Assembly (NCBI GenBank): GCA_016874735.1
Contig: VGTI01000002.1
Coordinates: 73,501 to 137,500 of the forward strand
Direction: 5' to 3'
Length of the DNA: 64,000 nt
DNA from: Deltaproteobacteria bacterium
GTDB taxonomy: Bacteria > Bdellovibrionota_B > Oligoflexia > Oligoflexales > CAIYRB01
The translations under genes were made by a program, and so were the position numbers. Under the pieces are notes generated by a model. It saw nothing but the letters and a program-made list of their open reading frames with translations, had not been told where the DNA came from and ran no database searches. Shown in pieces: positions 1 to 64,000 of this stretch (positions are counted from its first letter, which is position 1; each line of letters opens with the position of its first letter).

Positions 1-2426
1 GTTGGTCGGAACTCGTCAAGTGTAAAGGAGTCAACTTTGACCGCCTCTTCCCGTGCCGTGTTAGCCGATTCCAAGAGTGCTGCTTCTTTGTCCGTTATCA
101 CTTGCGCTGCGAGCGCCTCTTTAACCAAAAGGTTGGCGCGACGTTTCGGCAATTTTCCGGCCTTAACCGCCTTAGTAATCTTCGCCAGTACATCAGTGGC
201 TAGATGCGACAACGTGAACGCATGTTCGATCAAATTGTTGCTGGCAGGCAGAAGGTCTCCGATGATACCTCGGGTCATGTCATCACGGAAGGCTCCTGGC
301 TGCTGAATCGCCTTAGCGAGATCATGACCGAGCTGATCAGACGGCATGGAACCGAGGCGGTTCAGTCGAGACCAGAATGCAATGGGACCGCGGAAGAACC
401 AACCGATTCCAGGCACCTGGAAATTACTGAAGATGCCGTCGAATGCCTTTTGCATTTCGGCGAATGCATACTGGATCGCCCATTCGAACGCCACCCTGTG
501 TTCTGCCTTACAGCCCTCAGCCTCATAGCGGCGAAGAATGGCCGTCGCCAGATACATCCATGATAAAACATCAGCGTAGCGACCTGTAAGCTTCTCCTTC
601 AGCTTCAAACTGCCTCCGAGACTACCCATCGCGATATCTGCCATAATGGCAAACGATGCCGAAGCCCAGGAAAGTTTGCGGTAATAGCGCGCAACCGGAC
701 TACTAGGAGCAGCGGCAAGGCGACCGCGGCTGAAACTCAGCACGACCGAGCGGCAGGCATTGCGTACTACATGTCCGACGTGACCCCAGAAAGCGCGGTC
801 AAAAGACGCGTAGTCCTTGTCCATCAGTGCTTTTACTTCTTTGTAAGCGTAGGGATGGCACCTGATTGCACCTTGACCGAAAATAATCATTGTCCGCGTC
901 AGTATGTTGGCGCCTTCGACGGTAATGCTGATGGGGGCGGAGATGTAGGCATTCGCTACTTGGTTACGGGGACCGCGCGAAATGCCTGCACCACCCAGCA
1001 CGTCCATGGTGTCGTTGACCACCTTCCGACCCAGCTCGGTTTGGTTGTACTTTGCAATAGCTGAGACCACGGCAGGCTTCTTGCCAGCATCCACCGCACC
1101 AATCGTGAATACGCGCGCAGCTTCCATCGCGTATGTGATGCCGGTAATCCGTGCAAGTGGTTCTTCAATGCCTTCAAACTGGCCGATAGAGATCCCAAAC
1201 TGACGACGCACAACAGCATAGGCACTCGCAAGACGCGTCATGAGCTTAGCTCCACCCGCAGCTTGCGACGGAAGCGATACTGCACGCCCTGCAGCCAAGC
1301 ATTCCATCAACATTTGCCAGCCCCGGCCTGCACCGTCGGCCCCGCCAATGATTTGGTCAACCGACACGATGACATCTTTACCCGAAGTCGGGCAGTTGTA
1401 GAACGGCACACCCATGGGGTTATGACGCTGCCCGAGCACGACGCCCTTGGTATTGGCCGGCACCAGCACGCAGGTGATTCCGAGGTCTTTACCTTTGCCG
1501 AGTAGATTTTCCGGGTCGTACAGCCGCACCGCAAGCCCGACTAGAGTGGCAACCGCAGCAAGGGTAATATAACGCTTATCCCAGTTGAGGCGCAGATAGA
1601 GATGCCCATCTTCGCCGCGGAATACAGTCGCACTGGACTGAAGCGATCCTGCATCGGACCCCGCATTGGGCTCCGTCAAAGCAAAACAGGGAATCTCGTC
1701 CCCACGAGCAAGCCGCGGCAGGTAGTATTGCTTTTGCTTGTCGGTACCGTAATGAGCCAGGAGCTCAGCCGGACCGAGGGAGTTAGGCACCATGACCGTT
1801 ATGGCCAGCGGCCCGGAGTGGGTTGCTAAGTGAGCAATCACTTCGCTGTGTCCGGCCGCAGTGAACCCGAGCCCACCGTACTCTTTCGGGACGATCATAC
1901 CGAAGAACCGTTCTTTCTTCAGGTAGTCCCAGACCGCAGGGGGTAGGTCCTTGTTTTTGTAGATCTCCCAGTCAGAGGCTAGCGAGCAGACCGTTTTGAC
2001 CTGATTTTCGAGGAAAGCCTGTTCGCTCGCAGGGATTTTGGCGTACGGCTCATTACGGATTTGATCGTAGTTTGGCCGCCCTGAGAAAAGCTCCGCATCC
2101 ACCCACGTGGTGCCCGCTTCAAGCGCGACGCGCTCTGTCTCAGAAATGACGGGCATTAGCTTCAACCGGTCCATCAGCTTCGCGATCGGAATCGAAAGTG
2201 CTACGCGACGAATCGGGGGAAGGTTAAGTAGCATAAGACCCCCTGACACCGCTGCTAAAACCGGCACCGGTGCGCCTGTGACCCACATCATCGCGGCAAC
2301 GCCCAGTGTCCACAGAGCAAATGGTGCTCCGAGGAACCCGAGGGTCAGAACGCAGGCGCCAATTGCGAGCCAGCCTCCGACCGGAGCAGCAGCGAGTAAC
2401 CAACCGTAACCCAGCAGATTTTCCAT
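1..2426 (-). CDS. fadE: FadE-type long-chain acyl-CoA dehydrogenase (3' end cut off)
   Basis: Flavin-dependent first step of fatty acid beta-oxidation, converting acyl-CoA to enoyl-CoA. About 808 codons are present, close to the roughly 815 residues of E. coli FadE, so only a few C-terminal residues lie beyond the left edge. The reading frame stays open from an ATG at 2426 preceded by GGGAGG. The first 65 residues are hydrophobic, as in FadE, followed by the acyl-CoA dehydrogenase core; LTEPNAGSDAGS near residue 253 is the family flavin/substrate signature. The long C-terminal extension is the FadE hallmark. No other beta-oxidation gene is adjacent. Family call is firm; chain-length preference is inferred. 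Confidence 0.93.
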   Translation of the reverse strand, partial: MENLLGYGWLLAAAPVGGWLAIGACVLTLGFLGAPFALWTLGVAAMMWVTGAPVPVLAAVSGGLMLLNLPPIRRVALSIPIAKLMDRLKLMPVISETERVALEAGTTWVDAELFSGRPNYDQIRNEPYAKIPASEQAFLENQVKTVCSLASDWEIYKNKDLPPAVWDYLKKERFFGMIVPKEYGGLGFTAAGHSEVIAHLATHSGPLAITVMVPNSLGPAELLAHYGTDKQKQYYLPRLARGDEIPCFALTEPNAGSDAGSLQSSATVFRGEDGHLYLRLNWDKRYITLAAVATLVGLAVRLYDPENLLGKGKDLGITCVLVPANTKGVVLGQRHNPMGVPFYNCPTSGKDVIVSVDQIIGGADGAGRGWQMLMECLAAGRAVSLPSQAAGGAKLMTRLASAYAVVRRQFGISIGQFEGIEEPLARITGITYAMEAARVFTIGAVDAGKKPAVVSAIAKYNQTELGRKVVNDTMDVLGGAGISRGPRNQVANAYISAPISITVEGANILTRTMIIFGQGAIRCHPYAYKEVKALMDKDYASFDRAFWGHVGHVVRNACRSVVLSFSRGRLAAAPSSPVARYYRKLSWASASFAIMADIAMGSLGGSLKLKEKLTGRYADVLSWMYLATAILRRYEAEGCKAEHRVAFEWAIQYAFAEMQKAFDGIFSNFQVPGIGWFFRGPIAFWSRLNRLGSMPSDQLGHDLAKAIQQPGAFRDDMTRGIIGDLLPASNNLIEHAFTLSHLATDVLAKITKAVKAGKLPKRRANLLVKEALAAQVITDKEAALLESANTAREEAVKVDSFTLDEFRP

Positions 2427-2531
2427 GATGACCTCCCAGCGGCCGAACCGCCTAAACCGAGTGCAAGATGGTCACCTCCCTAATCCGCACCCCACGAGTG
2501 CAGGGGGGGGTGCTTGGAAGCGAAGGTAACA

Positions 2532-2560
2532 ACCCCGATATTACTCCGAATTCTCGGGGT
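2532..2560 (-). terminator. Possible weak terminator after the cyclophilin gene
   Basis: Perfect 7-bp inverted repeat ACCCCGA/TCGGGGT with a 15-nt loop, just downstream of the minus-strand cyclophilin stop. No proper U-tract follows (TGTTACC), so termination is uncertain. Confidence 0.25.
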
Positions 2561-2593
2561 CATCCAGCTTATCGGCTGATCTCAGGGAGGACT

Positions 2594-3133
2594 TTAGAGA
2601 GGGCTAGACAAAACTTTGGCAGATTTAATCACCACATCGCTAACTGGGCGATCTCCCGAAGCTGTTTTCACCTTCCCAATCGACTGGACTACGGCCAAGC
2701 TGGCGTCATCGGCCGTCTTGCCGAAGGCAGTGTACTGCCGATCGAGGAACGGAACTTTTTCCAGACAGAGGAAAAACTGGCTACCAGCAGAATTGGGGTC
2801 TTGGGCTCGCGCCATCGACAGAACGCCCGGATCGTGCGGCGATTCATTGAATTCCGCATCCACATGATATCCAGGTCCCCCGGTACCAGTGCCGCTTGGG
2901 CAACCACCCTGGATCACGAAGCCCGGTACGACGCGATGGAAAATCAAGTTGTCGTAGAACCCGATCATGGCTAGGCCAAGCATATTTTTGCAGTGGTTGG
3001 GCGCCACTTCAGGCCAGAAATCAAGCTTCACTGTACCCAGAGTGGTATCGAGCTCGAGTTGGTAGCGGTACTTCGAAAAATCAATTGAGTCCTGAGCTTT
3101 TTCTACTTCTTTTTTTCTGCTCTTCCCAGACAT
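2594..3133 (-). CDS. Cyclophilin-type peptidyl-prolyl cis-trans isomerase
   Basis: Catalyses proline cis-trans isomerisation during protein folding. The 179-residue protein has the cyclophilin core: FHRVVPGFVIQGG near residue 65 carries the catalytic Arg, and GSQFFLCL near residue 117 is the second signature. There is no signal peptide, so it is probably cytoplasmic; the first 20 residues are a lysine-rich tail. The ATG at 3133 has AAGGAG at good spacing. It starts 9 nt after the stop of the PAS-methyltransferase gene upstream, so the two are probably co-transcribed. Family call is secure; the substrate is unknown. Confidence 0.95.
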   Translation of the reverse strand: MSGKSRKKEVEKAQDSIDFSKYRYQLELDTTLGTVKLDFWPEVAPNHCKNMLGLAMIGFYDNLIFHRVVPGFVIQGGCPSGTGTGGPGYHVDAEFNESPHDPGVLSMARAQDPNSAGSQFFLCLEKVPFLDRQYTAFGKTADDASLAVVQSIGKVKTASGDRPVSDVVIKSAKVLSSPL

Positions 3134-3142
3134 GAGGTCTCC

Positions 3143-4438
3143 TTACTTACGGGCTTTGATCACGATCGTGTGCCCATCATCAGCATCACGATCAACCCCG
3201 TCAACCGCAAAACCAAGGAAACTCAGCTTTTCAAGGACTAAGGCTTCACGAGGAAGCTCCCCAATTTTATGGGCAGCGCCTATGGCAGACTGAAATTTAG
3301 CCACCTGGCTGAACTGGTGCTTCAGGTTTTCGAACCGACCTTGAGACTCGAGACTCCCCTTAACGGCATCAAAGAGAGCGTCGATTGTTCCCTGGTCACT
3401 GCGCATGATGATTGCGACGTTGCCATTCGGTTTTAGGCATCGATACAATTCAGAGACAGACGTAACGATAGTTGCAGTATCCATCAACAGGGCGTTGAAC
3501 ACTACGCCGTCGAATTTATGGCTCGGAAGTTTCCCGGACTGACTAGCCGAGCCTCGGACGAATTTGATGTTCAGAAAATCACGGCATCGCTCGCGCGCCA
3601 CGCGTAACTGATGCACATCGTCATCTACGGCGGTGACTTTTAACCCTTCAACAGCAAGCATCGCGCTGAGGCCCCCAGTGCCACAGCCTAACTCCAAAAT
3701 CCGCCCATGCGTTGGTAAGCTGTCGCAGATACTGTGCAGCAAGTGCTGACGCCCAGGGAACCGTCCCAAGACGCCGTCAACGGCAGCAGCATGACGTATC
3801 ATCTGAGTTTCTTTCGCGATGGCCGCATAAAGATCGGTAAAGAATTCTTGTCTTCTGTTCACGGAGTTGATGTTTAGGACTACCGTCCAACCTATAATAC
3901 GGCCTGTGGCCCGATCGACAACTGGCGACATGATACGCGAAAACACAATACGGCCGTACTTTGCTGACAAAAACGTCACCCGTTCACGGTCTGTGATAGG
4001 TAGTATCGACTCTCCGTATAATTGTTCCGTACGCTTCGGCACCCGCCGGTAATTATCGAGTTTGGCGTACCACTCTTTCACATGGCCGCCTCGACGCACT
4101 TGTGCAAGCGAGTCATCACCCGCAAAAATCATATCAAAGGCGATATTCCAATCTAAAAACCTTTGATCGTTACTCAGGATGAAGGTCGGTACATTCGCAT
4201 GGAAAAGAGTTTGTTGTAGCCGCAAGTCTCGCGGCGCCCATACCTTGATAGTAGTAGTGATGGTGTTAGTTCCACTCACCGATTTAAAAATCTGCCTGAG
4301 AAGCCCGGCGCTCTGATTCGCTGGGCTTTTGACCAGGGGCAGCAACGACCGCAGTCCCCGAAGTCGACGTGATCTCTTGCGGCTCGTTCGCTCAAGACTC
4401 GTTCGCCCATGGAATGAATGTGTGTTGCTCAATCGCAC
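3143..4438 (-). CDS. PAS-like domain fused to class I SAM-dependent methyltransferase
   Basis: The N-terminal part (about residues 80-205) looks like a PAS fold: PTFILSNDQRFLDWN resembles the ligand-binding PAS domain of MmyB-like regulators, and the segment ending in GWTVVLNIN fits the last PAS strand. From about residue 240 there is a Rossmann methyltransferase: ILELGCGTGG is motif I (SAM binding), followed by TAVDDD (motif II acid). The target is not predictable. The start is weak: GTG at 4438 has no clear Shine-Dalgarno, and the basic N-terminus (residues 1-45) may be partly untranslated. A sensory domain on a methyltransferase is unusual and suggests signal-controlled methylation, which is inference. 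Confidence 0.8.
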   Translation of the reverse strand: MRLSNTHSFHGRTSLERTSRKRSRRLRGLRSLLPLVKSPANQSAGLLRQIFKSVSGTNTITTTIKVWAPRDLRLQQTLFHANVPTFILSNDQRFLDWNIAFDMIFAGDDSLAQVRRGGHVKEWYAKLDNYRRVPKRTEQLYGESILPITDRERVTFLSAKYGRIVFSRIMSPVVDRATGRIIGWTVVLNINSVNRRQEFFTDLYAAIAKETQMIRHAAAVDGVLGRFPGRQHLLHSICDSLPTHGRILELGCGTGGLSAMLAVEGLKVTAVDDDVHQLRVARERCRDFLNIKFVRGSASQSGKLPSHKFDGVVFNALLMDTATIVTSVSELYRCLKPNGNVAIIMRSDQGTIDALFDAVKGSLESQGRFENLKHQFSQVAKFQSAIGAAHKIGELPREALVLEKLSFLGFAVDGVDRDADDGHTIVIKARK

Positions 4439-4690
4439 TGGTTGCTCGATCTTTCTCTAAGGGAGGACTGCAGAGAACGCCACAAATGGCGTCACCTCGG
4501 AAGTGCAAGAACGTTGCCAGACATGGCAGAAATACCGTTACAGGATAACGACCTCAACCTGCTGATTTCTAATTAAAATTTATTTTTGTTTACAGTACGT
4601 GCGTTGCACCCAGGAGCATAGTGTCAAGATTGTCGTCACGAACGCTCACTAAATGAAAGTCTACTAGTCACCCGCACTGTCCCCACTTTC

Positions 4691-4706
4691 TGGCACTGAG
4701 TTTGCA
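4691..4706 (+). promoter_or_regulatory. Near-consensus sigma-54 (RpoN) promoter for the OmpA-family gene
   Basis: TGGCAC at 4691-4696 and TTGCA at 4702-4706 place GG and GC exactly 10 nt apart, which is the invariant -24/-12 spacing of RpoN promoters. Transcription would start near 4715, giving a leader of about 65 nt before the ATG at 4780. RpoN promoters need an enhancer-binding activator; none is encoded nearby. Confidence 0.65.
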
Positions 4707-4779
4707 GATAGGGTCTATGAGAGCTGGGTCGCAGACCAACGTGAATGGCTCTCCAATACCCAGAAGCGGAGCTGCTAAT

Positions 4780-6192
4780 ATGCTGATTCGGAACCGAATA
4801 AAAAAAGCCCGGAGAGTTAATCATCCGCGGCAAAGGAGAAATCTCCTTCACACTGCAGGACTACTGCTTCTGCCTAGTTTGTTTACAGGTGTCAGCTACG
4901 GCAACGTCGTTGGGGCAGACACCCAGAATTTCAATCCCACAACCTCCGGCTTGGACTTCGTCACCGTAGAGTCCGGTCAGGTGCTTGAGCCTGGAATAGT
5001 GAACTTCGGCTTGTTCCTCAACGACCAGGCAAATTCGTTACCGTATTTTGCAGATGACGAGCAAAGTCACACCCGGTTTACGGATGCTATACTCAGCGCA
5101 GACTTACATGTCGGTGTTGGCTTGTTACCGGGGCTAGAAATGGGCCTCAGTGCACCGCAAGTGCTTAGTCAAAATGCTCCGACGACCGGTTATCACGGTG
5201 AATACAATGCCATGGGTAATACGGAAATTCGTATCCATGGTAAATATCAGTTTGCCGGTGACCAGGAGTCCGGTCTAGCCGCTCAGGTGATGGCCAACGT
5301 CAATCGCATTAAGGACAATCCATATACAGGCGCTAACGCCGGACCCACCACAAATTTCTTAGTAGCTGGACACACTACCTACGGCAAGGCGAAATTCGGT
5401 CTTAACCTTGGTTATCGTCTGCGGCAACCTGGTGAAACTATCACCGCTGCAGCACCGATCGTCCCCCTACCGGATCAGTACATAGCCTCGGGCGCAATCA
5501 GTTATCTCGTAACAGCTATTCAGACAAAGTTTATTTGGGAAGTTTACGGCAGCGCTCCGGTAAGCGAAGTTGACACTTCCTCGCGGCGCCAAGCATCTTC
5601 AGCAGAGACCTTATTTGGCGCGAAGCATGATTTTACTAGTCAGCTCGCTGGACATTTCGGAATCGGCACGCAACTCATCAACGGTATCAGCTCGCCCTTC
5701 TGGCGTATTTACAGCGGGATCAATTACGCTATTGGACAGGTGAGCAAACCTACGCCAGTGCAGAAATTTGAAACGATTTCCCAGGTGACTCAGGCTAAAG
5801 CCGATCCGTTTAGCGGTCCACCAAAACCTCGCGAGAAAATCGTCATACACGATGTGCTATTTGAATACGACTCGGCGTCTTTAGTGGTCGGGGGCGCCGA
5901 CAACACGCTATCAAGATTAGCTGGATATCTGATGACGAAACCCGTGTTCACGCGTTTAGTCATCGAAGGTCACACTGATTCGATTGGGTCGGAAAAATAC
6001 AATGCCGAGCTCAGCCAAAAACGCGCCGACACGATTCGCAAATGGTTAATTGAAAAGCATCACCTTCCAGCCAATAAGATCATCGCTATCGGGCGCGGCG
6101 AAAGTATGCCCATTGCCGACAACGGTAACTATCAAGGCCGACAGCTGAATCGTCGCGTCGCCTTCACGATCTATCGCGATATGGCCAAATAA
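4780..6192 (+). CDS. OmpA-family outer membrane protein with peptidoglycan-binding C-terminus
   Basis: An envelope protein of 470 residues from the ATG at 4780, chosen because GCGGAG lies 9 nt upstream and a basic, then hydrophobic signal peptide follows directly. The middle (about 50-330) is rich in alternating polar/aromatic strands such as AQVMANVN and GLNLGYRLR, consistent with a beta-barrel. The last 120 residues are an OmpA/MotB domain: VLFEYDSASL, then IEGHTDSIGS and NRRVAFTIY, which bind peptidoglycan. It is followed 15 nt later by a PKD lipoprotein gene, so the two form a likely operon under the sigma-54 promoter at 4691. The barrel assignment is inference; the OmpA domain is clear. 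Confidence 0.9.
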   Translation: MLIRNRIKKARRVNHPRQRRNLLHTAGLLLLPSLFTGVSYGNVVGADTQNFNPTTSGLDFVTVESGQVLEPGIVNFGLFLNDQANSLPYFADDEQSHTRFTDAILSADLHVGVGLLPGLEMGLSAPQVLSQNAPTTGYHGEYNAMGNTEIRIHGKYQFAGDQESGLAAQVMANVNRIKDNPYTGANAGPTTNFLVAGHTTYGKAKFGLNLGYRLRQPGETITAAAPIVPLPDQYIASGAISYLVTAIQTKFIWEVYGSAPVSEVDTSSRRQASSAETLFGAKHDFTSQLAGHFGIGTQLINGISSPFWRIYSGINYAIGQVSKPTPVQKFETISQVTQAKADPFSGPPKPREKIVIHDVLFEYDSASLVVGGADNTLSRLAGYLMTKPVFTRLVIEGHTDSIGSEKYNAELSQKRADTIRKWLIEKHHLPANKIIAIGRGESMPIADNGNYQGRQLNRRVAFTIYRDMAK

Positions 6193-6207
6193 CCCGAGGA
6201 GTTCCCA

Positions 6208-7092
6208 GTGATCAGAATGCTACCCAACACTAAAGTCATCGGACTGGTATTTGGCCTCATGCTGCCAGTAACAGCGACTCAAGTAATAACCGCATGTAAC
6301 CAGGCTTCCTATCACGTCCGGTCACCTGGGACCGACGGCGAAGGGCCGCAAAACCTCGGCAACGGAGATGGCCAGCCGGCTGCACCCACGGCGCGCGTCG
6401 AAGTGATCTTTAACAACGGCAGCGTCACGACAGTGGCCACGGGTTCGGCCACCACGGTTCAGCCCTCGAACGATACCGTTTCACCGAGTTTTGTGGGTAC
6501 CAGCAACTGTGCCAACCCCGGCATCATCCGCGCCGATTACACAATCAAAACACCGGAGGGTGAGATTCCACTCTCTGCTCTCAGAGCACCGGGGAGCTGT
6601 GATGCTTTGAGTGTCCCCTACACCTTCAAAACTGTAGGTGATTATCCGATCACAATGATCGTGACGGACGAGAACAACCTCACTGCTACAGCATCCATGA
6701 CCATGACCATCATCGATGGCACGAAAAAGGATGGTGGTTTCACCATTGCAGCCGTTCCGATGCTAACGCAACCTACCGAACCGATCGCCTTCACGGGCTA
6801 CTGCTACATGCCAGCTGGATTTACAATCTCCTGGGACTTTGGCGATGGGGCGACCGCTAGTGGTATCTCTGGTACCCATGCCTACAATGATGTCGGACAG
6901 TATCTGGTTAAGGCAGCATGCACCAGTGCTGACGGAAAGGTCGTGAAAACGGCCTCAGTGAGCGTGGTTGTCATTAGCGGTGAAGTCGGTATGCCGACAC
7001 CAACCTACGGCATACCGATGGGGCCACCAGCTGCGGGGCCCAGTCAATCCCCGTTCCAATCGCCTGGTCAAAGGCCAGCAATTTTCCCGTAA
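6208..7092 (+). CDS. Secreted PKD-domain lipoprotein
   Basis: A 294-residue predicted lipoprotein. The GTG at 6208 has GAGGAG 7 nt upstream; an in-frame ATG at 6217 is the alternative. The signal peptide ends in a plausible lipobox, ITAC, at about residue 30. A first Ig/PKD-like module covers roughly 55-170, ending in DYPITMIVTDENN. A second, classical PKD module (about 178-255) has the WDFGDG core and the H/Y-x-YxxxGxY strand. The tail is Pro/Gly/Gln-rich. PKD modules mediate surface protein or carbohydrate contacts. Co-oriented with the OmpA gene and followed by a good terminator, so it ends the unit. Confidence 0.82.
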   Translation: MIRMLPNTKVIGLVFGLMLPVTATQVITACNQASYHVRSPGTDGEGPQNLGNGDGQPAAPTARVEVIFNNGSVTTVATGSATTVQPSNDTVSPSFVGTSNCANPGIIRADYTIKTPEGEIPLSALRAPGSCDALSVPYTFKTVGDYPITMIVTDENNLTATASMTMTIIDGTKKDGGFTIAAVPMLTQPTEPIAFTGYCYMPAGFTISWDFGDGATASGISGTHAYNDVGQYLVKAACTSADGKVVKTASVSVVVISGEVGMPTPTYGIPMGPPAAGPSQSPFQSPGQRPAIFP

Positions 7093-7099
7093 ATACACT

Positions 7100-7126
7100 G
7101 GGGCCCGTGAGGGCCTTATTTTTTTT
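7100..7126 (+). terminator. Rho-independent terminator after the PKD lipoprotein gene
   Basis: Stem GGCCC/GGGCC with a GTGA tetraloop (7102-7115), extended by two G-U pairs, followed by an eight-T run at 7119-7126. It closes the OmpA-PKD unit. Confidence 0.85.
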
Positions 7127-7153
7127 GGCTTTCGGCGTCCTCTTTGCTACATT
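7125..7153 (+). promoter_or_regulatory. Candidate sigma-70 promoter for the FKBP gene
   Basis: TTGGCT (7125-7130) and TACATT (7148-7153) separated by exactly 17 nt, directly after the preceding terminator and about 55 nt upstream of the FKBP start. Both boxes deviate from consensus, so this is tentative. Confidence 0.35.
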
Positions 7154-7208
7154 GGGGTGTTAATGGTATCACAGTCCCATAACACACTAATTTTGAGGTC
7201 ACTGTTCC

Positions 7209-7961
7209 ATGGCTCGTTATTCGCTGCTCAACACCTCGCTTATTGTCGCTACGGTAGCCACTGTGGGAGTTACTCACGCTCATGCTGCGACGACCCTGAA
7301 GACCGATCAGGATAAGGTTAGTTATGTGATCGGGTACCAGATCGGCAGCAACTTCAAACGCGATGGCCTTGAAGTCGATCTGAACATGCTGACTAATGGT
7401 TTGAAAGAGGCTTTAGCTGGCGAGAAGTCTCCTCTGACTCAGGAAGAGACCCAGAAGCTCATGGCCGACCTGGATAAGAACCTGCGGGCTAAGGCCGAGG
7501 CACAACGCAAAGCTGCTGGTGAGAAAAATGCCACCGAAGGTAAGAACTACTTAACCGAAAACTTCCGCAAACCCGGCATCAAGAAGACGGCGAGCGGCCT
7601 GCAGTACAAAGTGATCGCCGAGGGTAAAGGAGATGCACCCAAGGCCGATGACACCGTGTCCGTTAATTACAAAGGTACACTGATTAATGGCACTGAGTTC
7701 GACAGTTCCTACAAACGCGGTCAACCGGCTAAATTTCCGGTCAGCGGCGTGATTAAGGGCTGGACTGAGGCATTGCAATTGATGAAGCCAGGAGCTAAAT
7801 ATCAGCTGTTTATTCCCTCTGAACTTGCGTATGGTGATCGCGGCGCGGGTCCACTCATTGGACCAAATGCCACCTTGATATTTGATGTCGAACTGTTGTC
7901 GGTGGAACCCAAAGCCACGGCCGCCGCAGCACCTGCAGGGACACCCACGGAGAAAAAATGA
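7209..7961 (+). CDS. FKBP-type peptidyl-prolyl isomerase, exported (FkpA/Mip type)
   Basis: A periplasmic or outer-membrane folding catalyst of 250 residues. A signal peptide ends near residue 27 (THAHAA). The FKBP N-terminal dimerisation helices span about 30-115 (VSYVIGYQIGSNFKRDGL is typical of FklB/FkpA/Mip). The FKBP catalytic domain spans about 125-232, with TVSVNYKGTLINGTEFDSS, VIKGWTEAL and the active-site strand ANATLIFDVELL. A short Ala/Pro/Lys tail ends the protein. GAGG precedes the ATG. Its last codons overlap the next gene by 4 nt (ATGA), so the two are translationally coupled. Confidence 0.95.
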   Translation: MARYSLLNTSLIVATVATVGVTHAHAATTLKTDQDKVSYVIGYQIGSNFKRDGLEVDLNMLTNGLKEALAGEKSPLTQEETQKLMADLDKNLRAKAEAQRKAAGEKNATEGKNYLTENFRKPGIKKTASGLQYKVIAEGKGDAPKADDTVSVNYKGTLINGTEFDSSYKRGQPAKFPVSGVIKGWTEALQLMKPGAKYQLFIPSELAYGDRGAGPLIGPNATLIFDVELLSVEPKATAAAAPAGTPTEKK

Positions 7962-9154
7962 AATCCAGTGAGCTTCGGCTCATTGCAACCTGTCCAGAAG
8001 AGACCAAAGAAGTACTGATTGCCGAGCTGACGCAGCTCGGCGTCAGTAACATCGAGTCAGCCTACCGGGCCGTCCACTTCTCAGCTAGCGAAGAGCAATT
8101 TTATCAAGCGCACCTAAGATTGCGGACCGCAAGTCGCATCCTTAAGGTCATCAAGGAATTTCCAGCCAAATCGCCGGAGATGCTCTACTCGCAGGCCCGT
8201 CGCATAGACTGGCCCGCCCTATTCAACGTGGAGCGCACCTTCCTGATCGAAGGAGTCCCAGGTGATCGCGGCAGCGAATTCATGCGTGCCAACGACATCA
8301 GCAAAAAGGTACGCGAAGGTCTCCAGGACTCGTTCCAGCGTCGCGTGGGTCAGCTTCCGAAGGTGGACCTCAAAGAACCCAAGGTTATCATAGTCGCCTT
8401 TCTAGCTGGCGGCCGGTGCGTTCTGAGCTTTGATACCTCTGGTAAGGCTCTACACAAGCGAGGCTACAGGCAAGAGGGACACCCGGCTCCGATCAAGGAG
8501 ACTTTGGCTGCTTCGATACTGCACTTGACCGGATATGACGGGACTCAACCATTCTTAGATCCCATGTGTGGCAGCGGTACCATCGCCATTGAGGCGGCGA
8601 TGATTGCGCTAAGAAAGGCGCCACAGATTCACCGACCCAAGGGACAATTTCAGTTTGAATGGCTCCGCAGCTTCAATAAAGACCTCTGGCGTCAAGTACA
8701 AGAGGAGGGGCGCGCTGAGCGCACTGAGGCTCCGGCCCAGGTGATCATGGCTAGTGACATTTCTCCGACCTACGTTGGCCTTGCTAAACGTAACGCACTG
8801 AAGGCGCGTGTGGAAAAACACATACGCTTTGTCACCGGTAAGTTCCAAGAAATAGAAGTCCCGGCATCGTCGGGAATTCTTGTTGCCAATCTACCTTACG
8901 GCGAACGTTTGGCCAAAGCTTCACGCAGCGACCTTGAATCCCTGTACAAAGAGATTGGTGACACGCTCAAGCGTAACTTTACTGGGTGGCGCGCGGCCTT
9001 GCTCGCAGCAGAAGAGTCACCTTACAAGTCTATCGGTCTGAAGACGACACGCCGGATCCCACTTATGAACGGCAGTATCCCTTGTAAGTTACTGATTTTC
9101 GATTTATATGCCGGCAGTAAGAGGCAGGTTACCAAGGACTCAAGCAAGTCCTAA
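7958..9154 (+). CDS. rlmL: THUMP-domain class I RNA methyltransferase (RlmL-like)
   Basis: The N-terminal THUMP domain (about residues 1-160) binds RNA. The C-terminal domain is a Rossmann SAM methyltransferase: DPMCGSGTIAIEAAMIAL (about residue 193) is motif I and NLPYGERL (about 310) is the catalytic N-x-P-Y motif of N2-guanine/N6-adenine methylases. At 398 residues it matches single-domain RlmL/YpsC proteins that modify 23S rRNA G2445, without the RlmK half of E. coli RlmKL. It starts inside the FKBP stop codon. The precise modified nucleotide is inferred from the family. Confidence 0.88.
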   Translation: MKSSELRLIATCPEETKEVLIAELTQLGVSNIESAYRAVHFSASEEQFYQAHLRLRTASRILKVIKEFPAKSPEMLYSQARRIDWPALFNVERTFLIEGVPGDRGSEFMRANDISKKVREGLQDSFQRRVGQLPKVDLKEPKVIIVAFLAGGRCVLSFDTSGKALHKRGYRQEGHPAPIKETLAASILHLTGYDGTQPFLDPMCGSGTIAIEAAMIALRKAPQIHRPKGQFQFEWLRSFNKDLWRQVQEEGRAERTEAPAQVIMASDISPTYVGLAKRNALKARVEKHIRFVTGKFQEIEVPASSGILVANLPYGERLAKASRSDLESLYKEIGDTLKRNFTGWRAALLAAEESPYKSIGLKTTRRIPLMNGSIPCKLLIFDLYAGSKRQVTKDSSKS

Positions 9155-9217
9155 ATCTTAAGCTCTTAGATCGTTTTCCGATAGGCGAGAAAGTCCTCGC
9201 TCCAGCGGAGAATGATC

Positions 9218-9820
9218 ATGCTACGCACAATTTACCTCGCAATTCTCACTTGTGTTTGGTGCGTCGGCTCTGCCTGCAAACAAAAGTCCGGGTTCAGTGC
9301 CCAGGGTGATTCCAGTCTGCGTCCAGCAGCTGGCGGTAGTCCGACGGATCCATGTGGACCGGCAGGTACCACCAAAGCGGAATTACTCACGCCCACCCTA
9401 GCGAACGGATCCCCGGGAAACTATCTCGAGTACGAAATTGCCCTCGTGGACTGTGAAGGTAAGGCGAGGCCATTGACCGCTAACCGGATTCTGTTTGATG
9501 TCGACGCCCGCTTCTCAGGCCCACGCGTCAATGCACCGCTCAGTTATTCAGTCAGCCTTGGTTCTGAAACTGTAAGCGGAGAGCTCACGAATATCCAGGG
9601 TAGCGACCTCTTCGGCAGATCTGGCGCCAACTTGTTTCATTATGCGACGGAAAATAAAATTGATTTCGGAACCAAATTTAACTCCTTGCGCCTACGTATC
9701 GACTTGGCAGGCCATCAATTGAAGTCAACCACTGGGGGTACCGCTGGACCCAACGACGTCGCCACTTACCTAAGATTCGGCGATGCAAGGGCCGTTGAGC
9801 AGCTGGTACGGCTTCAATAA
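9218..9820 (+). CDS. Small secreted protein, probable lipoprotein, function unknown
   Basis: About 200 residues. The ATG at 9218 is preferred over 9212 because GGAG sits 7 nt upstream of it and only 1 nt upstream of the other. A signal peptide ends at VGSAC; the Gly at -3 makes the lipobox imperfect. The mature part is a single beta-rich region with paired cysteines (TDPCGPAG and VDCEGKAR). I do not recognise a family. It lies 63 nt after the RlmL-like gene on the same strand and may share its transcript. Confidence 0.7.
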   Translation: MLRTIYLAILTCVWCVGSACKQKSGFSAQGDSSLRPAAGGSPTDPCGPAGTTKAELLTPTLANGSPGNYLEYEIALVDCEGKARPLTANRILFDVDARFSGPRVNAPLSYSVSLGSETVSGELTNIQGSDLFGRSGANLFHYATENKIDFGTKFNSLRLRIDLAGHQLKSTTGGTAGPNDVATYLRFGDARAVEQLVRLQ

Positions 9821-9944
9821 CTTTGCTTTCGATGCTCACATTTCTCGATATGTTTCAGAGGGTTAAATTTCAAGCTCAAGATATGCGGTGATTTACCGAT
9901 ACGTACAGACATAGAGGCTAAATGCATCCCCGGGAGTACGCCAG

Positions 9945-10943
9945 ATGTCTTTACGCCTCGCCAGGTCCACCTCGTTAACGCTGCTTGTGGTCTCGACTTT
10001 CGCTTGTAGCGAGCCGTCGAGCCCTCGAGTAAGCTCCACGCGCACTGCAAGTGCGTCATCCAAGGCAACCGACAATGACGGGGCAAAGTCTTGTTTGAAC
10101 ATCGTCAACGGTTTGGACACTGTAGAGTTTCCGACTGTTGTAAGATTAGTGGGGCTACGTGGCTCGTCGGTTGGCGTGTGCACAGGCACTTTTATCAGCC
10201 CAACAGCTGTCATCACCGCCGCTCATTGTCTAGATGCATCTCCTAACGGTGGTCTATCCATCGTCCAAGGAGACAGGTTGGACTTCACCCGCAATCCGCT
10301 ACTAAAGGCTACCAAGGCTCTGCGTGCTTTCACGTTTGGTAGTATCGGATCGACAGGCGACACCAGTAATAGCGAGGTCGTGGGCAGAGATACCGCAATA
10401 TTATTATTCCCAACCGGGATTGCCAGAGCTTATGCCGAAATCGCCACGGCCAAGCCTGGCCCGGGCACCAAAGCTGTGTCGATAGGGTATGGTTTGACCG
10501 ATTATTTCGACGATCAAAATGCCGGCCGAGATTACGATGCTAGTAAGCACTACGGCTCGATAGATGTCGTCGACGGCGACGATGGGCTAAACATTTTTGT
10601 TGGTGACTACACCGCGACCGAAAGTGAGCGCGTGCTTGGCAGCAAAGTCGTCGACTCCATGGGAGACTCTGGTGGCCCTCTCTTCGTAAACGGTAAAATA
10701 AGCGGCACCCTATCGGTGGGTGGATCTAGGCCAAGAAGCAGCGATCAGCAATCAGCCTATTTCTCGGTGTTCGTCGATATCAACTCAGATAACACCTTGG
10801 CGCTTATAAAACTCGCTAATGAGGCCGGAGCCAACATCCCGGCACCGGGCACTGTCCCACGGAGCCTCAGTGCCCCCACTGCTCCCATAGATTCTGTAGC
10901 GAGCGGATCTCCGAGCGCCTCGCCAATTTCAACCTGTCAATGA
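9945..10943 (+). CDS. Trypsin-like serine protease (S1), secreted lipoprotein
   Basis: An S1 peptidase with a complete triad: His94 in TAAHC, Asp149 in GRDTAILL and Ser242 in GDSGGP. The signal peptide ends at FAC (Cys21), so it is probably lipid-anchored. IVNGLDTVEFP at about 53 is the zymogen cleavage site and mature N-terminus (the trypsin IVGG position). About 30 Ser/Thr-rich residues come first and a Pro/Ser-rich tail follows residue 310. ATG 9945 has GGGAG 9 nt upstream. It shares 15 nt at its 3' end with the convergent TrmH gene. A related protease lies at 29655. Confidence 0.92.
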   Translation: MSLRLARSTSLTLLVVSTFACSEPSSPRVSSTRTASASSKATDNDGAKSCLNIVNGLDTVEFPTVVRLVGLRGSSVGVCTGTFISPTAVITAAHCLDASPNGGLSIVQGDRLDFTRNPLLKATKALRAFTFGSIGSTGDTSNSEVVGRDTAILLFPTGIARAYAEIATAKPGPGTKAVSIGYGLTDYFDDQNAGRDYDASKHYGSIDVVDGDDGLNIFVGDYTATESERVLGSKVVDSMGDSGGPLFVNGKISGTLSVGGSRPRSSDQQSAYFSVFVDINSDNTLALIKLANEAGANIPAPGTVPRSLSAPTAPIDSVASGSPSASPISTCQ

Positions 10944-11738
10944 GGCACTGGAAATTTGGCGCCGTGCTTCGAAAAGCATCACAGCCCCCGCGACACTAAC
11001 GTTTAGGGAGTCGGCTATACCTGCCATGGGAATTTGAGCTACTTTGTCTGACTCATGTAGCCAATTCGCGGTTAACCCTACTGCCTCAGTGCCCAGCAAA
11101 ATTACCGTTGGACGGGTATAGTCGATATCAGTGTAAGGCACAGCAGATCCATGCAACGCCGCTGCTACAATTTGCCATCCGCGCTCGGTAGCCAGGCGTT
11201 TCAGTTCGCCACTCGAGAGCGCAACGACTGTCTGTGCAAAGGCAGTACCGACGCTAGCGCGTAAGACCAGCGGGTTGTAGAGATCAACCTGCTGATCAAC
11301 CAAAAAGAGAGCATCAGCTCCCGCAGCATCTGATGAGCGCAAAATGGCACCAAGATTCCCTGGTTTCTCTAATCCCTGGACGGCTAAAATGAGCCGCAAT
11401 GGTCGCTGCGGTAGCGTTGGCAAGTCATGTCGCTTCTGCTCAAAGATGACGACCATGCCGTCACTTGACTCGCGCACTGCGATCTTGGCGTAAACTTGCG
11501 GAGCTACCTCAAGCCGATCCACCGCGGACGGTAACATAGATAAGATCTGACTGGATGCTGGCGACAAGACTGAGCGACACCAAAAGACGGTATGCGGTTT
11601 GTAGCCGCAGTTGAGTGCCCGCTCAATTTCTCGCGCACCCTCCAGTGCAAAATATCCTGACTCTTTACGTTCCCGCGCCTTACCTAAATCTAAAACCTGG
11701 CTAATGCGCTGATTTTTAACACTCGTGATCACCATCAT
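10929..11738 (-). CDS. TrmH/SpoU-family RNA 2'-O-methyltransferase
   Basis: About 269 residues from the ATG at 11738, chosen because it overlaps the upstream stop as ATGA; longer in-frame starts lie inside the upstream gene. The N-terminal substrate-binding domain contains FALEGAREIERAL. The SPOUT knot domain has VQGLEKPGNLGAILRSSDAAGAD (motif 1), LLGTEAVGLTANWL (motif 2) and IPMAGIADSLNVSVAGAV (motif 3), all typical of SpoU enzymes that methylate ribose in rRNA or tRNA. It is translationally coupled to a second methyltransferase, making an RNA-modification pair. The target nucleotide is not determinable. Confidence 0.93.
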   Translation of the reverse strand: MMVITSVKNQRISQVLDLGKARERKESGYFALEGAREIERALNCGYKPHTVFWCRSVLSPASSQILSMLPSAVDRLEVAPQVYAKIAVRESSDGMVVIFEQKRHDLPTLPQRPLRLILAVQGLEKPGNLGAILRSSDAAGADALFLVDQQVDLYNPLVLRASVGTAFAQTVVALSSGELKRLATERGWQIVAAALHGSAVPYTDIDYTRPTVILLGTEAVGLTANWLHESDKVAQIPMAGIADSLNVSVAGAVMLFEARRQISSASLTG

Positions 11739-12607
11739 GCGCCGCCGGTTGTCGTGAGTAGGCATGTCGCCCCACTCGGAAGCGCGCGCCCCGATTGGTC
11801 GACCACGACCATCTCTTCGGCCTGAAATTGGCACCCTTTAACATGAGCGAATTCGCCCAATAGATTAGTGAGGGCTAACGGCGTGTAGCCGGCAGAGTGG
11901 GAGCTCAGCAGCGCAAACACGAAGTCAGGAGCGAGTAGCTGCCGTAATTCGTCTAGTAATGGCGGCAACATCTCCTCAATCTTCCAGGCCTCGCCTTTGG
12001 GTCCACGGCCGTAGCTGGGTGGGTCCAGGATGATGCCATGATATTTAGAGCCACGACGAAGCTCGCGGGCCACAAATTTTTGTACATCCTCCGTCAACCA
12101 CCGGATGGGGCGATCGGCAAGTCCACTGACCTCGGCATTTTCTCGAGCCCAAGCAACACTTGTTTTGGAGGCATCCAGGTGGACGACATGGGCACCACCT
12201 GCGGCACACGCTAGGGTTGAACCACCTGTATAAGCGAATAGGTTGAGGACATTGATTTGCCGTCCTTCAACCGCATGCGTCGCCACCAGGTCGCGCAGCT
12301 GTAACCAATTAGCTTGCTGCTCGGGGAAGATCCCCAAATGCCCAAAGTCGGTGAGCTTAATTTGAAAAGTGCCTCCACCCGGCATAGCGATCGACCAGGT
12401 CTCCGGGACCTTACGATTACGTCGCTCCCAGCGGCCGTCACCACCTGAGAACCGTGTGAACATCGCATCGGCACTCCGCCATTCGGCCTCCGGCAAACGC
12501 GGACGCCAGACAGCCTGCGCCGCTGGTCGCACTATTTTAAAGGCGCCAACTTGCTCCAATTTTTGGAAATTTCCACTGTCTAGCAGCTTGTAGGTACCGA
12601 CGGTCAT
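11735..12607 (-). CDS. Class I SAM-dependent methyltransferase (RlmI-like core)
   Basis: About 290 residues. ATG 12607 has GGGGAG at ideal spacing; the longer frame to 12643 lacks one. LNLFAYTGGSTLACA (motif I), HLDASKTSVAWARENA (motif II) and ILDPPSYGRG (catalytic DPPSY) match the RlmI/RlmK family of 23S rRNA cytosine/guanine methyltransferases. The N-terminal PUA domain of full-length RlmI is missing; instead there is a short beta-rich region (about 1-75). The gene is followed by a coupled TrmH-type gene, which supports an RNA substrate. Confidence 0.85.
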   Translation of the reverse strand: MTVGTYKLLDSGNFQKLEQVGAFKIVRPAAQAVWRPRLPEAEWRSADAMFTRFSGGDGRWERRNRKVPETWSIAMPGGGTFQIKLTDFGHLGIFPEQQANWLQLRDLVATHAVEGRQINVLNLFAYTGGSTLACAAGGAHVVHLDASKTSVAWARENAEVSGLADRPIRWLTEDVQKFVARELRRGSKYHGIILDPPSYGRGPKGEAWKIEEMLPPLLDELRQLLAPDFVFALLSSHSAGYTPLALTNLLGEFAHVKGCQFQAEEMVVVDQSGRALPSGATCLLTTTGGA

Positions 12608-12721
12608 GGGACTCCCCAGTGATAGGCCAGCCACTGTTATCACTAGTGGTGTTTGACAAGCAATGCACTAGGCGCGAATATAGGCAATTCACCGCGCGAT
12701 GGTCAGCCAGGATAGTTGGTA

Positions 12722-13684
12722 ATGAGTATACAAAGCCCTGCAATTACAAAGCTATTTGGAATTTCAAAGCCTATCGTGCAAGGTGGTATGGTGTGGGTGT
12801 CAGGGGCAAAATTAGCGGCGGCAGTTTCTGAGGCCGGCGGCCTCGGTCTGATCGGTGCTGGCTCCATGCAACCAGACCTCCTCAAGCTGCATATCGATAA
12901 GGCACTTGCACTTACCTCAAAGCCGCTCGGGGTCAACATCCCCCTACTTTACAGCAAAGCTCAGGAGCAGATTGATATCGCTCTTGCCGCTGGTGTCAGG
13001 ATCTTTTTTACCTCGGCCGGCAGCCCTAAAACCTGGACCGGCTATCTCAAAGATCGCGGTGCTACGGTGGTGCATGTCACCTCAAGTCCGGACCTAGCCC
13101 GCAAGTGTGAGGCTGCAGGATGCGATGCGGTGGTTGCAGAAGGGTTCGAAGCCGGCGGCCACAACGGACGCGACGAGATCACAACTTTAGTGCTGATCCC
13201 GCAAGTGGTTGATGCCGTAAAAATCCCCGTCATCGCTGCTGGTGGCATCGGTGACGGACGGGGTATTGCGGCAGCCTTAGCACTCGGTGCCGCTGGGGTT
13301 CAAATCGGTTCACGCTTCGCCGCCACTGTGGAATCAAGTGCACATTCTAAATTTAAGCAGGCGATCGTCGATGCAGGACCTGGTTCGACGATACTTGCTA
13401 TGAAAGAACTGGTGCCGGTGCGCCTTTTGAAAAATAAATTTTTCGACCAGGTGAGTGCTCTTGAGCAAAAGTGCGCTGACAAAGAGGCGTTGACCATGCT
13501 TCTTGGAAAGGGCCGGGCTAAGCGCGGCATCTTAGAGGGCGACCTCGACGATGGTGAATTAGAAATTGGGCAGGTCTCTGGTCTCATTAAAGACATTCCG
13601 ACGGTTGCGGCTTTAGTTCAACGCCTCGAGGCCGAGTACCGAGCGGCAGTAGCTCATCTGCCGCATACAATAACAGGAGTATGA
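12722..13684 (+). CDS. Nitronate monooxygenase / FabK-like flavoenzyme
   Basis: An FMN-dependent TIM-barrel enzyme of 320 residues in the 2-nitropropane dioxygenase family. IVQGGMVWVSGAKLAAAVS begins the barrel, EGFEAGGHNG (about residue 143) holds the catalytic His, and AAGGIGDGRG plus GVQIGSRFAAT bind the FMN phosphate. The family contains nitronate monooxygenases, which detoxify nitronates, and FabK enoyl-ACP reductases; sequence alone does not separate them here. ATG 12722 has AGGA 9 nt upstream. The next gene, a flavin reductase-like protein, begins 1 nt after the stop, so a shared electron-transfer role is plausible but inferred. Confidence 0.88.
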   Translation: MSIQSPAITKLFGISKPIVQGGMVWVSGAKLAAAVSEAGGLGLIGAGSMQPDLLKLHIDKALALTSKPLGVNIPLLYSKAQEQIDIALAAGVRIFFTSAGSPKTWTGYLKDRGATVVHVTSSPDLARKCEAAGCDAVVAEGFEAGGHNGRDEITTLVLIPQVVDAVKIPVIAAGGIGDGRGIAAALALGAAGVQIGSRFAATVESSAHSKFKQAIVDAGPGSTILAMKELVPVRLLKNKFFDQVSALEQKCADKEALTMLLGKGRAKRGILEGDLDDGELEIGQVSGLIKDIPTVAALVQRLEAEYRAAVAHLPHTITGV

Positions 13685-13685
13685 A

Positions 13686-14471
13686 GTGACTTTGGTAACG
13701 GACGCCAGCGGCCACGCACGCCGCGTTAAACGCGGATGGATGAACCTGCGCGTTGAGCAAATCATTCACGAAACACTGGATACCGACACCTTCATTTTAA
13801 CGGATGCTGAAGAGGGCGGTCGGGTCTTTGACTATATCGCAGGACAATACCTGACGTTCCGCTTCGACCATGTCGATACTAAGCCGCTGGTACGCTCGTA
13901 CACTATGTCGAGCTCTCCTTGTCAGGTGCCCCATTGTGCCGTTACGGTCAAAAGGGTCGACGGTGGTAAGATTAGCAACTGGCTCTGCGACCACGTCAAA
14001 GTGGGCGATATCTTGAGGGCACGCGGACCTATCGGAAAGTTTGTCTACGATGCTAGCGCTGACAAGAAGCATTTGGTCATGGTTGCCGGTGGCAGTGGCG
14101 TAACACCTTTTGTCAGTATGTTGCGCGAATATGCCCAGAGACTGGGACAGAGCGATGCACCGACACAAATGACCCTGGTAGTCTCGCACAGATCAAAAAC
14201 CGACATCATTTGCGCGGCCGATCTAGCTCCGCTCGAGAAAATCACTGGCGTCAAAATTATCACCACTCTCAGTCGCGAAGACCTCAGTGGCGAAGGCTAT
14301 TGGCACGGACGCCTAGATGACGACAAGCTAGCCTGCGCCTTGGCCGGGACATACGGCAATGCCACATACATGACTTGCGGACCTAAAGCCATCATGGACT
14401 TGACGGTTAGCCATCTACAGAGTGCAGGCGTGCCCGAGGCCGACATCAAACTGGAGTCATTTGAGTCCTAG
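13686..14471 (+). CDS. Ferredoxin-NADP reductase-like FAD oxidoreductase
   Basis: 261 residues with an FAD-binding barrel (about 20-125; VRSYTMSSSP is the FAD RxYS motif) and an NAD(P)-binding domain (about 125-260; VMVAGGSGVTPFVSML is the pyridine-nucleotide motif, YMTCGPKAIM the C-terminal one). It resembles the reductase of hybrid-cluster-protein and oxygenase systems, but the usual C-terminal plant-type [2Fe-2S] domain is absent. The GTG start lies 1 nt after the preceding stop with AGGAGT upstream. It may pass electrons to the neighbouring flavoenzyme. Confidence 0.9.
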   Translation: MTLVTDASGHARRVKRGWMNLRVEQIIHETLDTDTFILTDAEEGGRVFDYIAGQYLTFRFDHVDTKPLVRSYTMSSSPCQVPHCAVTVKRVDGGKISNWLCDHVKVGDILRARGPIGKFVYDASADKKHLVMVAGGSGVTPFVSMLREYAQRLGQSDAPTQMTLVVSHRSKTDIICAADLAPLEKITGVKIITTLSREDLSGEGYWHGRLDDDKLACALAGTYGNATYMTCGPKAIMDLTVSHLQSAGVPEADIKLESFES

Positions 14472-14491
14472 GCTAATCTGCATCCACGCTC

Positions 14492-15010
14492 TCAGTGCAC
14501 TAGGTGCAAATGACGCCGTGGCGCGGCTGTAGTGGATGGCCTTGCCCTCGTGGACACACTGTTTGGTGCGCTGTGTATGATCATAGGCGCAGCTCCAGCA
14601 ACTGGCGCAGCGCGCAATCCAGCCACGTCCCCACGAAGATCGGCAAGCAAGTGTTCGCAGTAGATAATCAAGGCTGCATGGATGTGCTTTACCACAGCTA
14701 TGTTATGACGGCGTCCGTGCTCCGTCTTCACAACTTGAAAGAAGTCGGCACCCTTTAAAATATGAAATCCCTCGGTGACGCAGTGGTCACTGATGAGTCG
14801 CATGCTAGCGTCATGCAACTCTAGGTGGGCTGCTACGTCAGTCGCTGTGAGTGACTTTGGTATCTGGCCATGAAATCGTTGACGCAGCCGCGCGATATCC
14901 TTGATGAGGATCTGCCGCGCAAGATCATCTATCTCGAAGGGAACGAGTAGCTGCTTGGCAAAGCGAATGACTTCTGATGCCTTAGCCTTAATACGCGCGG
15001 ATAGTTGCAT
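14492..15010 (-). CDS. Hypothetical protein, probably frameshifted near its 3' end
   Basis: 172 residues as read, with no recognised family. The first 125 residues look like a normal helical protein (KHIHAALIIYCEHLLADLRG). After the GGGG run near 14626 the frame turns into Ala/Pro/Ser-rich sequence. The other frame there reads GWIARCASCWSCAYDHTQ and continues to a stop at 14457, with a C-x2-C-x2-C cluster that looks far more protein-like. The gene may therefore have suffered a 1-nt indel, or the read may contain an error. AGGA lies 9 nt upstream of the ATG. It converges on the reductase gene. Confidence 0.55.
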   Translation of the reverse strand: MQLSARIKAKASEVIRFAKQLLVPFEIDDLARQILIKDIARLRQRFHGQIPKSLTATDVAAHLELHDASMRLISDHCVTEGFHILKGADFFQVVKTEHGRRHNIAVVKHIHAALIIYCEHLLADLRGDVAGLRAAPVAGAAPMIIHSAPNSVSTRARPSTTAAPRRHLHLVH

Positions 15011-15121
15011 AGGGCAAGTCCTGGGCTAGGTGTTGGCAGTAGAACTATAGGTTAACGAAATCCTTTTCTAAATCATTTTAAAAATTTTATCAAGTTTTTT
15101 ATAATTTATTTTAATATTTTA

Positions 15122-15409
15122 TTAAAGTCGTCTATGTAATGACATGCGATAAATGACATAAAACCAAATAACCGTTGAAAATATAAAGACAAAATAGCTG
15201 CCGAAAGCATTCACCTGAGGCGCCATGCAGTCACCCGTGGCGCCCATAACATCAGAGGGGCCCGCAGGACAGGCAGCGATACAGCGCCCTCCTACCAGCT
15301 CAAATCCTCCATGACAGTCGTCTGGTGCGGGCGAGGGAAGTAGCTTAGAAACGGCACCCTCCACGGCAGAGAATTCCTTTAAAATATTAATTTCATTAGA
15401 TAATTTCAT
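15122..15409 (-). CDS. Small cysteine-containing membrane protein, unknown
   Basis: About 95 residues from the ATG at 15409; a GTG at 15430 is also possible and neither has a good Shine-Dalgarno. Residues 1-65 are soluble, with four cysteines (DDCHGGF, GRCIAACPAG, GDCMAP). One transmembrane helix follows near the C-terminus (YFVFIFSTVIWFYVIY), ending in basic RMSLHRRL, so the tail probably faces the cytoplasm and the Cys-rich part the periplasm. I do not recognise a family. It is divergent from the XRE regulator across a palindrome-rich spacer. Confidence 0.5.
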   Translation of the reverse strand: MKLSNEINILKEFSAVEGAVSKLLPSPAPDDCHGGFELVGGRCIAACPAGPSDVMGATGDCMAPQVNAFGSYFVFIFSTVIWFYVIYRMSLHRRL

Positions 15410-15452
15410 TGTTGACTCATCTGGGGGCACAACACCGGAAAGGGTTTTAGGT

Positions 15453-15466
15453 CCCCCCTAGGGGGG
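15453..15466. promoter_or_regulatory. Perfect 14-bp palindrome CCCCCCTAGGGGGG
   Basis: Six C, TA, six G: a perfect inverted repeat in the spacer between two divergent genes. It could be an operator or a structure element; nothing shows which. Confidence 0.3.
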
Positions 15467-15511
15467 CGTGGCCCGGAGGCTTTTGAAGGTAGGCCGAGCG
15501 CATCCATACCT

Positions 15512-15527
15512 CGAACTTATAAGTTCG
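15512..15527. promoter_or_regulatory. Candidate operator: perfect 16-bp palindrome
   Basis: CGAACTTATAAGTTCG is a perfect palindrome about 70 nt upstream of the XRE regulator start. Small XRE proteins commonly bind palindromes of this length in their own promoters, so autoregulation is likely but inferred. Confidence 0.5.
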
Positions 15528-15598
15528 TAAATTGGAATTAATGCGTTCGCTGCCCAAAGCCCCTCCACACCCCTAAAATTATAAGAGGAGGACTCACC

Positions 15599-15901
15599 TT
15601 GACGGCTATTGCGATTAGAAGACGAGTGTCCGCCAACATCAAACGCTGCCGTCAACGCGCAGGTCTGACGCAGGAGGCTATGGCCAGTCGCCTGGGCGTT
15701 TCACTACGCTATGTCTCTATGCTTGAACAGAATGCTAGAAATCTGAGTATAGAGTCTCTGGCCAAGGTCGCTGGTTGCCTCGAAGTAGATATCGCAGAAC
15801 TTGTCTGCGACGAAAAATACTTGGATCAGGCCAAACAATCGGCCGCTGAGCTGGGTATCCAGCTCCTTCAGCAATTCGTTAAAGGCCACGACGACACCTA
15901 G
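15599..15901 (+). CDS. XRE-family transcriptional regulator
   Basis: A 100-residue DNA-binding protein that starts at TTG 15599, supported by a strong AGGAGG upstream. A Cro/C1-type helix-turn-helix spans about 10-65: IKRCRQRAGLTQEAMASRLGV then LRYVSMLEQNARNLSIESLAKVA. The C-terminal 30 residues are a short helix without a known effector domain. Size and layout resemble controller proteins of restriction systems, but no restriction gene is nearby. The perfect palindrome at 15512-15527 is its probable operator. It is convergent with the DUF486 gene. Confidence 0.88.
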   Translation: MTAIAIRRRVSANIKRCRQRAGLTQEAMASRLGVSLRYVSMLEQNARNLSIESLAKVAGCLEVDIAELVCDEKYLDQAKQSAAELGIQLLQQFVKGHDDT

Positions 15902-15920
15902 AATCCCCAAGAGCCCAGAG

Positions 15921-16265
15921 TCACCCGACCGCCCCATCGCGGAAAATAAAAAACACGGCGCCAACTAGACATAGTCCTGCCCACACATAATTCCATGTCA
16001 ATTTGACGCCCATATAGTAGGCCGCGAAGACGCAGAAGACACTGAGCGTAATCACCTCCTGCAGGATCTTTAACTGAGGTAGGGTGAACTGCATCGCTCC
16101 CATGCGATTTCCTGGGACTTGGAAGCAGTATTCAAAAAAAGCGATCCCCCAGCTTATGAGCACAACCAGCCATAGCGGCCGGTCCGCTAGATGCTTTAGA
16201 TGCCCGTACCAAGCAAACGTCATAAACATATTTGAAATGATGAGAAGACCCACGGTCTGCAACAT
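15921..16265 (-). CDS. DUF486 (DMT-like) integral membrane protein
   Basis: About 114 residues with four predicted transmembrane helices (for example LWLVVLISWGIAFFEYCFQV and YVWAGLCLVGAVFFIF). The motif AFFEYCFQVPGNRMG and the following QLKILQEVITL are diagnostic of the DUF486 family, which is distantly related to drug/metabolite transporters. ATG 16265 is chosen because GGGGAG lies 5 nt upstream; the GTG two codons earlier overlaps it. Substrate unknown. Confidence 0.9.
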   Translation of the reverse strand: MLQTVGLLIISNMFMTFAWYGHLKHLADRPLWLVVLISWGIAFFEYCFQVPGNRMGAMQFTLPQLKILQEVITLSVFCVFAAYYMGVKLTWNYVWAGLCLVGAVFFIFRDGAVG

Positions 16266-16382
16266 AGCCACTCCCCATTTATGAGATCATGACATTATCA
16301 TTTAAATCACACTTTAATACTGTTAGGTAATAGCCGGTCGACCGCATTGCATTTGGCCCCCTTTAACACTGGCAAAATTGTG

Positions 16383-19300
16383 ATGGAGACGTCAGGCGAA
16401 ACATCAACTCTAGGTTCACTGCCAGCAGCATGGCGGCTTAAAGATCATCGACTCATCAGCCTTATTGGATGGGGGGTAGTCGCCTTAGCCATCGGTCTCA
16501 CAGTTACGGCCACGTACATCGCTCGCCAGGATACCACCGCTAAAGGCGCAGCATTGTTTGAGCTGGCTGCTAAAGATATCGAACGAGACATTCAGGAACG
16601 GATGGCTGGTTACGGTCAAGCTCTGATCCAAACGCGTGGATTCCTCGAAGCAAGTGGCAGCGTCTCTCGCTCAGAATTTGCCACTTACGTCAAAAGTATT
16701 GATTTAGACGCCTTATACCCAGGCATCCAGGGTATTGGCTTTGTCGTTAAAATCCCTGCCGACGAACTTGAGCCTCACCTTCGCGGGATAAGGACCCAGG
16801 GTTTTCCAGATTACTCTGTGAGACCTCATACGCCACGCGACTTTTATTACCCAATTACTCTGATTGAGCCCTTCAATTGGCGCAACCAGCGAGCATTTGG
16901 CTACGATATGATGACGGAAGGGGTGCGCCGCCGCGCTATGGAATTAGCCCGGGACACGGGCCAATTAACCCTAAGTGGCAAGGTGCGCCTCGTGCAGGAG
17001 ACAGACCTCCATCCACAACCAGGTCTCCTTCTTTATGTCCCTAAATACGCTAGAGACGCTCGGATTGATACACCGGAAGATCGTCAGGCAGCCCTCGAGG
17101 GTTTTATCTACAGCCCCTTTCGCGCTATCGATCTGATGCAGGGTATCTTCGGGGAACGATACAAACATGACCAAGCAGTCTCGTTTGAGGTCTACGATGG
17201 TCTAAATACCTTAGAAGCCAATTTGCTTTATTCGCGGATCAAAGATGGATTACACAGACAATTTAATACGAACAGTTCTCAATTTTCCAAAACCACAACA
17301 TTAACAATCTTCGGGAATGCTTGGACGGTTCGTACCTACTCACTACCTGAATTTAGAGCGCAAGCCGCTCCCTCATCTCCAACTGTGACGGCCACAGCTG
17401 GCATAGTCTTTACGATTCTCATCATACGTTTGGTTATGACACTACAAAAGCTAGGTCAAACAGCCGAACGCCTCAGGTCCAGTGAAGACAGTTACCGCAC
17501 ATTGACCGAGGTAGCACCCCAAATAGTCTGGGCTGCGACCGTTAGTGCTGGCAACGTTTACATCAACCGATTTTGGTCCGACTACACCGGCATGGCTCCG
17601 GCGCAAGCCTTGGGTAGCGGATGGCAGCATGCCTTGCACCCGGCTGACATTAAGATCATGCAAGACGCGTGGCAACAAGCGATACGAGACTCAAGTCAAT
17701 CCTTTGAGTGCGAGATGCGCATACGTCGCCATGACGGGCAATTTCGCTGGCATTTGAGCCGCGCCCGGCTGATGCCCCGACTCAGTGGTCACGACTCTAA
17801 GTGGCTTGGTGTAGCCACCGACATTCATGATCGCAAAATGACGGAGCAAGTACTCTCGCAACGCGAAGCGCATTTACAACTTATCATGGATTCGATTCCG
17901 GCTCTGATAGCTTACATAAGCGTCGACTGCAAATACTTGAGTGTCAATAAAACCTACGAGTCATGGTTTCAGATCAATAAAGCGTCCATGATTGGCCAAA
18001 CAGTCGAGGGTTTTCACGGTCCTGAGGTAGCAAAGGCGTTATTGCCATTTATGAAACGCGCGTTAAGTGGTGATACCGTTCATTTTGAAATGCCCATCAT
18101 GCAACAAAACGGACTACTGAGGCACATCAGTGGCACCTATGTTCCCGATATTTTAGAAGACGGCAAAGTGATTGGTTTTTTCGTCTTTGTCATGGATGTG
18201 AGCGAGGCCAAATTAGCGGAAGCTCGTCTCCAACAGAGCTACCAACGATTCATTAACGTGGCTCGGGCTACCAATGACGTCGTTTGGGACTGGCAAATTG
18301 AGTCAAACTCACGGTGGTGGAGCGACGCCGTGACCTCTGTTTTTGGTTATGATGTACAAACTAGCATCATGAACCAGACGTGGTGGGAATCGAAAATTCA
18401 CCCTGATGATCGTGATCAAGTGGTCGCAAGTATCAACCATCACATCGCTAGCCAACATCAAAGTTGGAGCGAACAGTACCGCTTCCAAAGAAACGATGGG
18501 AGTTACGCTTATGTGCATGACCGTGGCTACACCGTGTTTGGCCTAAGAAATGAGTTGCCTCTCCAAATGGTCGGCGCAATCCAAGATATTAGTGAAAGAA
18601 AAATAACTGAGGAGGCTTTATTAAAAGCCAAAGAAGATGCCGAAGCGGCCAATCAGACTAAGACCAACTTCTTGGCAAATATGTCTCACGAGATCAGAAC
18701 CCCCCTAGGGGTCGTCCTCGGGTTTTCTGAATTACTTGCCAAAGGTGAGTTAAGTTCCGAAGAGAGAGACAGATCGGTTGAGGCGATCAATCGCAATGGT
18801 GAGCTAGTTTCAAGTATCATCAACGATATTCTAGACATCTCTAAAATTGAGGCCGGTCGACTAGAGATTGAGATTGTACCGACAAATCTCGTCTCGCTCA
18901 TCGACGACCTCAATGCCGGTTTTGAATTGCAAGCACGGGAAAAAGGCATCGACTACAAATGCAGTTTTGTTGGTCAAATTCCTCGGACTATTACCACTGA
19001 CGCCCTGCGCCTCAAGCAAATCATCTTCAATATCGTTGGCAATGCCGTTAAATTCACGCAACGTGGATCCGTGTCGTTACGCATTTATCTGACTAATGAG
19101 AAAGAGCCGCGCAAACTTATACTCGAAGTCACAGATACAGGACCGGGGATTGCACCCGAAAATACGGGTAAACTTTTTGAAGCGTTCTCACAAGCTGACG
19201 CCTCAACTACGCGTAAGTTTGGCGGCACTGGTCTCGGCCTTGCTTTATCCAGGCGCTTGGCCCAGGCCTTGGGCGGCGATGTCATACTGCTAAGGACAGA

Positions 19301-19784
19301 AGTCGACCACGGCAGCACCTTTCAGATTAGAATAGATACCGGCAGTATTGATGCCGCCGTCCAGATTCCCGCCCCCGCGCAGTATCAGCCGCAGCCAATC
19401 ACGCTTGACGGCATGCGCATATTGGTCGTTGATGATTCTGCAGACAATAGAATGCTCATAGGGCGCATCCTCAATCGGCATGGCGCCAGCGTCAAACTGG
19501 TAAACAGTGGTCATGCGGGCATTGCAGAGGCACTGACGACTCCATTCGACATCGTATTAATGGATATCCAAATGCCTGAGCTAGATGGTTACGAAGCCAC
19601 ACGCACTCTCAGGAAAGCCGGCTACCGCGCCCCCATCGTCGCACTTACGGCGCATGCCCTGAAGGCGGACCGTGAACGCTGCCTCAGCCAGGGCTTTGAT
19701 GGTTACCTGACAAAACCTATTCAACGGCTGGAACTCGTATCGCAAATAGCCAAACTAAAGGCGCGACAAACCAGTGCAGGCTAG
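16383..19784 (+). CDS. Hybrid sensor histidine kinase: CHASE, three PAS, HisKA, HATPase, REC
   Basis: A membrane sensor of about 1133 residues. A first membrane helix lies at about 25-45, then a periplasmic CHASE domain (75-260; GIQGIGFVVKIP), then a second helix at about 330-350. Three PAS domains follow (366-490, 494-615, 620-745). The HisKA phosphoacceptor His is in MSHEIRTPLG (about 768), ATP-binding boxes in NAVKF, DTGPGIAP and GGTGLGL (885-965). The C-terminal receiver has VVDDS and the phospho-Asp in VLMDIQMP (about 1060). CHASE domains sense small extracellular ligands. No separate response regulator is adjacent. ATG 16383 lacks a strong Shine-Dalgarno. Confidence 0.95.
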   Translation: METSGETSTLGSLPAAWRLKDHRLISLIGWGVVALAIGLTVTATYIARQDTTAKGAALFELAAKDIERDIQERMAGYGQALIQTRGFLEASGSVSRSEFATYVKSIDLDALYPGIQGIGFVVKIPADELEPHLRGIRTQGFPDYSVRPHTPRDFYYPITLIEPFNWRNQRAFGYDMMTEGVRRRAMELARDTGQLTLSGKVRLVQETDLHPQPGLLLYVPKYARDARIDTPEDRQAALEGFIYSPFRAIDLMQGIFGERYKHDQAVSFEVYDGLNTLEANLLYSRIKDGLHRQFNTNSSQFSKTTTLTIFGNAWTVRTYSLPEFRAQAAPSSPTVTATAGIVFTILIIRLVMTLQKLGQTAERLRSSEDSYRTLTEVAPQIVWAATVSAGNVYINRFWSDYTGMAPAQALGSGWQHALHPADIKIMQDAWQQAIRDSSQSFECEMRIRRHDGQFRWHLSRARLMPRLSGHDSKWLGVATDIHDRKMTEQVLSQREAHLQLIMDSIPALIAYISVDCKYLSVNKTYESWFQINKASMIGQTVEGFHGPEVAKALLPFMKRALSGDTVHFEMPIMQQNGLLRHISGTYVPDILEDGKVIGFFVFVMDVSEAKLAEARLQQSYQRFINVARATNDVVWDWQIESNSRWWSDAVTSVFGYDVQTSIMNQTWWESKIHPDDRDQVVASINHHIASQHQSWSEQYRFQRNDGSYAYVHDRGYTVFGLRNELPLQMVGAIQDISERKITEEALLKAKEDAEAANQTKTNFLANMSHEIRTPLGVVLGFSELLAKGELSSEERDRSVEAINRNGELVSSIINDILDISKIEAGRLEIEIVPTNLVSLIDDLNAGFELQAREKGIDYKCSFVGQIPRTITTDALRLKQIIFNIVGNAVKFTQRGSVSLRIYLTNEKEPRKLILEVTDTGPGIAPENTGKLFEAFSQADASTTRKFGGTGLGLALSRRLAQALGGDVILLRTEVDHGSTFQIRIDTGSIDAAVQIPAPAQYQPQPITLDGMRILVVDDSADNRMLIGRILNRHGASVKLVNSGHAGIAEALTTPFDIVLMDIQMPELDGYEATRTLRKAGYRAPIVALTAHALKADRERCLSQGFDGYLTKPIQRLELVSQIAKLKARQTSAG

Positions 19785-19836
19785 CCCTCATGATGCTAAG
19801 CTTCGGGTAAATCTGAATTTTGCCTGAGGGACAATT

Positions 19837-20637
19837 ATGGCCGAACCACTGCATTGGAGTCTGAGACCTGAGGTCTTTACATTCAGCCCACTTCCTCGCT
19901 GGTACAGTTTACTTTTTGCCTTGGGGATAGTCGGTGGCTACTCGATCATCCGCCAGATGTTTATAAGAGAGAAAAAGCCAGTCGAAATTCTTGACTCCTT
20001 ACTCGTCTACGTAGTGGTCGGCATGATGCTTGGCATGCGCCTGGGGCATGTGCTCTTTTATCAGCCCGATTATTACTCCGAGCATCTGCTTGAAATCCCG
20101 ATGATCTGGAAAGGCGGCTATGCCAGCCACGGTGGCTTCATCGGCGTTATCATCGCGCTTATCCTTTTTGCGCGGAAGTATCGCGACCTATCCTTCTTGT
20201 GGCTAGCGGATCGAGTTGGCGTGATTTCTCTCTTCACTGCGTTTTGTATACGCCTAGGTAACTTCTGTAATTCGGAGATGATTGGGCGTCCAGCTGACGG
20301 GCTGTCGTGGGCAGTGATCTTTGACCTGATCGATCCAATACCACGACACCCGGCACAACTTTATGAGGCCGGTGGTTATATCGTCCTCTGTCTGATCTCC
20401 TTGTTCCTTTACTACCGAACCAAGATCACTGCCGCCAATGGACGCCTTTTGGGATTCATCATCAGCTCGGGGTTTGCGTGGCGCTTTTTTTGCGAGTTTT
20501 TTAAAGAGGACCAAGTCCCCTTCGAGGCAGGGATGACCATCAACATGGGTCAATGGCTGAGTATTCCGTTTATCATCGGCGGCATTTTGCTCATGGCCAA
20601 TGTGCAAAATCGGAATGCTGTCTCGACCAACAAGTAA
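19837..20637 (+). CDS. lgt: Prolipoprotein diacylglyceryl transferase
   Basis: Lgt transfers diacylglycerol from phosphatidylglycerol to the lipobox cysteine of prolipoproteins in the inner membrane. The 266-residue protein has seven predicted membrane helices, the GGYASHGGFIG motif with the essential His (about residue 92), and RLGNFCNSEMIGRP, the Lgt signature. GAGG precedes the ATG. It is consistent with the many lipoproteins in this window. A terminator-like hairpin separates it from the convergent ald gene. Confidence 0.96.
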   Translation: MAEPLHWSLRPEVFTFSPLPRWYSLLFALGIVGGYSIIRQMFIREKKPVEILDSLLVYVVVGMMLGMRLGHVLFYQPDYYSEHLLEIPMIWKGGYASHGGFIGVIIALILFARKYRDLSFLWLADRVGVISLFTAFCIRLGNFCNSEMIGRPADGLSWAVIFDLIDPIPRHPAQLYEAGGYIVLCLISLFLYYRTKITAANGRLLGFIISSGFAWRFFCEFFKEDQVPFEAGMTINMGQWLSIPFIIGGILLMANVQNRNAVSTNK

Positions 20638-20640
20638 CAA

Positions 20641-20664
20641 AAAAGCACCGTGTACGCGGTGCTT
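20641..20664 (-). terminator. Terminator between convergent lgt and ald
   Basis: 8-bp stem AAGCACCG/CGGTGCTT with a 6-nt loop. On the minus strand it is followed by a T-run (TTTTTTG), so it is a good intrinsic terminator for ald; on the plus strand the following TTCCTT gives weaker termination for lgt. Confidence 0.8.
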
Positions 20665-20688
20665 CCTTGCTGCAACTTTATTGGCGCA

Positions 20689-21792
20689 TTAGCTGTAGGC
20701 TTGAAACTTCATACCGAGAGCTTCAGCCACCGCTTTGTGGGTGATGTGTCCTTGGTAGGCGTTGAGGCCGTGACGCAGAGCCTGTGACTGCGCCAGGGCA
20801 TCTTTGAAGCCTCTGTTAGCAATCTCGAGAGCATACTTAATGGTGACGTTGGTTAATGCGTAGGTGCTGGTCTTGGGCACGTCCCCGGGGATGTTGGTCA
20901 CACCGTAATGGAGGACATTTTCCTCGATGTAAACTGGATCGTCATGGGTGGTAGGTCGGATAGTCTCAACGCAACCACCTTGATCGATAGCTACGTCGAC
21001 TACGGCGGAATCGCGTTCCATGGAGCGAACCATCTCACGCGTTACAAGGCGCGGTGCTTTAGCACCAGTAATGAGCACACCACCGATCACAAGATCTGAC
21101 TCGGCAACGGCGTCGGCGATATTCTCAGGGTTAGACATCAGCGTCGTGACGTTGTTACCAAATACATCGTCGAGGTAGGCAAGACGTTTAGCACTAACGT
21201 CAAGTATCGTAACGTTTGCACCCAGACCAATGGCCATCTTGGCAGAGTTGATGCCTACGACACCACCACCGACGATGGTAACACGGCCGCGCTTAACGCC
21301 CGGTACACCACCAAGGAGCAAACCTTTGCCGCCATTATGCTTCTGCAAGAGCTGCGCACCAACTTGCACGGCCATACGTCCGGCAACTTCACTCATCGGC
21401 GTTAATAGAGGTAACGAGCGATCTTCAAGCTCGATCGTTTCGTAAGCGATGGCGGATACGCGGCGCTTCACTAAAGCTTGCGCCAATTCAGGCACTGCTG
21501 CGAGATGCAAGTAGGTATAGAGAATTTGGTCCGGACGCATGAGTTCGTACTCAGATGCGATCGGCTCTTTAACCTTGATGATCATTTCAGCCTCACCCCA
21601 AACCGCTGCTGCGGTAGGAAGGATCTCGGCACCAGCTGCCTTATATTTCTCATCGGGGATACCAGCGCCAACGCCAGCATTCTTCTCGATCAGAACCCGA
21701 TGGCCGGCCTGCACCAGCTGCTTTACGCCACCTGGCACGATTGCGACCCGATTCTCCCGGTTCTTAACTTCCTTTGGCACGCCGATAATCAT
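20689..21792 (-). CDS. ald: Alanine dehydrogenase
   Basis: NAD-dependent interconversion of L-alanine with pyruvate and ammonia. It is 367 residues from the ATG at 21792, which has AGGGG upstream and gives the classic [17 protein letters not shown] start; the GTG 9 nt upstream is less likely. [13 protein letters not shown] and the substrate-binding Lys in IKVKEP are visible, as is the NAD-binding [20 protein letters not shown] (about 175). Full length for the family. It can feed carbon into pyruvate or supply alanine for the cell wall. Confidence 0.96.
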
Positions 21793-21878
21793 TGAGGGCA
21801 CCCCTGTATGGTAGAGTCATTTATGCTCCGCCTTGATAATGTCGGCTGGCCTTCGCTGTCAAGTAGCCAAGATTGCCC

Positions 21879-22655
21879 TTAGAGCTCGACCTGGATGGCT
21901 AGGCCGTCATAGGCCATACGGACATGGGACGGCAACTTAGCCTCATCCACCGCGTGGCGCAATTCATGAGCAATATGAGTCAGATAGCCATTTTTGACGG
22001 CAAGAGCATCGAACAGCGCCAGAGTTTCATCGACACAGCTGTGCGTTGGGTGCTGCCCATAGCGAATCGCGCTGGCCACCATAGTGTCGATCTGACCCCG
22101 CCATTGTTTGATCAGACTTTCGGGAAACTGCTTGAAATCCGTGGCATAAGCAAAGCGACCAATTTTAAAAACGGCCGTGTCGGTATGACCGTGAGGCACA
22201 AAAGCGGGCTCGACTTCGAGCGCGCCAACTTTAATTCTAGAGTTGTCAAACGGGGCCAGCACCACCTGGGGTTTGGTGCCCAGGTAGCCAGTGTCCTCGA
22301 AAGCGTAAGAAAATCGCTGACGAAACTCACCACAGTGCTGCCTGGCTACATGGCAAACGATAGCTTCACGACTGCTAAAGTAAAATGCCCGCAAATCGTC
22401 AAAGCCATGGCAATGATCGGCATGGGTGTGGGTGTACAGCACATCCCTAAGCTTCGTGACGCCTGCTTTCAGCATCTGCATACGAAAATCAGGACCCGTA
22501 TCGATCACCAAGTTCTGGCTGGCAGTCGTCAGTAGTAGGGAGGACCGCAACCGATGATCACGAGGGTCGGCACTCTTACAGGTCGGACAATTGCAGCCAA
22601 TCACCGGCACCCCGGTGCTGGTCCCACTGCCAAGAATGGTCACGGTAGCCTGCAA
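21879..22655 (-). CDS. MBL-fold metallo-hydrolase (PhnP-like)
   Basis: A 258-residue protein of the metallo-beta-lactamase fold: TILGSGTSTGVPVIGC at the N-terminus, the metal-binding HTHADH (about residue 85), then VPHGHT and YATDFK, with a C-terminal HIAHEL His pair. The TSTGVP and CNCPTC elements fit the PhnP/YcbX-like group of cyclic phosphodiesterases, but the substrate is unknown. The TTG at 22655 is preferred because AGAGG lies 8 nt upstream and it starts 4 nt after the recQ stop. It is probably co-transcribed with recQ. Confidence 0.85.
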   Translation of the reverse strand: MQATVTILGSGTSTGVPVIGCNCPTCKSADPRDHRLRSSLLLTTASQNLVIDTGPDFRMQMLKAGVTKLRDVLYTHTHADHCHGFDDLRAFYFSSREAIVCHVARQHCGEFRQRFSYAFEDTGYLGTKPQVVLAPFDNSRIKVGALEVEPAFVPHGHTDTAVFKIGRFAYATDFKQFPESLIKQWRGQIDTMVASAIRYGQHPTHSCVDETLALFDALAVKNGYLTHIAHELRHAVDEAKLPSHVRMAYDGLAIQVEL

Positions 22656-22659
22656 GGAC

Positions 22660-24150
22660 TCAACCTCTAAAATAACTGTCGAGAAAATCTGCGCGTCCAG
22701 TCTCAAGATTGGCATAACTGCGCATGGCCTCTAGTTTAGCCAGACTCTCCAGTTTGCGCAGCGGATAATCGCGAAAAAAGCCAACCTCATCGCCGCTACC
22801 ATCTGCCGCGATCAACTCCTCATCGTAGCCACCCAATCCGCCCATGCGCGTGCGTAGCCGACTGAGGATACCCTCCCGACAAAGGACATCGAGGCCCGTC
22901 GCCACATCGGCTTGATCAAGACCCGACTCACGACAAAGGTGGCGCACAAGGGACTCTGGGCTCTCGCCCATAGAGTCGGCTAAGTAACTGCGCGCCAACC
23001 CCAGGAGGGAGCGGAGTATGGCTAGATCAGGGAAGCTCTTATCGATCATGAATTTATGTACATGATAGTCCCTGGATCCAAAAACTAGACTGCATGTAGC
23101 CGGCTGACCATCACGACCAGCGCGACCAATTTCTTGGACGTATTGCTCAAGACTTCCTGGCATGCCGGCATGGTGCACGAAGCGAATATTGGACTTGTCA
23201 ATTCCTAAACCAAAGGCATGCGTGGCCACCACAACACGAACCTTGTCCGTCATGAATGCTTGTTGCGCCTCATCGCGTAAGGAAGCGGATAATCCACCAT
23301 GATACATGGCCGACGCGATCCCCGCGGATGTAAGCATGCGCCATACCTCACGCGTCTGCTTCCGTGTGGGTGTATAGACAATTCCGGAACCGTCCGCGCC
23401 CAGCACTGCCTGCAAGGTGGCCGCAAACAACGCGGCGACCTTATCAGCCCGCACGACCTTAAGGCGCAAATTTTCGCGAGCAAAACCACCCCAAACCACC
23501 TCAGGCGACCTCAAATCTAAGGCCTGGATGATGTCCTCACGCACCTTTTGCGTCGCAGTCGCCGTCACGGCCAACTTTGGCACCGGACCAAAATCGCGTA
23601 AATAACTCCCGATCAGGCGATAATCAGGTCGAAAATTTCCGCCCCACTGGCTGATACAATGGGCCTCGTCAACGGCCACTAACTGTAAGTTTTCCGATTT
23701 TAACCGGTCGCGAAAGTCGGCTCGGGCGAGTCGTTCCGGCGAAACTATGAGCAGCTGCAGCTCACGACGCTCGAGACGCTCCCACACTGCAGCGCGCTCC
23801 TCCATAGACTGGAGGCTATCTAAGGCAGCGCTGGCAATGCCAGATGCAGCAAACTTGTGCTGCTGATCGCGGATCAAGGCGATTAATGGAGAAATCACCA
23901 ACACCAAACCGGGACGCATGTGAGCCGGCAAACCGTAGCATAGTGACTTACCTGCACCAGTTGGCAGCACGGCCAGACAATCGCGGCCGGCTAGCACCTG
24001 CTCGAGTACTTGTGTCTGGTGCGGCCTCAGACCATCGTAGCCAAATACCGCACGCGCCGTGTGAGCAGCCTGCTCCAGCCAAATATTGGACAAATTGTCT
24101 TTTGATATCAGTGATTTCTGACCTGATACCGGGATGCATTCTGTGGTCAT
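22660..24150 (-). CDS. RecQ-family ATP-dependent DNA helicase (short form)
   Basis: A 3'-5' DNA helicase for repair and recombination. Motif I is AVLPTGAGKS (about residue 60), the Q-motif region GLRPHQTQVLEQ precedes it, motif II is DEAHCISQWG, and the C-terminal half has ATHAFGLGIDKSNIR and QEIGRAGRDGQP. At 496 residues it is shorter than E. coli RecQ (about 609); the HRDC domain is absent and the RQC zinc/winged-helix region is reduced. It belongs to the short RecQ group. The start lacks a clear Shine-Dalgarno. Confidence 0.92.
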   Translation of the reverse strand: MTTECIPVSGQKSLISKDNLSNIWLEQAAHTARAVFGYDGLRPHQTQVLEQVLAGRDCLAVLPTGAGKSLCYGLPAHMRPGLVLVISPLIALIRDQQHKFAASGIASAALDSLQSMEERAAVWERLERRELQLLIVSPERLARADFRDRLKSENLQLVAVDEAHCISQWGGNFRPDYRLIGSYLRDFGPVPKLAVTATATQKVREDIIQALDLRSPEVVWGGFARENLRLKVVRADKVAALFAATLQAVLGADGSGIVYTPTRKQTREVWRMLTSAGIASAMYHGGLSASLRDEAQQAFMTDKVRVVVATHAFGLGIDKSNIRFVHHAGMPGSLEQYVQEIGRAGRDGQPATCSLVFGSRDYHVHKFMIDKSFPDLAILRSLLGLARSYLADSMGESPESLVRHLCRESGLDQADVATGLDVLCREGILSRLRTRMGGLGGYDEELIAADGSGDEVGFFRDYPLRKLESLAKLEAMRSYANLETGRADFLDSYFRG

Positions 24151-24204
24151 AGGGAGGCATTAAAGCCCAGATATGCCGGCGACGCAACATGACTCAACCG
24201 GGTT

Positions 24205-25071
24205 TTACGACTCAGTGGCGCTACCGGTGACATAGGTCAAGTCATAGGTTGCTCCAACCACTAGGGAACTAACTACCGCTTGTCCCACCACACTGACGGC
24301 AAAGCCACCATCGAAATGCCACGACTTACGGTTGTAAACGCCAGCAAGCCCCCACCTAAGTGAGGGGCTGTAACCATTCTTGAACCGCGTCTCTTGCAGA
24401 TGCTTTTCGTTGAGCTCACGACTCTCACCGAGCGTCGCATGTGCGCTCATCAGTCCGAGTCCCAGCTCAGTTTGCAGCGAGAATTCCCTACTGGAACGGG
24501 TTTTGTACCGCATCCCACCCCACAAACCGAACCCTAGAACGTTAAGCTGCGGCGAGGTGAAATCCAAACCTGTATAAATCCGCACTGGACCCTGAACCGA
24601 TAACACGCCAACGCGGCCAACCAGATCGAATTGGTCATTCAGGCGCATACCAGTATGGATGGATAACTCCTGTCCCGGAATGCCAGCCCCTGACCCCACC
24701 GATGCATACCCAACGGACAGCCCCAGCGTATTGGCAGCGGGTGCCTGAGCTACTGGGTACTTATCTTTATAATCGGCCTTCTCATGATCCGACAAAAGCA
24801 CCACAGCACTCGTGGCAGAGATGGGACCGTAGGCTTGTTCGATTTCGATCCCGCGCGTCTGCCCTGTCTTCATGCCGACGCCTTTGACCACACCAACGGC
24901 CTCAAGCTCGCCAGCTTCGTTGACGATGCCGACTTTGTCACCAACGGTGAGTCGCTGATCTTTGGTGTAGCAATACTTCTGGGGTTTATCGCACTGGATG
25001 TCCCGGCCGAAGGCGGTGGGTGCCGTGATTAGATTTAATGCACAGGCAACTTGCAGCAGAGATCTCTTCAC
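24205..25071 (-). CDS. Predicted outer membrane beta-barrel protein with Cys-containing N-terminal region
   Basis: About 288 residues. GTG 25071 is chosen because GGGAGGG precedes it and the signal peptide (to about TAFGRD) follows at once. Residues 25-110 form a small domain with CDKPQKYCYT and a beta-rich LTVGDKVGIVNEAGELE segment resembling an SH3-like barrel. Residues 125-285 alternate polar and hydrophobic strands (LGLSVGYASVGSG, FDLVGRVGVLSVQGP, LTYVTGS) as in outer-membrane barrels. It starts 1 nt after the orphan upstream gene in the dnaX-mglA run. The barrel is inferred, no family is recognised. Confidence 0.7.
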   Translation of the reverse strand: MKRSLLQVACALNLITAPTAFGRDIQCDKPQKYCYTKDQRLTVGDKVGIVNEAGELEAVGVVKGVGMKTGQTRGIEIEQAYGPISATSAVVLLSDHEKADYKDKYPVAQAPAANTLGLSVGYASVGSGAGIPGQELSIHTGMRLNDQFDLVGRVGVLSVQGPVRIYTGLDFTSPQLNVLGFGLWGGMRYKTRSSREFSLQTELGLGLMSAHATLGESRELNEKHLQETRFKNGYSPSLRWGLAGVYNRKSWHFDGGFAVSVVGQAVVSSLVVGATYDLTYVTGSATES

Positions 25072-25072
25072 T

Positions 25073-25543
25073 TCACCCTCCCCCATCGTCTTCAAAGTAC
25101 TTCGCAACCTCGGCTGCATCCACAGCCTTAGTGTTGAGTTGGAGTCCACCGGCAAGAATTTGCCAGGCTCTCAAATAGGGTACACGCATACGCCCAGACA
25201 GGCTGCGAAGAATTTGCGGCATTGTCGGCCAACCGGCGGGAGCAACAATCCCCGAATCGCGACTTAACCGCGCCAAATACAGGGTAAACTCTGGATCATC
25301 GGTCTTCATTGCGACCACAGGGTCGGCAAATGCCTGCTCGATGTCAAGATACCTGGCAACTGAAGCACCCAAAAAGGTCTCTGCAAGTTCGATGAGCTGG
25401 ACGTTGATCGGGATGATTGGCTGTACGTCAACAACTAAACCCGGTGGACAAGAATGAGTTACCGGACACCGCAGTACAGCCGATCCGTCCTCGACCGCAC
25501 ATAGCAAGACAGCTTTGGTTGTCGAACAAGTTAGCTGCATCAT
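25073..25543 (-). CDS. Hypothetical protein coupled to mglA
   Basis: 156 residues, no signal peptide, no recognised domain. It overlaps the mglA stop (ATGATG), so translation is coupled. The first 60 residues are beta-rich with cysteines (LTCSTTKAVLLC, LRCPVTHSCPPG), then a mixed helical region. Its position between an MglA-type GTPase and an outer-membrane protein suggests a partner in polarity or motility, which is a guess. MglB-like (Roadblock) sequence is not apparent. It could also be a small regulator of the GTPase. Confidence 0.7.
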   Translation of the reverse strand: MMQLTCSTTKAVLLCAVEDGSAVLRCPVTHSCPPGLVVDVQPIIPINVQLIELAETFLGASVARYLDIEQAFADPVVAMKTDDPEFTLYLARLSRDSGIVAPAGWPTMPQILRSLSGRMRVPYLRAWQILAGGLQLNTKAVDAAEVAKYFEDDGGG

Positions 25544-26121
25544 GGGGCAATCTTCTTCAGGACTAGTTTAGACATCGCCTGCAAAGTCTCCATGGTGCCC
25601 ATCGAATCGCGTGCAATCGCTTTTTGATCCGGTAAATTACTAGGATTTAATTCATGCCGCATAACATCGAGTGGCACCAAATCCTGCAGATCTCGTTTGT
25701 TGTATTGCACCACGCGGGCTAAGTCGCTGAAGTTATAACCCTCGTCGGCAAGCAGCCGGCGCGTCTCGGCTAGACTCTGGATATTTTCAGCCATTAGCTC
25801 AACGCGCGAGTCAGCGACAAAAACAATACCGTCCACGCCCTTCAGTATAACCGAATTCACCGATTCGTAGAGTGGATTAGTCGGCAGGGTAAAAAGATGG
25901 AGCTTGAGATGAAAATCTTTCACATGGCCCATACTGACGGGCAAAAAGTCGAAAAACTTGGTCCCACCGCGAGACTCCTCGAGCTCGATGAGTCCGCTAC
26001 GCGCCTCTTTAGCCGTGTTCTTATAGATCGACCGCAAATTCTCAGTCTTACCGGCTCCACGGGGGCCGAAATAGATGATCTTGCAGTTGATCTCTTTTGT
26101 ATCAAAATTGGTGAAGGCCAT
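25540..26121 (-). CDS. mglA: MglA-type small GTPase
   Basis: A Ras-like GTPase that controls cell polarity and gliding or type IV pilus motility in Myxococcus and Bdellovibrio. The 193-residue protein has the P-loop GPRGAGKT (about residue 19-26), the MglA-specific LIELEESRGGTKFFDFLP in place of switch I, and the NKRD guanine-specificity motif (about 146). The start is ATG 26121. It lies 34 nt after dnaX and overlaps an orphan gene and an outer-membrane protein gene downstream, probably one operon. Confidence 0.93.
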   Translation of the reverse strand: MAFTNFDTKEINCKIIYFGPRGAGKTENLRSIYKNTAKEARSGLIELEESRGGTKFFDFLPVSMGHVKDFHLKLHLFTLPTNPLYESVNSVILKGVDGIVFVADSRVELMAENIQSLAETRRLLADEGYNFSDLARVVQYNKRDLQDLVPLDVMRHELNPSNLPDQKAIARDSMGTMETLQAMSKLVLKKIAP

Positions 26122-26154
26122 ACCCGCTAATCCTGCTCAACCACATGACGAGAT

Positions 26155-27936
26155 CTATGCACGGTCACTGTCGGCAATTCTAACATCTTCGAGCTGCCCG
26201 CCCAAGACGGTTAAAAGATCGCGTGTGAACGGCGCCTGCTTTGCATCTTCTACCAGCTTAGCACGACGCCCCTCCGCCTCAATCCCACGCTCATGCAGGA
26301 TCGTTGCTGGTAAGGCCGCTGCGCTAGTGGCTTCCGCACCTTTAGCTTCAATTACTAGCATACCATTGAAGGAGAAGAGCTCGCGAAACTGATCGCGAAT
26401 CTTTTGCTGCTCGTCACGCTGCAACAGCGAGCGACTGGCATAACTTTGGTCACTAACAGCAAGGACAATACGCGCGGCACTGTACTCAAGTGGGTGCACT
26501 TCTTCTAGTTTTCGTGCCTGAAGGGGCTTCTCTTGCTTCCAAGCATCGACCAGCTGCCGCCAGCTTGATGGAAATTCCCTAGGTCTGGGCGCACTGGCAG
26601 CACCAGGTACACCGGGCCGGCTAACGGCCAAGGTCGTCTCGCCTGCCGGTAACTGTGACGATTGCACAGCGTTGATTGAAGCTGCAGCAGGCGGCGTCAC
26701 TACCGCGGCTGGAGCGGCTTGACGTGGCGTCGCAGCTGTATTTACTACCGCCGTACCTGTTGTAGTTTCAGTGGCTGCAGCGGTTTGGGTCAGCAACGCA
26801 GCCAGTTCAGGTAACCCTGGGTCAAAGCACCATTCGCAGACATAGTTCTCGAATATGAAGCGGTCCATGCTAGACCCATCTAGGTCATCACGACATTTGA
26901 CTAGGGTGCGAAATATCCTATTGAGGTCGAGAGGGGCCGCCGCCACTACAATCGACTCTAACTTGGCTAACTCCGCATCATCGAGACCAAGCTGCGCAAT
27001 GTCAGCAGCATTCTGTCCCAGGCCTTGCCGCACAAAGGCGTGACGCGCCAAATGCGCTGTCTCCTCCACCACACTTAAAAAGGTCGCTCCCTCTTGATCC
27101 ATCTGATCGATAAGGGCTAATGCCGTCTTAGCATCGCGCTGCACCAAGGCCGTCAGAAGATTCAGGTAAGGCGATGATGACAGGTTAACAACAACCCCGC
27201 GCAGTGCCTCTAGCCCCACACTACCTGCACCCAGAGCAATAGCCTGATCAAGCAAGGTCAGAGCATCGCGTAGAGACCCATGCCCCTCGCGCGCGATCAC
27301 GGCCAATGCACGCTCCTCAGCGCTGATGCCCTCACACTCAACAATTTGCCTCAGCCTTGCCACTATGCGCGGCGTCGCTAGTTTAGCGAGGTGGAAGGCC
27401 TGGCAACGCGAAACTATAGTCTGAGGAACTTTATGCATCTCGGTAGTGGCAAAGACGAACACCACATGCGATGGTGGCTCCTCTAGCGTCTTCAGCAATG
27501 CATTGAAGGCCGCCTGCGACAGCATGTGCACTTCGTCAATAATATAAACCTTGAACGCCGAACGCTGGGGCAAATAAACCACCGTTTCCTGCAAGGCTCT
27601 GACGTCGTTAACGCCGGTGTTGGAAGCACCGTCAATCTCCAGCACGTCCTCATGGTTGCCCCTAGCGATAGCGACACAACTCTCACAGGTGTTACACGGC
27701 TCGATACCGTGCTCCGTCTGAAGCCTCTGACTGCAATTCAGCGCCTTGGCATAAAGACGAGCAACCGTCGTCTTGCCAACACCCCTGACGCCCGTGAAAA
27801 TCACGCCGTGCGGCTCTCGCTCCATAGCGATCGCGTTAGCCAAAGCTCTGGCAACGGACTCTTGACCCACTAACTCAGCAAAGCTTTTGGGTCGGTATTT
27901 GCGCGCTAAGGGCTGATAGCTCACAACCAAGACCAT
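26155..27936 (-). CDS. dnaX: DNA polymerase III gamma/tau subunit
   Basis: The clamp-loader ATPase of the replisome. The AAA+ domain has GVRGVGKTTVARL (Walker A, about residue 51), the four-Cys zinc module (CSQ, CNTCESC), DEVHMLS (Walker B) and TTEMHKVPQTIVSRC (sensor 1). Domain III follows, then an Ala/Pro/Thr-rich linker (about 375-445) and a C-terminal tau-like domain. At 593 residues it is normal for the family. ATG 27936 is used; the GTG at 27924 would give the more usual MSYQPLARKYRP. It sits 24 nt after the SRP RNA, as in many bacteria. Confidence 0.96.
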   Translation of the reverse strand: MVLVVSYQPLARKYRPKSFAELVGQESVARALANAIAMEREPHGVIFTGVRGVGKTTVARLYAKALNCSQRLQTEHGIEPCNTCESCVAIARGNHEDVLEIDGASNTGVNDVRALQETVVYLPQRSAFKVYIIDEVHMLSQAAFNALLKTLEEPPSHVVFVFATTEMHKVPQTIVSRCQAFHLAKLATPRIVARLRQIVECEGISAEERALAVIAREGHGSLRDALTLLDQAIALGAGSVGLEALRGVVVNLSSSPYLNLLTALVQRDAKTALALIDQMDQEGATFLSVVEETAHLARHAFVRQGLGQNAADIAQLGLDDAELAKLESIVVAAAPLDLNRIFRTLVKCRDDLDGSSMDRFIFENYVCEWCFDPGLPELAALLTQTAAATETTTGTAVVNTAATPRQAAPAAVVTPPAAASINAVQSSQLPAGETTLAVSRPGVPGAASAPRPREFPSSWRQLVDAWKQEKPLQARKLEEVHPLEYSAARIVLAVSDQSYASRSLLQRDEQQKIRDQFRELFSFNGMLVIEAKGAEATSAAALPATILHERGIEAEGRRAKLVEDAKQAPFTRDLLTVLGGQLEDVRIADSDRA

Positions 27937-27960
27937 CCTTAACTGCGGGTAAGAGTCGTA

Positions 27961-28080
27961 AGCCCAGTGTGATAGCCAGATGACCTAGGCACCCATCAGA
28001 CACCTCTACCGTTGCTCCCTTCCGGGCCTGGCGGGGTTCGTGGGCCAACGTCACCCAGGATCTGGCTATCACACTGGGCT
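27961..28080 (-). ncRNA. ffs: Signal recognition particle RNA (4.5S)
   Basis: Read on the minus strand, the 120-nt segment contains the universal SRP core, CCAGGCCCGGAAGGGAGCAAC, near its centre, which binds Ffh. The ends (27961-27981 and 28060-28080) form a perfect 21-bp helix, giving the long hairpin typical of the bacterial small SRP RNA. It precedes dnaX directly, an arrangement known from other bacteria. The 5' and 3' ends are set by the terminal helix. Confidence 0.95.
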
Positions 28081-28096
28081 ATCGATAAGCGCCCCG

Positions 28097-28125
28097 GTTA
28101 TATCGCACCCCAACGAAGCTGTCCA
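28097..28125 (-). promoter_or_regulatory. Sigma-70-type promoter for the SRP RNA and dnaX operon
   Basis: On the minus strand TGGACA and TATAAC are separated by exactly 17 nt, one mismatch each from the consensus boxes. Transcription would start a few nucleotides upstream of the SRP terminal helix, so the RNA's 5' end would then be trimmed. Confidence 0.6.
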
Positions 28126-28212
28126 GAACCGGCTGCTTATATTCTAACTGAGGGACCTTTTCTGGCGATTATAGGGTGGACCAACCCGTGCAAGTGGCGG
28201 TACTCTCGGACT

Positions 28213-28872
28213 ATGACCATCGAGCTTATTCAGCGTGAGTTTGCCTACTTAGCGGGTGCTTTCGTCACCCTCTTTTTCATCATCGATCCTTTGACCACAG
28301 TCCCTGTCTACATGACCCTCACTGAGCGCTACAGCGACGATCATCGACGCCAGATTTGTGCCAAGGCAAGTACGATAGCCCTGGGCATACTTCTCGTTGT
28401 GGCCTTTGCGGGGCTAAAGTTATTCGAGCTTTTTGGCATTACCTTACCGGCCTTCCAAATTGCTGGCGGTATCCTGCTCCTGATCGTTGGTATTGCTCAG
28501 GTCAATGAAGTCCGTAGTAAAGTGAGTCCCAACGAAGAGGACGAAAGCTTGGAGAAGGACGATATTACGGTCTTTCCTCTAGCCATGCCTCTACTCGCTG
28601 GACCAGGCGCCATTTCAACAGTCATCCTGATGGCCACCAAAGCTAGCGGCCTCATGCGCAAAGTGGAACTAGTGCTCGCAATAACGGCCTGCATAGCTCT
28701 AGCTTATTTGACCCTACGCGCAGCAAAGTATCTGTTCAAACTCCTCGGCAACACGGGACTAAACCTGCTATCGAGGATCATGGGCCTGCTACTGACTGCG
28801 ATGGGAGTCCAGTTTGTCATCAACGGAGCTAGGGACATTCTACCGCTACTAGTAGCCGGGAGCGGTGGCTAG
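28213..28872 (+). CDS. MarC-family (UPF0056) integral membrane protein
   Basis: A 219-residue inner-membrane protein with six predicted helices (for example LILIVGI-type AFQIAGGILLLIVGIAQV and LAYLTLRAAKYLF). FFIIDPLTTVPVYMTLT near the N-terminus and FPLAMPLLAGPGAIST (about residue 118) are the two MarC repeats with their conserved Pro/Gly. MarC was named from a multiple antibiotic resistance locus, but its transport function is unproven. ATG 28213 is chosen because the family begins there; the 67 upstream codons lie opposite the SRP RNA region and are not protein-like. Confidence 0.92.
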   Translation: MTIELIQREFAYLAGAFVTLFFIIDPLTTVPVYMTLTERYSDDHRRQICAKASTIALGILLVVAFAGLKLFELFGITLPAFQIAGGILLLIVGIAQVNEVRSKVSPNEEDESLEKDDITVFPLAMPLLAGPGAISTVILMATKASGLMRKVELVLAITACIALAYLTLRAAKYLFKLLGNTGLNLLSRIMGLLLTAMGVQFVINGARDILPLLVAGSGG

Positions 28873-29606
28873 AGTCTAACGCCCCAGCTGCGCAAAATAT
28901 CCGCTGCTTCGGCTTCGGAGAGTGCCTTTTTAAACCGAGCCCCCGACTTACCTTTGACGCGACGCTCACAATCAGCCCAATTGGTGTGCCGCATCGGTAC
29001 GCCGTCCACCAAACTTAGGTAACAGTGCGCTGCCTGCTTGGCCTGCTTGGGGCGCATTTCAGGCAATGCAAAGTTGTCAGGCACATCATGGATTGCCACT
29101 GCGTATTTTAGTAGAGGACCCCGGTAGAGATTCACGCGCTGACCCTTCGTGTAAGCAACTGCGATCTCATCTACGCGCTCGTTGCCTGGAACTCCTGTGT
29201 GTCCTCGGACATAACGCCAGTCTATTCCACCCGACTTAGAACGTGCTGAGCTCAGGCGGACAAGCTCTTCCCAATGGTCACGATTGGCAACTGGTTGACC
29301 CTCCGCCGTTAACCACCCACGCTGACGCCAGCCCCACACCCACTGCGTGATACCGCGAATGACGTAGGTCGAGTCGGTGTAGATAATCACCGGATGTGTC
29401 GTCGCCCTTGCGGACTCCAGACCACGAATCACTGCTAACAACTCCATTTGGTTGTTAGTGGTCATGTGGTCACCACCACCAAGCTCGACCACCTGCCCCT
29501 CGGGGAAAACGACGATAGTTGCCCAGCCTCCGGGCCCCGGATTGCCGGAACATGCCCCGTCGGTGAAGATGACGATGCCCTCAAGATCCCGCTTTAGTGC
29601 ATCCAA
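28869..29606 (-). CDS. rnhA: Ribonuclease HI with C-terminal hybrid-binding (viroplasmin-like) domain
   Basis: Degrades RNA in RNA-DNA hybrids. The RNase H core (about residues 10-150) shows the catalytic acids in IVIFTDGACSGNPG, MELLAV, YTDSTY and ERVDEIA. After a linker, residues about 190-240 contain WADCERRVKGKSGARFKKALS, which matches the caulimovirus viroplasmin/RNase H1 hybrid-binding fold (W-x-x-C-x-x-x-V-x-G-x-x-G-A-x-F-K). That domain is usually N-terminal; here it is C-terminal. TTG 29606 has GGGGGCG upstream; TTG 29627 is the alternative. The gene overlaps convergent marC by 4 nt. Confidence 0.88.
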   Translation of the reverse strand: MDALKRDLEGIVIFTDGACSGNPGPGGWATIVVFPEGQVVELGGGDHMTTNNQMELLAVIRGLESARATTHPVIIYTDSTYVIRGITQWVWGWRQRGWLTAEGQPVANRDHWEELVRLSSARSKSGGIDWRYVRGHTGVPGNERVDEIAVAYTKGQRVNLYRGPLLKYAVAIHDVPDNFALPEMRPKQAKQAAHCYLSLVDGVPMRHTNWADCERRVKGKSGARFKKALSEAEAADILRSWGVRL

Positions 29607-29654
29607 AGGAGCGCCCCCAGTCGCCAAAAGGTAAACTACCGAGCGCCTAAAGTT

Positions 29655-30491
29655 TCACCAGCCAGCCGCTGAGGTCAACGACTCTTTCAAGAAATCGTGG
29701 TTCGTCGGCAAGGTCAGATCCACGTAGCTCGAGGCTTTGACAGTGCGAAACTTACCGTCTTTCGGCAGGGACACTAAGCCACCGCCCGAGGTCGTCGCCA
29801 CAAGCTTGCCATCAATCAGCATCGGGCCACCAGAATCTCCGGATCCACTGGCCACGTGCTCGCCTTGAGGCACCTCTAGGTCACTCGCTGTCGGCACACC
29901 GGTAAATTCAATCATGCCGTTCTTGATGCGCTCGATTTTGTTGGTCCCCATCCTCTTGATGCCACCACCGGATCCGACCTGATTCCCATAGCGATCACGA
30001 TCGTAATCGTTAAGCCCGTAGCCGACTATTGTGAACTGCTGGCCCACGATCGGACGTTTAGTGTGAAACGACACCACGCCTGGAGCAGCGTCAGCGGGGA
30101 ACGTGATAACGGCAATATCGTGATTGTTCAAAACAGCTGGGTTGTTGACGAAATCGGGATGATGCACAAAACCTGTGGCATCGACTTCTTCCGCCGTGCC
30201 GTCCGCTTTTTCACGAACAAATTTAACTGCGGACGCCGGGGCATCCATAGTGGCCAGGTCGTAAACACAATGAGCCGCCGTTACCACCTGACTCGCATTA
30301 ACAAAGGTACCGGTACAGGTTCCAGAGATCCGACCATACTCGACGCGCAAAGCCACGACAGCCGGAAAAGCTCCAGTGGCATTGATACCGTTGGTCACCT
30401 TCACATTTGATTTAGATGCGGTTGGCCCCCCGCAACCGTATAAAGCTGCGACTAAGGTTAGGGCAAGGAGCTGAAGCAGATTGTTGTTCAT
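29655..30491 (-). CDS. Trypsin-like serine protease (S1), secreted lipoprotein
   Basis: 278 residues with an intact triad: His74 in TAAHC, Asp125 in NNHDIAVI and Ser220 in GSGDSGGP. The signal peptide ends in a good lipobox, LYGC (Cys20), so it is anchored in a membrane facing the periplasm or outside. KVTNGINATGAFP at about 31-43 resembles the zymogen N-terminus. It has the same architecture as the protease at 9945 but a shorter tail. Substrate unknown. Confidence 0.92.
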   Translation of the reverse strand: MNNNLLQLLALTLVAALYGCGGPTASKSNVKVTNGINATGAFPAVVALRVEYGRISGTCTGTFVNASQVVTAAHCVYDLATMDAPASAVKFVREKADGTAEEVDATGFVHHPDFVNNPAVLNNHDIAVITFPADAAPGVVSFHTKRPIVGQQFTIVGYGLNDYDRDRYGNQVGSGGGIKRMGTNKIERIKNGMIEFTGVPTASDLEVPQGEHVASGSGDSGGPMLIDGKLVATTSGGGLVSLPKDGKFRTVKASSYVDLTLPTNHDFLKESLTSAAGW

Positions 30492-30597
30492 CGATCGCTC
30501 TCCCAGGATTCTCGGCTGCCCTTTACCCTACTTTTGGCTGGCTGGCTAGTTAAATGTGATTCGATTCCTACTTTTCGCTAAATTAAGCAAAAACTAC

Positions 30598-30651
30598 CAA
30601 AAATTACAAGAGGCTCGAAGGCTCCCGCCAAAAAGACGGAAACCACGAGCC
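30598..30651 (-). terminator. Possible terminator after the 31619 lipoprotein gene
   Basis: On the minus strand GGCTCG and CGAGCC form a 6-bp stem with a long loop, followed by TCTTGTAATTTTT. Position just after the lipoprotein stop fits a terminator; the long loop makes it uncertain. Confidence 0.4.
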
Positions 30652-30686
30652 GATCACAAGTATTTCTTTGGGATGGCTGCGGCAAA

Positions 30687-31619
30687 CTACCTAGCTGCGT
30701 TAACCGCCCCGTTGTAGAGAAACTGAATCGTGCGGGCAAAAGTGCCGGTGAGCGAAGTTTTTGCCGTGGCCGGTACCCCGTAGTCATCGACGACCACGCT
30801 AGCAATGGACACAGTGTGCGCCTTCCCGCCTACGTCGATCATCGCGGTCAAAACCTGGTAATCCTTGATCGTGCTTTTGGTCTCAACCAAAGTGGATACG
30901 TACATGTAATGCCCGTTACCAAGGTTGTAGTGTTCAGCGTTCTCTGAATAGGTGGTTCGAATGGTCATGACTGAGACCTTTTGGCTGCCATCCTTATCAA
31001 TACGCCAGCCCCTATCCCAGCCACTGTCGGCATTTGCGGGCAGCGCCGTGATGACGATGTTGCCAGGAGTTTGCCCCTGAAAACTAGCCATGGCGCGCTG
31101 GTTCTCGAGGTCCCCCTCTTTCGGGGCCAGGGTCGTGTAGTGCTTTTCTGCCGTTACAGGCATCTTGAGTGCACCACCAAAAAAGGCCGCCACCTGGCCT
31201 TTTGTCGTTACCATCGGTGTTAGTTCCACTGGGACCGGAGCGCCACCGCCAGCGTATGGCTGGCTCAGTAAATCTACGAACCGCTGCGTCGCTGTTCCAC
31301 TCGCTGTGCAAAGCTGAGCGTACTGCTCGGCATGTTTTGGGTTCTTCACGATCGCCGTCTTACCTGCAGCTGCGCACCAACTGTTGGGAGTAGCTGCGAG
31401 CTTGGACCCGCTGCCCGATCCTGTGTTGCCGCCTAGCTCGAACGGACTATCTTTCGCCTCTTTCGTGGCGTCGCCTGCGGCAGCGTCGGTCTTTTTAGCG
31501 ATCTTCTTGGCACCTGATGACTTGGGTGCTCCGCCGCCCGATTCGGGCTCGGTGCTACACCCTACGGCTCCTAAAAAACCGAGAATACTGACCATTAAGA
31601 CGTTACGCAGCCCGATCAT
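30687..31619 (-). CDS. Lipoprotein of unknown function
   Basis: 310 residues. ATG 31619 has GGGAGGGG directly upstream. The signal peptide ends in a plausible lipobox, AVGC, at about Cys21. A low-complexity linker rich in Ser, Gly, Lys and Ala (about 23-75) leads to a globular region with two cysteines (SWCAAAGK, AQLCTASG) and a beta-rich C-terminal half (VSVMTIRTTYSENAEHYN). I do not recognise the family. Upstream is the very AT-rich spacer shared with the divergent Sm-like gene. Confidence 0.75.
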   Translation of the reverse strand: MIGLRNVLMVSILGFLGAVGCSTEPESGGGAPKSSGAKKIAKKTDAAAGDATKEAKDSPFELGGNTGSGSGSKLAATPNSWCAAAGKTAIVKNPKHAEQYAQLCTASGTATQRFVDLLSQPYAGGGAPVPVELTPMVTTKGQVAAFFGGALKMPVTAEKHYTTLAPKEGDLENQRAMASFQGQTPGNIVITALPANADSGWDRGWRIDKDGSQKVSVMTIRTTYSENAEHYNLGNGHYMYVSTLVETKSTIKDYQVLTAMIDVGGKAHTVSIASVVVDDYGVPATAKTSLTGTFARTIQFLYNGAVNAAR

Positions 31620-31868
31620 AGGCCCCTCCCAATCACGTTTTTCCTCCAATTACAGGCCGTATCGGCAAAGCTCACAAAATATTTAGGCAATTAATACAAA
31701 GACCAAAATACCCATTATTTTTAGATAATTATACAGCGTTCAATTCAATTGATTAAAATAATTTTAATTCGCTTATGTTTTAAAATTTATTTATTTATTA
31801 AAAAATTGAATATTTTAAAAAAATATTATAAAACCAGCCACACAAACCGAATTCGTAAGGGGGGAGCC

Positions 31869-32069
31869 ATGTCCGCCGAAGAGATGCGTGATTATTGCAA
31901 CAGCCTAAGTTCATTCAAAATTCGTGTCCAAGTTCGGCTCAAAAACGGCCAGGAAGTCATGACTGGGCGGATTATTAAAGTGGACTTAGACCGCTTTCAA
32001 CTTGTCAGCGACAGCGATGTGATCCACGACCTAAACTACAGTTGGGTTGCCCGTATCAAGAACGCTTGA
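31869..32069 (+). CDS. Small Sm-like (Hfq-fold candidate) protein
   Basis: 66 residues starting at ATG 31869, which is preceded by a strong AGGGGGGAG. After a short helix (MSAEEMRDYCNSL) the segment FKIRVQVRLKNGQEVMTG-RIIKVDLDRFQLVSD has the strand order of Sm1 (x-L-x-N-G and G-x-I-x-x-x-D-x-F-x-L), and a final strand WVARIKN would close the barrel. Hfq itself has a YKHAIS motif here, which is absent. An RNA-binding role is plausible but not shown. Alternative: an unrelated five-stranded SH3-like protein. Confidence 0.65.
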   Translation: MSAEEMRDYCNSLSSFKIRVQVRLKNGQEVMTGRIIKVDLDRFQLVSDSDVIHDLNYSWVARIKNA

Positions 32070-32075
32070 ATCCTC

Positions 32076-32291
32076 TTGCGGTCGCCAGCACGGAGGCTCG
32101 GTACTGCTGCCGCATGGGCAGCCTATATCGCGCTCGGTAGTCGCGTTGGTCAATTAGTCCCATCCGGTCAGGCCTCTGCCTTGGGCATGTCATTTACGGC
32201 GTGCGTCGTATTGCCTTTTGGCCTAACTCTGTCGGATCTTCGGTCTCTGATACTGCAAGTCAGACCACGAAAATCACCGAAAATGATTTAA
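32076..32291 (+). pseudogene. Remnant of an EamA/RhtA-type exporter
   Basis: A 71-codon open stretch, with no start signal, whose segment AAAWAAYIALGSRVGQ then SALGMSFTACVVLPFGL resembles a repeat half of RhtA-like EamA transporters (W-x-x-Y-I-x-x-G-x-x, then A-L-G-M-x-x-A-x-x-x-x-P-F-G). RhtA proteins have about 290 residues and ten helices, so this is a fragment truncated at both ends. It follows the Sm-like stop in the same frame. Confidence 0.4.
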
Positions 32292-32345
32292 ACTAGGCTT
32301 AACTGTTTGGCTCTGTGTTCTTACTTAATACAGCGAAGAGTCCTG

Positions 32346-34046
32346 ATGAGCCTGGATGCATTAAAGCAAAACTCTCGGAATTTAAATCTAGTCTGCCTTT
32401 TGTTCATCTGCGGCGCTATTTGGGCAATTTACGGCGAGACTCTGAACTTTGATTTCCTCTCTTGGGACGACGACCAAAATGTAGTCAACAACCGATGGTT
32501 ACACCCCGGTCTTTGGTGGCAGTTCTGGCTCAAGCCTTATCTCTGCATGTATTTACCGCCTGTTTACTCTATATGGTATGCACTCACACGACTCGACGAC
32601 AAACCCTACCCCATTTATTTTCATGCGCTTAACGTAATGATACACACGGTCAACAGTGTAATCGTATTTTTTATCGCTAAATTCGCGATATCTTGCCGTC
32701 TCCGCACGCGAAGTGCCCACGCAGATCACCCGGAGAGGCGTGTCTTGATTGCAGCCACGCTGGCTACTCTCATCTTCGCACTCCACCCTATCCAAATCGA
32801 AGCTGTGACATGGATCACAGGACTAAGAGATCTACTCGGTGGCTTTGGTATTTTGGTAGCCACGTCCCTCTACTTACAAGCTGCGGGACGCTGGCGGTTC
32901 GTAATTGCTTCATGGCTCGCCTTTATCTTCGCCATGCTGTGCAAGCCCTCGACCGTAGCCTTTCCAGCCGCTTTATTTGGACTAATTTGGATGCAAAACG
33001 GCGGCATAACCTGGGCCAGAGTCGGCCGCCTGTTCCCTTGGTTCTTATCGATCGTACCTACCATTCTCGTAACGACCGCAGCACAGACGGAGATCGCCGA
33101 CCGAGAACTCGCGCAGATAAACTTTTGGCAACGCATCCTAGTCACACTCGATTCCTATGCTTTTTATATCAAAAAGTGGGCTCTCCCCATTGGACTTACC
33201 AACGATTATGGACGCAAGCCGAGCGTAGCCCTAGCTGATCCGCAATTGATCTTTAGTTGTCTTTTGATAGTTGCTCTCTTAATTGTCCTGATGATTTTTC
33301 GCAAAAAATTAGGAGGGCCTTTTCTATCGTGGTGCATGTTCGCGGCGGCGATGGCACTGCCCACATCAGGCATTGTGACTTTCCCATTCCAACACACATC
33401 AACTGTCACGGATCACTACTTCTATCTTTGTGCTGCCGGTATTTCTATAGCCTCTGGTTTGCTGATCAGCTCCGTGAACTCAAATCTATTAAACATTTGC
33501 TCTGTCATGGTGCTGATAAGCTATGTATTTCTTGATCTTAAACAGTTGCCGCGCTGGCAATCCGATTCCGCAATGTTTCCGGCCATGGTTGCCGCCAACC
33601 CTAATAGCTACGCCGGTTATACGGGCATGGCTGCTATCGCCATGAAAGACAAGAGGCGACTCGACGCCTTGCAGTATTTACAGTCAGCGCAGAGGATTGA
33701 TCCAGATAAAGTGGATTTACTTGCTAACAAGGGGCTAGTACTTAATGAGCTCGGTCGCTATGAAGATGTGATCACAGAATTAGGTCGCGTATTGCCAGCG
33801 AGAAGCATCATCGTTGATAGTCCTGTCTCAGCGCCAAGTGTGTCCATCTACTACATGATGATTGCTTATGCGCATATTAGGCTTGATCAAATAGAGCAAA
33901 GCCTACCCTACATCTGCCGCGCGCAGCTAGCCGACCCCTCGAATTCTGATGTTGTAGGATTCATGCCTCTAGTTATGAAACATTTGGGTCATCAACCTTT
34001 TGACCCAAATGTTTGCCCTAACTTAAAAGCAATCAAAGAATGGTAA
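32346..34046 (+). CDS. TMTC-like membrane glycosyltransferase with TPR repeats
   Basis: 566 residues with about ten membrane helices, then a soluble C-terminal TPR region (about 425-545; ALQYLQSAQRIDPDKVDLL). LSWDDDQNVVNNRWLH near residue 40 is the N-terminal catalytic-loop D-D-x-x-x-V motif of GT-C fold enzymes such as TMTC O-mannosyltransferases, and HALNVMIHTVNS and ALHPIQIEAVTWITGLRDLL match the family. ATG 32346 has GAAGAG upstream. It would transfer a sugar from a lipid-linked donor; substrate and acceptor are unknown. Confidence 0.82.
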   Translation: MSLDALKQNSRNLNLVCLLFICGAIWAIYGETLNFDFLSWDDDQNVVNNRWLHPGLWWQFWLKPYLCMYLPPVYSIWYALTRLDDKPYPIYFHALNVMIHTVNSVIVFFIAKFAISCRLRTRSAHADHPERRVLIAATLATLIFALHPIQIEAVTWITGLRDLLGGFGILVATSLYLQAAGRWRFVIASWLAFIFAMLCKPSTVAFPAALFGLIWMQNGGITWARVGRLFPWFLSIVPTILVTTAAQTEIADRELAQINFWQRILVTLDSYAFYIKKWALPIGLTNDYGRKPSVALADPQLIFSCLLIVALLIVLMIFRKKLGGPFLSWCMFAAAMALPTSGIVTFPFQHTSTVTDHYFYLCAAGISIASGLLISSVNSNLLNICSVMVLISYVFLDLKQLPRWQSDSAMFPAMVAANPNSYAGYTGMAAIAMKDKRRLDALQYLQSAQRIDPDKVDLLANKGLVLNELGRYEDVITELGRVLPARSIIVDSPVSAPSVSIYYMMIAYAHIRLDQIEQSLPYICRAQLADPSNSDVVGFMPLVMKHLGHQPFDPNVCPNLKAIKEW

Positions 34047-34069
34047 GATCGATACTGATTTGAGGACTA

Positions 34070-35077
34070 TTAAATCGAAAAGCGATACAAAGTGGACTGG
34101 CGGTAGACTTGATCTGGCATCAGGACGGTAGATGGAAACTGAGGTTTATTGGGAGAATCGGGGAAGCGCTGCGCCTCTAAACAAAATCCGGAGTGCTTCC
34201 CAAATGAAGCATCGTCTAGAAAATTACCGCTATAAAACTGTAAGCCTGGTTCAGTCGTCCACATCTGCATCTTGCGTCCACTGTGGGGATCGATCACCTC
34301 TGCAGCGAGCCTAAAGACGCCATACTCACCTTGTATGACGTAATTGTGATCATAGCCACTTCCCATGGTTAGCTGCGGATAATTGTCATCAATATTCCGT
34401 CCGATGGGCTTGAATTCACGAAAATCTAGGGGCGTGCCACGGACCTCTTGGATATCCCCGGTAGGTATCATAGTGGCATCAACCGGGGTAAATTTATCAG
34501 CGTATATTTTAAGTTCATGATCAAGAATCTGAGGACAAGCGATAAGATCAGCTGCGAGGTTAAAATAACAATGGCTAGTCAAATTGACGATTGTTGTAGC
34601 AGTTGTTCGCGCTTCGTAATCAATCTGTAAACCACAATCATCCGTGAGTGTATAGCTAACCATGGTCGTGAGTTGTCCTGGATAGCCTTCTTCGCCGTCA
34701 GCACTTCGATATGTAAACGAAATTTTTGTATCACTTAAACGTTTCTGGACCAACCACACTATGCGATCGAAGCCTCGATTTCCGCCATGAAGGTGATGAC
34801 CATGATTGTGAGTGGCCAATCTAAAACGACGTCCCTCAAGGGTGAATGTCCCGTTGGCTATGCGATTTGCATAACGACCACAGATTGCACCTAAATAACA
34901 CGGATTTTCCGCGTAATGCTCAATCCTGTCATAACCGAGCACCACATTTCCAAAATGGCCGTGGCGATCAGGAGCAAGAAGTGACATCACGATGCCGCCG
35001 AGATTGCTGACTTGCGCCCTAAGCCCGGATGGATGCTTTAATGTATAAACTTTAACGTCGTCGGAGATCTTCGCCAT
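34070..35077 (-). CDS. galM: Aldose 1-epimerase (mutarotase)
   Basis: Interconverts alpha and beta anomers of aldoses. The 335-residue protein has GRYANRIANGTFTL with the substrate-binding Arg/Asn, HNHGHHLHGG with a catalytic His, NLTSHCYFNL with the second His (about residue 174) and LEAQRFPDSPN with the catalytic Glu near the end. No signal peptide, so it is cytoplasmic. It overlaps the 3' end of the GH31 gene by 26 nt and is probably co-transcribed, supporting a sugar-uptake role. Confidence 0.94.
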   Translation of the reverse strand: MAKISDDVKVYTLKHPSGLRAQVSNLGGIVMSLLAPDRHGHFGNVVLGYDRIEHYAENPCYLGAICGRYANRIANGTFTLEGRRFRLATHNHGHHLHGGNRGFDRIVWLVQKRLSDTKISFTYRSADGEEGYPGQLTTMVSYTLTDDCGLQIDYEARTTATTIVNLTSHCYFNLAADLIACPQILDHELKIYADKFTPVDATMIPTGDIQEVRGTPLDFREFKPIGRNIDDNYPQLTMGSGYDHNYVIQGEYGVFRLAAEVIDPHSGRKMQMWTTEPGLQFYSGNFLDDASFGKHSGFCLEAQRFPDSPNKPQFPSTVLMPDQVYRQSTLYRFSI

Positions 35078-37556
35078 TTAACGTCACTCTAACCTGATGT
35101 TGCAGGGCACCTTCACGCTTAAATTTAACGTACAATGTTCTCGATGCCTCCGCCCAATAGGCCCCTTGTTCGGCCTTGCTTAGCTCATCCGCACTTGGCA
35201 ATAGGGCTAGAGGAAAGCGATCAATGGAAACACCACCAGGGCTAGACCAAAGGTGTATCTGAGAGAGATACGTGTGGGGCACAAACCGCGTATTGCTATT
35301 TTGGATCGTAAGCACAACTTCACGCATGGGTTTTAACACGCTGTGAATATAGGTCTCGGTAAAATCACTCCGTCGCGCAAAGGCTTCTGACTTACCGTCA
35401 TCGGCATAAAGTGTAAAAGTTGATTCTCCATCCGGGTAGACGTCAATCGTCAAAGGATCCCACGACCGCTCATCGGTACTCAACATGGGCGGTGCCATCG
35501 GAATGATTGCGCCTGATCTGACAAATAGGGGGATTTTGCCAGCTGGAGCATTTATTTCGTAGAATTGACCGCCTTTGTAATCATGGCCATCCTCGTAACC
35601 AAACCAGTTGCCGTGCGGCAGGTATACGCTACGCGTGTTAGTGTTTTCTGTAACGACTGGGGCAACAAGGAGGTCTCTCCCAAATAAAAACTCATCCTTG
35701 AGGTTATAGACGTTTGGATCGTTCTGATATTGGAAGACGAGAGGCCGAATCATCGGTGCACCGGTACGGTGAGCCTCCCACGTATAGGAATAAAAATACG
35801 GCATCAAGCGATAACGCATCTGGAGGTAGTGCCTACTACTAGCCTCAACCTCAGGACCAAAGTCCGTGGGTAAAGACAGCCCTACATGGTGGGCACGCGG
35901 CATGGGAACGAACGCAGAGAATTCCATCCAACGCTGATATAACTTGCCGTGCGCCTCCAAACTATTTCTGTAGTATCCCTCTAAAAATCCACCGGAATCA
36001 TTCGACCAAAGCGGCATTCCGGACAAGCCCATGTTCATGAGCGCAGGCACCTGTGCCGCAAAGGTCTCGTAATCCGAGTAGATATCGCCAGTCCAGATGG
36101 CCGTACCATATCGCTGAATCCCAGCCGAGCCTGTTCGCGTCAGGATAAAAACCCGCGTATCGGGATCAGCAGCCTTCAGCATATCGAAGTAGGTCTTACT
36201 TGTGATCATGGAGAAAGCGTTATGTATCTTAGCTGCCGGACCACCTTGATAAACCGTCTCAGCCGGTTCCCCCTCGGGCTCTGTTAAGTCGAGCCACCAA
36301 CCTTTTATTCCGTCTCGATGCAAGTGGCTAATCTGCGGCCAAAGCCAAGACTTCATATTTGGCGCCGTGAAATCCATGAGATCACCGCCGTAGTAGCCAC
36401 AGGTCACGGTCTGCCCATTGCCATCCGTTGCAAAGATATTATTACGGAGACCATCTTGATAATTACTACTGTCCTTGCGAATCATCGGGCCTGACTGGGA
36501 GATCATGAATTTTACGCCCATACGTCCGTAATCACGGATGCGCCAGGTACTTTCACCATTCCAACGAGATGCCCAACGAAAGTTCTGCAGGTGTTCGGGC
36601 CAGTCAAAATCGATGGCCATGCTATCTACAGGAATCTCGCGGGATCTAAGCGTCCGCATAGCGTCGTCAATTTCATCCCAGGTGTAAAATGTGCACTTGC
36701 TCTGCATATAGCCAAGTGTCCACAAGTTTGGTAGCGAGGGACGACCTGTTAGCTCTGTGTAGCGGTCGACAATGTGAGGAAAGGCCGGTCCGTATATAAA
36801 ATAATAGATAGCCTCACCGCCCGCAGCCTGCCACGAGTAAAGCTCCGTATTGGTTTTGCCTAAATCAAAAAGTGTCCGGTAGGTATTGTCAAAAAAGAGA
36901 CCGTAACCACCACCCTGGCCGCCTGTGCTCAGCATGAAGGGAATCGGCACATCCGCCGTTACTTTGCCGCGATTGATTCTTTGACCCGTCCACAGGTCAC
37001 GACGTGTGCCCCGACGATCTAGCGTACCCATATGCTCTGTATTGTCCTGACCAAGGCCATAAATGTGTTCACTTGGCTCCATCCGACGATACATCGACAG
37101 CGTCGACCCTAGACCCCATTCGAAGCTTTTGCTTGAGTCATCAAGCGTAATTGGCGTGACATCATCAGCTCGGTAAAAATCGACGCCAATCGCTTTCTTC
37201 TGAATGCGTACGGACACCTTTGCGGTCAGTAGCTGCAAATAAGTGCCGCGATCAATGACCTTTATGGGCTGATCAGGCCAAGACTCCTGCACCAAAGCGA
37301 GCGATGGTTCTTTGGTAAAGCGGCCGTGTTGGTCGACCCAAACGCGGACGACGTCGTCGTGAACTGCAGTCAATTGGATTTTGAGGCTACCGGAAGTAGC
37401 GATCGTCAGCGTGCTACCGTTCAGTTCGTAACCACTTACGTCCAGATGCCGGAGGTTCTGCGCCTCGCGGGGCAACTCCGAGGTACCAGCTCGAGCTGCC
37501 AGCACCCCACTGACCAAAACTGCCGCGCCAATGAAATAATTAAGTCGCGCTAGCAT
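35052..37556 (-). CDS. Secreted glycoside hydrolase family 31 (alpha-glucosidase or alpha-xylosidase)
   Basis: 834 residues with a signal peptide to about AARAG (residue 23). An N-terminal beta-sandwich is followed by the catalytic barrel: nucleophile Asp423 in WWLDLTEPEG and acid/base Asp491 in WTGDIYSDYETF, with AIDFDWPEHLQ and GGYGLFFDNTYRT before them. The WWxDxTEP form is closer to alpha-xylosidases and related enzymes than to MalA, but specificity cannot be fixed. GGAGG lies 8 nt before the ATG. It overlaps galM and is divergent from the GH5 gene. Confidence 0.92.
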   Translation of the reverse strand: MLARLNYFIGAAVLVSGVLAARAGTSELPREAQNLRHLDVSGYELNGSTLTIATSGSLKIQLTAVHDDVVRVWVDQHGRFTKEPSLALVQESWPDQPIKVIDRGTYLQLLTAKVSVRIQKKAIGVDFYRADDVTPITLDDSSKSFEWGLGSTLSMYRRMEPSEHIYGLGQDNTEHMGTLDRRGTRRDLWTGQRINRGKVTADVPIPFMLSTGGQGGGYGLFFDNTYRTLFDLGKTNTELYSWQAAGGEAIYYFIYGPAFPHIVDRYTELTGRPSLPNLWTLGYMQSKCTFYTWDEIDDAMRTLRSREIPVDSMAIDFDWPEHLQNFRWASRWNGESTWRIRDYGRMGVKFMISQSGPMIRKDSSNYQDGLRNNIFATDGNGQTVTCGYYGGDLMDFTAPNMKSWLWPQISHLHRDGIKGWWLDLTEPEGEPAETVYQGGPAAKIHNAFSMITSKTYFDMLKAADPDTRVFILTRTGSAGIQRYGTAIWTGDIYSDYETFAAQVPALMNMGLSGMPLWSNDSGGFLEGYYRNSLEAHGKLYQRWMEFSAFVPMPRAHHVGLSLPTDFGPEVEASSRHYLQMRYRLMPYFYSYTWEAHRTGAPMIRPLVFQYQNDPNVYNLKDEFLFGRDLLVAPVVTENTNTRSVYLPHGNWFGYEDGHDYKGGQFYEINAPAGKIPLFVRSGAIIPMAPPMLSTDERSWDPLTIDVYPDGESTFTLYADDGKSEAFARRSDFTETYIHSVLKPMREVVLTIQNSNTRFVPHTYLSQIHLWSSPGGVSIDRFPLALLPSADELSKAEQGAYWAEASRTLYVKFKREGALQHQVRVTLNGEDLRRR

Positions 37557-37585
37557 AGGCCATGCCTCCTGACTGATGGTAACAA

Positions 37586-37699
37586 ACTTAGTGATGGCTT
37601 CCGAGTTTATTCTAGTAGGGTAACTATCTGAGAGCGTTTAGCAAATAGAGATTTATCAGATGATCTTTAGAATTTTAACTGATGGCACTAAGTCATGGC
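37586..37699. promoter_or_regulatory. Repeated motif in the GH31/GH5 divergent promoter region
   Basis: ACTTAGTGATGGC at 37586-37598 and ACTAAGTCATGGC at 37687-37699 match at 11 of 13 positions, and each is preceded by a GATGG. Two copies about 100 nt apart between divergent sugar-hydrolase genes could be binding sites of a shared regulator. Confidence 0.35.
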
Positions 37700-37751
37700 A
37701 AGCACGAGCCCGAGTCTGCTAGCATATTGCCACTAGTAGAAAGGGGGCGCT

Positions 37752-39053
37752 ATGAATCTAAGCCAATTATTCTCGGCTCTTTTTGCAATCGTGCTTGTAA
37801 CCACGGCAATTCCGACCCAGGCAAAATCCTCCGCCCAATTTGTCAAAACTAATGGCACTGATTTTGTCGTTGGTGACCGGCCCTATCAATTTCTCGGGAC
37901 AAATTTGTGGTACGGCATCAATCTAGGTAGCCCAGGTCCTAGCGGTGATCGGCCGCGATTAGTTCGCGAATTAGATCGCCTGGCAGCCATGGGGGTCAAA
38001 AATCTCCGCGTGATGGCCGCTAGTGAAGGTCCGAACAATGCCCCCTTCCGCATGCTTCCCGCACTACAACCCATGCCAGGTGTTTTCGATCCCAATCTCC
38101 TGGCCGGTTTGGATTTCCTGCTGGTCGAAATGGCCAAGCGCGACATGCGCGCCATTATGTGTCTTGGTAATTTCTGGCAGTGGTCCGGTGGGTTCGCTCA
38201 GTATGTTTCTTGGGTCGAGGGCTCAGCAATCCCTTATCCAGAGCAATTTGGCTGGAGCACCTTTGAGAATTACGCGGCGCGTTTTTATGCGAATCCCCGG
38301 GCAGTAGCTCTCTATAACGGCGCCGTCGACCTCATCGTATCGAGGATTAATTCCCTAACTCTCGTTCCCTATTCTCTTGACCCGACAATTATGTCTTGGG
38401 AACTTGCCAACGAGCCCCGTGGACAGAATCACTACGAGGCCTACGTTCGTTGGGTGACCCGCACCGCATCAAGAATTAAACATCTGGATCCGCACCATCT
38501 CGTCACTACTGGGAGTGAGGGATTAACAGCCAGCCCAGATACCACAAGGACCAAGCCAGAGATTGTTCATGCGATTACAGGCATCGATTACCTCACCTTC
38601 CATATTTGGATTCAAAATTTTGGTTGGTATGACCCCCGCAATCCCGCGTCGTACGAGGGTGCGATTAAGAAGGCCCTTGATTATGTGGATTACCATGTAG
38701 AACTCGCTGCAAAACTGGGTAAGCCAGCCGTATTTGAGGAATTTGGCATTGCACGCGACCTTGGCGACTTCACGCCAACTGCCAGCACGGAAACGCGCGA
38801 TCGGTATTACCAAACTATGTTTGACGCCACCCTGCAGCACATCCGGCAAGACCATGCACTTAGTGGCGTAAATTTTTGGGCTTGGAGTGGCGAAGCTCGT
38901 CCCGTCGAGCCAGGTGGGCTCTGGCGTCCTGGGACACCTTACACCGGTGACCCACCTCACGAACCGCAAGGATGGTACTCCGTCTACGACAGAGACCTCA
39001 CGACTATCGCCATCATTAAAAGTTATGCAGCTAGCATTTCCCTTACTCATTGA
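37752..39053 (+). CDS. Secreted glycoside hydrolase family 5, beta-mannanase type
   Basis: 433 residues with a signal peptide to about IPTQAKS. Acid/base Glu221 is in SWELANEPRG and nucleophile Glu330 in VFEEFGIARD; FLGTNLWYGINLG and the TFHIWIQNFGWYD region match GH5_7 endo-beta-1,4-mannanases. It cleaves mannan or glucomannan outside the cytoplasm. AAGGGGG precedes the ATG. It is divergent from the GH31-galM unit; a similar site pair in the spacer suggests coregulation. Confidence 0.92.
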   Translation: MNLSQLFSALFAIVLVTTAIPTQAKSSAQFVKTNGTDFVVGDRPYQFLGTNLWYGINLGSPGPSGDRPRLVRELDRLAAMGVKNLRVMAASEGPNNAPFRMLPALQPMPGVFDPNLLAGLDFLLVEMAKRDMRAIMCLGNFWQWSGGFAQYVSWVEGSAIPYPEQFGWSTFENYAARFYANPRAVALYNGAVDLIVSRINSLTLVPYSLDPTIMSWELANEPRGQNHYEAYVRWVTRTASRIKHLDPHHLVTTGSEGLTASPDTTRTKPEIVHAITGIDYLTFHIWIQNFGWYDPRNPASYEGAIKKALDYVDYHVELAAKLGKPAVFEEFGIARDLGDFTPTASTETRDRYYQTMFDATLQHIRQDHALSGVNFWAWSGEARPVEPGGLWRPGTPYTGDPPHEPQGWYSVYDRDLTTIAIIKSYAASISLTH

Positions 39054-39083
39054 TTCGCAATTTTACCTCTGGACCGGTCAGTA

Positions 39084-39707
39084 GTGCATCATCGTTATTC
39101 CGATCTGATAAGTATCTTTGACGCGTTATTCGCCGTGACTGAGAGCACCGTGCTCAGAGCCGGTGACAATGAACCGATTTATAAACCGGCGGCCAGTGAG
39201 CAGCACCGAGCCGAAATTATTTTCGCCCATGGGTATTTCTCCAGCGCCCTCCATGAAATTGCACATTGGTGTATCGCTGGTAGCTATCGCCGTACATTAG
39301 TCGACTACGGCTATTGGTATGAACCCGACGGTAGATCGGCAGAAAAACAGTCGGAATTCGCAAGGGTAGAAATCAAGCCTCAGGCTCTAGAGTGGGTCTT
39401 TTCCGTCGCAAGTGGTTGTATCTTTAATTTCAGTGCCGATAACTTAGCCCTTGGTGGCAGCGTCGTCGATGAGAGTTGGCGACGATTTCAGCAAGATGTT
39501 ATGGCAGCCGCACGTCGCTATGCCGCAATGGGTCTCCCGCCGCGCGCAGAGATTCTAGCGAGCACCCTGGCAGAGTTTTATGGTACTGGGAATAAGTGGC
39601 GGGATCCCACTAACTATCAGCTGGACGATCATTGGAGCTACCCTCATGAAACCGATCACCGAACTAATGAAATCATACGCCCACTATCATCGCGATCGGC
39701 GCAATAA
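39084..39707 (+). CDS. epmC: Elongation factor P hydroxylase
   Basis: EpmC (YfcM) hydroxylates the beta-lysylated lysine of elongation factor P. The 207-residue protein has FAHGYFSSALHEIAHWC (iron/His motif, about residue 60), YGYWYEPDGR and the conserved RRFQQDV-type C-terminal half. It starts at GTG 39084. Genes for EF-P, EpmA and EpmB are not in this window. Its 3' end overlaps the next gene by 62 nt in a different frame. Confidence 0.9.
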   Translation: MHHRYSDLISIFDALFAVTESTVLRAGDNEPIYKPAASEQHRAEIIFAHGYFSSALHEIAHWCIAGSYRRTLVDYGYWYEPDGRSAEKQSEFARVEIKPQALEWVFSVASGCIFNFSADNLALGGSVVDESWRRFQQDVMAAARRYAAMGLPPRAEILASTLAEFYGTGNKWRDPTNYQLDDHWSYPHETDHRTNEIIRPLSSRSAQ

Positions 39708-40152
39708 GGCTACTCACTTTATTGGAGTGCCTGTGATCGTTTATGCACTTTTCCTATTACTAAGCATCGGGCAATTGGCTGGCACTGAGCAATCGCCGGT
39801 ACCGGTTACAGCGGCCACAGTGGGTTTTGGCATCTGTATGATGTACTATTTGCGCCTAGATGTTGGACTCGCTGTGTTGCAACTTCCATTTAGTGCCCTG
39901 CCACTTTACCTAGCTAATTACACGGCAAACCTGGTTCCCGCGGCTGAGGCTTTATGGATCTTTTTGATTACGTTTGTCAGCGGATGGGCCATTCAATTCG
40001 TCGGACATTACTTTGAAGGCAAAAAACCTGCACTGTTTGACAACATCATGCAGGTATTCAATGCTCCGCTCTTTCTGGCAATGGAGCTTGCCTTCGCTTT
40101 CGGTTGGCGCAACGACCTGCGGCAAGCCGTGGATGCCGAACCCACAATCTAA
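39646..40152 (+). CDS. Mpo1-like (DUF962) membrane dioxygenase
   Basis: 168 residues from ATG 39646, which has GGAG 9 nt upstream. The protein has four to five hydrophobic helices. HRDRRNKATHFIGVP at the N-terminus and VGHYFEGKKPALFDN near the C-terminus carry the conserved histidines of DUF962/Mpo1, an iron-dependent dioxygenase of fatty acid alpha-oxidation in yeast. The reaction in bacteria is inferred. The start lies inside epmC. Confidence 0.88.
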   Translation: MKPITELMKSYAHYHRDRRNKATHFIGVPVIVYALFLLLSIGQLAGTEQSPVPVTAATVGFGICMMYYLRLDVGLAVLQLPFSALPLYLANYTANLVPAAEALWIFLITFVSGWAIQFVGHYFEGKKPALFDNIMQVFNAPLFLAMELAFAFGWRNDLRQAVDAEPTI

Positions 40153-40174
40153 AAGAGCAATGACTGGTATTATT

Positions 40175-40849
40175 TCAGTCCTCAGCGGCGGCGCCCTTTG
40201 ATTTAGCTTTAGCGCGAATCTCAAACGCATCATCTAGACTCGTTTCGCCCCGCTGCGTCTCAACCCAGGTGCCATCCTTGGTGAAATAACCGCCCGCTTT
40301 GTACGGCTTACCGGGTAAGCCGTGCTTTTCCCGCGCTACCGCAAGCCGACTCTGGCAAGAGTCTTTCTGCTCGGTCGCTAACTTTTTCATGCGCTTAAGC
40401 GTTGCTTGATATTTCTTCTCGGACTTAAGTCGCTCGTCAAACGATTGCTCACGAACCACCCTTAGTTCACCGTCCTCATCGCGCCCCATTTTTTGGCTAA
40501 TTTCAGGGTCGTTCTTGAGAGCCTCGATATCATGACTGGCTGTAGCCTGCCCGTTACCACCGAGTCTGGGGTCATTTAGCTGGGCCTCGCAGGCCTTGAG
40601 ATCGTGCAAATCCCGCTCAACTTCATCACGCAAGTGTGTATTGGCAATGTCGAGGACCGCTAGGTCATCCTGCGCCGATGTATTTTCGCGAATGACGACC
40701 TGGTCTTTTTCATTGATGCCGATCTTACCGCTACTGGCATTGCCCTTGGCCTGAAACCCTTTTGTTTCTATATCCTGAACCTTACCTGGGGTAGTGCAGG
40801 ACCATAAAGCCAATCCAACTATCGTGCCGCGCCACAACTTAGAGTACAT
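40175..40849 (-). CDS. Coiled-coil lipoprotein of unknown function
   Basis: 224 residues from ATG 40849; AGGAGG is too close to the ATG at 40855, favouring 40849. The signal peptide ends in the lipobox LWSC (about Cys18). The mature protein is highly charged and helical, with coiled-coil stretches (DIANTHLRDEVERDLHDLK; LKSEKKYQATLKRMKKLAT) and a YKAGGYFTKDGTWVE segment near the C-terminus. No family recognised. It overlaps the upstream glycosyltransferase gene by 11 nt. Confidence 0.75.
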   Translation of the reverse strand: MYSKLWRGTIVGLALWSCTTPGKVQDIETKGFQAKGNASSGKIGINEKDQVVIRENTSAQDDLAVLDIANTHLRDEVERDLHDLKACEAQLNDPRLGGNGQATASHDIEALKNDPEISQKMGRDEDGELRVVREQSFDERLKSEKKYQATLKRMKKLATEQKDSCQSRLAVAREKHGLPGKPYKAGGYFTKDGTWVETQRGETSLDDAFEIRAKAKSKGAAAED

Positions 40850-42149
40850 GTGCATTTCCTCCTAGATTTGACTGAGCAATATAACGCTCCGTGGGTAGAG
40901 ACGGTTCGTGGTGAACAGATACTCCCCGTTGCTGACGGCCGTGGAGACTTTGCCTTACTTTTTGCATGACCTCCTCAACGGAGATCACCTGCATACAGGT
41001 ATTATTGTTACACGGTGAGAGGCGATGATTCAGAGCATTGATGCACGGACTACATGCTAAACCAGCCCAAATGGGCATAGGATTACCGTCAATTGGGCCG
41101 TATAGTTTCGGTGTTTCTGGACCAAATAGAACGATGTTTTTAATCTTGGTCATTGATGCGAAATGAGCCGGACCACTATCGTTGGTCACAAGTACATCGC
41201 TGAGGGCAAACAAGGTGATCAATTGACGCATAGTCGTGGCCCCAGCCACAGAGACAACACGCTTTGAGCCGAGATCATCGCGGATTTTTTCTGCTGCAGC
41301 GGCCTCACGCGGAGCACCAGTTAAAATGACCAATGCATCCGGATAATCTTCCAGAATGAGCTCTGCCAATTTTTTGAATCTATCTGTCGGCCATTTTCTG
41401 AGAGGCATGAGGTCGCTAGCGTTTGGGTTTAAAATGATACGAGGACCACCGACCCCGCTCCCTTCACTAATCCTAGCCGCAAGGAGTGATTCTACCTCTG
41501 CAATCTCAACTGGATCAGGCTTAAATATGGCTTTTTTGGTTGATTCTGGGGTTACTACCAGTTTGTTGCAGGGTATCTCACCTACCGGGTGACTTAATGC
41601 CTCAACCATAGCTCGGTAAGTAACCGCCGTGTGTAAGTAGGGATTGTATGAGATGCGATGTGTCATCAAATCGCCGCGATAGGGGCCATCCATCGTGTAC
41701 CTATGCATCCCGACGCGATATCTTGCACCTGTTAGATAGGAAATAATGGCTGAGCCACGGGAAAAAAACTCGAGATCTACGGTAGCAGTGATACCGAGGC
41801 GACGCGCACGCCAGAGCATTTTCACAAGATCGATGGCAAAGACAAAAATATTTTGATTGCGTAAGGCAAAAACATTACCCTTTTCCATCTGGCCAAGTAC
41901 ATCGATGATGGGGCGATTTTCTACAAACACACAGAGATAAACCTTATCTCGACCCACTAAATCGATGGCTCGTTCAAATGCATCAACAGCCAATACCGAG
42001 GCACCCTGCTCGATGAGCTTTATGAATAAGATGGAATCGAGCGGCCTCGCGCCGTTGAATCTTTCGGTGAACCGCCTGTGCATAGTGAGTAGCAGACAAA
42101 TCAGTTTGCCAACCCAAGCATCGAGCCGCCGCATCAGTTGCTGATTCAT
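40839..42149 (-). CDS. Family 9 glycosyltransferase (heptosyltransferase-like)
   Basis: 436 residues of the GT9 (ADP-heptose:LPS heptosyltransferase) family, which builds the lipopolysaccharide core. PRIILNPNASDLMPLRKWPTDRF marks the C-terminal nucleotide-sugar domain and VLVTNDSGPAHFA is the diagnostic NDSGPMH-like motif. A short N-terminal amphipathic region may touch the inner membrane. ATG 42149 has AAGGGG upstream. The C-terminal C-x2-C and C-x5-C (ACSPCINAL, SPCNNNTC) are unusual additions. Donor sugar not determinable. Confidence 0.88.
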   Translation of the reverse strand: MNQQLMRRLDAWVGKLICLLLTMHRRFTERFNGARPLDSILFIKLIEQGASVLAVDAFERAIDLVGRDKVYLCVFVENRPIIDVLGQMEKGNVFALRNQNIFVFAIDLVKMLWRARRLGITATVDLEFFSRGSAIISYLTGARYRVGMHRYTMDGPYRGDLMTHRISYNPYLHTAVTYRAMVEALSHPVGEIPCNKLVVTPESTKKAIFKPDPVEIAEVESLLAARISEGSGVGGPRIILNPNASDLMPLRKWPTDRFKKLAELILEDYPDALVILTGAPREAAAAEKIRDDLGSKRVVSVAGATTMRQLITLFALSDVLVTNDSGPAHFASMTKIKNIVLFGPETPKLYGPIDGNPMPIWAGLACSPCINALNHRLSPCNNNTCMQVISVEEVMQKVRQSLHGRQQRGVSVHHEPSLPTERYIAQSNLGGNAHVL

Positions 42150-42314
42150 CAATTTCCCCTTAGATCACTGGCTGATACATCAATTTTCGCATACCAATCG
42201 CCAGCTGTCACCTGCAGGAAACGAAGAATTCTCCACACTATGGCACCAAAGTTATAGTATGCCTAATCTGCGGCCGTACTTTTTCACAACTGCAACTGTT
42301 ACCGGGGATAAGTG

Positions 42315-42902
42315 ATGGGTCAGACTTCACAAGAGAGTATTGAGCAACTTTTCACCAAAGCACGTACACATAACGGCTGGCTAAACAAAGATGTGCCTGA
42401 CGCACTATTGCGGCAAATTTATGATATCGCCAAATGGGGACCGACAAGCACTAACAGCAACCCTGGTCGTATCGTCTTCCTTAAGACCGCCGCCGCCAAA
42501 GCTAAGCTGTTGCCATGTCTACTTTCCGGAAATGTTGAGAAAACCAAGGCTGCCCCGGTCACTGCGATCGTCGCCCATGATCTTGAATTTATCGAACACC
42601 TAGGCAAGTTATTCCCACATGCAGATGCCAGATCATGGTTTGCCGGAAATCAACCGCTCATCGAGTCGACGGCATTCCGCAATAGCTCGCTTCAAGGGGC
42701 GTACCTGATGATAGCAGCAAGATCTCTCGGCCTCGACTGTGGACCGATGTCAGGATTCGATCACGAGCAAGTTGACCGGGCATTTTTTGCCGGGACGAGC
42801 TGGCGCTCCAACTTTATCTGTAACCTTGGTTACGGTGACGTAGGTAAACTTCACCCGCGGCTACCTAGACTCAGCTTTGATGAAGCTTGCCGCATAGTTT
42901 GA
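42315..42902 (+). CDS. rutE: Nitroreductase-family protein, RutE/malonic semialdehyde reductase type
   Basis: 195 residues of the flavin-dependent nitroreductase fold. [16 protein letters not shown] (about residue 42) is the RutE/YdfG-type FMN-binding segment, and [13 protein letters not shown] near the C-terminus is characteristic of the 3-hydroxypropionate-forming RutE group. The other rut genes are absent, so uracil breakdown is not implied. GGGGATAAG precedes the ATG. A general NAD(P)H reductase is possible. Confidence 0.85.
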
Positions 42903-42914
42903 GACTGATCTCAC

Positions 42915-42945
42915 GGCAAAAAGTAAAAGCGGCGCGAGGCGCCGC
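42915..42945 (-). terminator. Terminator after the OsmC gene
   Basis: Perfect 7-bp stem GCGGCGC/GCGCCGC with a 3-nt loop (42929-42945), followed on the minus strand by TTTTACTTTTT. It terminates the minus-strand osmC unit. Confidence 0.85.
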
Positions 42946-42951
42946 CCCAGA

Positions 42952-43356
42952 TCATGCGTAGCTAAAGCTAATTGGCTTCTCTACGTCGGGATGCAAGCTT
43001 GCATGGACCGGACATGCTCTAGCAGCGTGCTCTAGCTTCTGGCGCTGGGGCTCGGTCAATTTTGCGGGCAGAGTGATGGCAACGGTAAGGCTCTTGATAC
43101 GTCGGGGACTCGAAGCCATCTCTTTCACCACACTTCCAGTGGCGCCTTCAATGTTGAGACCATCTCTTTCAGCCACTAATGCCATCGTTGTAAGTATACA
43201 ACTACAAAGTGCGGCTCCTACCAGATCTGTCGGCGAAAACCGCTCACCCAACCCTTGATTATCACGGGGAGCATCAGTTTCAATCACGGACTGCGATGGT
43301 TCGTGACGGAGCGAACAATGTTTTTTTCCCTCATACACCACATTCATCTTAACCAT
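42952..43356 (-). CDS. OsmC-family peroxide-handling protein
   Basis: 134 residues of the OsmC/Ohr fold, thiol-dependent peroxidases. The two redox cysteines are in ALCSCILT and ACPVHASL, with the conserved RFSPTDLVGAALC and SPxxxxSL context. The arrangement fits YhfA/OsmC-like members rather than strict Ohr. GAGG lies before the ATG. It is followed by a terminator and preceded, 13 nt upstream, by a YkgJ gene, so it may be part of the glpX-ykgJ-osmC unit. Confidence 0.93.
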   Translation of the reverse strand: MVKMNVVYEGKKHCSLRHEPSQSVIETDAPRDNQGLGERFSPTDLVGAALCSCILTTMALVAERDGLNIEGATGSVVKEMASSPRRIKSLTVAITLPAKLTEPQRQKLEHAARACPVHASLHPDVEKPISFSYA

Positions 43357-43369
43357 GGTTAACCTCGCA

Positions 43370-43759
43370 TCATGTGAGTTTTTTACTTAATTTACGATGG
43401 GGACAATAACCTGGCCGTGGCCCAACATTGGGAAATTGGCGACAAACCTCGGGCCTATTTTCGTAAACCTGACATAAACGGTCTTCACCTAAGTACTGAC
43501 AATCACCATTTGGCTTTTGTGCCAGTGTAAAGATACCCGTTGAGGCGCGATACTGATACACAAGTCCCGCGGCAATGAGTACGCGCGCGATCTTTTTAAG
43601 TGAACCCTCTGCTTCATCGGCGCTAATTAATCCAAGCCGCACTAAGTCCTGAGCGTTTGCCTCAACAGGTAGACGACAACAACCCGCCCAACAGCCGCGA
43701 CATAGACTTGGTTTAAACTTAGTCCAGCGGCTTAACTTATCAAGATCGCCATTACTCAT
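43370..43759 (-). CDS. YkgJ-family cysteine-cluster protein
   Basis: 129 residues. Eight or more cysteines in the YkgJ pattern (LCRGCWAGCCRL near the start, then GDCQYLGEDRLCQVYENRPEVCRQFP and a final YCPH) bind a zinc or iron-sulfur centre. ATG 43759 lies 10 nt after the glpX stop. YkgJ proteins are linked to metal or flavoprotein maturation, but the exact role is unknown. Confidence 0.88.
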   Translation of the reverse strand: MSNGDLDKLSRWTKFKPSLCRGCWAGCCRLPVEANAQDLVRLGLISADEAEGSLKKIARVLIAAGLVYQYRASTGIFTLAQKPNGDCQYLGEDRLCQVYENRPEVCRQFPNVGPRPGYCPHRKLSKKLT

Positions 43760-43769
43760 GCCGCCAACA

Positions 43770-44729
43770 TTACCATCCGTAGCGTGGCTTGCGATCAAAG
43801 TGATGCCGCGTCCTGATTTCCCGAACTGTGCCGGTCTCAGACCGCATGACTATAGAGTGTGTGAACGCCCCGCGGCCGCTATAGCGCACTCCGGAGAGAA
43901 AGCTACCATTGGTCACACCGGTCGCGACAAACATCACATGACCTCGGGCCATGTCCTCGAGTTGATAAATTTTGTTTTGATCCGTGATACCCATGGTTTT
44001 GGCTCGCTCCACCTCTTCCTGCGAGCCAAATAGCAGTTTGGTCTGCATATCGCCACCTAAACAACGCAATGCGGCAGCGGCAATAACCCCCTCAGGGGCG
44101 CCACCTGAGCCCATCATCACGTCCACACCGGACTCTGGCTGTGCTGTAGCCACAGCCGCAGACACGTCACCATCGCTAATCAAACGGATACGTGCACCTG
44201 TCGCTCTAACTTCTGCTATGAGCTCACTGTGCCTCGCGCGATCGAGAATGATTACCATCAAATCCTCAACGGCTTTGCCGACGGCCCTAGCTACCTCTTG
44301 TATGTTCCAGGTCGCACTTTTGGTAATGTCGATGGCCCCTCTAGCCTGGGGTCCAACCGCCAACTTATCCATATACATATCAGGAGCAGCGAGGAAGCAG
44401 CCGCGAGCCGCCGCCGCGATACAGGCGATTGCCTCGCTACCACCGTTTGCGGTGATGGTGGTACCCTCAAGTGGATCACAAGCTATGTCTATGCGTGGAC
44501 CACTACCTCGTCCCACCGTCTCACCGATGTAGAGCATCGGCGCCTCGTCCATTTCGCCTTCACCTATGACGACCAGACCGTCGAAGTCCATAGATTGAAA
44601 AGCGCTGCGCATGGCCGTGACTGCTGCATCATCAGCCGCATTCTTATCACCGCGACCTACCCAACGTCCGGACGCGAGGGCGGCTGCCTCCGTGACTCTG
44701 ACAAATTCGAGCGCCAAGTTGCGATCCAT
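43770..44729 (-). CDS. glpX: Class II fructose-1,6-bisphosphatase
   Basis: Gluconeogenic phosphatase. The 319-residue protein starts at MDRNLALEFVRVTEAAAL (ATG 44729 with CGGAGG upstream). The catalytic metal site is visible in VIGEGEMDEAPMLYIGE (about residue 55) and IACDPLEGTT (about residue 85), with RGHVMFVATGVTNGS near the C-terminus. No glycerol genes are adjacent. Key enzyme for growth on lipids or amino acids, consistent with FadE and Ald in this window. Confidence 0.96.
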   Translation of the reverse strand: MDRNLALEFVRVTEAAALASGRWVGRGDKNAADDAAVTAMRSAFQSMDFDGLVVIGEGEMDEAPMLYIGETVGRGSGPRIDIACDPLEGTTITANGGSEAIACIAAAARGCFLAAPDMYMDKLAVGPQARGAIDITKSATWNIQEVARAVGKAVEDLMVIILDRARHSELIAEVRATGARIRLISDGDVSAAVATAQPESGVDVMMGSGGAPEGVIAAAALRCLGGDMQTKLLFGSQEEVERAKTMGITDQNKIYQLEDMARGHVMFVATGVTNGSFLSGVRYSGRGAFTHSIVMRSETGTVREIRTRHHFDRKPRYGW

Positions 44730-44846
44730 GACTGCCTCCGTGGTGGTGGTACCTGAATGATCATGTACTAAGTTCATGATCGACGATCAATACCACAAGC
44801 GGACATGGGTCAGCTATTTTTACAGTGGCACCACTCCGGTAGCGCC

Positions 44847-46058
44847 TTAGGAATTACGTAGGAACCTGATCAGTGCCTCCGGAAACCACGCGCCCGCCTC
44901 AGGTGCTGGCGTAAGAGAATCTCCCGAACGACACATATAGTCAAAACGCGCCGCCGCGCTATCGCTTGTGCCATCGGAGTCCCCTGGCGGCTTGATCCAG
45001 ACGAATGCGTCGATGCCAGTCATCGGCTCTGCTTGAGGGAATTTACCAATCGCCGCGTTAGCTACGTTACACCAGCTGCCCCAGATTTGACGTGCCGTTT
45101 GGGATCCGTTGCGTCCAGTGTCGATAATAAACCGAGGATTGCTAATACCGACCGCAGTAAGATCCTGGCTTAACAGCTGAACGTAGGTTAATTCGTCACG
45201 AGCCGGGTTGGATTGATCGTACCATGGTGACGGTCGGCTGAAATCAAACTGGAGGACGCTGTAGTTAGCAACGTTGGTGGCAAAGCCGCGAATCTTATGC
45301 AGGCCACCCGCTTTTTGTAACACCCTTGCCATAACCTGGGCTGCACCGGTGCGATTGCTCGGCCAACCGAGCCAACCACTGTGAGCTACATCGAGGTAGA
45401 GGCTGACATGATCTGCCTGCAGCTTCTCAATGGCGTAAACGGTACCTGTCTCGTAATTTGCCAGAACTTCAGTGGTGCATTTACGCTGACCTTGATTTGT
45501 CACTATGTTTGGCAACGAGTCCGGCTCAACCACTGCGGCGATCCGTACATTGGTGTGGCTCTTTACTACTGCCGCGAGTTCATCGATGTAGACGCGGTAT
45601 TCGTCCAGGCCGTTCGGACCACTTAGTTCACCATTCGACGCGGCAGCGGCACAGTCTCGATCGGGAAGATTGTAAACCACAACCGTGGCGGCCACTGGCG
45701 ATCCAAGGGTCGCGGCCAGGCTCGATGCGGCATCGAGATAAGTCTTGAGGCCCGCGATGGCAGCTTTACGATCGACCCAGAACGCGGTGCTGGTACTAGC
45801 GATTTTATCTAGTTTGTCGCTCAGATCCGGAGCTAATGGGATGGTCCCCCGCACCTTGGCTGCATAAGCAGGGTCGACGAAAAAATGACTGCCCGCGTAA
45901 GGATTTTGGGTGCCAGTCGTGACAGATGCGTCGGTCGAGCGGATCTCTTGACCTGAGGGAGCGATAGTTTTGTTCGGCTTGTCTTTTTTGAGGCTGCCAC
46001 ACGAAGTATTGGCAAGCAGTAATGACATTATTCCGAGAGGGAAGAGCGCTGTCCGCAT
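44847..46058 (-). CDS. Secreted glycoside hydrolase family 6 (cellulase type)
   Basis: 403 residues from ATG 46058, which has GGAGG 7 nt upstream; the longer frame is not needed. An N-terminal signal peptide ends near ANTSC, possibly a lipobox. VVYNLPDRDCAAAASNGE (about residue 112) is the GH6 catalytic-acid signature, and AAVVEPDSLPNIV matches its second conserved block, with DIDAFVWIKPPGDSDG near the C-terminus. GH6 enzymes are beta-1,4-glucanases or cellobiohydrolases. No binding module is attached. Confidence 0.92.
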   Translation of the reverse strand: MRTALFPLGIMSLLLANTSCGSLKKDKPNKTIAPSGQEIRSTDASVTTGTQNPYAGSHFFVDPAYAAKVRGTIPLAPDLSDKLDKIASTSTAFWVDRKAAIAGLKTYLDAASSLAATLGSPVAATVVVYNLPDRDCAAAASNGELSGPNGLDEYRVYIDELAAVVKSHTNVRIAAVVEPDSLPNIVTNQGQRKCTTEVLANYETGTVYAIEKLQADHVSLYLDVAHSGWLGWPSNRTGAAQVMARVLQKAGGLHKIRGFATNVANYSVLQFDFSRPSPWYDQSNPARDELTYVQLLSQDLTAVGISNPRFIIDTGRNGSQTARQIWGSWCNVANAAIGKFPQAEPMTGIDAFVWIKPPGDSDGTSDSAAARFDYMCRSGDSLTPAPEAGAWFPEALIRFLRNS

Positions 46059-46251
46059 CAGAGTACCTCCAAAAACAACCGACATCCAAATTACCGACTT
46101 TGCAGGCAATGTGCCAATCTCTTGAATGCTTTGGGTCGTTACGTGAATTCTTGAGTGTTGGTTATATCTCAGTACGCACGGTAAATCCAGCTGACTTGCT
46201 GATCGTGCCATGGTCTCGCTTTTACCGCCAAAACTGTCTAAAAAGACGTAG

Positions 46252-48333
46252 CTACATGTCTAAATCGCGGGCAAGCACGCGGAACGCACGCGAACATCCA
46301 CTGTACGGCGTAAACCCCTGACTAAATAGGGATTTGGATTTGCCGTGATGACAGATACGGTACGTTGCGGAAACGCTGTCCTCCGCAGGGCTCCAGGCAA
46401 TCTGAATGATCGATTTACCAACACCATACCGATGCCAGTGCATTCTCGTCTCGTGATCCCAATCAAAATAGACCGGATGCCAAGTGTCACCCTTGAGGGT
46501 CTCCACGGTCAGATGAGAAAATCCAGGCCGGTGAGCGTTGTTAGGGTGAGCCCCCCAAAATTCCACAGTTACTGTGTCGCCAGCGCGGTATTCATCTGCC
46601 ACATCCACCCTCACATCGCCGAACCGACTATTTTGGGGCGCAATGTCGTGAATGGGGATCTTGGGAATCACAAGCTGCTTTGACGACAAATCTGGCGGCC
46701 GAGCAGCTGGCGGACGTTGGCGACCGGAAACCATATCATCCGCTAGATTGACGAAAATTTCCGTATATGCAGCTAACGACCACGGCCCGTAAAGGTTGGC
46801 TCCCCCCTCGTAGGCCTGTGCTTGGTACTCTTCGCGCGTGGTCACGTAATGAATGTATTCATTTGTCAGACCGCTCAAGACCACATGGCGCACTCCATCA
46901 GCAATGAGTCGCCGCTTGATCTCTTGTTTCAGACGATAGCCAGCAACGGTTGTGACTTCAAATGGTGCGCCAATGATGGCTAGGCTGCCAATGCGAATGA
47001 TTTGGAAGGGCGCTATGCGTGGCGTCCACGGATTGGGCTTAACAAATCCCGTTGGCAGCAGCAGGACCTTCTCTTGGTGACACTCCTGCTCCCGAGGCAT
47101 CAGAGTAAACTTGGGCCAGGTCTGCCCATAAATTGCGTGCGATTTGAAGATTGGAAACGGCATCCCATTAGGCGTGCCTGCAGCAAAGCTCTCACCTAAT
47201 ACCGCCTGGCAGGTAGTGGCGCTCGCGTCACCGGTAAACGCAGCATCAATCTGCCGGTAAGCAAGATCCTCGTACCTATGCACGGCTGCAACCGGACCAG
47301 TCATCACCTCGGAGTCGGGCCTGTGGTACAGTTCAAAAGCTTTTTGAAATTGGCCGCGAGCAGACCACTCGTTGCGACCAAATCCGTCCTTCTCGCTGTC
47401 GGGACCATGGGACACATCATAGGGACTAATGTCGCCTGAATTAGCTTGGACAAATCCAGCAACAAACTCATGATCGTGTAGATAAGTAGTACCAAACTTA
47501 CGCTCAAAAAATTGCGCTGCAACACCCTTATTATCACCACTCACTAGCCTGTTGCTAATCGGTAAAGATACGCCATGGACGGGGAACCAATTGAACGCAG
47601 CGATCGGCCGACCATCATCAGATATCGCCTTGATCAGAACCATCTCGGTGTCAGCTTTAGTAGGGAATAACTGCTGCTCCGATTCTGGATTACGTGCAAA
47701 TGACTCGGGAGATCTGTTGAATTGATAACCAACCAGATGTCCTGTGGCGATGGAGAGCTGTGCCGGCTGTTGTTCACGATGAGCGCGTATGACAGATGCT
47801 ACGATACCTTCGACTATGGCGTGAAAGTTCTGCGGATTAAATCCTCGCGTCGTTATGTTGTAAAGAGCGTGATGAGCAAATCCACCGGGACCCGCATGGG
47901 TATGCGTGGCACTTATCATCAAATTCGTTTCATCGAATACGCCTGGCAAGGCCACGGCCAGGCGTTCAATCACCGCACGCCTGACGCCGTCAAAAATCAT
48001 TGCTAGATCGGCGTTTATAAAGGCCACAGTCTGCTTCTTGCAGCGATCACTAACGACCAGAGCACGTGACCAAAGGCGAGTATGAATCCCCTCGTCAATT
48101 TGACCAAGCTCAGCATATCCCATCATACCTACGCCCACGATAGGTCCGGTAATGTCGCCATGCGCCGCGCCCACTAAGTAACCTTCGCAACTCTTAGTGC
48201 CATCATGTGCTGCCACAGCAGTTGCAGCATTCATCACTGACATCACTGAGCACGCAATCGTAGATAGAGCAAATACCAACTGTCGCAGAGTGCGCCACGA
48301 TTTTCGATTTAATCTGCAGTTTAATGCATTCAT
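46252..48333 (-). CDS. Neutral/alkaline ceramidase, secreted
   Basis: 693 residues with a signal peptide (to about AVAAHDG). The catalytic core shows the metal-binding ISATHTHAGPGGF (about residue 148) and NWFPVHGVSL, the nucleophile region LVSGDNKG, and NRSPESFARNP, all typical of neutral ceramidases such as the Pseudomonas aeruginosa enzyme. It hydrolyses ceramide to sphingosine and fatty acid. The C-terminal immunoglobulin-like domain (about 575-680) is present. GAGGG precedes the ATG. Sphingolipids are mainly eukaryotic, so the target is probably outside. Confidence 0.93.
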   Translation of the reverse strand: MNALNCRLNRKSWRTLRQLVFALSTIACSVMSVMNAATAVAAHDGTKSCEGYLVGAAHGDITGPIVGVGMMGYAELGQIDEGIHTRLWSRALVVSDRCKKQTVAFINADLAMIFDGVRRAVIERLAVALPGVFDETNLMISATHTHAGPGGFAHHALYNITTRGFNPQNFHAIVEGIVASVIRAHREQQPAQLSIATGHLVGYQFNRSPESFARNPESEQQLFPTKADTEMVLIKAISDDGRPIAAFNWFPVHGVSLPISNRLVSGDNKGVAAQFFERKFGTTYLHDHEFVAGFVQANSGDISPYDVSHGPDSEKDGFGRNEWSARGQFQKAFELYHRPDSEVMTGPVAAVHRYEDLAYRQIDAAFTGDASATTCQAVLGESFAAGTPNGMPFPIFKSHAIYGQTWPKFTLMPREQECHQEKVLLLPTGFVKPNPWTPRIAPFQIIRIGSLAIIGAPFEVTTVAGYRLKQEIKRRLIADGVRHVVLSGLTNEYIHYVTTREEYQAQAYEGGANLYGPWSLAAYTEIFVNLADDMVSGRQRPPAARPPDLSSKQLVIPKIPIHDIAPQNSRFGDVRVDVADEYRAGDTVTVEFWGAHPNNAHRPGFSHLTVETLKGDTWHPVYFDWDHETRMHWHRYGVGKSIIQIAWSPAEDSVSATYRICHHGKSKSLFSQGFTPYSGCSRAFRVLARDLDM

Positions 48334-48356
48334 GGCACCCTCTAAACGTGGCTCAG

Positions 48357-49217
48357 TTAATGGGACGCTGCCGTCGGGAGTGGAATCGCCGCGAGCCGCA
48401 TCACCGTTTCGGCCAATGGCTTCTCTGTTTGATCACCATGACGGGCTAACTCTTCCAGATATAGCCTACCCGTTCCCGGGTCTGCGGCCAAGGCGAGGAA
48501 AAGAGCTTCAAGGCCACCCTCAGGCAGGTATTTGCGCTTGTTTTTTGACAAGGCTTTGCGAACTGCCGTTAAATTCGACCCGATAAAATCCCGAGCGAAC
48601 GATCCCGCGCGACGCTCTCGTTCGCTCAGTTCACCGTGCTGAGCGACGGTCGCCAAATATTCTCGGAGGTCGCTGCGCATCGCTGCCATGGCAGCGAGCG
48701 TGTGCTTTCTGAGTGACACCTGTAGTGTCAAGGCTGCCGAGTGCTGGGCTTTCGCATCAGTCCCTAAGAGGACCGGTGCCAATGCGGCAGCCACGTCGTC
48801 CTTTTGCTCCTTGGGTAGCGTGAGGATCCTCGCCCAAGCCCTGATACGGTCGCTATCGCAATCAGTTTTGATCAGGTCAACCACCGCGGCAGGCGTCGTA
48901 CCACGACCCCATTCAATAGGCGCAACCAGCTTTTCTAACTCAAGAAATAGCGTTGGGGCCACCAGAACAACGGCCGCGCTGGTCAACAACACCCGAAGTA
49001 CCCGAGGGAACCATCTGGCGCTCCCCGCCACCCCAACGAGAGTCAGACCTAAAAGAATGAGTGCGGCGAAAATAAGGGGAGACACCATGGCAACCTGGCC
49101 GGTATACCACTTGACCTGTCCATGAGCCAAGATTGCCAAAGCTATGGCAATCGCACTGAAGATCGCGATAAGTATCAGATCCCACTTATATTTTCTGATT
49201 AAATCAGAAGCTTTCAT
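48357..49217 (-). CDS. Membrane protein with helical C-terminal domain, unknown
   Basis: 286 residues from ATG 49217 (GAGGCAGCC upstream). Three transmembrane helices occupy the N-terminal third (for example LILIAIFSAIAIALAILAHG). The rest (about 105-285) is helical, with HEAT-like repeats of ALALQ-type leucine/alanine packing (VAAALAPVLLGTD, LFLALAADPGTGRLYL). I do not recognise a family. It is 23 nt upstream of the ceramidase gene on the same strand, so co-transcription is likely. Confidence 0.7.
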   Translation of the reverse strand: MKASDLIRKYKWDLILIAIFSAIAIALAILAHGQVKWYTGQVAMVSPLIFAALILLGLTLVGVAGSARWFPRVLRVLLTSAAVVLVAPTLFLELEKLVAPIEWGRGTTPAAVVDLIKTDCDSDRIRAWARILTLPKEQKDDVAAALAPVLLGTDAKAQHSAALTLQVSLRKHTLAAMAAMRSDLREYLATVAQHGELSERERRAGSFARDFIGSNLTAVRKALSKNKRKYLPEGGLEALFLALAADPGTGRLYLEELARHGDQTEKPLAETVMRLAAIPLPTAASH

Positions 49218-49356
49218 GGCTGCCTCATAATTAAAAAACAAAGAAGAATCCATACATACACTTTAAACCTGGCAATTGGCGACATTAAAAGATAAAGAAG
49301 GCCCACCTTAATGATGCTCCGGACCGAATTTTTAATTTTTTTAAGGAAGGATAGTA

Positions 49357-50844
49357 ATGCTTAATCAAATAAATACCGACCAACAGTCGGGGTTCTCATC
49401 CCTTGGACTCGACAGTCGGTTGCTATCTATCCTTCAGGGTCTCGGACACCAAGAACCTACCCCTATTCAGAAAGCGGCGATACCGTTCCTACTAGCTGGG
49501 CGCGACATGGTTGGTCAGGCTGCCACAGGCACTGGGAAAACCGGCGCATTCTCCCTGCCTGTTGTGCATATGATTGGCCAAGAGAAATCGCGTCCCAATC
49601 AACCTCGCGCGCTTGTATTGGTCCCAACCAGAGAACTTGCCAATCAAGTGTGCGAGTCCTTGCTGCGTTACGGCAAGGGAATCAACCTGCGCGTTACCGC
49701 GATTTATGGTGGACAGTCCTACGATCCGCAAATTCGTTCCCTAAAACGCGGGACTGACGTGATCGTCGCGACCCCGGGTCGGGCTTTAGACCATCTTGAG
49801 CGCGGCACTATGGATTTGAGCGCGATCAAGGCGCTGGTGCTTGATGAAGCTGACGAAATGCTCGACCTTGGGTTCTTAGAAGATATCGAATCCATCATCG
49901 ATCTGACCCCTGAAACGCGTCAAGTCATGCTGTTCTCGGCCACCATGGCACCAAGAATAGCAGCGATTGCTCAACGTCATCTCAAAGATCCCGCACGTGT
50001 CAGTATCGCCAAAGACGCTAAGGATACGGCGACCTTACCCAAGATCAGACAAACGGCTTTTGTTGTTCCGCGTCCACGCAAACTTGAGGCACTTTGTTCT
50101 CTTATCGAGCTTGAGACTCCCAAGGCTGCCATCATCTTTTGCCGCACGCGCGAAGACGTGGATCTGCTGGCCGACACACTCAAAGAGCGTGGGATGAGAG
50201 CAGAATCGCTGCATGGCGGCATGAGCCAGCAACAAAGAGAACGAGTGCTCCATAAACTCAGAGCGGGTCATGCTGAGCTAGTGGTTGCCACCGACGTGGC
50301 AGCGCGCGGCCTTGACATTGAACACCTCTCGCATGTGGTCAATTTTGACGTTCCATCGGCACCCGAAGCCTACGTGCACAGGATCGGTCGCGTAGGTCGC
50401 GCTGGTCGTGAAGGTACCGCCCTCACCATGTCAGAACCTCGCGATAAGCGCTTGATGCTGAATATCGAGCGACTTACAAAACAAAAGATCCCAGTCGGCA
50501 GACTACCGACTCCAGCTGACCTTGAAGACAAACGACGGAATGACACCAAGTCCAAACTCATGGCGGTACTAGGTGACGAGCACTTGGCAAGCTACGAGGC
50601 ACTGATCGATGCCATGCTGAAAGAAGGCGAAACAACAGGCCTTACGCTCAAACAAATTGCCCTGGCTGCCGTGAAAGTTGTCCACTCACATTCAGCGCCA
50701 AAGAAAACCCGCCAAGAAGCCACCGTGGTTGCTGAACGCTTGGAGCAACGGGGAGACCAGCGCCAAGATCAAAGGTTTGACCTAAGGCAAGGCAAACAAA
50801 GGGGCAAAGGTAGACCCTCCAAAAGGCGTGCTCACTTCCACTGA
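49357..50844 (+). CDS. DEAD-box ATP-dependent RNA helicase
   Basis: 495 residues with the full motif set: Q-motif (GHQEPTPIQKAAIP), motif I ATGTGKT, Ia PTRELA, II DEAD, III SAT, IV-VI (IIFCRTR, ATDVAARGLDIE, HRIGRVGRAGREG). The last 90 residues are basic, Lys/Arg/Gln-rich and likely bind RNA, as in CsdA/RhlE-type helicases involved in ribosome assembly or cold adaptation. GGAAGGA precedes the ATG. Confidence 0.95.
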   Translation: MLNQINTDQQSGFSSLGLDSRLLSILQGLGHQEPTPIQKAAIPFLLAGRDMVGQAATGTGKTGAFSLPVVHMIGQEKSRPNQPRALVLVPTRELANQVCESLLRYGKGINLRVTAIYGGQSYDPQIRSLKRGTDVIVATPGRALDHLERGTMDLSAIKALVLDEADEMLDLGFLEDIESIIDLTPETRQVMLFSATMAPRIAAIAQRHLKDPARVSIAKDAKDTATLPKIRQTAFVVPRPRKLEALCSLIELETPKAAIIFCRTREDVDLLADTLKERGMRAESLHGGMSQQQRERVLHKLRAGHAELVVATDVAARGLDIEHLSHVVNFDVPSAPEAYVHRIGRVGRAGREGTALTMSEPRDKRLMLNIERLTKQKIPVGRLPTPADLEDKRRNDTKSKLMAVLGDEHLASYEALIDAMLKEGETTGLTLKQIALAAVKVVHSHSAPKKTRQEATVVAERLEQRGDQRQDQRFDLRQGKQRGKGRPSKRRAHFH

Positions 50845-50954
50845 GAGCATGGCTGACTTTTGCATTTGCGCACTGTGCCGCACGTGGTACGGTGCGCGCC
50901 ATTGTCAGATCCGCATCGCGGATGGCATCACCCTAAAGAAGCTGAGATGTCGCC

Positions 50955-51383
50955 ATGGATCGAAAAAGCCAACCCAGAGAACGAGTCGTCAATCTACGAG
51001 CCATCGGTAGCCAGGGTCGAGATAACACCAAGTCTGAGGGTCCAGTGCAAGAGATCATCGGGATCGCTCTGGGCTTTCGCGTTGTTTTCACAAACGAGGC
51101 CGAAGTCTGGACCGTGCGCGGGATCACGCGCGACGGCTCCCCGTCGACTGAAGACATTGGGGAACTGACCTTTATCCTGTTACCAGGCGACGTTGAGCCG
51201 GCGACTGCTGTTACGGGATTCATCGCCCCACCGGCTCCTTATGTGTTGGCCGTCCCTGAGGAAGTGATGCGGCAGCATATTCGGGGCATGGTGGTACAGC
51301 TAGGTTACGACCTTGATGGCTTTTATGTGTCCCTTGGAGTTGGGGGCAAGGCTCACTTTTTTGAAGAGTTCGGCCGGCACTGA
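50955..51383 (+). CDS. Hypothetical protein
   Basis: 142 residues, no signal peptide. A basic, Arg-rich start (MDRKSQPRERVV) is followed by beta-rich sequence with TNEAEVWTVRGITRD and a possible helical tail ending in KAHFFEEFG. No family recognised. It is on the strand of the DEAD-box gene, 110 nt downstream, and convergent with the winged-helix gene. The start is only moderately supported. Confidence 0.6.
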   Translation: MDRKSQPRERVVNLRAIGSQGRDNTKSEGPVQEIIGIALGFRVVFTNEAEVWTVRGITRDGSPSTEDIGELTFILLPGDVEPATAVTGFIAPPAPYVLAVPEEVMRQHIRGMVVQLGYDLDGFYVSLGVGGKAHFFEEFGRH

Positions 51384-51402
51384 AGTCTTGGCTTCTGTCC
51401 AA

Positions 51403-51951
51403 TTACCAGGCAAAAGCCTTGATAAACCTAGATTCAGGCTTGAATCTACGCCGCAGTTCCTCTGTGGCTAGCTTCACCTCTTTAGGTTGACCAAGGCGCA
51501 GGGCGTCGACCAGTACCAAAAGCTCGTAGAGACCAGGATCGTTCTTAACTGCCTCCGGAACGGAACGGTAGAGGGGCTCTACCTCCTGACCTCTGGCCGG
51601 TCCGTCCGGACACGGCCACACGGATAGGTCTTCCGTGGTCACGACGAGCTTGCCAGACAGCGGGGCCGCACACGGTGTCGTCAAAATGCCGCGCCCGAGT
51701 GCTCCTCTTCTGACAGGGAAAACGTATTTGAGGCCGAATAATAGGAATTCTAAAATTGCCTGGTGCTGCGGCTGCCTCTGCTCGTCCAGAAATCCCACTG
51801 CTACAGACCGCGCAAGCGAGTTGGAAACCTCGGCACGACTGAGGCCCAGTTGATCTGCAAGGTCACCCTGCTTCCAAGGTTTATCGCCTAGCGCAACAAG
51901 CTTCAAAACAATCAGTATATCCTGCGACTTGATGCCCACTGTAGCCCTCAT
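51403..51951 (-). CDS. Winged-helix (MarR-like) DNA-binding protein
   Basis: 182 residues. A winged helix-turn-helix occupies about 1-75: DILIVLKLVALGDKPWKQGDLADQLGLSRAEVSNSLARSV. The rest is a conserved helical region (LYELLVLVDALRLG, KLATEELRRRF) of unknown role; GPARGQEVEPLYRSVPEAVKNDPGLYELL is typical of a family of regulator-like proteins often found next to nucleotidyltransferase or toxin-like genes, none of which is seen here. Function as a repressor is inferred. Confidence 0.75.
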   Translation of the reverse strand: MRATVGIKSQDILIVLKLVALGDKPWKQGDLADQLGLSRAEVSNSLARSVAVGFLDEQRQPQHQAILEFLLFGLKYVFPVRRGALGRGILTTPCAAPLSGKLVVTTEDLSVWPCPDGPARGQEVEPLYRSVPEAVKNDPGLYELLVLVDALRLGQPKEVKLATEELRRRFKPESRFIKAFAW

Positions 51952-52112
51952 TGTTTATGCTTAGTGAGTTCATGAATCGTAAATTATGAGCACTTAACTT
52001 CTTCATCATATAACAAAAACACTAGGCCATAGGCTTTTGCATGGGGCAGGCAGTAGACGCTCGCGCGGGTCAAAGGTAAAATGAAGGCTATCCCCTTGAA
52101 ATAAAATGCGAG

Positions 52113-52526
52113 ATGAACTCGAGAGATGCTGGCGTGGCGGACGAACAACAAACGACAAAGCAAATTGCCCTCAAGTTTCTTGTGTCCGAGGATGAATCAG
52201 CCAAGATTCGCAAATGGGTCAACGAAGAGCTAATACGGCGCAACGTCCAGGTCGATCAACCCTTGACCGAAGGGGTCAAAGACTTGCGCTCGGACGTTCG
52301 CGTGCAGCTCCAAAATGTCGAGTGCACCATGATCACCGAACCAGGCAAAACCCTACCCGAGCAGAGCTTTAAATGCTTTGTAGATGACCTATCAGCTGGG
52401 GGCGGCTGCGTGACCATCCCCCAAGCTCAACCATTGGTCAAAGGCGGGGGCTTTCGCCTGGAGCTCAAATTCATAGCGCAGGACTTTAGTGTCCACGGCA
52501 AAATCGTGGGCTTGAGGAAGTTCTAA
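52113..52526 (+). CDS. PilZ-like domain protein
   Basis: 137 residues. The C-terminal half (about 60-137) has the FKCFVDDLSAGGGCVTIP motif resembling the D/N-x-S-x-x-G of PilZ domains, which bind cyclic di-GMP, and a final strand FSVHGKIVGLRK. The upstream R-x-x-x-R motif is degenerate (DVRVQL), so c-di-GMP binding is uncertain. Residues 1-55 are charged and helical. ATG 52113 or GTG 52134 could be the start. Confidence 0.6.
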   Translation: MNSRDAGVADEQQTTKQIALKFLVSEDESAKIRKWVNEELIRRNVQVDQPLTEGVKDLRSDVRVQLQNVECTMITEPGKTLPEQSFKCFVDDLSAGGGCVTIPQAQPLVKGGGFRLELKFIAQDFSVHGKIVGLRKF

Positions 52527-52531
52527 CCTGG

Positions 52532-53719
52532 TCAACAAAAACACTGGCCATCACCACGGTAAGTCGAAACCTCGGCCTCTATCCTATCACCACGTACCAA
52601 GCTTAAATGGTTAAACCTCTCGCACAGCTCTCCAGCCTTGGCATGCCTGAAGATGACTGGATCTCCAATTTGCAACGGGACCGATGACCTAAGCGAGGTT
52701 TGAACCTCCCCGGCACCGAGAAGCTTAATCAGCCGTGTGCCCTTGGGCAGTATCGGTGTGGGTTGTTTATCTTCGCTAGTTGGACCGGAGGCTATGTAAC
52801 CGCCACCTGAACAGGCATAGATTCCGGGCCTGGCGATCCGCACCACTGGTAGCGCAAAACCCGCTGCCGGCTGGTGGCGGAACTGAGCATAGTGATCGAA
52901 TAGACCTGGAGCATAAAGCCCAGATCCCACGGTCAACTCGGTGACCGAGGTATCAAGCTTTGTCAGCTCAATGCTTCCCGTGCCCCCCCCATTCACAAAT
53001 TTGAGATCAAAACCCTGGCGCCCTAGTTCATCAACTAACTGCCGGCGCCGCGGAAAACATTCCCGCCTGGCATACCATTTGAGCAGTTTAATGATCATAT
53101 TCTTGAGTGGCGCTCCAGGTACGGCATCTGCCACTCCTGCCAACTGCGCCTCATAGCCCATAACCCCAATTAAGCGAACTCCGGCCGTAGTATGAATGCG
53201 CTTGATCAGAGGCTGAGCGTCATCGGCGCAGGTTATCGGTGACCTGTAAACGCCAAAATGCAGTCCGGGGAACACCGTCGATAGATCTATATCAAGGCAC
53301 AGTGGCGCCTTAGTCCCAATCTGCGTGGCTAAGGCGCCAAGAATTTCCACGTGTCGGTGGTGATCGACCATAAAAGTGATCTGCTTGCCCGCTTTGACAT
53401 GATTCAAGCAAGGCGTCAGCTCAGAGGCTTCGACGCTTGGATAACCGATCAGAATATCGTCTATGCCCTGCTCAACCAGATAACACGCCTCTGCAGGGGA
53501 GTAGGCCATGACTCCTCGAAAGCCAGGAAAACGATCCAATATGTATTTGATGATGGCGACGCTGCGAATCGATTTCGTCGCTATCCGCATCGGCATTCCT
53601 GCCGCCCGCTCTTGAAGTGCGCTGGCATTGATATCTAGCTGATCGAGATCAACAAAGGCGAGTGGTAATCTGCGACTTAAGAATAGATTTTTATAAAACT
53701 CGTAGGACTGATGAAGCAT
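52532..53719 (-). CDS. PLP-dependent amino acid deaminase/aldolase (alanine racemase fold)
   Basis: 395 residues of the D-threonine aldolase/D-serine dehydratase-like group with an alanine racemase N-terminal barrel. The PLP lysine is in MRIATKSIRS (about residue 49), FVDLDQLDINASAL opens the barrel, and the C-terminal domain binds a metal (PLQIGDPVIFRHAKAGELC with His and Cys ligands as in DSD). ATG 53719 is chosen because the family start MLHQSYEFY lies there. The substrate, a hydroxy-amino acid, is unknown. Confidence 0.85.
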   Translation of the reverse strand: MLHQSYEFYKNLFLSRRLPLAFVDLDQLDINASALQERAAGMPMRIATKSIRSVAIIKYILDRFPGFRGVMAYSPAEACYLVEQGIDDILIGYPSVEASELTPCLNHVKAGKQITFMVDHHRHVEILGALATQIGTKAPLCLDIDLSTVFPGLHFGVYRSPITCADDAQPLIKRIHTTAGVRLIGVMGYEAQLAGVADAVPGAPLKNMIIKLLKWYARRECFPRRRQLVDELGRQGFDLKFVNGGGTGSIELTKLDTSVTELTVGSGLYAPGLFDHYAQFRHQPAAGFALPVVRIARPGIYACSGGGYIASGPTSEDKQPTPILPKGTRLIKLLGAGEVQTSLRSSVPLQIGDPVIFRHAKAGELCERFNHLSLVRGDRIEAEVSTYRGDGQCFC

Positions 53720-53763
53720 GCCCAATGTATAACGCAAAATGCAGTCTAGGTCAAAAAACCAAC

Positions 53764-55116
53764 CTAGAGAATCGGGACAACATTTGGCTCGACTACAGCA
53801 CCGTCTTGCAAGCTTTGACACGAACTCTTACTGTCCGGCATTACTTCCACATGCAAGACACAGGTCTGAACTGATTCTGCGCTACGGAGAAAGTCATAGC
53901 TTAGTCCACCAAATTCTTGACCAGTAAAATAGCGAAGCGCCCAGTCTAAAGTAGGTACGCCATCTTTTTGCGCTAAAGGTAATGCACGCATTTGCTCCCA
54001 GGACCAATTGCCGCTTCTAGTAGTTACCTGCTCCGTCAGGTCATCGATAAAATCAAGTTCCTCAGCTTTACCGAAAGTCTCCGATACGATAGCACCTTCC
54101 CTAGAACCGTCACTTTGGCGGTCAATGTTTGGCTTCCTCATAGATCGCGTATCGCCCCTCAAACGTCCTGTAAGATTCACGATCTTGGGATACAAATTGA
54201 CCATGGCACGATATTTTTGCTGGTGAATCAGATGCGTGGCCGTAAGGTATACACGGTAATTGCAGCCCGGATTTTGCAACACTGAGGCGCTGCAAGAGAC
54301 GCGTGCCATACGTGGCTTGGCTGCCACCGATGGTCCGAAGTTAAAAGTTGCGCCGCCACCGTCTCCCGGCATTATTTGTAACCCTGGAGCAGCATCCTGC
54401 CACAATTTGGTAAAACTGGGATCCAGGGGAATGGTGCGCTCATAATTAACGCGATGGGTAAAGACATCAGACGTTGCCGACACGCTGGCAAGCACCGTCT
54501 CTCGCGTCAGAAACTTTAGGGCTCCGGAATCATCTAGTGATGCTGTCACCGCACTGGATGTGTTGGCGTTGGAACTAGATGCTGCCCTGGGCCACGCCAT
54601 TGCTTCAGGCACTCCACCCAGCGACACCGGATAGACGGCCTCTGGCTCGAGACTCCAGTGGCTAAAACTGTAACTTACAGGCGCAGCTGAGTCTCGGACC
54701 CGACAAGACGCACCAACACCGCGACTATGTTGGCTAGAGATAACCACCTGATCACCATCCTGACGGAAAATCCACGGTCTTCCGCAGTCATTGAATGGCA
54801 ACTCAAATCCCATCAGTTCGGCTATGTTGATCAGTCCTATGTGATCATGGCGGTCATCTGATTTAGGATCGAGCCCCATGATCGTCTTAGCAATCGCTAG
54901 GCGGATCGTTTGTTCCTCATGAACCTGCTCCCGATCACGAGAATCAACACCCGCGAGACTAATCGCATGATTATCCGGTCCAGATGCAAGGGAGCTTGAT
55001 TCACTCCGAATTCCTAAGCGAGGTTTACACGCAGACATAATGGTCGCAGTAGTCACCAATGCGACTACTAGCGGCGCCCTGCGCAACCTCAGGAGTGTTA
55101 TCTTATGTGCCTGCAT
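53764..55116 (-). CDS. Large lipoprotein of unknown function
   Basis: 450 residues. A signal peptide ends in the lipobox IMSAC (about Cys30). Several cysteines are present (NDCGRPWIF, ASCRVRD, RVSCSASV, NPGCNYRV, SSCQSL), probably in disulfides. ELMGFELPFNDCGRPWIFRQ and FIDDLTEQVTTRSGNWSWEQM are clear but unfamiliar. No known domain is recognised. It lies 45 nt upstream of the PLP enzyme on the same strand. Secreted and lipid-anchored is the only supported inference. Confidence 0.75.
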   Translation of the reverse strand: MQAHKITLLRLRRAPLVVALVTTATIMSACKPRLGIRSESSSLASGPDNHAISLAGVDSRDREQVHEEQTIRLAIAKTIMGLDPKSDDRHDHIGLINIAELMGFELPFNDCGRPWIFRQDGDQVVISSQHSRGVGASCRVRDSAAPVSYSFSHWSLEPEAVYPVSLGGVPEAMAWPRAASSSNANTSSAVTASLDDSGALKFLTRETVLASVSATSDVFTHRVNYERTIPLDPSFTKLWQDAAPGLQIMPGDGGGATFNFGPSVAAKPRMARVSCSASVLQNPGCNYRVYLTATHLIHQQKYRAMVNLYPKIVNLTGRLRGDTRSMRKPNIDRQSDGSREGAIVSETFGKAEELDFIDDLTEQVTTRSGNWSWEQMRALPLAQKDGVPTLDWALRYFTGQEFGGLSYDFLRSAESVQTCVLHVEVMPDSKSSCQSLQDGAVVEPNVVPIL

Positions 55117-55186
55117 CTCTCTATCATACCGCAGTATTCAAGCGATAGCATAGCCACAGGCAAATCTTAATTGGATCAAAAGGAGG

Positions 55187-55624
55187 TCAAATCCAACCGC
55201 GCTCGACGGCATATTTCTCGCCGACGACGTAAAAGGACTCACCGGAAGAGATAATCCTGCCCGTGAATGCCTGCTCATTAGGACATGCTGTAATCTGAGC
55301 ATCGAAAGACATGTCACGATCCTCGTCCGAGATCTTGACGAGAATCCGTAGATTGCTCTCGTTAGCGAATTCCGCCCGCAGAGCGGCAATCTCACTTTCA
55401 GGCGCAACCATGACAAACTTACCTTTACCGCACTCGCCATCACATGATCGGTAAATGGTGTGGAGAATGATCACTCCACCATTTTCAATCCCAATCTCGG
55501 TCAAGCCTGCAGCACTGAACTCACGAGGCGACAGGTCGTCAGCTAAAGCGACGCGGGGGCTAGCCAAAATCATGAAAAATATCGAGGTTGCGATGCCAGC
55601 AACCAAGTGAAAATTCCGAATCAT
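55187..55624 (-). CDS. Small secreted protein coupled to an HTH regulator
   Basis: 145 residues with a signal peptide to about LADDLS (residue 28). The mature part is a single beta-rich domain with cysteines (YRSCDGECGKG, ITACPNEQ). I do not recognise the family. Its ATG overlaps the stop of the upstream HTH gene (ATGA), so it is translationally coupled; this pairing suggests an operon in which the regulator controls its own secreted partner. Confidence 0.75.
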   Translation of the reverse strand: MIRNFHLVAGIATSIFFMILASPRVALADDLSPREFSAAGLTEIGIENGGVIILHTIYRSCDGECGKGKFVMVAPESEIAALRAEFANESNLRILVKISDEDRDMSFDAQITACPNEQAFTGRIISSGESFYVVGEKYAVERGWI

Positions 55625-56400
55625 GCATCGCTCCTATCGCGTCTCAATGGCGATCTATCGTAGATGTTCATCATCATGTCTACAAATAGCGGAATGTCAC
55701 CGCTATTTCGGGGGTCGTCTTTAAGCTCAATAATTTCTTTGATGGCGCCAGAGAGAACGTCGTGAATCCGTTCCAATGTCCGCTGATCGATCGAGGCAGT
55801 GGCGTGGAATAGCCTGGCTGCTTTCGTTCCAATGAGGCTGCGGTCGAAGTGGTCGGCTGACAGCTTCATTTGCGCTAAAGCCATATCGCAGTCACTCGAA
55901 AGCATCGCCGGCAAGCGATAGACGGTGTCCCCGCCGACTCGCTCGACCTCCAGAATCCCGTGCTCCACCAACTCGTCAAGGGCCTCAAGACCGCGCTCAC
56001 CAGTGATCCGCTGCACGGTCTCGCGCGTTGTGCCCTTGTCGTTCTGGGCCAAGTTGAGAATATAGTTGTGAGGGTCCCGTACATAAAATGCCTTAAGTAT
56101 CTCCTGTCGAGGCGCCGCGCTCAGATAGGCATCAGCCTGAATCCCACTGAGGTTAACTGCGATCTCTGGGTAATACCTCTTAATGAAATCGAGTTTTTCC
56201 TCAGTCGACAGGGCCACGTCAATAATCTTTAACACAGGCTCTGCCGTGGGGTTACCTTCCCGCTGGTATAATCGACGCAACGTGGTATAGCTGACACCCG
56301 AGGCTCTTGACAAGGTCGCTAACGAGCGGCTCCGATGACCGTTCAGGTAGCGGTCAATAACATTCCGTAAATTTTCTGAAAGCTCTCCCGTGGTCGTCAC
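55621..56400 (-). CDS. HTH transcriptional regulator (Bdellovibrio-type, TIGR02147-like)
   Basis: 259 residues from GTG 56400 with GAGGGG upstream; the GTG at 56412 is less likely. An N-terminal helix-turn-helix, SRSLATLSRASGVSYTTLRRLYQREG, is followed by a long helical C-terminal domain (about 60-255) of the type in TIGR02147-like regulators, often abundant in Bdellovibrionota. No ligand is known. An 11-bp inverted repeat sits 36 nt upstream and could be its operator. Confidence 0.78.
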   Translation of the reverse strand: MTTTGELSENLRNVIDRYLNGHRSRSLATLSRASGVSYTTLRRLYQREGNPTAEPVLKIIDVALSTEEKLDFIKRYYPEIAVNLSGIQADAYLSAAPRQEILKAFYVRDPHNYILNLAQNDKGTTRETVQRITGERGLEALDELVEHGILEVERVGGDTVYRLPAMLSSDCDMALAQMKLSADHFDRSLIGTKAARLFHATASIDQRTLERIHDVLSGAIKEIIELKDDPRNSGDIPLFVDMMMNIYDRSPLRRDRSDA

Positions 56401-56412
56401 GGTGCCCCTCAC

Positions 56413-56820
56413 TTTTGAATTGGAATGTCCTCTGTTAGTCTGACTACCATAAATCCAAATCTTTGCTCAAGTCATCACAATACTTTGCAGATTTTTAAAA
56501 AAAATACCAAGCACGAATTAACCACGGTGGCGACAATTTGACGCCATGGCGGCTAATCTTCTGGTGATCGCACCACCATCCTTGACGTTAACGAGCCCCC
56601 CGTGGCAACACAAGAAGAGCAGATATTATTCGATAGTTAGTCGTCAAAATGTACGTGAACACCTTGGTTAGACACCCCTCAATGCATGTGCCATCACCCG
56701 CGTTTCCATGCTCGAAACGCTGACCCTGGGCCAAACCCCCACGGTTCTCGTCCCAAAGACCTCCTTAGCTCCGCGATTACAGATAGTTAGCTGCATAAGC
56801 CAGGGTGTTCACGGCAAACT
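56413..56820. other. Intergenic region without a recognised gene
   Basis: About 400 nt between the HTH gene and the FHA gene. I see no coding frame, tRNA or clear terminator. The odd-symmetry repeat TAGTCtGACTA (56436-56446) is the only notable element. Confidence 0.6.
56436..56446. promoter_or_regulatory. Possible operator of the HTH regulator
   Basis: TAGTC and GACTA flank a single T; this 11-bp inverted repeat lies 36 nt before the regulator start. Too short to be certain. Confidence 0.25.
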
Positions 56821-57798
56821 TTAGTCGTCCCCCGACTCCAGTCTTTCCAGCTGCCTGATCCGCTCCTGATCTGTCGCGGCAATCGTCAGTCCGATTGCAA
56901 ACATAAGGTCATCACTACTTTGCGCGGGAGCCAGGGCAGATGACGGCATGCCTAGGTCAGCCATGCGTGATCTTTCACCCAGTTGCCTTTCGATAACAAG
57001 CTCAATGATCGTGATGCTGATCAAACTGACACCTATCGCCACCCAACGACGGTATCGCAATTGCCATTTCGGAAAGGCGTACCGCTGCAGTCGCAATAGC
57101 AGGATGTAAATGATGGCACCGTAGCCAAGATGTTTTAGAAATTTAGCCCCAGCGAGATTGTGTAGGTTGTAAACCACAGACGGCATGAAGTGACTCACCA
57201 ACCTCTCAGCAACTAGACTAAGACTAATCAGCAATAGCACCTTATGGAAATTAAATCTTTTGACGTTTACTTTGCAGAAAACAGAAATCACCAGGGCAAC
57301 GGCAGATATTTGTAGCCACAGCAAGATCGCTCTCCCTGCTAGCTCACTTAGCTTCTCCGGTGGCCAGTACCACAGGTACTGTTCCATCGTTGGAACAAAA
57401 ACACCCACTAAGAGTGCGATTAAAAGCGAGGCAGCTATTTTGAGAGCTAGCCAATGAGCTGGTTCGCTGTGTTCATGTGGCAGGAGTTTACTGTCATGCG
57501 TTCTTTCTAGAATATCCGCGGTTATAAACTCGATCTGCACATCGCCAAACACTATCGATTCACGCGCTCCGATTTTAACTTCTTTTACTTTACCGCCCGC
57601 CTGCCAGATGCCATTAGTACTGAAAAGATCTTTGAGTATGTAGCCGTCGCTGGTTTGGTGCACCTCGGCATGACGGGCAGACACACTAGGATCGTCAACC
57701 CTAATACCACAATGCATCGATCTGCCAATAACACAGGGAAACACCTCGACTTTGTGTGTCTCCACATGATCAGACCCATGCACTTTAACGAGTATCAT
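56821..57798 (-). CDS. FHA-domain membrane protein
   Basis: 325 residues. The N-terminal FHA domain (about 10-90) has VIGRSMHCGIRVDDPSVSARHAEVHQ and DLFSTNGIW, the phosphothreonine-binding GR/S-x-x-H/ NG motifs. Five to six membrane helices follow (about 118-290) and a soluble tail. It starts inside the stop of the S1C protease gene (ATGA), so translation is coupled. FHA domains read phosphothreonine signals, which suggests a link between a periplasmic protease and cytoplasmic kinase signalling. Confidence 0.85.
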   Translation of the reverse strand: MILVKVHGSDHVETHKVEVFPCVIGRSMHCGIRVDDPSVSARHAEVHQTSDGYILKDLFSTNGIWQAGGKVKEVKIGARESIVFGDVQIEFITADILERTHDSKLLPHEHSEPAHWLALKIAASLLIALLVGVFVPTMEQYLWYWPPEKLSELAGRAILLWLQISAVALVISVFCKVNVKRFNFHKVLLLISLSLVAERLVSHFMPSVVYNLHNLAGAKFLKHLGYGAIIYILLLRLQRYAFPKWQLRYRRWVAIGVSLISITIIELVIERQLGERSRMADLGMPSSALAPAQSSDDLMFAIGLTIAATDQERIRQLERLESGDD

Positions 57799-59114
57799 TT
57801 GTGATCCCAGGCAATGCTATTGATGATCGTTCGCAGTATAGCGAGAGCGTTATGAGCCGAAAATCCGAGGAAGCTCCCGGATACCAGTAGGGCAGTGCGC
57901 TGAGCAGAGGACGCGACAAGCTCGAACTCAAGGTTATAGGCCTCAGCATAAGGCACAAAACCATTGACACAGTAATGAACTCTCAGACCAACATTTTTTG
58001 GATTGACGAGATCTAACTGGCGGCAGCGTAAACTTGTAGTAAATCTTTCGACCTTATCGGCGATGGCAAAAGGCTGGTCCTCAAGTTCGTCGTTCAATTG
58101 GTGTAGAAATTGCCATGCATTCAGATTTCTATTCTCTATAGCCTGATATCTCAGTCTAAAAGTTCCCGCATCGAGATCTCGTTTTATAGGCATCGAGCCA
58201 GATAAATAACATTGCTCCGTGATGACCTGCGTCTGATCGCGAGGACCACTCTCTTGCGAATGCCAGCACTTGACAATTTTAGTTGGTTTGAAGATGTTCC
58301 AGCTACCAATTTTCAGCGTCGCATCACTCTCCCGCAAAACATTCGTCGCGATCTCTTCTTGTACTCGTTCTAGTTGTGCTCGCATGGTCTCATCGAAATC
58401 GTCATGATCTTCAGGCCTACTTAGTGAAGCTTTTTTCTCGCGCATGAGAGTCCGTAGTGATTCGTAAGGTATAGCGAACGCTAAGCTTTGAGAGTCCGCT
58501 CGGAGGGACACGTTAACACCAATCACCTCGCCTGCGTCGTTGATGGTCGGACCACCACTCATCCCCGGATTAAGGGGAATCGACATCTGAATTTTGCGAT
58601 ACGGACCAGCCTGCATCAGTCCATTGAAATTGCCTTCGCTAACGGCTTTGTTTAGATCTTCTGGCCAGCCAATGGAGTAAATCTTGTCACCACTTTCAGG
58701 TAGTCCATGCGCAAACTTAACCGCCCTGTTGAATGTACGGTCAACTTGTACCAGAGCCAGGTCATTAACGGCGTCAATAGCCACAACTTCCGCTGGAATC
58801 GATCTATCTCCATCGATTAGATATAAGTGATATTTTTTTGGGTCGTGCAACGCATAGGCAACAACATGGAAATTAGTTGCCAAAATCCCGGCTGCATCAA
58901 CAACAAAGCAAGATCCGTAAGCAGCTTTTGGCGAGTTAGCATCGGTAGCGATCTTGATTTGGAAAACGTCGGCCAGGACACCTGCCACAGACTTAGTATT
59001 GGTTGGCATCGACTCAGACGCAAATGCATGCGCCGCATCCATCGCTATCACAAAAAAACATGCTAAGGCTAAAGATCTCGGCGATCTAAGATAGTCATTG
59101 ATCAGTGCTCTCAA
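57795..59114 (-). CDS. Exported S1C-type serine protease (DegP/HtrA-like core)
   Basis: 439 residues with a signal peptide (to about HAFASES). The trypsin-like core has the triad His in TNFHVV, Asp in DLALVQ and Ser in NPGMSGGP, as in HtrA/DegP, but no PDZ domain is visible. The C-terminal half (about 245-435) is a beta-rich domain with cysteines (VKCWHSQ, QCYLSGS, RCRQLD, VHYCVNGF) that I do not recognise. The TTG start has GAGGA upstream. Coupled to the FHA gene. Confidence 0.88.
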   Translation of the reverse strand: MRALINDYLRSPRSLALACFFVIAMDAAHAFASESMPTNTKSVAGVLADVFQIKIATDANSPKAAYGSCFVVDAAGILATNFHVVAYALHDPKKYHLYLIDGDRSIPAEVVAIDAVNDLALVQVDRTFNRAVKFAHGLPESGDKIYSIGWPEDLNKAVSEGNFNGLMQAGPYRKIQMSIPLNPGMSGGPTINDAGEVIGVNVSLRADSQSLAFAIPYESLRTLMREKKASLSRPEDHDDFDETMRAQLERVQEEIATNVLRESDATLKIGSWNIFKPTKIVKCWHSQESGPRDQTQVITEQCYLSGSMPIKRDLDAGTFRLRYQAIENRNLNAWQFLHQLNDELEDQPFAIADKVERFTTSLRCRQLDLVNPKNVGLRVHYCVNGFVPYAEAYNLEFELVASSAQRTALLVSGSFLGFSAHNALAILRTIINSIAWDHK

Positions 59115-59274
59115 CGAGTCCTCTTCAAATTATTTACAATTGCTTGGATACTTCCGAGTATACCAGAACTTGGTCGACCAATTAGCCTCTGCGTTTGCTT
59201 GTGCCAACCAAAGGATTTTGTTTACAATAGAGACTGTGCCAAGATGCTGGTGAAAGCTGTAAAGGAGTTCCACC

Positions 59275-60084
59275 ATGAGGTTGACCAAAGCTTTGCTGTT
59301 CGTCGCAGCATTTGCTCTTATCCCCGGTTGCGCCACCAAAAAAGGCGACGAGGACGGTGAGGAAGAGGAAGAGGGCAAAGAAGGTGAAGAGGCTGGCGGC
59401 GAAGATAAAAGCTCTGAGTCAGGCGGCGATGGGTCATCGGACCAAGCCGCTGCTGCGGCGCCAGCTCCAGCTCCAGTACCGCCACCCGCTGCCGTCGCAG
59501 TACCGCCACCGGCTGCACCCAAAGCACCATCACCTGTGACATTTCCAGCTGCTGCACCTAAACCTGCAGCACCCGTTGCAGTTGCACCGCCAAAACCGGT
59601 AACCGCACCCGTTGCAGCGGCTGCCCCAGCTGTGGCGGCAGCTCCAGTCGCTAAACCAGTCGCAGCGCCTGCAGCAGTTGCACCCGTGCCAGTTGCAGCA
59701 GCGGCAGCTGCTCCAGTGGCTAAACCAATCGCGGCGGCACCTGTTGCGGTGCAACCTGCTGCTGCAAAACCTCTAGCCACTGCTCCCGTAGCGGCAGTAG
59801 CACCCGCGGCCGCAGTTGCGGCCCCAGCTCCAGCACCGCTGCCGGCTCCCGCACCGCCGCCCGCACCGAAGGTGTACCCTGGATTTGATGGACCAACTGT
59901 CACACGTTATGTCCGCGTCGTCGCCATCAAAGTCCGAGCGGCCCCATCCAAGGATGCTCCCGTCGTGGGATGGGTCGCCCAAGGTGACAAGGTTGAGGTC
60001 GTACTCAATGGCGAATGGGCTAAACTTACGGACTCCGGGCATTATCTGACCACGAAATACCTCGTCAACAAGCCGCCCAAATGA
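59275..60084 (+). CDS. SH3-domain lipoprotein with acidic and Ala/Pro-rich stalk
   Basis: 269 residues. Signal peptide with lipobox IPGC (Cys19). Then an acidic tract rich in Glu/Asp (about 23-55), a long Ala/Pro/Val low-complexity stalk (about 57-200; repeated VAAAPVAKP units), and a C-terminal bacterial SH3 domain (about 207-265; VTRYVRVVAIKVRAAPSKDAPVVGWVAQGDKVEV). SH3b domains often bind peptidoglycan. The DNA repeats make a long but non-coding antisense ORF. AAAGGAG precedes the ATG. Confidence 0.88.
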   Translation: MRLTKALLFVAAFALIPGCATKKGDEDGEEEEEGKEGEEAGGEDKSSESGGDGSSDQAAAAAPAPAPVPPPAAVAVPPPAAPKAPSPVTFPAAAPKPAAPVAVAPPKPVTAPVAAAAPAVAAAPVAKPVAAPAAVAPVPVAAAAAAPVAKPIAAAPVAVQPAAAKPLATAPVAAVAPAAAVAAPAPAPLPAPAPPPAPKVYPGFDGPTVTRYVRVVAIKVRAAPSKDAPVVGWVAQGDKVEVVLNGEWAKLTDSGHYLTTKYLVNKPPK

Positions 60085-60106
60085 ACTACTGGGTCTGGCC
60101 AGCGCC

Positions 60107-61372
60107 CTAGCCGCGCGCTGTGCCAATCATGTGTTCGAGACGATTAATCGCTAGGGTCAGCGTCTCGAGCTGCGGACCAAAAGAAAACCGCACATAATTC
60201 TTAAACCTGGAAGCGCCTCCCTTGCGGCGCTTGCCAGGGTTTACGTCAAAAAACTCACCGGGAACTGTAATCACTTGTTGGTCTAGTGCCGCACGAAAAA
60301 AGCTCATGCCTTCGCTGATCGAGGTGGGCAATGTGGCTACGGATCCCCAAGCGTAGAAGGTGGCCTCGGGCTGGTGATCAAACTGCACACCAAGACGGCT
60401 CAGCTCTTTCAGTAGATAATCTCGCTTGGCTCTAAATACGGTCTGGATCGCCGAGGTCTCGGCGTAGACCACAGTCGGATCGAGTAAGGGTAACGCTGCA
60501 CGCTGCAGTGGCTTCGATCCGCCACCATCCAAAAACGAACCGGCGCTTGCTAAGGCCTCAATAACTGTACGAGGACCCACAGCCCAAGACACACGCCACC
60601 CTGGGTAGCGCCAATTCTTGGTGAACCCATCAAATAGCAACACGGGATCGCGTTCAACGTCTTCGACGTAGCGCGCGGCACTCGCTATGTAGGCCTCTTG
60701 AGCTGGGCGCGAGTAAACATAGTGCGAATAGAATTCATCGATGAGTAACGTACAGTCTAGTTCTCGAGATAACCGCACCCAATCAGCCATGACCTCACCA
60801 TCGACAAGCTTACCGGTGGGATTACATGGGTTAGAAAAGAGTAAACCGGATAAGCCACGACCAACGATTTCGCGGCGGAGATCCGCCAAGGAAAACTCGT
60901 ATTTGTTGGCACCTTCAAGCAATATCGGAATTGCGGTAAAAGCCTTGAAGATGTCTAGGAGCTCCTCGTAGGCCGTGTAGTCGGGTAGAAAGTGCCCCAA
61001 GTTTACCTGCCCAAGACTGGCGGCGGCTCGCGTCAAAAGCGTACGCCCACCTCCAGCTATACATACATTTTCAGCGCTGTATTGGGACCTCATACCGCGA
61101 CGAAAAAGTTGATTGTATAGGGACGCAACGGCATCGCGAAGCTCCCAAAGACCGACCGTTGGAGCATATTCCTGATCGTCGGGGCGCACCGTAAGCTCTT
61201 CGACTCTCTTGGCAGCGCCTGCAAGGGCACCTGTTTCAGGCTGACCCTGCCCGAGATTGCACCAGAGCGGGTCATGCGGCCGAAATCCCCTCTCCTGTGC
61301 TTCGGTAGTCACATAGATGACCCCAGTTCTTGGTACGGGACGAAATGCAGTCGGCGGCTTAATCGCGTGCAT
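60107..61372 (-). CDS. PLP-dependent aminotransferase (class I/II)
   Basis: 421 residues of the aspartate/alanine aminotransferase fold. NPCNPTGKLVD (about residue 187) and LLIDEFYSHYVYSR contain the pyridoxal-ring Asn/Asp, the Schiff-base lysine is in FDGFTKNWRYPGWRVSW (about 254), and a C-terminal Arg in YVRFSFG binds the substrate carboxylate. Full length for the family. The specific amino acid is unknown. The ATG at 61372 has no clear ribosome-binding site. Confidence 0.88.
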   Translation of the reverse strand: MHAIKPPTAFRPVPRTGVIYVTTEAQERGFRPHDPLWCNLGQGQPETGALAGAAKRVEELTVRPDDQEYAPTVGLWELRDAVASLYNQLFRRGMRSQYSAENVCIAGGGRTLLTRAAASLGQVNLGHFLPDYTAYEELLDIFKAFTAIPILLEGANKYEFSLADLRREIVGRGLSGLLFSNPCNPTGKLVDGEVMADWVRLSRELDCTLLIDEFYSHYVYSRPAQEAYIASAARYVEDVERDPVLLFDGFTKNWRYPGWRVSWAVGPRTVIEALASAGSFLDGGGSKPLQRAALPLLDPTVVYAETSAIQTVFRAKRDYLLKELSRLGVQFDHQPEATFYAWGSVATLPTSISEGMSFFRAALDQQVITVPGEFFDVNPGKRRKGGASRFKNYVRFSFGPQLETLTLAINRLEHMIGTARG

Positions 61373-61522
61373 GTGACTATAATCCCTGCCTTTTAGTTCG
61401 ATCGGCCAGTAAAACTACCATTTAATTCTACCATCAAATCAAGCGCGACAGATCTAATCCGATAAAAAGAAGGGGAGTAGGGCCACTAACGAGCTGCGCG
61501 CGTTTCACCAAGAGGGCCGCAA

Positions 61523-62317
61523 CTGATTTATATACGCCTCATCACAAGTATGTTTTTGAGCTGCCTGCTGCTAGCTTGCGTCACCACGACTGTGGCCAAA
61601 CAGGATCCAACTCCGTTCGTAACCGACAACGAATTTCGCTCCTGGTTCGCCTACTATTATAAAGACCCACACCCGGAGCGGATCACCGCGGCTCTGTCTT
61701 TCATGAAAAGGCACGGTTACCTCAACGAGAACTCAAAACGCTACGGTGATATACCAGTGATTGCTAGCATCTTTCTGGGACAGATATTTGCGGCAAACGA
61801 TCAATCGCTAAGCAGATGGTCGGAAAGCTGGCAAAACTTGGGTCCAAACGAATGGTACGTCATACTGGTCAGCCTGCGCATGGCCGACAGGCCACAGGCA
61901 ATGCGCCTATTGAATGACAATCTCAATAAAGTCGATCGTGACCATCAACAAAGACTCATAAGTCTACGCAAGACCGACATCCATACGTTAGACCCGTTGA
62001 CGGCCGAAGTCGTCACAAGCCGCCAAATCAGTCTACTTTGGTCGGGTTTTAATGCTACAGGCGATCTTCGCTACGCGCAGCGCGTCGTTGATACGATTCA
62101 TCTATTTGGTGCTGACGACCCGAGCGCTCAAGAAATTGGTGAAACAGCTCTGATGAGCCTAGCAACCCATGTCATCCAACACGAGGCAGTCAGTCGCCTG
62201 TGCCTCGAGCAAAGGCAAAAACACGAAGATCCCCGCACCAGGCTTCTCTTGGAAGCTATGTTGGCAGCCATCGTGAATGCAGCTGAAAAACGGGGACGCG
62301 ATTCAATCAGTCACTAA
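61523..62317 (+). CDS. Probable lipoprotein, unknown function, possible CTG start
   Basis: 264 residues from CTG 61523, or 255 from ATG 61550. The CTG has AGAGGG at 61511-61516, 6 nt upstream, and adds an Arg that completes a normal signal peptide; the ATG has no ribosome-binding site. Cys in LLLAC fits a lipobox. The mature protein is helical with repeats of short Leu/Ala helices and no cysteine-rich motif. It is not recognised. It is 11 nt upstream of the next secreted orphan, so they form one unit. Confidence 0.72.
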   Translation: MIYIRLITSMFLSCLLLACVTTTVAKQDPTPFVTDNEFRSWFAYYYKDPHPERITAALSFMKRHGYLNENSKRYGDIPVIASIFLGQIFAANDQSLSRWSESWQNLGPNEWYVILVSLRMADRPQAMRLLNDNLNKVDRDHQQRLISLRKTDIHTLDPLTAEVVTSRQISLLWSGFNATGDLRYAQRVVDTIHLFGADDPSAQEIGETALMSLATHVIQHEAVSRLCLEQRQKHEDPRTRLLLEAMLAAIVNAAEKRGRDSISH

Positions 62318-62328
62318 GGATGAGCCTT

Positions 62329-63006
62329 ATGAGATTTCTGGCTAGTTCTAAGTACAAAGTTTTCGTACTAACCCTGTGCTGGATATTGATTGGCCTCCTA
62401 CCAGACTCCGAGGCGTCTGCAGGTACAGCGGGAACAACGTCACCGTCTGAACCAACCGACTACACACTCCTTAGTCACGATCTCGACGTAACAGTCATAC
62501 GTGCGGGTGCCCATAATGGAGAAAAGCCGAATAACTACGTGTTCAAGGTTACGGCTTATGGTCTGAGCAATGTGCCAGAGGAAAAAGCCAAAGACCTAAA
62601 AGAAAGGAAAAAGGTCACTGCGGAACTAGGGACATTCGGTGAAACTAAATTAGACCCTCTGGCCTACTGGCGCCAAGACAGCAAGGTCAAGGACCTTAAA
62701 CAGCTACGCGTCGACGGTAAAGCCGTGCGCGATCTAGTAGCAAAAACTATGTCTGAGCTGCAAATTTCAGAAAATCAAGTTGCCATACAGACAGACATCA
62801 GTTTGATCGCAAAGCGCAAAAAATACTACGTACTGAATGATGATCAAGTCATCGCCACCGTCTCTTTTACACCTTTGGTCAAAACGGGGGCGGGAGTCAC
62901 ATCATCCGATCAATCTTTTACCATGACAGACGACAAAGGAGCTGTGGCAAAGTTAAATGTCCACTTTAGCTCTACCGCGGGTACCGCAGAAAAAGCCGCC
63001 AAATAA
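62329..63006 (+). CDS. Secreted protein of unknown function
   Basis: About 225 residues from ATG 62329, 11 nt after the preceding stop; AAGGATGAG upstream makes this ATG more likely than 62320. A signal peptide reaches about residue 31 (EASA). The mature domain is beta-rich with Lys-rich patches (KKVTAELGTFGETKLD; RKKYYVLNDD) and no cysteines. No family recognised. It is followed by a hairpin that terminates the unit or the convergent glnN gene. Confidence 0.72.
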   Translation: MRFLASSKYKVFVLTLCWILIGLLPDSEASAGTAGTTSPSEPTDYTLLSHDLDVTVIRAGAHNGEKPNNYVFKVTAYGLSNVPEEKAKDLKERKKVTAELGTFGETKLDPLAYWRQDSKVKDLKQLRVDGKAVRDLVAKTMSELQISENQVAIQTDISLIAKRKKYYVLNDDQVIATVSFTPLVKTGAGVTSSDQSFTMTDDKGAVAKLNVHFSSTAGTAEKAAK

Positions 63007-63044
63007 AAACCTCCCGCAGAGAGCTTTGCAACCATCCGCGGGAG
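63003..63044 (-). terminator. Terminator after glnN
   Basis: CTCCCGC (63011-63017) and GCGGGAG (63038-63044) form a 7-bp stem with a 20-nt loop. On the minus strand TTTTTATTT follows it, giving a good intrinsic terminator for glnN. Confidence 0.7.
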
Positions 63045-63068
63045 ATTCCTCTAGTTAGTGAGTTCTGC

Positions 63069-64000
63069 TCATTTCACCGAATGGTGGAATAGCATCTCGC
63101 GGTACTTAGGTAAGGTCCAGAGCTCATCGGCCACTTCCTGCTCCGCCCGATCTGCTGCAGCGCGAAGCTTAGCAGCCGCTGGCTTGCACTCTCTGACAAT
63201 GTGCGCAACCTTGGCTGCCTCGTCATGCGTGTCGGCAAGCTTATCGAGCGAACGCTTAAGTGCGTCACACTGCTGCAGAAGATCCGCAAATGCAGTTTCA
63301 AGCGTAGCAGTCCGACGGCCTAGAGCCGACTTCAAATTATCATTCTTAACGTCACGTTGAACGTTGTAGGTTCGCTCCAGTTGCTTTTCCACCGCTGGGA
63401 CCACATACTCGTTGATCAGTGCTACCGTAGTATCAAGCTCGATCTCCATGGTCTTGATGTATCGCTCAAGCTGTACATTGTAACGTGAGACGATCTCCTC
63501 GCGGCTTAGAACCTTAGCAGCGACTAGGAATTCCGTCGCTTTTTCATCGTTCCAGATCGCAAAGGCATCTGCGGCCGAATCAATAATCGGCAAGCTACGG
63601 CGTTTAGCCTCTTCGCGCCACTCAGCAGAATAATTGTTACCGCTAAAGAGGATATGCTTGCTCTCGCTGATAAGCTCACGAACCAGCGTAATCACCGCCT
63701 CATCGCGCGTACCAGTTTTAGCTATCAGAGCTTTAAGACGGGTCGAAGCCTCCCCCAACGCATCAGTCACAGCTGCATTAAGGACTGACATGGGCACTGC
63801 CACGTTAGCCGAGGCTCCAACTGCGCGGAACTCAAACTTATTACCGGTGAAAGCAAACGGACTAGTCCGGTTTCTATCGGTGTAGTCTTTTGAAATATCG
63901 GGAATATGACTCACGCCGAGGTTGATAATCTCACGCTCAGAGCCGCGGGCTGCTTCTCCTTGAGCAATCGTTTCGAAAATTTTCTCGAGCATAGAGCCAA
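63069..64000 (-). CDS. glnN: Type III glutamine synthetase, C-terminal part (5' end cut off)
   Basis: Synthesises glutamine from glutamate and ammonia. The visible 310 codons form the C-terminal part of GSIII (about 700 residues): TDRNRTSPFAFTGNKFEFRAVG near 48 is the family catalytic block, and the following region with NYSAEWREEAKRR and a long helical C-terminal domain is typical of GlnN rather than GlnA. The reading frame continues beyond the right edge, so the start is missing. No regulatory gene is visible. Confidence 0.93.
   Translation of the reverse strand, partial: GSMLEKIFETIAQGEAARGSEREIINLGVSHIPDISKDYTDRNRTSPFAFTGNKFEFRAVGASANVAVPMSVLNAAVTDALGEASTRLKALIAKTGTRDEAVITLVRELISESKHILFSGNNYSAEWREEAKRRSLPIIDSAADAFAIWNDEKATEFLVAAKVLSREEIVSRYNVQLERYIKTMEIELDTTVALINEYVVPAVEKQLERTYNVQRDVKNDNLKSALGRRTATLETAFADLLQQCDALKRSLDKLADTHDEAAKVAHIVRECKPAAAKLRAAADRAEQEVADELWTLPKYREMLFHHSVK

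Follow-up and report, generated by a model that had tools for sequence, protein, structure and literature searches.

A conserved gene pair for an FHA-domain membrane protein and an HtrA-type protease, and its possible role as a phosphothreonine-controlled relay

In the stretch of DNA analyzed here (the window, 64,000 nt on contig C2 of a draft genome of 4.65 Mb in 166 contigs), the genes for a probably secreted protease and for an FHA-domain membrane protein overlap by 4 nt. As read from the aligned sequences, the catalytic and FHA residues are intact and the pair is conserved in all six genomes of its genus that were examined. The two proteins may form a membrane relay controlled by phosphothreonine, a proposal to which we give slightly less than an even chance. 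The novelty lies in the combination of a membrane FHA reader with an S1C protease that carries a domain of predicted Mog1p/PsbP-like fold.

An overlapping gene pair confined to one genus

The locus comprises the following features, with the basis for each given in brackets.

57795..59114, minus strand: S1C/HtrA-type serine protease gene, 439 amino acids (open reading frame, Pfam, NCBIfam, orthologues)
59019..59114, minus strand: candidate signal peptide, protease residues 1–32 (judged by eye)
58431..59000, minus strand: trypsin-like catalytic domain, protease residues 39–228, with H83, D118 and S186 (GMSGGP) (Pfam, matches to HhoA, HtrA and DegS, triad)
57798..58346, minus strand: protease C-terminal domain, residues 257–439, predicted Mog1p/PsbP-like fold (alignment, AlphaFold2, Foldseek, VIA-align)
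57795..57798, minus strand: ATGA, in which the protease stop codon and the FHA start codon overlap (seven of seven copies)
56821..57798, minus strand: FHA membrane protein gene, 325 amino acids (open reading frame, Pfam, orthologues)
57544..57735, minus strand: FHA domain, residues 22–85, with R26, S40, H43, T61, N62 and G63 (Pfam, invariance, GarA and TB39.8 structures)
56989..57459, minus strand: five predicted membrane helices, FHA-protein residues 114–270, the fourth weak (hydropathy, charge bias, low-confidence model)
56824..56988, minus strand: C-terminal tail of the FHA protein, residues 271–325, with a conserved predicted helix at 295–321 (conservation, hydrophobic moment, model)
56413..56820, minus strand: 408-nt gap between the FHA and HTH genes, with conserved blocks (alignment of seven copies)
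55621..56412, minus strand: HTH regulator gene, 263 amino acids, 3' of the pair (Pfam HTH_26, seven of seven copies)

The two overlapping genes proposed in an earlier, sequence-only reading of this DNA are real: both are open reading frames with Pfam domains above cut-off, and both are under purifying selection. Protease residues 67–200 match Trypsin_2 (E = 1.8e-20, 74.6 bits; cut-off 27.6) and residues 22–85 of the FHA protein match FHA (E = 1.1e-11, 45.4 bits; cut-off 20.7); FHA/Yop-YscD_cpl and Trypsin_2/Trypsin are the only Pfam content of the pair. The protease starts with TTG, with GAGGA upstream. In the two closest genome pairs, the FHA protein had dN/dS values of 0.081 and 0.083, and the protease values of 0.082 and 0.058; the remaining four whole-gene comparisons had saturated dS.

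Seven copies were compared, namely those of the window's own genome, of five relatives and of a second contig (C62) of the same assembly. Protease and FHA protein are encoded together, with the 4-nt ATGA overlap, in all seven, which bears out the suggested conservation of the pair; the lowest overall identity is 37% for the FHA protein and 52% for the protease. Among the matches listed, the pair occurred in each of the six genomes examined from the genus and was absent from the 50 others; outside the genus, no FHA match lay near a protease match when these matches were compared by eye. FHA-protein matches came from 56 genomes and were full-length in the six of the genus, the other 50 matching only the FHA domain and its edges. 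For the protease, the search outside the genus returned the catalytic part only (47 of 50 genomes), with nothing beyond query residue 249. Of 58 genomes from the phylum, six matched a profile of the protease C-terminal domain, all of them of this genus; in plasmids the domain was not found at E 0.01. A wider scan of genome contigs yielded five loci, judged by length to be on the same contigs as in relatives G001–G005; since it used two peptide patterns, it reaches close relatives only. Four of the five are titled as MAG, two of these being from Lac Pavin samples by name. The case is limited in that the pair is known from one uncultured genus only.

At positions 1–3058, C62 carries a second set of the three genes (protease, FHA and HTH) at 80–94% identity, with the protease truncated. 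Because this protease is cut off at the contig edge, statistics for the full-length protease rest on six sequences. C62 is probably a contig of a sister species in the bin; paralogy is less likely, because another C62 gene also has a copy in the same genome at 86%.

A protease without PDZ and with a different C-terminal domain

By domain and triad, the protease is a trypsin-like enzyme of the HtrA type (S1C). H83, D118 and S186 are invariant in the six full-length sequences, and solved-structure matches of the catalytic part include HhoA, HtrA1 and DegS. The protein falls far below the cut-off of all NCBIfam families listed, the best match to a named HtrA/DegP/DegS family scoring 86 bits where 450 are required. 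By eye, the N-terminus is hydrophobic and ends in A-x-A in four of the six full-length orthologues and in V-W-A in two; the stretch exceeds a hydropathy of 1.3 in five of six (the exception being G003), and export of the protease is probable. Sequence and hydropathy revealed no clear membrane anchor beyond this N-terminal signal. A hydrophobic stretch near the C-terminus of the protease (1.42–1.52 in four of seven copies) is modelled as a strand and a helix and was not counted as an anchor.

Typical S1C/HtrA (Deg) proteases have one or more C-terminal PDZ domains. The window protease had been described as lacking PDZ, and this was confirmed: Pfam gave no PDZ hit even at an E-value of 0.1. On this ground, and with a C-terminal model of another fold, PDZ identity of the C-terminal domain was rejected. 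Elsewhere in the genome, three proteases have a PDZ-like C-terminal part (by eye), so the window protease comes on top of the usual HtrA complement.

That the C-terminal domain is new holds for its sequence. Pfam gave four chance-level matches, each in one of seven members (best E 0.04), and no family of the Mog1p/PsbP-like fold was among the Pfam matches of the seven members, nor was there a credible match among solved chains. The accompanying description as Cys-rich was overstated, because only four Cys (283, 302, 364 and 382) are invariant in about 210 residues, and the fold itself is predicted to be a known one. The AlphaFold2 model, built from seven sequences, is of moderate confidence (pLDDT 62.6, pTM 0.61). 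Foldseek returned five matches at E ≤0.001 (best 4.4e-4), comprising two photosystem II chains P (taken as PsbP from the chain letter), two Apa entries and Mog1, with TM-scores of 0.39–0.45 by query length. In VIA-align, a second look at Foldseek's own list, TplEi/Tli4 came top (Z 12.6, 153 residues, rmsd 4.1); further Z values were 11.1 for cyanobacterial PsbP, 10.5 for LpqN, 10.4 for DcrB, 9.6 for Tsi3 and 9.2 for Mog1, the aligned span across these Mog1p/PsbP-like matches (Z 9.2–12.6) being 114–156 residues. Apa and SciW/EagT6 also appeared. Among the 50 entries listed, 40 had Z ≥8.8, at rmsd 3.3–5.0; most of these 40 were grouped by us as Mog1p/PsbP-like, and a few are uncharacterised proteins. 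DcrB is described as a member of the Mog1p/PsbP family (PMC7716261), and the Tsi3 sandwich as one common to Mog1p and PsbP, though barely superposable (PMC3792639).

The Mog1p/PsbP-like assignment is made at fold level only, because of the model's pLDDT. A wholly new fold was rejected on the model, with reserve because Foldseek gave no more than five matches at E ≤0.001, with the TM-scores stated, and because VIA-align re-examines Foldseek's own list and has the rmsd range given above. The two sheet-helix halves of the model prompted a look for internal duplication, for which the sequence gave no support. From the Mog1p/PsbP-like members we infer, by analogy, that the domain may serve in docking.

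An FHA protein with membrane helices and a conserved tail

R26, S40, H43, T61, N62 and G63 of the FHA domain are invariant in all seven copies. We take the R of GR, the S before xxH and the T-N of STNG to be the residues that contact phosphothreonine; loss of phospho-binding residues in homologues would have spoken against the sequence-only reading, and they are intact throughout, down to the lowest overall identity. The domain thus looks able to read phosphothreonine in the cytoplasm. Its matches include the structures of GarA and TB39.8 (FhaA), and NCBIfam FhaB scored 43.5 bits, below its cut-off of 125.

The several membrane helices ascribed to this protein amount to four strong ones in every copy and a less certain fifth, which is suggested by charge bias and a low-confidence model and was picked up by hydropathy in a single copy: at a threshold of 1.5, four helices were called in six of seven copies and five in one. 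The candidate fifth helix is a weak hydrophobic stretch at residues 217–236. If five are assumed, both cytoplasmic loops hold 2–5 K/R but lack D/E, and at most one charge (0–1) falls in the third loop, in all seven copies. Against this count, the chosen segments hold up to 3 charged residues each, loop 1 has 2–3 K/R, and the tail has 5–7 K/R versus 9–12 D/E. Four helices, as given by hydropathy alone, would put the tail inside; with five it is predicted to be periplasmic, and charge bias favours the FHA domain inside and the conserved tail outside. The model (pLDDT 50.0, FHA part below 50) has strands in residues 2–92, followed by five long helices; a further helix, at 295–321, lies in the tail. 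No known family was found for the membrane part among solved chains. DUF2434 matched three of seven members, with a best E of 0.0014 and a score of 12.1 bits for the window copy (cut-off 25), and was taken as chance.

In the tail helix 13 of 27 columns are invariant; the FHA part has 36 of 95 and the membrane part 32 of 157. The hydrophobic moment of the tail helix is 0.62–0.94 in the seven copies, an uncontrolled value. These features bear on another arrangement, in which the FHA protein acts as a co-expressed anchor. It would keep the protease at the inner membrane, and its FHA domain would bring the pair to envelope or division proteins that are phosphorylated, with no switching. Such an anchor would suit a protease with no clear one of its own beyond the N-terminal signal, but a tail helix conserved to this degree suggests more than anchoring, and we consider the arrangement rather unlikely.

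Gene neighbourhood and the HTH regulator

Within the genus the pair lies in a largely common block: aminotransferase, SH3 protein, protease, FHA protein, HTH regulator, secreted protein, lipoprotein and PLP enzyme (neighbours named from Pfam and by eye). Different genes lie directly upstream of the protease in G003, and two of these are found before it in G001 as well; in C62 the genes beyond the HTH gene are different. The three genes for protease, FHA protein and HTH regulator are together in all seven copies, with one short unsupported frame between FHA and HTH genes in G001. Because conservation is limited to six genomes of one genus, the adjacency is partly plain synteny. Overlaps of 4 nt are ordinary in themselves; another joins the HTH gene to the next gene, for the secreted protein (55621–55624), and is kept in four of the six copies that have this second gene. 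The overlap of protease and FHA genes shows co-expression, not contact.

The HTH regulator matches HTH_26 at 22.7 bits (Pfam cut-off 22) and is 94% identical in the nearest relative; its match in G001 spans one TAA. It is a possible third member of the system. The gap between FHA and HTH genes measures 408–457 nt across the copies, with conserved blocks, and is a possible promoter or operator region. No Rfam family exceeded its gathering score on the gap, and promoter- and terminator-like sites in 56400–59300 were not above chance. A conserved imperfect inverted repeat at 56518–56556 in the gap, seen by eye, is a candidate operator; the automated repeat search did not contain it as a pair.

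Signalling from outside in would give the HTH regulator a place. DegS is a stress sensor that starts the RseA cascade, and the window protease, if activated by envelope stress, might cut the FHA protein in its periplasmic loops or tail and so change or free its FHA domain. The likeness of the catalytic domain to DegS among others, the predicted exposure of periplasmic loops and tail, and an HTH regulator that lies 3' of the pair in every copy and could be the output all fit, but the protease has no PDZ sensor domain and the conservation of the tail looks like that of an interface rather than a cleavage spacer, which makes this alternative improbable. Equally improbable is the absence of any functional link, with two unrelated envelope genes in one operon and an FHA protein that serves another process: the second 4-nt overlap nearby and the largely syntenic block speak for it, but the exact overlap in seven of seven copies, joint retention where flanks differ, and the failure to find either the full-length FHA protein or the protease C-terminal domain outside the genus speak against it.

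Two further observations concern the surroundings. An Ala/Gly-rich frame of 257 amino acids (59130–59903, minus strand) lies antisense to the Ala/Pro-rich SH3 gene (59275–60084) and is probably an artefact of composition. Two adjacent genes at 61550–63006 (plus strand; 255 and 228 amino acids) have no Pfam match and are 46–54% identical between this genome and its relatives, against 80–89% for two neighbouring genes; they possibly encode fast-evolving envelope proteins.

Ser/Thr kinases and other FHA proteins of the genome

A search for a Ser/Thr kinase in the genome context of the pair had been suggested. The genome has eight matches above cut-off and two weaker ones, but none of these ten lies on contig C2, and no kinase gene linked to the pair was found. 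Because the family also matches in 11 of 14 control genomes, the presence of kinases is unremarkable and lends the proposal weak support. The seven FHA matches of the genome correspond to the window gene, the copy on C62 and four further proteins. By eye, the latter are an FHA-GGDEF protein, a double-FHA protein, one in which an HD-type domain accompanies FHA, and one that has a single membrane segment.

Discussion

A relay analogous to LapD–LapG, with phosphothreonine as the signal, is the most economical reading of the pair. The FHA protein would sit in the inner membrane by five helices, with its FHA domain in the cytoplasm and its helical tail in the periplasm, to which the protease would be exported. 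The C-terminal Mog1p/PsbP-like domain, in the place of PDZ, would dock the periplasmic part of the FHA protein, substrates, or both. A Ser/Thr kinase of the cell would phosphorylate a cytoplasmic protein on threonine, this protein would bind the FHA domain, and binding would cause a change that passes through helices and tail and makes the protease more or less active or available. Physical contact, the direction of signalling, the kinase and the substrates are points that we infer, and the full version, an inside-out switch in which phosphothreonine drives the membrane FHA protein to gate the docked periplasmic protease, is possible but doubtful.

In favour of the relay, the pair is kept together where flanks change (upstream in G001 and G003, beyond the HTH gene in C62), and conservation is higher in the tail helix than in the membrane part. 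Counting against it are the lack of a kinase on C2, the four helices given by hydropathy and the moderate to low confidence of the two models. The two-part device joining inside to outside, as first suggested, is compatible with the predicted topology and weakened by conservation limited to one genus in a partly syntenic neighbourhood. If correct, the pair would provide a dedicated route from cytoplasmic phosphothreonine signalling to periplasmic proteolysis, which to our knowledge would be an output new for Ser/Thr kinases of bacteria, and Mog1p/PsbP-like domains would join the possible regulatory modules of HtrA-type proteases.

Each part of the pair has known counterparts. With DegS, DegP and HhoA the window protease has the S1C catalytic domain in common; where these have PDZ, it has the predicted Mog1p/PsbP-like domain. 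That fold is predicted to be the one of TplEi/Tli4, Tsi3, DcrB, LpqN and PsbP, but here, unlike in those proteins, the domain is carried by a protease. GarA and TB39.8 have a similar FHA domain, and FhaB is the match below cut-off; the window protein differs from them in that four or five helices in the membrane and a conserved tail follow its FHA domain. A paper on bacterial conflict systems (PMC7159879) names both FHA and trypsin-like peptidase domains, and NP_811686.1 of Bacteroides thetaiotaomicron is reported as a fused FHA-FHA-trypsin protein (PMC2605481). FHA and trypsin are linked there as here, in one polypeptide as opposed to two proteins on predicted opposite sides of the membrane. 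A non-exhaustive search of titles and abstract openings found no published description of such an FHA/protease pair.

LapG is a cysteine protease, and LapD–LapG differs from the window pair in combining such an enzyme with c-di-GMP receptor domains, in place of a trypsin-like protease and an FHA reader; Pfam found no LapD–LapG family domain in the pair. LapD is described as a transmembrane receptor with HAMP and degenerate cyclase and phosphodiesterase domains that responds to c-di-GMP and exerts inside-out control of a periplasmic protease (PMC3032553). In predicted layout the two systems are the same, a membrane receptor with a cytoplasmic ligand-binding part and a protease in the periplasm, and the window pair, if it works as proposed, would be a testable counterpart to LapD–LapG.
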